From the NCBI GenBank assembly GCA_040756475.1, contig JBFLZB010000032.1:1-32485 (forward strand): 32,485 bases of DNA. Direction: 5' to 3'. The stretch's first letter is position 1. Each line of letters opens with the position of its first letter. Origin of the DNA: Thermodesulfobacteriota bacterium. GTDB taxonomy: Bacteria; Desulfobacterota; Deferrisomatia; Deferrisomatales; JACRMM01. The notes below the pieces were generated by a model that saw only the letters and a program-made list of their open reading frames with translations, was not told the origin of the DNA and made no database searches. Position numbers and translations under genes: made by a program. Positions 1 through 32,485 of the stretch are shown piece by piece.

Positions 1-2
1 TC

Positions 3-422
3 GTGAAGAGCTACCGAAAGGAGCTGTGGTTCGAGATTCCCGCCCGGCGGGGCTTCGTCAACATCACGCCCCAGGTGGAGGCGTGCCTGCGGGAGAGCGG
101 CGTTCGCGAGGGGCTGTGCCTGGTCAACGCCATGCACATCACCGCCAGCGTCTTCGTCAACGACGACGAGGCGGGGCTCCACCAGGACTTCGAGCGCTGG
201 CTCGAAGGGCTCGCGCCCCACGAGCCCGTGGGCCGCTACCAGCACAACCGCACCGGCGAGGACAACGGCGACGCCCACCTCAAGCGCACGGTCATGGGCC
301 GGGAGGTCGTGGCGGCCGTGACCGGAGGCAAGCTCGACTTCGGCCCCTGGGAGCAGATCTTTTACGGGGAGTTCGACGGAAGGCGCCGGAAGCGGGTGCT
401 CGTGAAGATCATCGGGGAGTGA
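3..422 (+). CDS. YjbQ-family (UPF0047) protein
   Basis: The 139-residue product matches the YjbQ/UPF0047 family along its whole length. Family hallmarks visible are [15 protein letters not shown] near residue 42, the segment [19 protein letters not shown] near residues 77-95, and the C-terminal block [16 protein letters not shown] followed by a basic strand. Some family members have been linked to thiamine-phosphate synthase side activity; the physiological role is not settled. The start is a GTG two bases into the window, so the ribosome binding site and any upstream residues cannot be seen, but the length is the usual family length (about 135-140 residues). It ends in a strong hairpin shared with the convergent gene. 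Family assignment is confident; function is not. Confidence 0.88.
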
Positions 423-430
423 GGCGTACA

Positions 431-461
431 CCCGGGCGCGGGGCGTCATCCCGCGCCCGGG
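431..461. terminator. Convergent hairpin terminator
   Basis: A perfect 12-bp inverted repeat (431-442 with 450-461, arms CCCGGGCGCGGG / CCCGCGCCCGGG) with a 7-base loop lies 9 bases after the YjbQ stop and 13 bases beyond the stop of the opposing rhodanese gene. There is no T-run on either side, so it is a hairpin-type or transcript-end barrier rather than a classical intrinsic terminator. Confidence 0.6.
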
Positions 462-474
462 GGGACGGGCGGAA

Positions 475-876
475 CTATCGGGGCTCCAGGGGATAGCCGG
501 CGGACTTCCACTCCGCCCAGCCTCCGAGGAGGGCGTAGACCTTCGTGTACCCCATATCGGCCAGCTTGCGCGCCACACGGGCGCTCGTGGCTTCGTTGCC
601 TCAGGCGCAGTAGAAGACCAGGGTGGCGTCCTTGGGGTACTTGGGGGCCCAGGCCGCCTCCGCACCCGGCTCCTCCCGCACCGCCCCGGCGATCTTCTCC
701 GTGGCGCGGGTCCAGTCGCCTCCCGCCCTCACGTCGATTACCACCACGTCGGCGCTGCCCATCCGGGCACGCAGGTCCTCTTTGGTCATGCGGGGCACTT
801 CCGCTTGGCTGGGGACCGGCCCGGCACAGGCCAGGGCCAGGCCGACGAGGAGCAGGGCACATCGCTTCCACACCAT
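475..876 (-). CDS. Exported rhodanese-like protein, probable selenoprotein (in-frame TGA)
   Basis: The frame starts at ATG 876, 5 bases after a strong GGAGG, and encodes 133 residues if the TGA at 601-603 is read through. Residues 1-26 are a signal peptide (hydrophobic LLLVGLALACAG, likely cleavage after SQA). The rhodanese fold follows: DVVVIDVR near 43-50, then LVFYC with Cys90 in the active-site loop, Ala91, TGA at position 92, and GNEATSARVARKLADMGY. The end, LLGGWAEWKSAGYPLEPR, is the standard rhodanese C-terminus, so the fold needs both sides of the TGA. Related rhodaneses carry CxC-P-NEA in this loop, so the TGA replaces a second Cys, the usual place for selenocysteine. A SECIS-like hairpin follows immediately. 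The alternative is a nonsense-mutated pseudogene or a sequencing error. A truncated product ending at Ala91 would lack half the fold. Confidence 0.75.
560..591 (-). promoter_or_regulatory. Putative bacterial SECIS hairpin
   Basis: Reading the minus strand, the sequence 10-41 bases after the TGA folds as a two-tier stem. The lower arms GCCA/TGGC enclose an internal loop, and the upper arms GCGCC/GGCGC enclose a 5-base apical loop CGTGT starting 22 bases after the TGA. Bacterial SECIS elements require a small hairpin within the coding sequence, with an apical loop about 16-37 bases after the UGA and a G in the first two loop positions; here G is second. Hand-folded only, and GC-rich sequence folds easily by chance. 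Confidence 0.45.
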
Positions 877-938
877 GGGAGCCTCCTTTGCCGCCGACAC
901 ATGCCGGCGGCGGACCGGTGGAGAGGGGATCTCATCCA

Positions 939-984
939 CCTGGAATCGTTCCAGGCTATCTACCACCCCTCGGCCCCCCGTCAA
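939..984 (-). promoter_or_regulatory. Putative promoter with palindromic operator for the rhodanese gene
   Basis: On the minus strand a TTGACG (979-984) is followed after 16 bases by TAGATA (957-962), a weak sigma-70-like pair. Directly downstream, where transcription would start, is a perfect palindrome with 7-bp arms and a 3-base centre (CCTGGAA / TTCCAGG, 939-955). Its position over the expected start point suits a repressor site. No regulator is identified. Confidence 0.4.
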
Positions 985-1078
985 GGGCTCCGCCGACGCG
1001 AATCGCCCCCTCCCTTCCCGAGCCGCTACCCCGTGCCGCTTGCACCGCCCCCCCCACCCCGGTACGGTGGCGGAACAG

Positions 1079-1102
1079 CGGGTGACGGGTGACAGGTGAC
1101 GC
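1079..1102. repeat. Short heptamer tandem repeat (GGGTGAC-type)
   Basis: About three copies of a 7-base unit (CGGGTGA, CGGGTGA, CAGGTGA) lie in the spacer between the rhodanese promoter and the hypothetical gene at 1151. The otherwise gene-free 877-1150 spacer holds only this repeat, the putative promoter/operator and C-rich low-complexity sequence. Confidence 0.55.
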
Positions 1103-1150
1103 ACCCCCAGCCTCTCTGCCCCTTGCCCCTTGCCCCATACCGGAGGCTCC

Positions 1151-1585
1151 ATGAATCCCTCCCCCCAACTGACCCTCGCCCCTCGGATCGAGAAGGGCAC
1201 CCTCACCCCCCGGACCGGCGGTCCGGTCTCCTTCGAGCGTGTCGTCCTGGAGCTCCGAAACCTGGGCGCCGCCCCCGCGACCGGGCTGCGACTGCGGCTC
1301 TCGGCCCGCCAGGGAGCCGACACCATCTGCGAGCTCGACGAGCCCCTCGAGGCCGGGCTGGCTCCGGGCGCCGCGCAGGCCTGGGACCTCTACGACCTCT
1401 TCCTGGCCAAGGGCCGCGGCTTCCCCAGCAAGGTGCGCCTCTTCGGGGTCAAGGCCGCCCTGGAGTGGGACTTCTCCGTGGAAGCCAGCGCCGCGAGCGG
1501 CGGTGCCGGCGCCGAGGCAGCCTTCCGCTTCCGCTGGTCGGGTCCGGTGGCGGGGCCGATTACCGTATCGTTGACGCGTCCTTGA
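1151..1585 (+). CDS. Hypothetical protein, 144 residues
   Basis: I do not recognise the family. The frame starts at ATG 1151 after CGGAGG with a 4-base spacer. The product has no signal peptide or membrane segment and has one Cys. It is rich in Ala, Gly, Leu and Arg, with alternating hydrophobic patterns suggesting a beta-sandwich: FERVVLELRNLGAAPATGLRLRL (residues about 28-50, given here only as pattern) resembles the opening strands of CARDB or Ig-like domains, and the end FRFRWSGPVAGPITVSLTRP looks like closing strands. A cytosolic beta-sandwich accessory protein is the most that can be said. It stands alone between a minus-strand gene upstream and a minus-strand mini-gene downstream. Coding potential is supported by the ribosome binding site and codon use like its neighbours. 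Confidence 0.6.
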   Translation: MNPSPQLTLAPRIEKGTLTPRTGGPVSFERVVLELRNLGAAPATGLRLRLSARQGADTICELDEPLEAGLAPGAAQAWDLYDLFLAKGRGFPSKVRLFGVKAALEWDFSVEASAASGGAGAEAAFRFRWSGPVAGPITVSLTRP

Positions 1586-1646
1586 ACCCGAAGCTCGAGA
1601 GCCGCGCAGGAGCGCCCTGCGGCGTGTCTCGCTCCCACCAATGCCA

Positions 1647-1670
1647 GAGGGCCGGCTCTCGCCGGCCCTC
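1647..1670. terminator. Convergent hairpin terminator
   Basis: A perfect 10-bp inverted repeat (1647-1656 with 1661-1670) with a 4-base loop TCTC. It lies 61 bases after the plus-strand gene ending at 1585 and 24 bases beyond the stop of the minus-strand 20-codon mini-gene, so it can end transcripts from both sides. There is no T-run. Confidence 0.6.
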
Positions 1671-1694
1671 CGTACCCTCTTCGGACTCTCCCCC

Positions 1695-1757
1695 TCAGCA
1701 GGGGTGGACGCTGGAGGTCCCCACCACCTGGGGCTTGACGTAGCGGCTCTTCTTCAT
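1695..1757 (-). CDS. 20-codon mini-gene, possible modified-peptide precursor
   Basis: The frame ATG(1757)-TGA(1695) encodes MKKSRYVKPQVVGTSSVHPC. It has an excellent ribosome binding site (AAAGGAG, 6-7 bases before the ATG) and a strong hairpin just after its stop, so it looks like a complete small gene rather than chance. The basic start, the YVKPxV segment and the terminal His-Pro-Cys are reminiscent of short precursors of ribosomally made modified peptides, but I cannot assign it to any known family and no modifying enzyme is in the window. It is the last unit on the strand of the cytochrome operon, 149 bases after the stop of the Ig-like protein. The Cys codon is directly followed by TGA; read-through as selenocysteine would add about 40 residues of unconvincing sequence, so a true stop is preferred. 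Confidence 0.5.
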   Translation of the reverse strand: MKKSRYVKPQVVGTSSVHPC

Positions 1758-1770
1758 GGCCTTCTCCTTT

Positions 1771-1908
1771 GCGGGTTGTGGGTTGCATGTTGCCGGTTGC
1801 ATGTTGCCGGTTGGGGTTGCGCGTTGGGGGTTGCGCGTTGCAGGTGGCCCGTTGCGGCTCTGGTGGCGGGTTTCCTCCAACACGCCACGCGCAACCCGCC
1901 ACGCGCTA
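1771..1908. repeat. Degenerate heptamer tandem repeat with inverted counterpart
   Basis: From 1771 to about 1858 the plus strand is built of 12 consecutive units of the form GCNNGTT (GCGGGTT, GTGGGTT, GCATGTT, GCCGGTT, GCATGTT, GCCGGTT, a 6-base GGGGTT, GCGCGTT, GGGGGTT, GCGCGTT, GCAGGTG, GCCCGTT). After about 25 bases the same heptamer reappears on the opposite strand (1881-1908, ACGCGCA ACCCGCC ACGCGCT), so the ends can pair as a long hairpin. It fills the space between the 1053-residue protein and the mini-gene and is non-coding. Confidence 0.8.
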
Positions 1909-4900
1909 CTTCCCGTACTCCTCCTGCCACACCGTTTCATCGATCTCAACATACCCCAGGGTGTCGCCCAGCTCCACCCGGTCGCGCCGGTGCTTGACCT
2001 CCCGCACGAAGACGCCCTTCTCGGGGGCCGCCAGGGTCCAGGTGCCGTTGCCGCCCTCCAGGGTGACCAGGGGCTGGCCCTTGGCCACTTCCTCCCGGGG
2101 CTCGACCAGCCACTCGACGATGCGCACCCGGTCGCGCTCCTGGCGCGGGGCAAGCCGCGGCACGAAGACGGTGCCGTAGACCCGCCGCAGCTCGTCTTCG
2201 TTGGGGGCGCGGCTGGTGTGGCGGGCTTCGAGGACGGCGGTGCCGGGGGTGCTGCCCGCGGTGAAGGCGACGGCTCCCTGGCCGTTTCGGTCGGTGAGGA
2301 GGCTCGGGGCCGCGAGGCTCCCGCTGCCCGAGAGCAGCGCAAAGGTCACGGGCACCCCGATGTTGGGGTTGTCGTGGATGTCGGAGACGGTGACCGAGAG
2401 GGTGGCCTTGTCGCCCGAGACGAGCCGCTGGGCGCTGGCCACCAGGTCGATCTTGGCCGGGGCGTCGGCCCGCAGCTCGAGCTGCACGGCGGCGGTGACG
2501 CCGTGCTCGCGGCTCGCGGCGGTGAGGGTGACGTACCCGGCGAGCGTTCCCGCCCGGTACTCGGCCTCGGCCAGCCCTTGCTCGTCGGTGAGCCCGCTTC
2601 GCAAGACCCGCAGCCGCCCGTTGTCGCTGCCCAGGGCAAAGGTCACCCGCTGGCCGGCAAGCGGATTGCCCGCGAGATCGGTGAGCACGGCTTTCACGCG
2701 GCTGGTGCTTCGCCCGTCGGCGGTGAGCCACTCGGGGTCGGCGGTCAGGCGCAGGATGGCCCGGTCGGGGGTGCCCCGGGCCGCCCGGGGCAGGATCTCC
2801 AGCGCCACGGTGGAGGCGACGTAGGTGTGGAGCCACCCGGCCCCCACGTCGCCGGTGGTGAGGTTCTTGGCCAGGATCAGCGCGGTCTTGGCCGCAAACC
2901 CCGCGGTGTAGGTGGCCGCCACTTCGCCGAAGCTGTCGGTGACTCCCCCCCAGCGCACTTCCACGTTGTCCACGTCGTCCTGGGTGGCCGTGCGGTCTTC
3001 CAGGCGCCCGCCCCCCACCACCCCGGTGTACTCCTCGGTGGTGGAAAGCGTGAGCGCCAGCTCGTGGCCGGAGACGTCGTCGCCGTTGGCGTTGGTGGCC
3101 TTGGCCACGAGCCGGGTGGTGGCCTTGCGGTCGGCGGGTAACAGGCTGTCGCGGGCGCTCACGAGCAGCCGCACCCGGGTGTCGAGGGAGACGGGGCGCC
3201 CGGCGGTGGCGGTGGTCTCGTTTCCGGCCTCGTCGGCCAGGGTGACGAGGACGGGAAGGTCCACGCCCTCGTCGGACCAGCCCACGGTGTAGGTGCCGGT
3301 GTAGGTGCCCGGGCGCGTGGGCGACTCGGCCATGGGGATGAATCGCGCTACCCCCGGGAGGTCGAAGCTCGCGTAGCCTTGGGGCTCGCCTTCGAGGGTG
3401 ACGGTGAGGACGTCGCCCGCGACGAGCCTGCCGCTAAACCCGGCCGCGGCAAAGCCGTCGTGGCTTGCCTTGGAGAGGGTCGGGGGGGTGACGTCGTTCC
3501 ATACGTCCAGGCCCACCACGGCGAGCTCGGGGCCGGCCAGGGACGCGCTTCCGTAGTCGTCGGAGAGGTGGGCCACCACCCGGTGGAGCCCCCGGGTGGG
3601 CCCCACGTCGGCTTCGGTGACGGTGTAGGTGCCGCGGTAGACCCCGGTGCGGCCCTGCTCCACCAGGGGCAGCCCGGTGCCCAGCTCCCCGAGGTCCACG
3701 GTGAGGGTGCCCCCGCTCTGGCCGGTGACGGCAAGGGTCACGCTCTGGCCCGGGCGCAGGGGCCGGCCGAAGGGCTCCAGGTGGATGGAGGTGATCGCCG
3801 GGCCGTCGCCGGCCACGGCAGTCACCGAGACGGCCTCGCTCGGGGCGCTTCGGTTTCCCGCCTTGTCCACGGCGAGGACGGCGTAGTGGTAGGTGAGGCC
3901 GGGGACGACCCGGGTGTCCACCAGGGCGAGCTCCCGCAGCTCCTCGAAGGGCGCGCCCGTGAGGTCCGGCGCCCTGCCCTCCCCCCGGAAGACCAGGTAG
4001 TGGTCCAGATCCGCCGAGGCGCTCGCGGTCCAGGAGAGCTCGATCTCCTTGGCCCAGGGGGCGGTGGCGAGCACCCGCGCCGGGGGCTCGGGGGGGACGC
4101 TGTCGATGGCCACGGGCTTGCCGGTCAGGGTCGCGGTCTGCCCGGTGGCCGGGTCGGTGAGGGTGCCGGTGAGGGCCGCCGAGGCCAGGTTCAACCCCGG
4201 GGGTACGACCACGGAGCCCACGTAGACGCCGTCGTCGACTTCTTCCATGAGGACGCTTTCGGCCACGCCGGCCAGGGTGAAGGCGGCGGTGCCGTCGATG
4301 GAACCCCGCAGAGTGACTGTGATCTCCTGGCCCGCACCGTAGAATCCCTTCTCCGCCGCCACGGAGCCCACGTGGGCCGCCTGCCGCCAACCGTCGAAGG
4401 TGTCGAAGACGCGAAACTCCAGGAGCTTGGAGTGGAGGGGCACCGTGGCCCCGGCTGGAAACCGCGGATCGGTCTCCGCCCCGATGACCAGGTACCTGGC
4501 CCGCTCCAAGATGGGCCCCATCATGCCCGGCACCAGAATGTCCGGCAAGAGCTTCTCTCCGCCGGCGTACATCTCGACCCGGTCCCACTTCCAGGCCAAC
4601 ACATAGCGGTGCGGCACCCCGCGAGCGGCGAATCGGCGAGGAAGCCGCGTGCCGTTGCGGATGAACTCCGCCTCGGTGTAGTTGATCTCGAAAGGCTCCT
4701 CGAGCCAGCGGACCGCGGGCCCCCACACCGGTTCCCACTCGCCCGTGGTGAAGACGAAGAGCGCCTCGTGGTCTTGCCGCTCGTCCCGCTCGATGGTCAG
4801 AACGATGGATCCTTCCGCCGGGTCGAGAGGAGAGCCATCCAGGTCGAAATAGAGATACTCCGACGCCGTGGCGCTCTCGGGCACCCGGGAGAACCACCCC

Positions 4901-5067
4901 CCCTCCGGCAGCGCGCCCAGGCGCCCCGCGGACACCCCGTTTCGCCGCACCGTCGCATCCCCGGCCTCCAGCACCGGTCCCGCCGCCGCGCCGCCCGCCA
5001 GCCCCCCCCCGAGGCCCAGCGCCAGGCCTGCCGCCAGGGCCGCTCTCAGAACTCTCTTCTTCGTCAT
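1906..5067 (-). CDS. Secreted multidomain Ig/FN3/Big_1-like protein with C-terminal lipoyl-like barrel
   Basis: The frame encodes 1053 residues, starting at ATG 5067 after AAGGAG; a GTG 30 bases upstream is possible but has no ribosome site. Residues 1-30 are a signal peptide ending in GGAAAG. Then come, roughly: a LamG/lectin-like region (35-235), an Ig-like repeat (236-335), an FN3 domain (about 335-430, with WTASASADLDHYLVFR and LTYHYAVLAVDKAGNRSAP), two further Ig-like repeats containing YTGTYTV-type strands (430-650), and three invasin Big_1-like domains (650-950, for example LTDRNGQGAVAFTAGS). Residues 978-1043 look like a biotinyl/lipoyl barrel (VEPREEVAKGQPLVTLEGGNG ... APEKGVFVREV), but the attachment Lys turn is EGGNGTW, so no cofactor is expected. 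It lies 57 bases after the cytochrome gene in the same direction and is probably co-transcribed. Likely surface or periplasmic structural partner; the role is inferred. Confidence 0.8.
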   Translation of the reverse strand: MTKKRVLRAALAAGLALGLGGGLAGGAAAGPVLEAGDATVRRNGVSAGRLGALPEGGWFSRVPESATASEYLYFDLDGSPLDPAEGSIVLTIERDERQDHEALFVFTTGEWEPVWGPAVRWLEEPFEINYTEAEFIRNGTRLPRRFAARGVPHRYVLAWKWDRVEMYAGGEKLLPDILVPGMMGPILERARYLVIGAETDPRFPAGATVPLHSKLLEFRVFDTFDGWRQAAHVGSVAAEKGFYGAGQEITVTLRGSIDGTAAFTLAGVAESVLMEEVDDGVYVGSVVVPPGLNLASAALTGTLTDPATGQTATLTGKPVAIDSVPPEPPARVLATAPWAKEIELSWTASASADLDHYLVFRGEGRAPDLTGAPFEELRELALVDTRVVPGLTYHYAVLAVDKAGNRSAPSEAVSVTAVAGDGPAITSIHLEPFGRPLRPGQSVTLAVTGQSGGTLTVDLGELGTGLPLVEQGRTGVYRGTYTVTEADVGPTRGLHRVVAHLSDDYGSASLAGPELAVVGLDVWNDVTPPTLSKASHDGFAAAGFSGRLVAGDVLTVTLEGEPQGYASFDLPGVARFIPMAESPTRPGTYTGTYTVGWSDEGVDLPVLVTLADEAGNETTATAGRPVSLDTRVRLLVSARDSLLPADRKATTRLVAKATNANGDDVSGHELALTLSTTEEYTGVVGGGRLEDRTATQDDVDNVEVRWGGVTDSFGEVAATYTAGFAAKTALILAKNLTTGDVGAGWLHTYVASTVALEILPRAARGTPDRAILRLTADPEWLTADGRSTSRVKAVLTDLAGNPLAGQRVTFALGSDNGRLRVLRSGLTDEQGLAEAEYRAGTLAGYVTLTAASREHGVTAAVQLELRADAPAKIDLVASAQRLVSGDKATLSVTVSDIHDNPNIGVPVTFALLSGSGSLAAPSLLTDRNGQGAVAFTAGSTPGTAVLEARHTSRAPNEDELRRVYGTVFVPRLAPRQERDRVRIVEWLVEPREEVAKGQPLVTLEGGNGTWTLAAPEKGVFVREVKHRRDRVELGDTLGYVEIDETVWQEEYGK

Positions 5068-5124
5068 GGCCGTGTCTCCTTGAAGCACCTCACGCACAGT
5101 GCCGAGAGCGACTCCATACTTGCT

Positions 5125-8100
5125 CTAAGGATTGGGGTTCGCGCTCGGCTGCGTGTCCGGGCTCGTGTACTCCAGCCAGGGGCTCACCTTGTTCCACCCA
5201 GGTCCCCGCACCGTGCTCGGGCTGGTCGAGAGCACGGCCCGGTCGTCGAGCCGGTGGCAGTTGATGGCCGCCGCCCATTGGGAGACCCGGGTACCGGCCC
5301 AAGGCGATCCGATCGCGCCGGCCGCCTGGTAGTTGTTGTCCCAGGTGTTGTGATTGGTATCCAGGCAGTTGGTGATCAAGAGCTTGGGCAGCCGCGACGC
5401 GTGCGGGTTGTGGCACTTGCCGCAATTGAAGGTGTGGTACCTCGACTGGGCGGAATAGGATGCGGCTTCTGTAACGGTAGTGCTGCCTGCGCTGTTCAGA
5501 TCCGCAACCTGGATCTCCATAGTGCCGGATGCGATAGCAGAACCACGAGTATACGCAGAATTGTAAGCCGCGCTCCACGGGAAGTACCTGAAGCTGTACG
5601 GCCGGGTGGTCCCCGTTCCAGTAGCCGAAGTGGTAGCGATGCGGGGGTAGTAGCGGTACCCATCGGTCTCGTTGCTCCGGTACGTGTAGCCCCGACCGCT
5701 TTCCGTTGCGACACCCATATCTACGTTGGGGCTCGTACTGCTCCCCCGGACCGCCTGATTCGAGCCCCGCTTGGCTCGCGTGTAGATGTTGTGCGCGGCA
5801 AGCGTCGTTCCCGAGCCTCCGATCACCGCATTCATGTGCCCGTTGCCCCCGGAGACCCAGAGGTTCTCCCCCGTCGTGCGGTCCAGGGTGTCCACGTTGC
5901 TTCCGTGGCACTGGATGCACAGGCCTGCGGTGGAGGCGAGGGTCGCTCCCGAGTTGGGATTGCCGGAGTTCTGGTCGATCCACCACCCGCCCGCCTGGGG
6001 CACGCCGGTGAGGCCCGAGTTGTTGGATGCAGCGCTGGCCCGGGGCACCCTGCCGAAGGTGAGCGTCGTGTCCGCGTCCACCGTCCAGTTGGCCATGCCC
6101 CACTGGGGCGCGCCGTCCTCGGGGTAGGGGTTGCCCTTCCAGGTGCCCCGCAGGTAGGGCAGCCCGCCCGGGTCCCCCGCCACCCCGTCGTGGGTGCCGT
6201 GCACGTCGTGGCAGTAGGAGCACCGGATGTTGGCCACGCTGTCCTTGGTCTCGGTGCGGTTGTAGCCCAGGGAGTTGCCCGCGGTCACCGCCGCGGTCCC
6301 CTGGTCGAAGTTCACCGAGTGGGTGGACTGGATGGCGCCGCGCTTGTACCAGAAGGGGTTCGAGGCGCCGCCGCTGGAGCGGCCCTTGCCGCTGCGCCAG
6401 AAGGCCGTGGTCCAGTTGGAGGTCTGGGTGGTCCCCGTCACGGTGGTGTAGAGGCTCCCGTAGTCGTAGGAGAGGTTGCCGGTGTTGGGTTTCTGGTTGG
6501 TCTCCCACTCGGTCACCGCCGGGGTCTGGGCATCGTGGCAGCCCCAGCAGATCTCGGCCTCGGTGGCCCCTCCCGTGCTCCAACCCCCGCTCTTGGTCGC
6601 GCTGCCGCCCAGGCGAAAGCGCGAGCCGTGGCTGGCGTACTCGCGGTTCATGGTGGGCACCACCGTGCCAAGCACCGTGGAGCGGGTGGAGATTTCCACC
6701 TCGTTGGCTCCCGGAGACCCGTTGGCGTGGCCGCTGTGGCAGTCGGTGCAGTCCCCGAAGGCCGCCCCCCGGGTGACCCGGGTGTGGCTGCTCGCCGAGG
6801 TGACGAAGTCGGCGCTTCCCCCCAGACCGTGGCAGTCGGTACAGGCCGGCGCGGGCACGGGGTCGCCGCTCACGGGCTGGTTGGCGAAGACCGAGACGGG
6901 GAAGTTGTAGGCCGCGTCGGTTGCGCCGCCGTGACAGAAGCTGCACCCGGCGTTGCCGTCGCTTCGAGCGTAGCCAGAGCTATTGGTATTCGCGGTAATG
7001 CGGTGCTCGGCCGGGCTGCCGGTGGGCACGTTGTGCCGGCCGTTGCCGGCTGCGCCGTAGACGTGGCAGCCGTTGCAGTCGGCGCTCCCCGACGGCTCGT
7101 GTCCCGCGCCCCGGGCGTTTGTCGCAGCGTTGGTGCCACCCGCCTTGTAGTGGGTGGTGCCTTCGCGCCAGCCTGCGCTGCCTGCAATGCTCGCCCATTG
7201 GCCGTGGCACACGTTGCACCGGGCCGAGCGGGGTGCCGTGGCCGCCGAGTCGGCCTCAGTGGACCACAGCCGGGCCCAGGCTCCCCCGTCGGTGTGGCAG
7301 CCGACGAGCCCGGTGCCCGAGCACGTGCTGGTGTTGGCCGCCCCATCGGTGAAGGTCATATTCGTTCGCGCCAGGAACCGGTCGGTGTTGGCCGAGTTGT
7401 CCGGATCGAACACCCCGTCGGCGTGGGTGGCGGGCTTGGACGCATCGTGGCACGCCGTACACCCGCCCCCGGGGAGGGTGTCGCCGTGGGGCTGGGGGCC
7501 CGCCGCCGTGATGTGGTGGAGCCCGGTGGCCGGGTCGGCCGCCGCCGTACCTCCGGGGGTGTGGCACGCGGTGCACGCGATGCCGGTGGTGTTCCAGGCG
7601 GGGGTCGTGTGGTCGTTGTGGCACCCCAACCCCGGCGCGCTAGCGCAGGTGATGGCCGGGGCAACCCCGGCAGGACCGAGGGCCGCATTCACGATGACGC
7701 TGTTGTCGGCCACGTTGCTGTGGCCGCTGGTGTTGTCGGGATGGCACGCGGTGCAGTTGGCGGTGCTCCCCGTGGCCCAGCCCTTGCCCGTGTAGTGGCC
7801 CGGGTGGGCCCGGGCGCCCGCCCCCGTGGGGGGAAGCGCGTGGCAGCTCGAGCAGGTGGTGGTACCGCCCGTCCAGTTGGGCGTCTCGTTGTTGTAGTGG
7901 CAGTCGATGTTGCTGCACGTGGTGCCGTTCCAGGCCGCCGTGGCGGGATCGCCGTCGTAGCGGAAGTAGACATCGGCCACGCCGTTGTTGTGCAGCCCCG
8001 AAGGCCCGAACAGACCCACGGTGTAGTCGCCGCTCACGGTGCGCGTGGGGTCGCCGTGGCACGCGTCGCAGTCGGTGTAGTCGTTGTCGGACGTGGCGTG

Positions 8101-11100
8101 GGCCAGATGGGCGCCCGTGGCGGGCGGCGTGGCGTGGCACGTGATGCACCCTTCACCGACGCCGACTTCGGTGTACCACCCGGGGGTCTCGGTGTTGTTG
8201 TGGCAGTCGATGCTCAGGCAGGTCTGGGTAACGGCGTTGTAGCGGCCGTCGGTGTCGGTGGCGCCGGAAAGCGTCAGGAAGCGGGCGTCCGTGTCGGCGT
8301 CGGGGGTGCCGTCGCCGTTGGTGTCCATGTTGGAGACGCGCGCGGGGGCGACGCTCCCGTCGGGGTGTCCCGCCGGGGGATTGCCCGGGTGGCATGTATT
8401 GCACGCGGCGTTGCCGGTGCCGATGGCGGCGAGGTGCACGTCGTGGGCGCCGGCCCGGTCGGGATAGGAAAGCGCCGGCGTGCTGTCGGGCCAGTTTTGT
8501 CCTGCCCCGTCGCCGTGGCAGGAGTCGCACCCGGCCTCGATGGGGTCGCCCAGCACGGTCTCGAAGGGCCACCCGGTGGTGGCAAAAGAGTGCTGCCCCA
8601 ACGCCGTGCCGTCGTAGGCGGCGTGGCAGGGCGCGCACCCCGTCAGGCCCGCGTCGGCCCCGGTGCCCCGGGCCACCCCGGTGCCCTCGGCGTTGAGGGT
8701 GATGCGGGCGTTGCCGTGCCGGCCGGCGCTCCAGGGCGCGAAGGCGTAGTTGCCGGTGGCGGCCTCCAGGGCGTGGCAGTCCTTGCACTGGTAGAGGTTG
8801 CCCGCGCCGTGGATGCTTCGGGTGCCGGCGTCGGTGCGGTGGGTCACCCCGACCCGCCAGCCCTGGGTCCAGGTGCCGTGGCAGCCCACGCACTCAGAGC
8901 CGTCGGCGGCGGCGGAGCTCTCGTGCCACAGGCGCCGCCAGGCGCCTCCATCGAGGTGGCAGCCCGTCATGGAAGTGGAGCACCCGGGGGTTGCGGCGTC
9001 CTGGAAGCCCACCGCCGCCGCGAACTGGACCATGGGGGCGCTGGGCTGGAAGGTGCCGTCCAAGTGGGCGGACGACGGGGTGGCGGTGTGGCAGGTGACG
9101 CACTCGGCGGTGGAGGCCCCGCCGTTGTATAGGAAGCTCGCCCCGTGGCGCACCCCCGAGATCGTCGGGGTGGTGTCGTGGAGACCCGTGGTGGGGTTGG
9201 CCCCGGAGGCACCCTCGGTGTGGCACATCACACAGGTGGCCGTGGCACCGTCGTACCAGTTGTAGCCGGGGTCGGTGCTCTTGGTGTTGTGGCAGGCGAG
9301 GTTGGCGCACGTGCCGGTGGCCGCGCTGTAAACGGCGCCGGCGTCGGCGAGCCCGTCCCACAGGCGGTTGAAGGCGCCCACATCCGCCGGCTCGTCGGCC
9401 CCGGTGTAGCCCGGGGGATAGTGCCCGCTGCCCCCGATCCCGACCGGGTCGTTGTGGCAGTAGGCGCACATGGCCCGCTGCTGGACTCCGTCGACGGTAC
9501 CCGCCGGGTAGCCCAGCTTGGCTTCGAGCTGCGCCAGGTGGGCCGCGTGCTCCCCCGCCCGATTGGGGTAGGCAAGCCCTACGGGGGCGTAGCGCCCGGC
9601 CCCGTCGCCGTGGCAGGCGTCGCACCCCACGGGGGGCACTTCGCCGTCGACCAGTTGCAGGGGCCATACGGTGGTGACGAAGGCGTGCTGGCCCGGGGCG
9701 GCGCCGTCGAAGGCCGCGTGGCACGGCGAGCAGCCCGACTGGCCGGCGTTGGCTCCGGTGCCTCGCGCAAAGCTCGTGCCCGCGTTGTTGATGGTGATCT
9801 GGCTGTTGCCGTGCTGGCTGGTGCCCCCCCAGTCGTTGGTGCCCAGAACAAAGGTGTAGCCCGCGGTCTCCAGGGCGTGGCAGTCCTTGCACTGGTAGGC
9901 GCTGCCCGAGGACCCGTGCACGTCGCCGGTGACCTGGTCGGTGCGGTGGACGACCCCCTGATTCCACCCTTGGGCCCAGCTGCCGTGGCACCCGGCGCAC
10001 TCGGTGCCGTCGGTGGCCCCGGCGGCCTGGGTCCACAACCGGGCCCAGCGGCCGCCCTCGGAGTGGCAGTCCACCAGGGAGCCCGTGGGGGAGCAGGTGG
10101 GGGTGGCGGCATCCTGGTAGCCCACGTCGGACGCAAAGACGATGGCGGTGTTCCCCGCGGCGTTGGGCGTGGCGTCGAAGGTGCCGTCGTGGTGGCGCGT
10201 GGAGGGGATGCCGGTATGGCACGCCTGGCACCCGGCAGGACCGAAGGAGGGGTTCGCGAGGGTCTGGTCGTGGCGCACCCCGGAGACCGTGGGGGTCACC
10301 GCGTGGATGCCGGTGTAGGGGTTGAAGGCCGGATCGTTGTTGGTGTGACAGAAGACGCACCCGCCCTCACCCCCCGTATCCCAGTCGGCCGTTCCCGACG
10401 TGCCCGTGGCGTGGCAGCCCACCGACATGCCCGAGCCCGAGCAGCGGTTGTTGGGGCCTGCCCCGTCGTCGGCGCTCCCCGCGGCGCCCAGGGCGGCATT
10501 TTGCCCGTTGTAGCTCAGGTTGGCCCGGGTCACGGTGGCCTCGCCCCGCTCGGCCAGGGCTCGGTCCCGGAAGTACCCCCCGTCGGTCACGGCCACGGGC
10601 ACCGAGATGTGGCTCGTGTCCCCCGCCGGGGGCACCACGTGGCAGTCGGAGCAGACCTTGAAGACCCCGGGGGTGCCGTCGCCGAAGTGGCGGTCGTGGG
10701 TGAAGTCCTGGCAGTTGGGCACGGCGGCGTTTCGCGCCCCCGTGGGCTGGACGTCGTAGTAGTGGCACGAAGAGCAGTCCAGCGAGGTGTCGGTCCACAG
10801 GGCCGCGGGAACGACCTTCCCCGAGCCGGCCGAGTCGTCGGTGCCGTTGTTGAGGTGGCAGGCGTTGGCGCAGGTCTGGGCGCCCCCGTTCCACTGCACC
10901 CCCAGGGCGGTGGTGGCCGCATCCCACTCGCCGAAGAGGTCGGTCTGGCCGTTTCGGTGCAGCCCGTTGGGGGAGCCGTCGTTGGTGTACGCCGCCGCCC
11001 CGCTGTGACAGTTGGCGCAGTCGGTGCGGTCGGTGTCGCCGTTGCCGATGACGTGGGCCAGGTGCGCCCCCGTGGCCGGCGGGTCGCCGTGGCACGAGCC

Positions 11101-13617
11101 GCAGTTGAAACCCTGGCCGGCGATGAGCTGCAAAGGATTGCCCGAGTCGCTCATCTGGTAGGGAGTTGCGGCGGGATGACAGGCGCTCGTGCACCCGGCC
11201 GGCGTGCCGGTGAACCCGCTCGCCCCCTGGTAGCCCATGCTGCTGTTGAGCTGGATGGTGCCGTCCAGGTGCATGGCGGCGGTGTAGGCCGGCTGGGTGT
11301 TGGCGTGGCAGTAGTCGCACCGGCCCTCGCCGTCGGCACCGAGATCTGCGGCCCCCTGGTGGAGGTTGTAGAGGGTGGTGTTCTCGTTCCCGTCGGGGTT
11401 GGCCAGAGGACCGGAGTGCTTCGCCACGACGGTGGTGGGCAGAGGCACCCCGTTGGGGCTGAGACCAAAGGTGCCGTGGCAGTTGGCGCAATCGCCCGTC
11501 GGGGCGGTCCAGGCCACGTCGGCGTAGGCCCCGTGGCAGCTGATGCTGGCGCAGGTGCCCCCCGCGTAAGTGAACGTCACCGCCTGGCCGTTGAAGCTGC
11601 CCCCGGCCTTGAGGTTCTTCGTGCCGTTGACGTGGGAGGCGAGCCCCGCGATGGCCGTGGTCGTGTCGGTGCCCGCGGCCGTGACGGTGTCGTTATGGCA
11701 GTGGGCGCAGGTGATCCCCGCCCACGCCAGGTGGATGGGGTGGTTGCCGGTGGCGATGCGGGTGGGCTCGTCGACGCCCCCGTGGCAGGCGTTGCACGCC
11801 AGGTTCTGGGTGCTCCAGTCCGGGGTGGCAAAGCCGCTCATCCACTGCACGCTGCCCACCGAGGCGCCCGACTGGCCGTCGGAGTGGCAGTAGAGGTTGT
11901 TGCAGGTGGCCGCGCCCACGTCGTAGGTGCCGCTGGGATTTGCGGCGGTGTCGAAGTTGAGGCTCTGGTAGGTCTTGGGATCGGTGTTGTGGGTGGCAGA
12001 GCTGGTGTAGTCGAGGTGGCAGGTCTGGCAGGCGTAGCCGTAGCCCCCCTGGTCCACCGGCGCCGCATGCCGTCGGTGGGGGCTCGCCGCCTCGGAAAAG
12101 CGCGTGTAGCCCTCGGAGGTGGTGGCGGTGGACACCGGGGGCTGGCCGTGGCAGGTGGTACAGGAGGCCTTGGCCCCCCAGCTGCCGCCCTCGTCGGTGT
12201 GGGTGTGGCACACCTGGCAGACGAAATCCCCCCCGGTGGCCACGTCGCCCCCGGAGTGGCGCCCCCCGGTGAGGAAGGTCGAGAGGGGGTAGATCTCGTC
12301 GCCGGCCACCACCCGCCCCTGGTGGCACTCCCGGTTGTCGCACAGCCCCGTGCCGTCGGTCTTGTAGGTGGTGTCGTCGTAGGCCAGGTATGCGTTGGTG
12401 TCGTAGGGGGCCGAGGCCGTCCCGTCCCCGTACACGGGGGTGCCGGCGGCGTCCACCTTGGGAATCTCGACCCGCACCATCGCCACGTTGGGCGCCACCC
12501 CCGCCCCGTGGGGCTCGTGGCAGTCGTTGCACCCGGCCTTGGCCGTGGTGCCCCCGTGGAGCTTGCCCGTGTACTGGCTGTGGCAGGTCAGACACACGGA
12601 GTAGGCCTGGTTGTAGGGCGCCTGCTGCCGGATGGCGCTCTGGACCGAGGTGTTCTCGGCAAAGGCGAACCGAAGAGGGTTGGTGCCGGGCGCCGACCGC
12701 GCGAAGTCGTGGGGGACGCTGCCGCTGTGGCACGCGGTGCACCCAAGCGTGCCGCTGGAGATCGTGCTCTGCCCATGGCCCTTGGCCGCGTACACCCCGG
12801 CGTCGTCTTGCACGTGGCACTCCCCGCACTTTTCCGGGGTGACCCGGGTGCCCAGGGGGTCGCCCGGGTTGTTGGAGGTGGTGCCGTCGGTGCGAAGCGT
12901 GACCAGCGAGGTGTTCTGGTAACTGTTGTGGCTGCCGTGGCACTGGGTGCACGAGGTGGGCGCCGCCCCGTCGTTGATGGTTGCCCGCCCCATGCCGTGG
13001 GCCGCCGGGGCCGTGTACCCCCCGGTGCTGGACCCCGTGTCGCTGTGGCAGGCGGCGTTGCGGCAGGTGTTGTCCGAGACCTGGGAAGCATCGTCCGGCG
13101 CCCCGATCAGGCTGGCGTACAAGTTGAGCCGCGTGCCACCCCCGGCGTCGATCCCGTGGACGCTGGCGTTGCCCGAGCCGTCGCTTTCCACCCCCGCGGT
13201 GATGTGTGCGTGGCAGTCGAGGCAGTCGAGCGCCGTGGCGTTTCCCCCGAATCCGCTCTGGATGTCGCTGGGGTGCTTGGAGGTGGAGCTGGCGTCGAAG
13301 TGGTCCCACACCCCCTTCATCCGGTCCCGATTCAGCACCGAGGGCGCGGCGTTCTTGTCGTGGCAGAAGAGGCACGGCGCCTGGGGGTTGCTCGCCGAGA
13401 TCCCCAGGGCCACGGTGCGGTCGGACTTCTTGAGCAGGTGGGTGCCGAGCACCATCTTGGATTTGGAGACGGCGTGGCAGTCGTAGCAGATGGCACCCGG
13501 AGGGTAGTGGGTGGCTGCCCCGGCACCGCCGGCCCCCGTCACCAGGGCGACGCCCGCCGCATACGCCACTCTTGCCGCCCAGGTCCGTCCGCGTCGCAGA
13601 TACGGCTTACCCGCCAT
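5125..13617 (-). CDS. Giant multihaem c-type cytochrome, 2830 residues, about 48 CxxCH motifs
   Basis: The frame starts at ATG 13617, 8 bases after GGGAGG. Residues 1-35 are an Arg-rich signal peptide ending AGAGAA. I count 48 canonical CxxCH haem sites by eye, seven CxxxxCH (for example CRNAACH, CDNRECH, CNNLYCH, CASISCH, CANLACH, CLSIDCH, CSNIDCH), two CxxxCH (CTSACH, CANACH) and five longer CX6-8CH. The pairing of CxxxxCH with a following CxxCH is the Geobacter CxxxxCH...CxxCH domain pattern. The middle of the protein carries three copies of a seven-haem module. The last ~700 residues are haem-poor (CWGCH, CSYCH, CIQCH, CGKCH) and rich in Ser, Thr, Gly and Tyr, perhaps a beta-rich surface portion. 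No lipobox, membrane anchor or sorting tail is seen. By family it should be exported, haem-loaded and act in electron transfer over long distance; the redox partner is unknown. First gene of an operon with the Ig-like protein. Confidence 0.95.
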   Translation of the reverse strand: MAGKPYLRRGRTWAARVAYAAGVALVTGAGGAGAATHYPPGAICYDCHAVSKSKMVLGTHLLKKSDRTVALGISASNPQAPCLFCHDKNAAPSVLNRDRMKGVWDHFDASSTSKHPSDIQSGFGGNATALDCLDCHAHITAGVESDGSGNASVHGIDAGGGTRLNLYASLIGAPDDASQVSDNTCRNAACHSDTGSSTGGYTAPAAHGMGRATINDGAAPTSCTQCHGSHNSYQNTSLVTLRTDGTTSNNPGDPLGTRVTPEKCGECHVQDDAGVYAAKGHGQSTISSGTLGCTACHSGSVPHDFARSAPGTNPLRFAFAENTSVQSAIRQQAPYNQAYSVCLTCHSQYTGKLHGGTTAKAGCNDCHEPHGAGVAPNVAMVRVEIPKVDAAGTPVYGDGTASAPYDTNAYLAYDDTTYKTDGTGLCDNRECHQGRVVAGDEIYPLSTFLTGGRHSGGDVATGGDFVCQVCHTHTDEGGSWGAKASCTTCHGQPPVSTATTSEGYTRFSEAASPHRRHAAPVDQGGYGYACQTCHLDYTSSATHNTDPKTYQSLNFDTAANPSGTYDVGAATCNNLYCHSDGQSGASVGSVQWMSGFATPDWSTQNLACNACHGGVDEPTRIATGNHPIHLAWAGITCAHCHNDTVTAAGTDTTTAIAGLASHVNGTKNLKAGGSFNGQAVTFTYAGGTCASISCHGAYADVAWTAPTGDCANCHGTFGLSPNGVPLPTTVVAKHSGPLANPDGNENTTLYNLHQGAADLGADGEGRCDYCHANTQPAYTAAMHLDGTIQLNSSMGYQGASGFTGTPAGCTSACHPAATPYQMSDSGNPLQLIAGQGFNCGSCHGDPPATGAHLAHVIGNGDTDRTDCANCHSGAAAYTNDGSPNGLHRNGQTDLFGEWDAATTALGVQWNGGAQTCANACHLNNGTDDSAGSGKVVPAALWTDTSLDCSSCHYYDVQPTGARNAAVPNCQDFTHDRHFGDGTPGVFKVCSDCHVVPPAGDTSHISVPVAVTDGGYFRDRALAERGEATVTRANLSYNGQNAALGAAGSADDGAGPNNRCSGSGMSVGCHATGTSGTADWDTGGEGGCVFCHTNNDPAFNPYTGIHAVTPTVSGVRHDQTLANPSFGPAGCQACHTGIPSTRHHDGTFDATPNAAGNTAIVFASDVGYQDAATPTCSPTGSLVDCHSEGGRWARLWTQAAGATDGTECAGCHGSWAQGWNQGVVHRTDQVTGDVHGSSGSAYQCKDCHALETAGYTFVLGTNDWGGTSQHGNSQITINNAGTSFARGTGANAGQSGCSPCHAAFDGAAPGQHAFVTTVWPLQLVDGEVPPVGCDACHGDGAGRYAPVGLAYPNRAGEHAAHLAQLEAKLGYPAGTVDGVQQRAMCAYCHNDPVGIGGSGHYPPGYTGADEPADVGAFNRLWDGLADAGAVYSAATGTCANLACHNTKSTDPGYNWYDGATATCVMCHTEGASGANPTTGLHDTTPTISGVRHGASFLYNGGASTAECVTCHTATPSSAHLDGTFQPSAPMVQFAAAVGFQDAATPGCSTSMTGCHLDGGAWRRLWHESSAAADGSECVGCHGTWTQGWRVGVTHRTDAGTRSIHGAGNLYQCKDCHALEAATGNYAFAPWSAGRHGNARITLNAEGTGVARGTGADAGLTGCAPCHAAYDGTALGQHSFATTGWPFETVLGDPIEAGCDSCHGDGAGQNWPDSTPALSYPDRAGAHDVHLAAIGTGNAACNTCHPGNPPAGHPDGSVAPARVSNMDTNGDGTPDADTDARFLTLSGATDTDGRYNAVTQTCLSIDCHNNTETPGWYTEVGVGEGCITCHATPPATGAHLAHATSDNDYTDCDACHGDPTRTVSGDYTVGLFGPSGLHNNGVADVYFRYDGDPATAAWNGTTCSNIDCHYNNETPNWTGGTTTCSSCHALPPTGAGARAHPGHYTGKGWATGSTANCTACHPDNTSGHSNVADNSVIVNAALGPAGVAPAITCASAPGLGCHNDHTTPAWNTTGIACTACHTPGGTAAADPATGLHHITAAGPQPHGDTLPGGGCTACHDASKPATHADGVFDPDNSANTDRFLARTNMTFTDGAANTSTCSGTGLVGCHTDGGAWARLWSTEADSAATAPRSARCNVCHGQWASIAGSAGWREGTTHYKAGGTNAATNARGAGHEPSGSADCNGCHVYGAAGNGRHNVPTGSPAEHRITANTNSSGYARSDGNAGCSFCHGGATDAAYNFPVSVFANQPVSGDPVPAPACTDCHGLGGSADFVTSASSHTRVTRGAAFGDCTDCHSGHANGSPGANEVEISTRSTVLGTVVPTMNREYASHGSRFRLGGSATKSGGWSTGGATEAEICWGCHDAQTPAVTEWETNQKPNTGNLSYDYGSLYTTVTGTTQTSNWTTAFWRSGKGRSSGGASNPFWYKRGAIQSTHSVNFDQGTAAVTAGNSLGYNRTETKDSVANIRCSYCHDVHGTHDGVAGDPGGLPYLRGTWKGNPYPEDGAPQWGMANWTVDADTTLTFGRVPRASAASNNSGLTGVPQAGGWWIDQNSGNPNSGATLASTAGLCIQCHGSNVDTLDRTTGENLWVSGGNGHMNAVIGGSGTTLAAHNIYTRAKRGSNQAVRGSSTSPNVDMGVATESGRGYTYRSNETDGYRYYPRIATTSATGTGTTRPYSFRYFPWSAAYNSAYTRGSAIASGTMEIQVADLNSAGSTTVTEAASYSAQSRYHTFNCGKCHNPHASRLPKLLITNCLDTNHNTWDNNYQAAGAIGSPWAGTRVSQWAAAINCHRLDDRAVLSTSPSTVRGPGWNKVSPWLEYTSPDTQPSANPNP
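6820..10365 (-). repeat. Three diverged copies of a ~270-residue seven-haem module
   Basis: Within the cytochrome gene three blocks share the same order of landmarks: about 9535-10365, 8425-9240 and 6820-7585. Each runs CxxCH, SGVRH or equivalent, CxxCH, a long-spaced CX6-8CH followed by (D/E)GG.WARLW, CxGCHGxW, CxxCH (CKDCHALE in two), ARGTGA.AG.xGCxPCHAA or equivalent, and C(D/T)xCHG. Copies 1 and 2 are clearly similar; the third is more diverged. Internal duplication explains part of the protein's size. Confidence 0.75.
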
Positions 13618-13948
13618 CGACCCTTCCTCCCTCTCGATTCCTTGTTCCGCGACACCCATAGGGGTCGCAGCCCCAGGGCCGGGCCTCGCCCAGCCGCCTC
13701 TTGCTCCCGGCCCCGGCTCCACCAGCCGCGTGCCCTCAGTGCCCGTGCTTCTGGTGCGGTCCGGGGCACGCCACCGAAAGACGCCACCATTGAATCTGCA
13801 GACACAAGAGCGCGGCGATTACTGTATAGAAATCGCGCTTGTTACGCCATACATGGAAAAATAGTGGTTCCGATTCTCTACTGTACGCATCGATACCAAC
13901 GTTGCGGTTGCCGTTTAGCAAATGCAGCATGTCATATACGTTTTTCGT

Positions 13949-13978
13949 ACAATACGTAGGTACTATCGTATGGTTCAA
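13949..13978 (-). promoter_or_regulatory. Possible sigma-70 promoter for the cytochrome operon
   Basis: On the minus strand TTGAAC (13973-13978) is followed after 18 bases by TATTGT (13949-13954), inside the AT-rich core. It would leave a leader of about 320 bases before the cytochrome start. Weak match, visual only. Confidence 0.3.
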
Positions 13979-14147
13979 ATACTTATGTGTGCGCACTATT
14001 GCGTAGCCCATTTGGGAAGCCACGTGGAATGACTGCGCAGACGTCTCTGCCCAGGTGTCTCGCCGGCTGGGGGGGCACCCCGGCAGCGGGCGGCCTGAAG
14101 GTTGCGCCGCGTTCCCTTGGGCCCAAATGCCTGTGGACCCAAATGCC

Positions 14148-14176
14148 TTGACTCGGGCTCGTGGAACCGGTATCCA
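14148..14176 (+). promoter_or_regulatory. Putative sigma-70 promoter of the response regulator gene
   Basis: TTGACT (14148-14153), a 17-base spacer and TATCCA (14171-14176) stand 48 bases before the ATG at 14224. The spacing is ideal and the -35 box is close to consensus. Confidence 0.5.
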
Positions 14177-14223
14177 GGCCGCGCAGAACAAGACAGCACC
14201 CCGGGGGAAGAGGAGCATGAAGG

Positions 14224-14877
14224 ATGAAGCCTGCGCGCAACATCATCATTGCAGACCCCCGGGAGATGGTGCGGGAGGGGCTGAGCGTGCTTCTGGACGC
14301 CCACCCGGAGATCACCGTGGTCGGCCAGGCGGGGACGGGTGACGAGGCGATACGGCTCGTGCTGGAGCTCGCCCCCGACGTGGTCCTGATGGAGACGGCC
14401 CTGCCCGACATGGACGGGGAGACGGCCACCCGGGAGATCAAGGCCCAGGCCCCCCAGACCCGGGTCCTCATCCTCACGGAGGAGCTCTCGGATGCGGCCA
14501 TCCGCTCCGCCTTCCGGTCGGGGGCCGACGGCTACGTGATCAAGCAGGCCGACGCCGACGAGATCCAGATGGCCATCGCCCGGGCGGTGCGCGGCTTTCC
14601 GTACCTGGGGCCGGAGGTGACGGCGCGGGTGTTGGAGGTCTACCTGGCGGCTGAGGGAAGCGCCGGCGGCGCGCCCGGGGCCTTGCGGGTGCTGACCCAG
14701 CGGGAGCGGGAGCTCCTGGCCCTGGTGGCCCAGGGGCTGACCAGCCGGGAGATCGGCGAGCGGCTCGGCATCAGCCACCGCACGGCCGACAAACACAAGG
14801 CCAACATCATGAAGAAGCTGGGGATCCACAACGCCTCGGCGCTCACGGCCTTTGCCATTCGCGAGCTCCGGGCGTGA
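14224..14877 (+). CDS. NarL/FixJ-type response regulator with Glu at the phospho-acceptor site
   Basis: The product has 217 residues: an N-terminal receiver (about 5-120) and a C-terminal LuxR helix-turn-helix (about 152-210, with LTQRERELLALVAQGLTSRE and HRTADKHKANIMKKLGI). The position normally held by the phosphorylated Asp is Glu57 (VVLMETALPDMDG), and the second acidic metal ligand is Pro12 (IIIADPREM). Thr84 and Lys106 are kept. Glu in this site often mimics phosphorylation, and loss of the second acid weakens Mg binding, so the protein may be active without a kinase; that is inference. AGGAG lies 8 bases before the ATG; another ATG at 14217 is out of frame. No cognate kinase is adjacent. 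It is divergent from the cytochrome operon and is the obvious candidate regulator of it. Confidence 0.9.
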   Translation: MKPARNIIIADPREMVREGLSVLLDAHPEITVVGQAGTGDEAIRLVLELAPDVVLMETALPDMDGETATREIKAQAPQTRVLILTEELSDAAIRSAFRSGADGYVIKQADADEIQMAIARAVRGFPYLGPEVTARVLEVYLAAEGSAGGAPGALRVLTQRERELLALVAQGLTSREIGERLGISHRTADKHKANIMKKLGIHNASALTAFAIRELRA

Positions 14878-14909
14878 GGCCGGCGGGGTTCCCGTAGAGC
14901 GGAGGGAGC

Positions 14910-15719
14910 ATGAATCTGCGTCGTCTCGTCGATCGGGCGGGCATGCCCCCCGAGGCCGGGGAGGCAATGGTCCGGGCGTTGCGCGGCGCCGGCTACGACA
15001 CGGCGGACGAGGCTCAGCAGGTCACGGGCATGACCGCCCTGCTGGCGGCCCTTCGGGTGTTCGACGCCCTTACGGAGCCGCCGCTGCAGGCGCCGTACCG
15101 TCCGGGGCGCAACGACCCCTGTCCCTGCGGCAGCGGCCGCAAGTACAAGAAATGCTGTGGGACCAAGGCGGCTGCGGCCCCCGAGCCCGCGCAGGAGGAG
15201 CGCTTCGTCCCCTCCTCCCCCCTGGAAGACCCGCAGCTCGTCCCGCGCCTCCACGAACCGGAGAGCTTCGCAGAGGACATGACCCACCTGCAGACCCTGT
15301 TCGGGGAGGAGCCGGCCCTGGACTCCTTGCGGTTCGACGGCACGGCCGTGGCGGACTTCGTGGCGCACCGGATCGAGAGGTCGGAGGAGCTGTGGGGCAC
15401 CGGAGATCCGGACGATGACACCGATCGCGTCGGCCAGCTCGCCGCCCAGTACATGCAGGAGATGGAACTGCCACCGATCCTCCGCCGGCTTCCTGCAGCG
15501 ATCCTGCGGGCGGCGCCGGAGGTCGTCCGGGACGCCCAGGACTTTCGCAGCATGGCCTTGGCGGTGGCCCTCGCCGACCTCCCCCCGGTGGAGGAGACCC
15601 CTGGCGAGGATGGGTTGGCAGAGGCGGCCAACCCCCTCCACGCCCTCATCTTCCGCCAGACGCTCGGAGAGCTCCTCGATCGATGGGCGGCAGCCCTCGA
15701 AGAGGGGGAAGCCTCCTGA
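14910..15719 (+). CDS. SEC-C motif protein, 269 residues
   Basis: The one recognisable element is a SEC-C zinc-binding motif at residues 68-84, [18 protein letters not shown], with ligands Cys71, Cys73, Cys82 and Cys83 as in the SecA C-terminus and YecA-like proteins. The first 60 residues are helical and contain an Ala/Gly-rich segment resembling a helix-hairpin-helix ([20 protein letters not shown]). Residues 95-269 are acidic and helical without a known family. The start at ATG 14910 follows GGAGGGAG. It lies 32 bases after the response regulator and is probably co-transcribed with it. SEC-C proteins often bind the ribosome or SecB or act as small metal-binding modules; the specific role here is unknown. 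Confidence 0.75.
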
Positions 15720-15795
15720 GTTGCCCATGACCCTCGGTCACCCCGAGGCCAGGCAGGGATGACGCGCGGCGCGTTCCCCCCCACCCCGGGCCCCT

Positions 15796-15816
15796 CTCCC
15801 TCCGAGGGCGAGGGAG
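15796..15816. terminator. Weak hairpin after the SEC-C gene
   Basis: A 7-bp inverted repeat (CTCCCTC / GAGGGAG) with a 7-base loop, 76 bases after the stop of the SEC-C gene. There is only a short TT after it. The rest of 15720-15940 holds nothing I can identify. Confidence 0.3.
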
Positions 15817-15940
15817 TTCAAGCAGAGCGGTTCATCCCGCGGCACACAGATCCCCCGCCGCAACGGCTCGCCGCGGTTCCGGCGACGTTTGCCCTCCGGC
15901 GCGGCTCGGTTTACCGGTCCCCCGCTTTCCTTCTCCGGCG

Positions 15941-15954
15941 CTGACCCAGGTCAA
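15941..15954 (+). promoter_or_regulatory. FNR/NnrR-type binding site
   Basis: CTGACCCAGGTCAA fits the TTGAC-N4-GTCAA dyad of CRP/FNR-family NO- and redox-responsive regulators (DNR/NnrR type) with one mismatch in the left half. It lies 66 bases before the GTG of the next gene, a position suited to activation. Which regulator binds cannot be told from the sequence. Confidence 0.5.
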
Positions 15955-16019
15955 GGCCGGCCTGCGCCGGCCCCGGTACCCTCCTCCCAGACTCCCACCC
16001 CAACCCAGGAGGTCGTACC

Positions 16020-16892
16020 GTGGACCGCTACACCAAGGGCTTCGTCGTCGCCTCTCTCGTCTACTTCGTGCTGGCTTCCCTGCTCGGCCTCTGGATGGGG
16101 CTCGGCACGGCGCCCTCGTGGGCCCGGTTCGCCCACGTGCACTTCAACCTGCTCGGTTTCATGGCCATGATGATCTACGGCGTGGGGTACTTCGTGCTCC
16201 CGCGCTTCAACGCCCGAGAGCTCAAGTGGCCCTTCCTCGTTCCCCTGCACTTCTGGGCGTCCAACGTGGGGCTGGTGGGGCTGGTGGCCACCTATCCCGA
16301 GATGCCTTCCACCGGGTTTGCGGCCTTCGGCGCGCTCTCGGCGGCGTCGGCGGTGCTCTTCGCGGTGAACATCGGGGCCACGGTGCTGGCGGCGGAAACG
16401 TCGACGGAGGGCGAAGAGGAAGCCCAGCCCGCCACTGCCCCCCAGGCCGCTCCCCCGGTGGGTCCCGACACCCGGGTGGGGGAGCTCCTGACCCGGTGGC
16501 CCGCAACGGCCGACGTCCTGGTGGCCCAGGGGCTGACGGCCCTCGCGGACCCGGCGCACCGGGAGCAGGTAAAGCAGCTCCCCGTGACCCTGGCCATGGC
16601 CTGCCAGCGCCACGGGCTCGACCTGGAGGCCGTGGTCGGGGCGGTGCGGGAGGTCACGGGGTCCGCCGGGGCCGGAGCTTCGGGCGGACCTGCCCCCATC
16701 CGGGCCGACCAGGTGCTGGGCGACATTCTCGCCGCGCACCCGGAGACGGAGGGGGTGTTCCGCAAGTACTACGGCTCGGGCTGCTTCTCGTGCCCCGGGC
16801 AGGCCACCGAGACCGTCAAGCAGAGCGCCATGATCCACAACGTGGACGTTAAGAAACTGCTGGAGGAGCTCAACCGGGCGGCGAAGTCCTGA
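16020..16892 (+). CDS. Membrane protein: oxidase-subunit-I-like helices fused to DUF1858-like domains
   Basis: The product has 290 residues, with a GTG start 7 bases after AGGAGG. The first ~120 residues form four transmembrane helices with the pattern of a shortened haem-copper oxidase/NorB subunit I: HVHFNLLGFMAMMIYGVGYF keeps His residues at the head of a helix, and a second His lies in FLVPLHFWASN. A Glu/Pro/Ala-rich linker (125-143) leads to two soluble DUF1858-like units, about 145-205 without Cys and about 225-285 with the typical CFSCPG pair (near 255 and 258) and the ending HNVDVKKLLEELN. DUF1858 units occur next to hybrid-cluster and Fe-S repair proteins, so with the FNR/NnrR-type box a role in NO or redox stress is plausible. 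Function is not established. Its 3' end overlaps the convergent hydrolase gene by 23 bases. Confidence 0.78.
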   Translation: MDRYTKGFVVASLVYFVLASLLGLWMGLGTAPSWARFAHVHFNLLGFMAMMIYGVGYFVLPRFNARELKWPFLVPLHFWASNVGLVGLVATYPEMPSTGFAAFGALSAASAVLFAVNIGATVLAAETSTEGEEEAQPATAPQAAPPVGPDTRVGELLTRWPATADVLVAQGLTALADPAHREQVKQLPVTLAMACQRHGLDLEAVVGAVREVTGSAGAGASGGPAPIRADQVLGDILAAHPETEGVFRKYYGSGCFSCPGQATETVKQSAMIHNVDVKKLLEELNRAAKS

Positions 16893-17640
16893 GGTTCCCG
16901 AGCACGTCCGCCAGGAACCGGGCAAAGAGCGCCCAGGACTTTCGGTCGGCGTCTTCCCGGTGCCGGTCGCCGCCGAACACCGTGAAGGCGTGGGGCGCGC
17001 CGCCGTAGGTGACCATCTCGTGGGGGAGACCCGCGGCTTCCAGCTCGGCCGCGAGGCCCGCGAAGTGATCCAGGGTGACCGCCGTGTCGGCGGTGCCGTG
17101 GAGGACCAGGTACTGCCCCTTGGCCCGGGAGTAGTCTTGCCCCGCGGGGGTTTCGAGTCCCCCGTGGAAGCTCACGAAGCCCTTGAGGTCGGCCCCGGAG
17201 CGGGCCAGCTCCAGCACGGCCGCGCCGCCGAAGCAGTACCCCATGGCCACGGCGTTGCCGAGATCCGCCCCCCTGCCCTTCGCGGCGTCGAGGGCCCCCT
17301 TGAGGAGGGTGCGCAACTTCGCGCGGTCGGCATAGAGCTGGCCGGTGTGCCGGCGCCGGTCCTCCAGGGTGGCCGGCCGCACCCCGGCCCCGAAGAGGTC
17401 TGCGGCGAAGACGGCATACCCGAGCTCCGCCAGCATCTGAGAGCGCTTCACCTCGTAGTCTCCGAGCCCGTCCCAGTCGTGGATGAGGAGCACCAGGGGG
17501 GCCCCCGGCCGGGGAGCGACGTAGTACCCCTCGTAGGCCTTCCCCGCGACCTCGTAGGGGACGGTGTCGCCCTCCCCGGCGAGCAGGGGCGCAGCGAAAA
17601 GAAGGCTCGAGATGGCGACGGCGGCGGCAACAGAGCGCAT
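16870..17640 (-). CDS. Exported dienelactone hydrolase family protein
   Basis: The product has 256 residues from ATG 17640, 5 bases after GGGAGG. Residues 1-22 form a signal peptide (SSLLFAAPLLAGEG), unusual for this mostly cytoplasmic family and pointing to periplasmic action. The alpha/beta-hydrolase core is complete: nucleophile Cys136 in MGYCFGG, Asp185 in HGTADTAV, His217 in GAPHAF. Family members hydrolyse dienelactones or other esters and lactones; the substrate here is unknown. It lies downstream of the ComFB-like gene on the same strand with a 124-base gap, so it may have its own promoter. Its stop codon lies inside the end of the convergent DUF1858 gene. Confidence 0.88.
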   Translation of the reverse strand: MRSVAAAVAISSLLFAAPLLAGEGDTVPYEVAGKAYEGYYVAPRPGAPLVLLIHDWDGLGDYEVKRSQMLAELGYAVFAADLFGAGVRPATLEDRRRHTGQLYADRAKLRTLLKGALDAAKGRGADLGNAVAMGYCFGGAAVLELARSGADLKGFVSFHGGLETPAGQDYSRAKGQYLVLHGTADTAVTLDHFAGLAAELEAAGLPHEMVTYGGAPHAFTVFGGDRHREDADRKSWALFARFLADVLGNLRTSPPG

Positions 17641-17764
17641 GGGCGCCTCCCTCCCCCCCGGTGTCCCCAGTGGCGTGTGCCCGGGGAGGGTACCGGAGGG
17701 TCGGAGCGCACGCAAACCGGCCTCCCGGGGGGCCCCAAAGTTGCCGGCCGCCCCGCGTTCCCGG

Positions 17765-18295
17765 TCAGCCCGGCAGCTCGTAGTCCGACGCGAACCGGTG
17801 GAGCAGGGAGGCAATGTGCCGCAGCAGGGGCTCGCTGGCGTCCGCCCCCAGGGGACGGCGCTCCGGCAGGGGTTCGGGCCGCTCCCGGGCCCGGTGCAGG
17901 GCCACCGTCACCTGCTCGGCGACCAGGCTCCGCAGCTCGTGCCGGGCCCGCTCCCGTTGATACTGGGCACCCACGTCGGTCGTGGCGTAGAGGGGAGGCA
18001 GCCGGTTGAGGGCGCAGGCCAGCACATCCCCCCGGTCGACGCCCCCGCCCCCCTCGTCTGCCCAGCGGGCCTCGATCTCCTCGACCGCGAGCTCCTCCAT
18101 GATGTTGCGGTAGGCGCGTCGCGTCTCGACCCGCACCCACCCGGCCTCGATGGCCGCGCGCAGCTCCACGAGCGCGCGGTAGTCCTCCTCCGGGAGCCCC
18201 TCGGAGAGCTCGATGAGGCGCGCGAGCTGCCCCTGGGCCGAGTGGGTCAGGCGTCCCCGGTCGCGGGCTTCCTGGACGACGCTGCGGATGGTCAT
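17765..18295 (-). CDS. ComFB-family (late competence) protein
   Basis: The product has 176 residues from ATG 18295, after GGAGGAG with a 6-base spacer. Residues about 70-130 match the ComFB domain: RNIMEELAVEEIEARW followed by DVLACALNRLPPLYATT and an Arg/Glu helix. The N-terminal ~60 residues are helical and the C-terminal tail is Arg/Pro-rich and less conserved. ComFB was named from Bacillus competence operons; in cyanobacteria homologues bind cyclic di-nucleotides, so a signalling role is possible here but not shown. An upstream Met 33 bases earlier in the same frame is less well placed. Divergent from rtcB across 160 bases. Confidence 0.75.
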   Translation of the reverse strand: MTIRSVVQEARDRGRLTHSAQGQLARLIELSEGLPEEDYRALVELRAAIEAGWVRVETRRAYRNIMEELAVEEIEARWADEGGGGVDRGDVLACALNRLPPLYATTDVGAQYQRERARHELRSLVAEQVTVALHRARERPEPLPERRPLGADASEPLLRHIASLLHRFASDYELPG

Positions 18296-18454
18296 GGCGG
18301 GCTCCTCCCTGGCAACGTGTTGCAGCATCGCCTAGGGGGATCGCCCGCTGGCCCGTAAAACTTGAGCCGGCGCGCGCTTCCCCCCCCCCGGGGGAGCCGG
18401 TAGACTGCTCCCGATCCCCCCCGCCGCACCCACAGCCCCGACCGGAGGACTCCC

Positions 18455-19900
18455 GTGGAAACCCATGTACACATCGAGAAGGTGGACGACTACCGCTGGC
18501 GCATCCCCCGGGAAGGCGCCATGCGCGTGCCCGGCCTCCTCTACGCCACCGAAACGATGATTCCCCAGATCCGCTCCGAGAAGGCCGCGGAGCAGGTGCG
18601 CAACGTCGCGACCCTGCCGGGGATTCTGGGCGCCAGCCTGGCCATGCCCGACGTGCACTGGGGGTACGGGTTCCCCATTGGGGGGGTGGCGGCCACCGAC
18701 GCGGAGACGGGGGTGATCTCGCCGGGGGGAGTGGGCTACGACATCAACTGCGGGTGCCGGCTCCTCACCACCGAGCTGGAGCGGGCCGAGGTGGCCCCCC
18801 GCGTGCGGGAGCTCGCCGGGCTGCTCTTCAGCCGGGTTCCCTCGGGGGTGGGCTCCACCGGCCCCATCCGCCTGAACAAGAAGGAACAGAGAGAGGTCGT
18901 CACCCGCGGCGCGGCCTGGGCCGTGGAGGCGGGCTACGGCCGCCTCGAGGACCTGGAGGTGACCGAGGAGGGAGGGTGCCTGGCGGGCGCCGACCCGGCG
19001 GCGATCTCGGAGCGGGCCTACGAGCGGGGCTTCAACCAGGTGGGGACCCTGGGGTCGGGGAACCACTTCCTGGAGGTCCAGTACGTGGAGAGGGTCTTCG
19101 ATCCGGAGGCCGCGGCGGCCTTCGGCCTGCGGGAGGGGCAGGTGACGGTGATGATCCACTCCGGGAGCCGGGGTTTCGGCTACCAGGTGTGCGACGACTA
19201 CCTGAAGGTCATGGCCCGGGAGGTGGCCCGGTCCGGCATCGAGCTGCCCGACCGGCAGCTCGCCTGCGCCTACCTCTCGACCCCGGCCGCCCGGGAGTAC
19301 CTGACCGCCATGGCCGGAGCCGCCAACTACGCCTGGGCCAACCGCCAGGCCCTGATGCACTGGGCCCGGGAGGCCTTCCAGGAGTTCTTCCGGGCCTCGC
19401 CCCGGGACCTGGGCCTTCGGCTCGTCTACGACGTGGCCCACAACATCGCCAAGCGGGAGCGCCACCGCGTGGAGGGGCAGGAGCGCTGGGTGATGGTGCA
19501 CCGCAAGGGAGCCACCCGGGCCTTCGGGCCCGGGCGGCCCGAGGTTCCCCCCCGCTACCGGGCCGTGGGGCAGCCCGTGATGATCCCGGGCGACATGGGC
19601 CGGGCCTCCTACGTGCTGGCCGGCACCGAGCGGGCCATGGAAGAGACCTTCGGCTCCACCTGCCACGGGGCGGGCCGTCTGCTGTCGCGCCACGCAGCCC
19701 TCAAGAAGAAGCACGGGGCCCAGGTGCGCAGGGACCTGGAGGCCCAGGGCATCTGGGTCTTCTCCGCGGGCGTCAAGACCCTGGCCGAGGAGATGCCCGA
19801 GGCCTACAAGGACGTGGACGACGTGGTGGACGCGGTGGCCGGCGCGGGGATCTCCCGCCGGGTCGCGCGGCTGCGGCCCATGGGGGTGGTGAAGGGATGA
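18455..19900 (+). CDS. rtcB: RNA-splicing ligase RtcB
   Basis: The 481-residue product is a full-length RtcB, the Mn2+- and GTP-dependent ligase that joins RNA 2',3'-cyclic phosphate or 3'-phosphate ends to 5'-OH ends. Conserved elements seen are MPDVHWGYGFPIGG (64-77), GVGYDINCGCRL (93-103) with metal ligands Asp96 and Cys99, GSGNHFLEVQ, HSGSRGFGYQV, and the guanylated His404 in TCHGAGRLLSR. The start is GTG 18455 after CCGGAGG. Neither an archease nor an RtcR activator gene is adjacent, and I found no clear sigma-54 promoter in front. Its stop overlaps the ATG of the decayed lipoprotein frame that follows (ATGA). Confidence 0.97.
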   Translation: METHVHIEKVDDYRWRIPREGAMRVPGLLYATETMIPQIRSEKAAEQVRNVATLPGILGASLAMPDVHWGYGFPIGGVAATDAETGVISPGGVGYDINCGCRLLTTELERAEVAPRVRELAGLLFSRVPSGVGSTGPIRLNKKEQREVVTRGAAWAVEAGYGRLEDLEVTEEGGCLAGADPAAISERAYERGFNQVGTLGSGNHFLEVQYVERVFDPEAAAAFGLREGQVTVMIHSGSRGFGYQVCDDYLKVMAREVARSGIELPDRQLACAYLSTPAAREYLTAMAGAANYAWANRQALMHWAREAFQEFFRASPRDLGLRLVYDVAHNIAKRERHRVEGQERWVMVHRKGATRAFGPGRPEVPPRYRAVGQPVMIPGDMGRASYVLAGTERAMEETFGSTCHGAGRLLSRHAALKKKHGAQVRRDLEAQGIWVFSAGVKTLAEEMPEAYKDVDDVVDAVAGAGISRRVARLRPMGVVKG

Positions 19901-20059
19901 GGCAGGCGACGCTCGCGGCCGGCGTCGCGGGGCTCCTGGTCCTCTTCGGGTGCTCGGACGGGCCGCACCGTGTGGGCCATGCGACAACGCGGCGCCGAGC
20001 TCACGGACGAGAAGGCGGAGCGGGTGGCCCGCTATCTCGCCCAGGTACGGGGACGATAA
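19897..20059 (+). pseudogene. Decayed cytochrome-c-like lipoprotein
   Basis: An ATG overlapping the rtcB stop opens MRQATLAAGVAGLLVLFGC, a lipoprotein signal with lipobox LFGC. A few codons later the frame is wrong: the sequence ending at the TAA at 20057 reads, one base out of phase, AMRQRGAELTDEKAERVARYLAQVRGR, the typical last helix of a small monohaem cytochrome c. The central part with the CxxCH motif is missing. A deletion that also shifted the frame explains this. The last ~60 bases recur at 22517-22576. Confidence 0.6.
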
Positions 20060-20124
20060 AGCCCGGCCCGGGTCAGGTCCGAAACTGCCCCACCAACTCG
20101 TCGAGCTGCCGGGCCGTATCGGCG
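20000..20124. repeat. 125-base direct repeat, copy A
   Basis: Bases 20000-20124 match 22517-22641 with four mismatches by eye (about 97 percent). The copy spans the 3' end of the decayed cytochrome-like gene, the short spacer, and the 3' end of the chemoreceptor gene on the other strand. Confidence 0.9.
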
Positions 20125-21656
20125 AGGGCGTTCGCCGCCTGATCCGCTTCCGCGGCCCGCTGGGCGGTCTCCCCGGCCACGTCCCGGAGCCCTTCGACGT
20201 TGTGGTTGACCGACTGGGCCACGGCGCCCTGCTCCTGGGCAGCGCCCGCAATCTGCTCGTTCATCTGGGCGATCAGCCGCACGGCGGTGCCCATGGCCCC
20301 GAGCGAACTCCCGAGCCCCCCGGCGCGCCGGCGGGTATCCTCCGCGCTCGCCACGCTCTTGCCCATGGCTGCCAGGGCGCTCGCGAGCCCCCCCTGGAAC
20401 CTCTCGATCATCCTCCCGATCTGCTCCGTGGACTGCCGGGTCCGCTCGGCGAGCTTTCGTACCTCGTCGGCCACCACCGCGAACCCCCGACCCTGCTCCC
20501 CGGCCCGGGCGGCCTCGATGGCGGCATTGAGCGCCAGCAGGTTCGTCTGGTCGGCCACGTCCCGGATCACCTCGAGCACCGCCCCGATTTCGTGCCCCAC
20601 CGCCTCCAGGGCGCCCAGCGCCTGGGAGGACGCCTTGACTTCCGAGGCGAGCGCCTCGACGGCCGTCACCGTCTGCTCCACCGCGCCGAGGGCGCCGGCG
20701 GTCTCCCGGTCGGCCCGCTCCGCCTCCCGCGCGGCGCGCACCGTGCTCTCGGCCACCTGCTCCACCGTCGCCACCATCTCGGCGAGCGCCGTAGACATCT
20801 CCTGGGCGCCCTCCTCCTGGCGCCCCATCGTCTCGCGGGATTTTTGGGTGGAAGCGGCCAGTTGCTGGGCCGCCGCGGAGAGCTCACGGCTCACCACCCC
20901 GATGTGCCGCACCACGCCCTGGAACTGCTCGAGCATCCGGTTGAGGGCCGCCGAAGCCTGGCCCACCTCGTCGGCGCTGCCCGCGGCCAGCCGGCGCGTG
21001 AGGTCGGAGTCGGCCTGGATCCTGGAAACGACCGCCGTCATGGCATTCACGGGGATCGCGACGCCCCGGTAGAGAGCCCCGAATACCGCCAGGACCAGGG
21101 CGAGCCCGACCCCCAACCCGGTCGAGGCCATGACGACGGCCCGCCGCACCACCGGTCCGACCTGGGCCATCCTCTCGTGGGAGAGCTCGTTGAGGCGCTC
21201 GGCGAACCGCTCGCTCTCTCCAACCATCTTGCCCACCCGCACCACGGCCTGGACGTCGTTCATGTCCACGCGGGCCGTGGCGGCCAGAAACGCCGCCAGG
21301 GCCTCCTCGAGCGGCCCCCAGGTCGCAGCGATCGCCTCCGCCTCGGCGGGGTCCACGGCTCGAAGCCCCACGAGCGCCCTGCGAAAACCGTCGAACCCCG
21401 CCTGGAACGTGGCGATCATGTCGGGCTCGACCCCCAGCTCGCCCTCCTGGGAGAGCACCGCCTCGCTCATGCCCCGAAGCATCTGCTGCAGCGCGCCGGA
21501 ACCGTCGAGAAGGTGCGTCGCCACTTCGTAGCTGGTGCCCACGCTGCGCATCGCCTGCCCCCCCACGACGGCGACGGCGGCCATGACGGCCACGATTCCG
21601 AGGCCGGCCCCGACCATCTTGGTCTTGATCCTGCGGTTGCGGAGGAATGCTCGCAT
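20073..21656 (-). CDS. Methyl-accepting chemotaxis protein
   Basis: The product has 527 residues from ATG 21656, before which AGGTGAACGG gives a weak ribosome site; an in-frame Met 78 bases upstream would add a proline-rich start and seems less likely. Layout: N-terminal basic segment and TM1 (about 13-33), periplasmic helical sensor (34-170), TM2 (about 172-197), HAMP (200-250, [16 protein letters not shown]), long coiled coil, and the signalling hairpin with [20 protein letters not shown] and [19 protein letters not shown] near 358-400. The periplasmic part resembles a four-helix-bundle sensor; the ligand is unknown. There is no C-terminal CheR-tethering pentapeptide (it ends VGQFRT). No other chemotaxis gene is in the window. 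Its last codons are duplicated at 22590-22641. Confidence 0.93.
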
Positions 21657-21752
21657 CCGTTCACCTATCGGGGTCGTCGCCCCGGGCTGCGGCCGCTGCG
21701 CTTCGCGGACCGCCCCGGCCGGGATCGGTTCCATGGGGCCCTGGGCTGCCGC

Positions 21753-22202
21753 CTAGTTGAGGGGGTAGCCCGCCGCGGTCCACTCCGCCGTGCCGCCCCG
21801 GAACCACATGACGTTCGTGTAGCCGTCGCGAATCGAGAGGACGGCGGCCTTGTAGGACTTCCAGCCCGTCGGGCCGTCGCTGTAGAAGACCACCGCCGCG
21901 CCCTTGTCCGCCGGCAGCTGGGCGGCGTCGAGCCGGTCCAGCGAGGCGTCGAAGTCGGCGCTCAGGGCGCTCTTCTGGTCGTAGGGAAGCGCCACGGCGC
22001 CCGGGATGTGGCCGCGACCGTAGTTGACGGCCTTTCGCATGTCGAAGAAGTGGGCCTTGCCGACGAGGTCTTTGGCCTGGGCCGCCGTGAGGATCTTGCC
22101 CCCGGCCAGCTCTCTGGGTGTCTCCACGTCGGCCGCAAGGGCAGCCGTGCCCACAAGGAGCCCGATGGTCAGGGTGAGCGCAATTCCGCCAGACTTCTTC
22201 AT
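21753..22202 (-). CDS. Exported rhodanese-like protein lacking the catalytic cysteine
   Basis: The product has 149 residues. Two ATGs compete: the one at 22208 abuts GGAGG, so the second at 22202 (6-base spacer) is chosen. Residues 1-24 are a signal peptide (IGLLVGTAALAA). The rhodanese fold is clear: HFFDMRKAVNYGRGHIPGAVALP (pattern near 51-73), then the active-site loop VVFYSDGPTGWKSY and the end WFRGGTAEWTAAGYPLN. Close relatives have Cys at the loop start, often with a second Cys before Trp; here Ser108 (AGC codon) and Gly replace them, so sulfur transfer is not expected. It may bind rather than transfer, or be on the way to loss. It lies 96 bases upstream of the chemoreceptor on the same strand. 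Confidence 0.85.
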   Translation of the reverse strand: MKKSGGIALTLTIGLLVGTAALAADVETPRELAGGKILTAAQAKDLVGKAHFFDMRKAVNYGRGHIPGAVALPYDQKSALSADFDASLDRLDAAQLPADKGAAVVFYSDGPTGWKSYKAAVLSIRDGYTNVMWFRGGTAEWTAAGYPLN

Positions 22203-22516
22203 CTTCATCCTCCGGGGGGCTGGGGGCCGGGAATCTCCCGTCCGAGGTTGCGTGGGGTCGGTTTGCTTGACGTCGGGAACGCGGTTTCGGTGCGCGCCAG
22301 TCGGCGTATCGACAACCCGGCGGGGATGCTTGAGGATATTTCTGCGCCTTTTGCATGGGGCGGGGCGCAGGGCCGGAGGCAGAGGGGGCGTGCCGGCCGC
22401 TCCGCGCCTCGGCCTGGACTTGGGGACTAGAGATTCTTGAGGACCGGAAATCTGGAACGATGGGACAAGTTTCGCTCCAGAAAAATGGCAGGTCCGCTTC
22501 GCTTGACCCACCGGTC

Positions 22517-22641
22517 CTCACGGACGAGGAGGCGGAGCGGATGGCCCGCTATCTCGCCCAGGTACGGGGACGATAAAGCCCGGCGCGGGTCAGGTCCGAA
22601 ACTGCCCCACCAACCCGTCGAGCTGCCGGGCCGTATCGGCG
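22517..22641. repeat. 125-base direct repeat, copy B (gene fragments)
   Basis: Second copy of 20000-20124. Its left part is the last 20 codons of a cytochrome-like protein (LTDEEAERMARYLAQVRGR then TAA at 22574-22576), open back to an ATG at 22460 but without a haem motif. Its right part (22590-22641, minus strand) is the last codons of the chemoreceptor (ending VGQFRT). Homology stops at 22641. The rest of the gene-free stretch 22203-22704 holds no other recognisable feature. Confidence 0.85.
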
Positions 22642-22704
22642 GGGGAGCCAACGAGGGTTTCCAAGCGGGTTCGTGCGCCGCCTGCGGCCAGCAGATCGGC
22701 GAGG

Positions 22705-23091
22705 TCACCAGAGAGTGGATACGGAGAACGCCGAAAAGGCCGGATCGCGGGTGATCAGGGGCAGGGACTCGATCTCGCTCTGGGCAGCAAGCATCCGGTC
22801 GAAGGGATCGCGGTGAGCCGCCCCATGGCTTCCAGCCCGTAATCCGTGGGAATGCTCGGTCGGCAGGTGGTGGAATCCGTCTGCCGCCACCAACTCGGCA
22901 AACCGCGCGGCTGCCTGAGGCACCCCTTCGAGCTTGCCGATCCGGTGCTTGGTGGCGATCTCCCACGCGCTCGCCGCGCTGACGAAGATGTCGTTGGCCT
23001 CGTCCCCGATGGCCGCCCGTGCCGTCGCCGGTAGGCGAGGGTCGTCGGTAACCCGCCAGAGCCACACGTGGGTGTCGAGCAGAAACCTCAT
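22705..23091 (-). CDS. PIN-domain toxin (VapC-like)
   Basis: The product has 128 residues and the PIN nuclease fold: FLLDTHVWLW with Asp6, SAASAWEIATKHRIGKL with Glu44, RDPFDRMLAAQ with Asp95 and Asp98, and the last acidic position Asp116 in LITRDPAF. All the usual metal-binding acids are present, so it should be an active Mg2+-dependent RNase. This PIN subgroup, beginning LLDTHxxLW, is normally paired with Phd/YefM-type antitoxins, as here. The ATG overlaps the stop of the antitoxin gene (ATGA), showing translational coupling. Target RNA unknown. Confidence 0.92.
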   Translation of the reverse strand: MRFLLDTHVWLWRVTDDPRLPATARAAIGDEANDIFVSAASAWEIATKHRIGKLEGVPQAAARFAELVAADGFHHLPTEHSHGLRAGSHGAAHRDPFDRMLAAQSEIESLPLITRDPAFSAFSVSTLW

Positions 23092-23318
23092 CTTCCCTCC
23101 CACGCGTCCAACTCCTCGTCGGGTAGGGGCTCGAAGAACGCATCCCCCAGCCTGCCCGGCAGGCGGCCCGGTCGCCGGTTGGCGTCTCTGGCAAGGGGCA
23201 ACAGCCGCGCATAGGGCCTTCCTGCCTTGGCCAGGATGATCTCCTGTCCGGCATGGGCCTGCTCGAGCAGACGGGAGAAGTGGGTCTTCGCCTCGTGTAC
23301 GTTGACCATGGTCGGCAT
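23088..23318 (-). CDS. Phd/YefM-type antitoxin
   Basis: The product has 76 residues from ATG 23318, 5 bases after GGAGG; the next Met (23309) is also possible. VNVHEAKTHFSRLLEQAHAG is the diagnostic Phd/YefM N-terminal DNA-binding helix pattern, followed by EIILAKAGRPYARLLPL. The C-terminal part, ending PDEELDAWEGR, is the flexible toxin-binding tail. It should neutralise the overlapping PIN toxin and repress the operon through the repeat just upstream. Confidence 0.92.
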   Translation of the reverse strand: MPTMVNVHEAKTHFSRLLEQAHAGQEIILAKAGRPYARLLPLARDANRRPGRLPGRLGDAFFEPLPDEELDAWEGR

Positions 23319-23342
23319 GGCGTCCTCCACCGGGATATCGAT

Positions 23343-23362
23343 GGACCAAGTGGCGGACCAAG
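23343..23362. promoter_or_regulatory. Possible antitoxin operator
   Basis: A direct repeat of GGACCAAG (23343-23350 and 23355-23362), 12 bases start to start, lies 25-44 bases before the antitoxin ATG, where autoregulatory operators of such pairs are found. The remainder of the 330-base spacer 23319-23648 shows no gene or other recognisable element. Confidence 0.35.
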
Positions 23363-23648
23363 GCCACCCGCCGCCCCCCGTCCGGTCAAGGCACCCGTTC
23401 GTCCTGGATCCACCGCCTGGGTGGCGAGCGGGGTCCGGGAGCCCTTGCGCTCCGCCCCGCAATCCGCGATGTTCGGAGGCGGCGTCTCCGAGGGAGCCGG
23501 TGCGCCGAGCCTCACCGGTTTCGGCCTCGCTGCCGCGGTTCTGTCGAGGCGGCACGGGGCTGCGCTCCAGGGCTCCCGAACCCCGCCCCAAGATTAGGAG
23601 TTGGTTCCTGGCCGTGAAGCCGCGTTCTTCCTCCCTTCGGCCCGCCCG

Positions 23649-25043
23649 TTACTCTCCCGCTTCCCCCTTGGCGGTCGCCTCCAGGCCCAGGCTCTCCAGG
23701 CGGTGGCGCAGGGTGCCCCGGGGGAGCCCCAGGAGGCGGGCGGCCTGGGAGACGTTGCCGGCCGCCCGGTCCAGGGCCTGGAGGATCAAGGACCGGGCGA
23801 ACTCGGCCTCCACCTCCTCGAGGCGGCAGCCTTCGGGGGGGAGGGTCCAGCCGGAGGCGGCAGAAGGACGGGGGCCCCGCAGTTCGGGGGGCAGGTCCCG
23901 GGCCTCCACCGTCGGCCCTCGGCAGGTGATGGCGAGGCGCTCCATGAGGTTTCGCACCTCCCGCACGTTGCCCGGCCAGGGGTAGGCCTGGAGCACGCGG
24001 CGGGCGTCGGGGGAGAGCTCGGAGAGGGGCCTGTGGAACTTGCGGGAAAAGTGGTCCAGGAAGTGCTGGGCCAAGGGCAGGATGTCGTCTCGCCGCTCCC
24101 GCAGCGGGGGGATGTGGATGGGGAAGACGTTGAGGCGGTAGTAGAGGTCCTCCCGAAAGGTGCGCCCCACGATGGCGTCGCCCAGGTCCTGGTTGGTGGC
24201 GGCCACGACCCGCACGTCCACCTGCACCTCGCGCACGCCCCCCAGACGCCGGATCTTGCGCGTCTCGAGGAACCGCAGGAGCTTGGCCTGGAGGGGGAGG
24301 TCCATGTCGCCCACCTCGTCGAGGAAGACGGTGCCGCCGTCGGCGGCCTGGAGGAGTCCCTCCTTGGCCTTGCGCGCGTCGGTAAAGGCCCCGGGCTCGT
24401 GGCCGAAGAGCTCGCTCTCCAGGATCGGCCCCGGAATCGACGCGCAGTTGATCTCCAGGAAGGGCCCCCCTGCCCGCTCGGAGAGGCCGTGGATGAACCG
24501 GGCCACCACCTCCTTGCCGGTGCCGCTCTCCCCCGTGAGGAGCACGGTGGTGTCACCGTGCCGAGCCACGTCCCGGGCCTGGCCGAGAATGCCGGCCATG
24601 GCTGCGCTCTCGGCCACCACGGCCTGGCCGAATCCCCCGTCGCGCTCCTCCAGCACCCGCACCCGCCGGCGCAGCCGCTGGGTCTCCAGGGCCAGGCGCA
24701 CGATGAGCTTGATGGCGTCGGCCTTGAAGGGCTTCTTGATGTAGTCGTAGGCGCCGAGCTTCAAGCTCTCCACGGCGCTCTCCACCGAGCCGTAGCCCGT
24801 GACCACGATGGCCAGGAGGTCCGGGTCCCGGGCCCGCAGCTCGCGGAGCACCTCGATGCCGTGGAGGTCCGGGAGGTTGAGGTCCAGGAGCACGAGATCC
24901 ACCCCCTCCTTCTCCACGGCCCTGAGGGCCTCCCTGCCGGTCTCCACCCCGCGCACGGCGTAGCCCTCTTCCGCCAGGATGCGCTGGAGCTGGTCTCGCA
25001 GGAACGCCTCGTCGTCGACGATCAGGATGGACGCCGCGGTCAT
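23649..25043 (-). CDS. Sigma-54-dependent response regulator (NtrC/DctD type)
   Basis: The product has 464 residues. Receiver (5-118): acidic pair Asp10/Asp11, phospho-acceptor Asp54 in LVLLDLNLPD, Thr82 and Lys104. AAA+ domain (about 140-370): Walker A GESGTGKE (171-178), the sigma-54 contact loop as GAFTDA instead of GAFTGA (218-223), Walker B TVFLDEVGD, and the arginine-containing FREDLYYRLNVF. The Fis-type helix-turn-helix is at 425-455 (AAGNVSQAARLLGLPRGTLRHRL). It should activate a sigma-54 promoter when phosphorylated by the kinase encoded just upstream; the start ATG is 3 bases from the kinase stop, indicating coupling. The only clear sigma-54 promoter in the window is before the TRAP binding-protein gene of the same operon. 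Confidence 0.95.
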   Translation of the reverse strand: MTAASILIVDDEAFLRDQLQRILAEEGYAVRGVETGREALRAVEKEGVDLVLLDLNLPDLHGIEVLRELRARDPDLLAIVVTGYGSVESAVESLKLGAYDYIKKPFKADAIKLIVRLALETQRLRRRVRVLEERDGGFGQAVVAESAAMAGILGQARDVARHGDTTVLLTGESGTGKEVVARFIHGLSERAGGPFLEINCASIPGPILESELFGHEPGAFTDARKAKEGLLQAADGGTVFLDEVGDMDLPLQAKLLRFLETRKIRRLGGVREVQVDVRVVAATNQDLGDAIVGRTFREDLYYRLNVFPIHIPPLRERRDDILPLAQHFLDHFSRKFHRPLSELSPDARRVLQAYPWPGNVREVRNLMERLAITCRGPTVEARDLPPELRGPRPSAASGWTLPPEGCRLEEVEAEFARSLILQALDRAAGNVSQAARLLGLPRGTLRHRLESLGLEATAKGEAGE

Positions 25044-25046
25044 GGG

Positions 25047-28000
25047 TCAGCCTCGTGCTCCCTGGGGTGCCGCCCGGGGGGCGGGCTCGGCCTCGGCCGC
25101 CGCGGGCAGGCGCACGGAAAACGCCGCTCCGCCTCCGGACGGGGATTCCAGTGCGATGTGCCCCCCGTGGTCGGAGACGATGGTGTGGGCAATGGAGAGC
25201 CCCAGGCCCGTCCCGCCGGCCCGCAGGCTGTAAAAGGGCTCGAAGATGCGGTCGGCCTCGCCGGGGGGCACCCCCGGCCCGGTGTCCTCCACCCGCAGCT
25301 CCACCTCCCCACCCGTCCTCCGGGCAGAAACCCGCAGCTCCCCCCGTCGGGCATGGCCTGGAGGGCGTTCAGGTAGAGGTTCAGGAGCGCCTGCTTGAGC
25401 TTTTCGGGGTCACCGTCCACGGGGGGAAGGCCCGGCTCGGCATGCAGCACCACCCGCACCCCCTGGGTGCGGGCTTGCTTCTTGAGGAGGAAGAGGCTCT
25501 GCTCCAGAAGCTCCTCCACGGGGCAGGGGCGCCGCTCCATGCGGTCCACCCGGGCGTAGGCCAGGAGCTCCTGGACGATGCCCTCCAGCCGCTCGATCTC
25601 CTGGAGGGCCCGGGCCGCCAGGCTCCGGTCCTCCCCCGGCGGCAGGCGGTCGTGGAGGTCGTCGAGCAAGAGCGCAATTCCCGTGAGGGGATTTCGCACC
25701 TCGTGGGCCACCCCGGCGGCCATACGGCCCAGGGAAGCCAGCCGGTCCACCCGCTCCAGGGCGTGGCTCAGAGCCCGCTCCTCGGTCACGTCCCGGAACT
25801 GGAGGATGAGCCCCGGCCCCCCCTCCGCCTCGAACCGGCTGGGCACCCACGTAAAGGCCCGCCGGCCCCGGGGGGTGTCCACCTCGAACTCCTCGGGCCC
25901 CTGACCCTCCTGTCGGCCCGGAGCGCTGCCCTGGGCCGACAGCATCCCCACCACCCACCGGGCCAGGGCCCGGTCCACGCCGCACGCCTCCAGGTGCCTC
26001 CCCCGGGCCGCCGTTTCGTCGAGGCCCAGGGCGCGCTCGGCGTAGGGGTTGACGGTGAGCACCCGCCCGTCGGCGCCCAGGGTCACGAGCCCCGACGCCA
26101 GGGAATCCACCACGGCCTCGATGAAGGCCCGGGCCCGGTTGGCCTCCTCGTAGAGGCGGGCCCGCTCGATGGCCCGGGCGGCCTGCCCGGCCACAATCTG
26201 GAGGGCGCCGAGCCGGTGCTCGGGAATGGGGCGCCCCGTGACCGCGTTGTCGGCCCCCAGCACCCCCACCACCGCGTCGCGGCTCTTCATGGGCACGTAC
26301 ACGAAGCTCGAGGTCCCTCCGGCCTGCGCCAGCCGACGGTCCAGCGGCGAGAGGCCGGCGGCCGACGCCACGTCGGGCACGTGCACCGGCTCTCCGGTGC
26401 GCGCCACCCGCACCGGCACGCAGTCGTGCCGCGAGAGCTCGAAGGGCGTGGCGAGCACCCGCGCCTCGTCCGGGGGGGAGAACCCGTGCACCGCCGCGCA
26501 GCGCAGCTCCCGCCCCTGCCGCTCCAGAACGTACAGGAGCACCCGGTCGAACCCAAGCCCCTCCACGCAGGTGCGCACGATGATGCGAAGCAACTCCTCC
26601 CGGTCGAAGGTCGTGCCCAGGAACCGGCTGATGGACTGGATGTGGCTGAGCGTCGCGAGCTCTTCGCCCAGGCGCTCGGCGTACGCGTGGGCGTCGTCCC
26701 GGGAGCGCTGGAGCTCCCGGAGGCTCTCCCCGAGCCTTCCTTCCTTCTCCTCCAGGAGCTCCCCCATGCGGTTCAGCGCCCGGGCGAGGTCTCCCACCTC
26801 GTCCCGGGGATAGCGCGCCACCCGGGCCGAGAGGTCGCCCCCGGCGATGCGCCTCGCCATCCGGGCCATGGTGTGGACCGGTCCGGCGATGGCCCGGGAG
26901 AGCCCGAACGCCGCCCCCAGGATGGCGAGCCCCAGGCCCCATGCCAGCCACAGGGCCGTGCGAAGGGTGCCCCGCGAGGCCTCGGCGATCATCCGGCCCG
27001 TCTCCGCCGCCTCCCGGTGAAAGGCCTCGGTGAGGGCGCCGATGGTCACGCCCCCGAAGACCAGGGGAGACTCCCCGGGCCCCGGGCGCACGTAGATGGG
27101 CGCGTAGGCCATCACCTTGTCCACCCCCGCCACGTTGAAGGTGCGGGTCACCCCGGACCCGCCGGCCCGCACGGCCTGGGCCACCAGGGGATAGTTGGGG
27201 TGGACGAACCCCGCCTCGTCCAAGTTGAAGGGGATGCGCCCGGCTTCCACGTCCTCGGGGGTCGAGGCGGGGGAGTAGGCGGCCACCCAGCGTCCCTGGG
27301 CGTCGAGACCCGGGAGGTCCCAGAACTTGGGGTGGGTGATGATCCAGCCCCGGTCGTCGAAGAGGAAGGCATAATTGCCCGAGAGATAGCTCGGGAAGAC
27401 GACCCGCTCCCGGCTCAGGGGAAGCACGTGCTGGGTGAACTCCATGAGGTGCCGGTGGTCCAGGGCCAGGGCCACCACCCCCTGGAGCTCGCCCGCTTCG
27501 CGCACCGCCAGGGCAAAGCGCACGTGACCCGCGTACTCGGCCCCTCCCACGGCCTCCTCGGGGGTGGCCGCCCCCGCCAGTTGCTCCGCCTTGCCCACAT
27601 GGCGCCCCACCAGCCGGCCCACGTAGACGCCGCCGGGCTCGGCCGCCACCGCCTCGCCGAAGTAGGTCTCCACCCCGAAGGTGGTGCCCTCGGGCGCGGA
27701 GACGTTTCGCAGCTCCCGGTGGGGGGCCATCCAGTCCCGGTCGACCCGGAAGACCTCCGGCCCGTCCGGGGCGATCCAGGAGACCTCGGCGTAGATGGGG
27801 AGGCGGTGGTGGTACTCCTGCACTCCGCCCGCCGGATCGCGACGGCGGGTCCAGATCTCTCCCGTTCGGCTCTGGCAGAAGAAGAGGAAGGCCTGGGGAT
27901 CCTTGGGCAGATCGGCGAGGATGCGCAGATCCTGGAGCCGCTCCTCCAGAAAGCGGGAGACCTGCTCCGCGAGCCCGAAGGCCTGGAGCTCCAGGGACTG

Positions 28001-28156
28001 CTTGGCCTTGGCGTCCAGCACCTCCACCGAGAGGTGCACCGCCTCTTCCCCCACGGCGGCGACGCGCCTGGCGGCATCCAGGCTCAGCCACAGTACCGGC
28101 GGAAGGCCCAGGGCGAGGAACGCCAGGAGGAGCCTGGGGAAGAGGGTGAGCCGCAC
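25047..28156 (-). CDS. Sensor histidine kinase (Cache-HAMP-GAF-PAS), apparent frameshift
   Basis: About 1036 residues if one frameshift is corrected. The GTG start at 28156 is coupled to the stop of the universal stress gene one base away. Layout: TM1 (4-24), a large periplasmic double-Cache-like sensor (about 35-395), TM2 (about 400-425), HAMP (about 427-478), coiled coil, GAF (about 510-650), PAS (about 670-775), HisKA with His818 in VAHEVRNP, and HATPase with an N-box NLYLNALQAM. The frame then breaks: a run of six C at 25340-25345 needs a seventh for the G1/F/G2 boxes (VEDTGPGVP, FEPFYSLRAGGTGLGLSI) to follow in phase and end at 25047. As written, the uncorrected frame runs in junk to a TGA at 25040. 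This is a homopolymer error or a real inactivating or slippery site. Partner of the adjacent sigma-54 activator. Confidence 0.85.
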
Positions 28157-28157
28157 G

Positions 28158-28676
28158 TCAGTCCGTCAGCGTCAGCTCCTGCTGGCCGTCGGGCACCTGC
28201 ACCGTGAGCACCGGCACGGGGCACTTGCGCACGACCCGCTGGGCGGTGCTCCCCATGAGGGCGGCCAGGGCGGTGGACTCGGCGTGGGCTCCCATGATCA
28301 CCAGGTCCGCACCGGTCTGCGCCACCTGGCGCAGGATCACGTCGGAGGGCCGGTGCCCCTCCGCGACGACGATCCCCTCCACCAGGTCCGAGCAGTCGGG
28401 CCTGCCCACCACCAGGGTGCAGAACTTCTGGATGCGCTTGCGCAGGCGGGCTTCCACGCCCTTTTCTTCCCGCTCCACCACCGCGTGGAGACTCCCCGCC
28501 CCCGCGTACCCCTCCACCAGGGCCTCCTGGCGGGGGGTCAGGGTCTCCACCACGTGGAGCACGGTGATCTTGGCCCCGAGCTTCTCGGCCAGGGCGTAGG
28601 CATACCGGAAGATGTAGGCCGCGTTGGGGCCCAGTTGGGTGCAGTACAGGATCTTCTGGATCTCGGGCAGCTTCAC
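28158..28676 (-). CDS. Universal stress protein (UspA family)
   Basis: The product has 172 residues from GTG 28676, after GGAGG with a 6-base spacer. It is a single Usp domain: ILYCTQLGPNAAYIFRYAYA at the N-terminus, KITVLHVVE, and the nucleotide-loop region DLVIMGAHAESTALAALMGSTAQRVVRKCPVPVLTV, which has the G-x2-G-x9-G-S/T type spacing only partly (GAH...GSTAQRV), so ATP binding is likely but not certain. Usp proteins encoded with TRAP transporters, as with TeaD beside TeaABC, modulate uptake. Here it lies 25 bases after the TRAP permease and directly before the kinase, so it may link transport to signalling. Confidence 0.9.
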   Translation of the reverse strand: MKLPEIQKILYCTQLGPNAAYIFRYAYALAEKLGAKITVLHVVETLTPRQEALVEGYAGAGSLHAVVEREEKGVEARLRKRIQKFCTLVVGRPDCSDLVEGIVVAEGHRPSDVILRQVAQTGADLVIMGAHAESTALAALMGSTAQRVVRKCPVPVLTVQVPDGQQELTLTD

Positions 28677-28701
28677 GGACTTCCTCCTGGGTGCTCCGGG
28701 G

Positions 28702-31068
28702 CTAGGCCGCGGCGGCCACGGCCTCCAGGCGGTTCTTTCGCTTCTGCCACCACCACAGAGCGGCCACCATGGCGATGCCGGTCGCGTCGGTCACGAGTCC
28801 CGGCGTGTAGCACAGAAACGTCGCCACAGCAAAGAAGATCCACTCGAGGAGGGTGGTCCGGCGTACCAGGTACCCCATGCTCAAGGCGGAAAAGGCCACG
28901 GTACCGACCGTTGCGCTGAAGAACGAGAAGCCGATGTCGTGGAGGGAGAAGAACTGGGGCGGCACGGCGTCCCAGTCCTTGAGCAGGATGGCAGGCGTGT
29001 ACGCGAAGAGCAGCGGCACCACATACAGGAGCTTGGCGAACTTGAAGCTCGTCCAGCCGGTCTTCCAGGGGTCGGAGCCCGCGATGGCCGCCCCGGCGTA
29101 GGCCGCCACGCAAACCGGCGGCGTGATGTTGGAGTCCTGGCTGAACCAGTAGACGATCTGGTGGGCCGCGATCAGCATGACCCCCATCTCGCGCAGCGCG
29201 GGCACGGCCAGCACCGCCACGATCAGGTAGGCCGCCGTCACCGGCACCCCCATGCCCAGCACCAGGGATGCGAGGCAAATGAGGAAGATGGCGATCAGGA
29301 GATTTCCGTCCGCGAGCGAGATGATGATATCGGAGAACTTGAGCCCGATTCCCGTGAGCGCGATGGAGCCCACGATCATCCCGATGACCCCGACCGTGGC
29401 CCCGATGATCAGCGTATTGCGGGCTCCGGTGAGAATCGCCTCCCAGGTCTCCTTCGGCCCCATCTGGTTTTCTCGTCTCACCCAGCTGAGCAGGATGAAG
29501 GCGAAGGCGCAGGCCTGCGCCGACGCCTCCGGGTCGAAGCCCAGGGCCCAGAGTCCCAGCACAGCCGCGGCGGGGAAGACCCCGTACCAGAGCAGCCCCA
29601 GCCGGAGGGTCTTCGCCCGCAGCGTGATCACCAGGCACCCCAGGGTCGCCCAGTAGGCCGCAAAGCCCGGCGAGCGCCCCAGGAGCATGAGCACGATGAT
29701 GGTCACCAGGGGCAGGGCCATGTACCACTCGTGCCGCAGGATGTCGCGGGCCTTGGGAAGATCCTCCGTGATCCCCTGGATGTTGTGTTTCTTCGCTTCG
29801 AAGTGGACCATCAAGAGCACGGACAGAAAGTACAGGAACGCCGGGAAGATGCTCATGAGCATGATGCTCACATAGGGGATGCCGGTGAGCTCGGCCATGA
29901 GGAACCCGCCGGCCCCCATGACCGGCGGCATGAACATGCCCCCGATGGACGCCGCCGGCTCGATGGCTCCGGCCACGTGGGGCCGGAAACCGGCGCGCTT
30001 CATCATGGGGATGGTAAAGGCGCCCGTGGCCACGGTGTTGGCGATGGCGCTGCCCGAGATGGAGCCGAAGAGCGCGGAGGCGATGACCGCCACCTTGGCT
30101 GGACCGCCGGCGCTGCGCCCCGCGATGGCCAGGGGCAGGTCGATGAAGAAGCGCCCGGCGCCCGACTTCTGGAGGAAGGCCCCGAAGAAGATGAAGAGGA
30201 TCACGAAGGTAGCGAGCACGTCGGCCATCACGCCGAAGACGCCGTCCTGGGTCAGGTACAGGGCGTTGACGATGCGCTCGATCCGAAAGCCGCGGTGGGC
30301 GATGATCTCGGGCATGTAGGGTCCGTAGAGGCAGTACAGGACGAACCCGACCCCGATGAGCGTAATGGACCACCCCAGCACCCGGCGCGCCACCTCCACG
30401 GAGATGACGATGCCCACCAGGCTCACGTAGAAGTCGATGGGCCACTCGGCCCCCGCCCGGTAGGCCAGGGCCTCGAACTGGGTGATCCAGTAGAGCACGA
30501 CCGCGGCGGAGGTCAGGCCGAAGAGGACGTCGGTGAGGCTCGGGGCGTCGGGAAAGCGGCGGTCGCACCAGAGATCCAGCACGTAGAGGGCGGCTGCCAG
30601 GGCCACCCCCACCGCCAGCACTCCCCCGAGCGACCCCAGCCCCCCCAGGCCGGCGGCCAGGCCGTCGTCCTGGAAGAGGCGCTTGACGGCCACGACCCGG
30701 TCGTCCAGGGCCTGCACGCTTCCGAACCACAGCCGCACGGACCCCGCAAACGACAGGCCGGTGCCCAGCACCAGACAAAGGACCGGGCGGAACCACCGGG
30801 AGCCCGCAGGGTACAGGAGGAAGACCAGGGCGTAGGTGATGAGCACGTACACCCCCCGGTGGAGCTCGGCGGCCACGGGCCGCACCCCGGAGGAGTAGAA
30901 GTAGAAGAGCACCATGGCCGCCATGAGCAGCGCCGCCACCCAGTGCCAGAGCCCCCGGACCTTCCGGACGCTCTTCTCCTCCTTCTCCAGGTACTTCTTG
31001 ACCTTCTCGTTCTGGAGCTCGAGCTCTGCGCCGCCGGCCGCGGCCTCCCGAAACTGCTCCACCGACAT
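28702..31068 (-). CDS. TRAP transporter fused permease (TAXI-type, DctQM fusion)
   Basis: The product has 788 residues from ATG 31068, about 7 bases after GGGGAG. It is the fused small-plus-large membrane component used with TAXI-type binding proteins: a charged N-terminal coiled coil (1-45), then many transmembrane helices (around 18 hydrophobic stretches), with family segments such as FGSISGSAIANTVATGAFTIPMMK, GAIEPAASIGGMFMPPVMGAG and GMGVPVTAAYLIVA (given only as patterns), typical of DctM channel halves. It should drive Na+- or H+-coupled uptake of an organic acid or amino acid delivered by the binding protein; the substrate is not predictable. A terminator separates it from the binding-protein gene. 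Confidence 0.94.
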   Translation of the reverse strand: MSVEQFREAAAGGAELELQNEKVKKYLEKEEKSVRKVRGLWHWVAALLMAAMVLFYFYSSGVRPVAAELHRGVYVLITYALVFLLYPAGSRWFRPVLCLVLGTGLSFAGSVRLWFGSVQALDDRVVAVKRLFQDDGLAAGLGGLGSLGGVLAVGVALAAALYVLDLWCDRRFPDAPSLTDVLFGLTSAAVVLYWITQFEALAYRAGAEWPIDFYVSLVGIVISVEVARRVLGWSITLIGVGFVLYCLYGPYMPEIIAHRGFRIERIVNALYLTQDGVFGVMADVLATFVILFIFFGAFLQKSGAGRFFIDLPLAIAGRSAGGPAKVAVIASALFGSISGSAIANTVATGAFTIPMMKRAGFRPHVAGAIEPAASIGGMFMPPVMGAGGFLMAELTGIPYVSIMLMSIFPAFLYFLSVLLMVHFEAKKHNIQGITEDLPKARDILRHEWYMALPLVTIIVLMLLGRSPGFAAYWATLGCLVITLRAKTLRLGLLWYGVFPAAAVLGLWALGFDPEASAQACAFAFILLSWVRRENQMGPKETWEAILTGARNTLIIGATVGVIGMIVGSIALTGIGLKFSDIIISLADGNLLIAIFLICLASLVLGMGVPVTAAYLIVAVLAVPALREMGVMLIAAHQIVYWFSQDSNITPPVCVAAYAGAAIAGSDPWKTGWTSFKFAKLLYVVPLLFAYTPAILLKDWDAVPPQFFSLHDIGFSFFSATVGTVAFSALSMGYLVRRTTLLEWIFFAVATFLCYTPGLVTDATGIAMVAALWWWQKRKNRLEAVAAAA

Positions 31069-31127
31069 GGCTGTGCTCCCCTCAGGGGTGGGAGGGCAAG
31101 CGGGGAAGGCCGCCCGCCCCGACACGG

Positions 31128-31159
31128 AAAAACGGGAGGGGGTTCAAACCCCCTCCCGT
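31128..31159 (-). terminator. Rho-independent terminator between binding-protein and permease genes
   Basis: On the minus strand a 13-bp perfect stem (arms 31132-31144 and 31147-31159, ACGGGAGGGGGTT and complement) is followed by a run of T (31128-31132 as A on the plus strand). It stands 24 bases beyond the binding-protein stop and about 60 before the permease start, so partial read-through would give more binding protein than permease. Confidence 0.85.
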
Positions 31160-31183
31160 CGCGCCGAGGTCACGTCCGGCCCA

Positions 31184-32173
31184 TCAGTCCTTGGCCTTGA
31201 GGGCGTCGGGAATCGCCTTGCCCCGCTCCCGCCAGTACCGGTCGGCGCCCTTGTGCAGGGGCAGCGGGATGCCGTCGAGGGCCGACTCCAGGCTCATCTC
31301 CGTGGCGGCCTTGTGGGCCTGCACCATGTACTCCAGCCCTTCGGGCGCGTACACGACCTTGAGTCCCTGGTAGACGCTTTCTGCGTCGACGTGGGCGCCC
31401 GTGCACCAGAGGGCGGAGTCCTTGAAGGACAACACCTCTGCATCCTGGCCCCGATAGGTACCGGCCGGGATCCGGGTCTCGGCGTAGAACGGAAACTTCT
31501 CGAAGAAGCCGGCCGCCTTGCCGGCGTCCACCAGGTTCAAGAGGGTAATGTCGTTGGTGGTGCTGGCCTCGATGATGGAGGCGTTGGGGTACCCCACCAG
31601 AACCCAGAAGGCGTCGATCTTCTTGTCGCCCAGGGCCGAAGCGGCCGCCGAGTACCCCAGGAACTGGGGCTCCATCTTGTCCCAGATCCCGATGGTCTCG
31701 AAGTACCGCTGGGCCGAGAGCGCCGCCCCGGAGCCCGCGTTGCCCACGGCCACCTTCTTGCCGGCGAGCTGCTTGGGGTCGGTGATCCCCGAGGCCTTCA
31801 GCGTCACGAGCTGCGCCGGAGCGCCGTAGAGGTACGACATGGGCCGAACCCGATCGTACTTCTTCGCATCCTGGGGAAGCTCCCCCTTGAGGCCGAGCCA
31901 GAGGTCGCCGGAGTAGACGATGCCAAAGTCCACGTCGCCGCTGTTGAGGCGGCGCAGGTTCTCGGCGGAGCCGCCCGTGTTCTCCGCAGAGACCTCCACG
32001 TCGGGGACGTTCTTCGACATCAGGATGGCGGTAGCGTTGGCGAAGTACATGAAGGTGCCGCCCACGGGGCCGCCCCCGTAAGCCAGCCGCTTCTTGGCGG
32101 CGGCCAGCATGGGGGTGAGGGCCAGCCCCACGGCGGCGGCCAAGGCCAGGGTCAGGATCCAGCGGTTCTTCAT
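31184..32173 (-). CDS. TAXI-family TRAP transporter solute-binding protein
   Basis: The product has 329 residues from ATG 32173, after AAAGGAG. Residues 1-25 form a signal peptide (LALAAAVGLALTPMLAAA), so it is periplasmic. TAXI-family features: LAYGGGPVGGTFMYFANA (30-47), VSAENTGGSAENLRRLNSGDVDFGI, KKVAVGNAGSGAALSAQRYFE, and the C-terminal GIPLHKGA-type region (IPLPLHKGADRYWRERG). It captures the transporter's substrate and delivers it to the fused permease; glutamate- or 2-oxoglutarate-like acids are known for some relatives, but nothing here identifies the ligand. First gene of the operon, downstream of the sigma-54 promoter. Confidence 0.95.
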   Translation of the reverse strand: MKNRWILTLALAAAVGLALTPMLAAAKKRLAYGGGPVGGTFMYFANATAILMSKNVPDVEVSAENTGGSAENLRRLNSGDVDFGIVYSGDLWLGLKGELPQDAKKYDRVRPMSYLYGAPAQLVTLKASGITDPKQLAGKKVAVGNAGSGAALSAQRYFETIGIWDKMEPQFLGYSAAASALGDKKIDAFWVLVGYPNASIIEASTTNDITLLNLVDAGKAAGFFEKFPFYAETRIPAGTYRGQDAEVLSFKDSALWCTGAHVDAESVYQGLKVVYAPEGLEYMVQAHKAATEMSLESALDGIPLPLHKGADRYWRERGKAIPDALKAKD

Positions 32174-32229
32174 GGTGCTCTCCTTTCACGAACGAAGGTT
32201 GATGGAACAAAACCTAGCAGCGAGCCGGC

Positions 32230-32257
32230 AAAATAACGGGAACCCTCCGGGTGTCAA
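32230..32257 (-). promoter_or_regulatory. Possible sigma-70 promoter for the TRAP operon
   Basis: TTGACA (32252-32257, minus strand), a 16-base spacer, and TATTTT (32230-32235), about 57 bases before the binding-protein ATG. It may supply basal expression beside the sigma-54 site further upstream. Confidence 0.5.
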
Positions 32258-32289
32258 GTGTGGTCACAACACGCTGCGTCCCAAGCGTG

Positions 32290-32305
32290 AGCAAACGCCG
32301 TGCCA
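32290..32305 (-). promoter_or_regulatory. Sigma-54 (-24/-12) promoter for the TRAP operon
   Basis: On the minus strand TGGCACGGCGTTTGCT matches the sigma-54 consensus TGGCACG-N4-TTGCW at every fixed position, with the GG and GC at the right distance. The start point would be near 32279, giving a leader of about 105 bases. A perfect dyad CGGCCCC-CT-GGGGCCG at 32309-32324 lies just upstream. The operon's own last gene encodes a sigma-54 activator. Confidence 0.8.
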
Positions 32306-32410
32306 AAACGGCCCCCTGGGGCCGCTGCACCGCCCATTCGCGCCGGAGGGCAATCTCCGACCGAGCCAATGGGGAACGCACCGACCGGATTTGGGCAAGC
32401 GCCGGCCGGA

Positions 32411-32485
32411 GGCGGGGGGGGGGGGGGGGGGGGGGGGGGCGCGGCGGGGGGGGCCCCCCCCCCCCCCCCCGGGGGCCGGGGGGGG
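32411..32485. other. G/C homopolymer tail, probable assembly artefact
   Basis: Bases 32411-32485 are long runs of G and C with almost no other base. Such poly-G ends are typical of low-quality read tails at a contig edge. No biological feature is supported here, and the upstream activator sites expected for the sigma-54 promoter may be lost in it. The rest of 32174-32410 holds the two promoters and no gene. Confidence 0.8.

Follow-up and report, generated by a model that had tools for sequence, protein, structure and literature searches.

A predicted exported rhodanese-like selenoprotein with a Cys-x-Sec active-site loop in a Thermodesulfobacteriota genome

The window considered here is the whole stretch of 32,485 nucleotides analysed from a draft Thermodesulfobacteriota genome. 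Near its start, the gene for a rhodanese-like protein contains an in-frame TGA, and the locus raises the question of whether this codon is read as selenocysteine (Sec) and, if so, what a Sec residue would contribute to a rhodanese active site. Standard gene callers would cut such a gene in two at the TGA or miss it. The prediction of a selenoprotein is now supported by comparative data, and the gene very probably encodes a genuine exported, single-domain rhodanese selenoprotein of the CxU family NF041203, as judged from its sequence and those of its relatives. The features of the locus are collected in Table 1.

Table 1. Coordinates of the features of the rhodanese-like gene within the window
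Feature	Position	Strand	Remarks
Rhodanese-like selenoprotein coding sequence (predicted)	475–876	minus	ATG at 876–874, TAG at 477–475; 133 residues, Sec at residue 92
In-frame TGA read as Sec 92 (C90-A-U92)	601–603	minus	Codon shared as TGA by 117 of 127 distinct relatives
Likely ribosome-binding site, AAAGGAGG-like	882–889 (approximate)	minus	Inferred from sequence reading; a few bases 5′ of the ATG
N-terminal export signal MVWKRCALLLVGLALACAGPVPSQA (putative)	799–876	minus	From sequence reading; cleavage probably near SQA/E (residues 25–26)
bSECIS core (predicted)	570–584	minus	Stem GCGCC (584–580)/GGCGC (574–570), loop CGTGT (579–575), invariant G at 578

The interrupted reading frame and its family

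The TGA is the sole interruption of the coding sequence, and read-through of this codon yields the full-length protein. It had been proposed that the codon divides one rhodanese domain in two, and the Pfam model Rhodanese (PF00581) indeed spans the TGA, matching residues 31–125 (E 4.5e-14; 53.2 bits against a gathering score of 22.2). The TGA also lies, as proposed, two residues past the Cys of the catalytic loop. This active-site loop reads FYC-A-U-GNEATSARVA, with the catalytic Cys at position 90 and the TGA at position 92 of the protein. Hydrophobic leaders similar to that of the window protein are also present in relatives. If the signal is real, the protein would be exported and its active site would face the outside of the cytoplasm.

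The read-through protein matches the NCBIfam model NF041203 with 164.5 bits against a curated cut-off of 115, with residues 16–133 aligned to positions 9–126 of the 126 in the model. This family, rhodanese_LYCAU or ‘rhodanese-related (seleno)protein’, carries the same CxU loop (YCAU) with Sec at the same place, present in the window protein as FYCAUGNEATSA. The change from LYCAU to FYCAU is not an important difference. The family is entered in selenoprotein review listings as rhodanese-like form 3, CxU (PMC13188914), and as COG0607 form 2, CxU (PMC9312934). By its sequence, the window gene is a further member of a selenoprotein family that was already predicted and catalogued, and its novelty is therefore low. 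No tested function for the NF041203 family was found in the literature.

Of 395 genomes sampled from the phylum, 60 contain a match to NF041203 above the cut-off, in most cases with a TGA inside. Together with 80 named loci, these 60 genomes supplied a comparison set of 127 distinct sequences scoring more than 90 bits. The loop pairs of this set are Cys-x-TGA (104), TGA-x-TGA (13), Cys-x-Ser (5), Cys-x-Cys (3), Cys-x-Ala (1) and Ser-x-Ser (1). The original prediction, which called for an alignment of homologues at residue 92, had taken CxC to be the usual form in related rhodaneses. Cys does occur at the Sec position, but only in 3/127 sequences, with Ser in 6/127 and Ala in 1/127. As Cys is so rare among close relatives, Sec is the rule in this family and not an exception to a CxC norm. 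The few relatives that keep Ser or Ala indicate that some lineages can do without U92. The TGA-bearing relatives include the named genera Desulfacinum and Desulfospira. In the tree, the window gene clusters with genes of a genome of the same family (G001) and one of the same order (G002), all of which are CxU. The half of the domain encoded 3′ of the TGA is conserved as protein, with G118, G119 and W123 invariant.

The hairpin behind the TGA and the selenocysteine machinery

Published rules for bSECIS elements allow a loop of 3–9 nt, a stem of 4–16 bp, a G as first or second loop base, a spacing of 16–37 nt and a minimum free energy (MFE) of at most −7.5 (PMC13188914). The window hairpin falls within these limits, with a loop of 5 nt beginning 21 nt after the TGA, a stem of 5 bp, a G as the second loop base and −7.6 kcal/mol. 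Taken alone, it is at chance level (z −0.30), with equal stability reached in 23% of synonymous randomisations. An Rfam scan of the region returned chance-level matches only.

It is the comparison of relatives that backs the element. RNAalifold, applied to 121 TGA sequences, gave one 5-bp hairpin in which positions +20–24 pair with +30–34 (counted from the T of the TGA), and all five pairs form in 117/121. The pair 21:33, which joins two codon third positions, is T-A in 76 sequences, C-G in 39 and another combination in 6. The Fisher value for this covariation, 8e-26, is uncorrected for kinship and overstates its strength, since related sequences are not independent; the changes are nevertheless silent on both sides. 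The G at +26 in the apical loop is invariant (121/121) and the base at +27 is always T or G. Within the stem, serine is encoded by AGY and alanine by GCC, a choice that departs from usage elsewhere in the same genes. Relative to synonymous randomisation, the mean folding z is −0.98 after the TGA, compared with −0.23 before it and +0.07 in relatives that have no TGA. The pairing is lost in most of these non-TGA relatives. The exceptions are L186 (Cys) and L086 (Ser), which keep the hairpin without Sec and are apparently recent conversions in which Sec was lost lately. Covariation across the relatives, at silent sites, thus supports a bacterial SECIS behind the TGA. The hairpin had been described as two-tiered; its upper tier stands as the 5-bp stem, but no conserved lower stem was found by RNAalifold among the 121 TGA sequences.

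The source genome is a draft of 4.99 Mb in 369 contigs and is 96% complete. The machinery whose presence the original prediction had made a check was found in full: selA (570.3 bits), selB (331.8 bits) and selD (259.7 bits) all exceed their curated cut-offs, and tRNA-Sec (selC) scores 70.9 bits against a gathering score of 47. These matches show that the source cell can insert Sec. One in-frame TGA lies within the selD match. The presence of selB does not discriminate for the window gene, because almost every relative sampled carries it, whether or not such a gene is there: it was found in 59/60 genomes that have a family member or a weaker relative, and in 22/24 comparison genomes (20 without a family match and 4 with weak matches).

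Isolated errors are possible in a draft assembly, and the TGA could in principle have arisen by misreading of the sequence or by recent nonsense mutation of an ordinary or dead rhodanese. This is extremely unlikely, as independent genomes, G001 and G002 among them, carry the same TGA; across the comparison set it occupies this codon in 117/127 distinct relatives, including Desulfacinum and Desulfospira, and a covarying hairpin lies behind it. Reassignment of the codon to another amino acid, or deliberate termination at residue 91, can be proposed for any in-frame TGA. Here it is very unlikely: the part of the domain past the TGA, with its invariant residues, is conserved as protein, the full Sec machinery is present in the genome, and the hairpin is mostly gone where the TGA has been exchanged for a Cys, Ser or Ala codon. 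The proposal of selenocysteine at this position was well founded in the light of these results.

Possible function of the Cys-x-Sec pair

The AlphaFold model (59 rows) is a confident rhodanese domain, with a strand (85–89), a loop (90–95) and a helix (96–107) at the active site. Its best matches among solved PDB structures are rhodaneses, including GlpE and Sud (1qxn). Sud, the polysulfide-sulfur transferase of Wolinella succinogenes, is periplasmic and shares the single-domain rhodanese fold. The likeness is a fold match only, and Sud has no Sec, whereas the window protein has a predicted one. The GlpE/PspE thiosulfate sulfurtransferases have the common rhodanese fold and a loop that begins with the catalytic Cys but lack Sec at +2, and the window protein is far under their NCBIfam cut-offs. 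TsoB (NF045694, UxxxxU), a rhodanese/DsbD fusion-like selenoprotein, resembles the window protein in having Sec in the rhodanese active-site loop. It differs in its Sec spacing and its DsbD-like fusion, and the window protein scores 31.7 against the NF045694 cut-off of 805.

SelB and Sec-tRNA very probably recode the TGA, aided by the short hairpin downstream, a step that the comparison of sequences supports. In the proposed mechanism, once the protein is exported, C90, the first residue of the active-site loop, would take up sulfane sulfur as a persulfide, like other rhodaneses. U92, two residues further on in the same loop, would be a selenolate that quickly resolves the persulfide or transfers its sulfur, being the better nucleophile and leaving group. 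Sulfide may then be released through a C90-U92 selenenylsulfide that is reduced by a periplasmic reductant; alternatively, U92 may donate the sulfur to an acceptor. The closest working analogy would be Sud, a polysulfide carrier of the periplasm. The chance that C90 and U92 act in sulfur transfer is roughly even. No polysulfide reductase was seen beside the gene within the window. Crude ORF clustering over 81 loci of relatives found no conserved partner gene; the clusters that recurred resembled generic genes, shadow ORFs or the rhodanese gene itself.

Two features of the relatives are concrete clues to the function of the family. In 13 relatives (L037, L043, L044, L065, L069, L073, L082, L083, L096, L107, L108, L139 and L174) both positions are Sec. 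These UxU forms have two TGAs 6 nt apart ahead of one hairpin, and are scattered on the tree, where supported branches force at least seven label changes. The family is listed with one Sec only in a 2026 review (PMC13188914), and the literature search turned up no paper about UxU rhodaneses. The other feature is the fusion of the Sec rhodanese to a cytochrome of about 400 residues with eight CxxCH motifs, present in L041, L082, L083 and L107 (four genomes, two families). The fused cytochrome matches hydroxylamine oxidoreductases in the PDB and the Pfam model Multi-haem_cyto. Unlike these relatives, the window protein stands alone.

Instead of a sulfurtransferase, the window protein could be a Sec rhodanese fold with another activity, namely a redox enzyme or oxyanion reductase working through a C90-U92 selenenylsulfide couple. 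The CxU pair is like two-cysteine redox sites, the UxU forms fit a redox pair, and in four relatives an octaheme cytochrome is joined to the rhodanese. By sequence, the loop-to-helix stretch also exceeds that of 6mxv and 2hhg by two residues. This activity is a real possibility, though on balance a doubtful one, as the predicted active-site loop has six residues and rhodaneses are the nearest folds among solved structures. In the relatives, the UxU forms and the cytochrome fusions both suggest a respiratory connection, which is no proof for the window protein. As the fusions suggest an octaheme cytochrome partner, a wider and rather unlikely reading would place the CxU and UxU rhodaneses in a respiratory electron chain, as its exported module for handling sulfur or oxyanions. 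Octaheme c-type cytochromes would re-reduce the Sec/Cys or Sec/Sec pair, or receive its product, and one SECIS would serve both TGAs of the UxU forms. For the window protein itself, sulfur transfer by C90 and U92 is the preferred activity.

Other genes of the genome and the window

Three more rhodaneses with an in-frame TGA are encoded in the same genome (L002, L004 and L005; G000:C40, C37 and C237), each with a bSECIS-like hairpin 21–22 nt past the TGA. Their loops read YCAUHEKP, YCAUPQEA (in a protein without a clear signal peptide) and YCLGMKU, respectively. The best match of the YCLGMKU rhodanese is TsoB, at 58.7 bits and under the cut-off. A second rhodanese-like protein of the window (21753–22511, minus strand) is apparently exported. 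Its loop is FYSDGPTG, with Ser at the place of the catalytic Cys, and by its sequence it is probably not a sulfurtransferase.

A 20-residue peptide, MKKSRYVKPQVVGTSSVHPC, is encoded at 1698–1757 on the minus strand, with more near-identical copies in the genome. It has no NCBIfam match, but was matched in 17 other genomes of the 118 sampled, with an end that is usually exactly VHPC. The VHPC peptide was considered as a second selenoprotein of the window and ruled out, because one relative has TAA at its end and a terminator-like hairpin follows. One copy, in L211, has radical SAM-like ORFs nearby. In several genomes, the peptide is encoded just 3′ of the gene for an exported protein of about 1060 residues, which in the window lies at 1906–5097. 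The minus strand at 5125–13722 encodes a very large multihaem cytochrome, a protein of 2865 residues packed with CxxCH motifs for haem binding.
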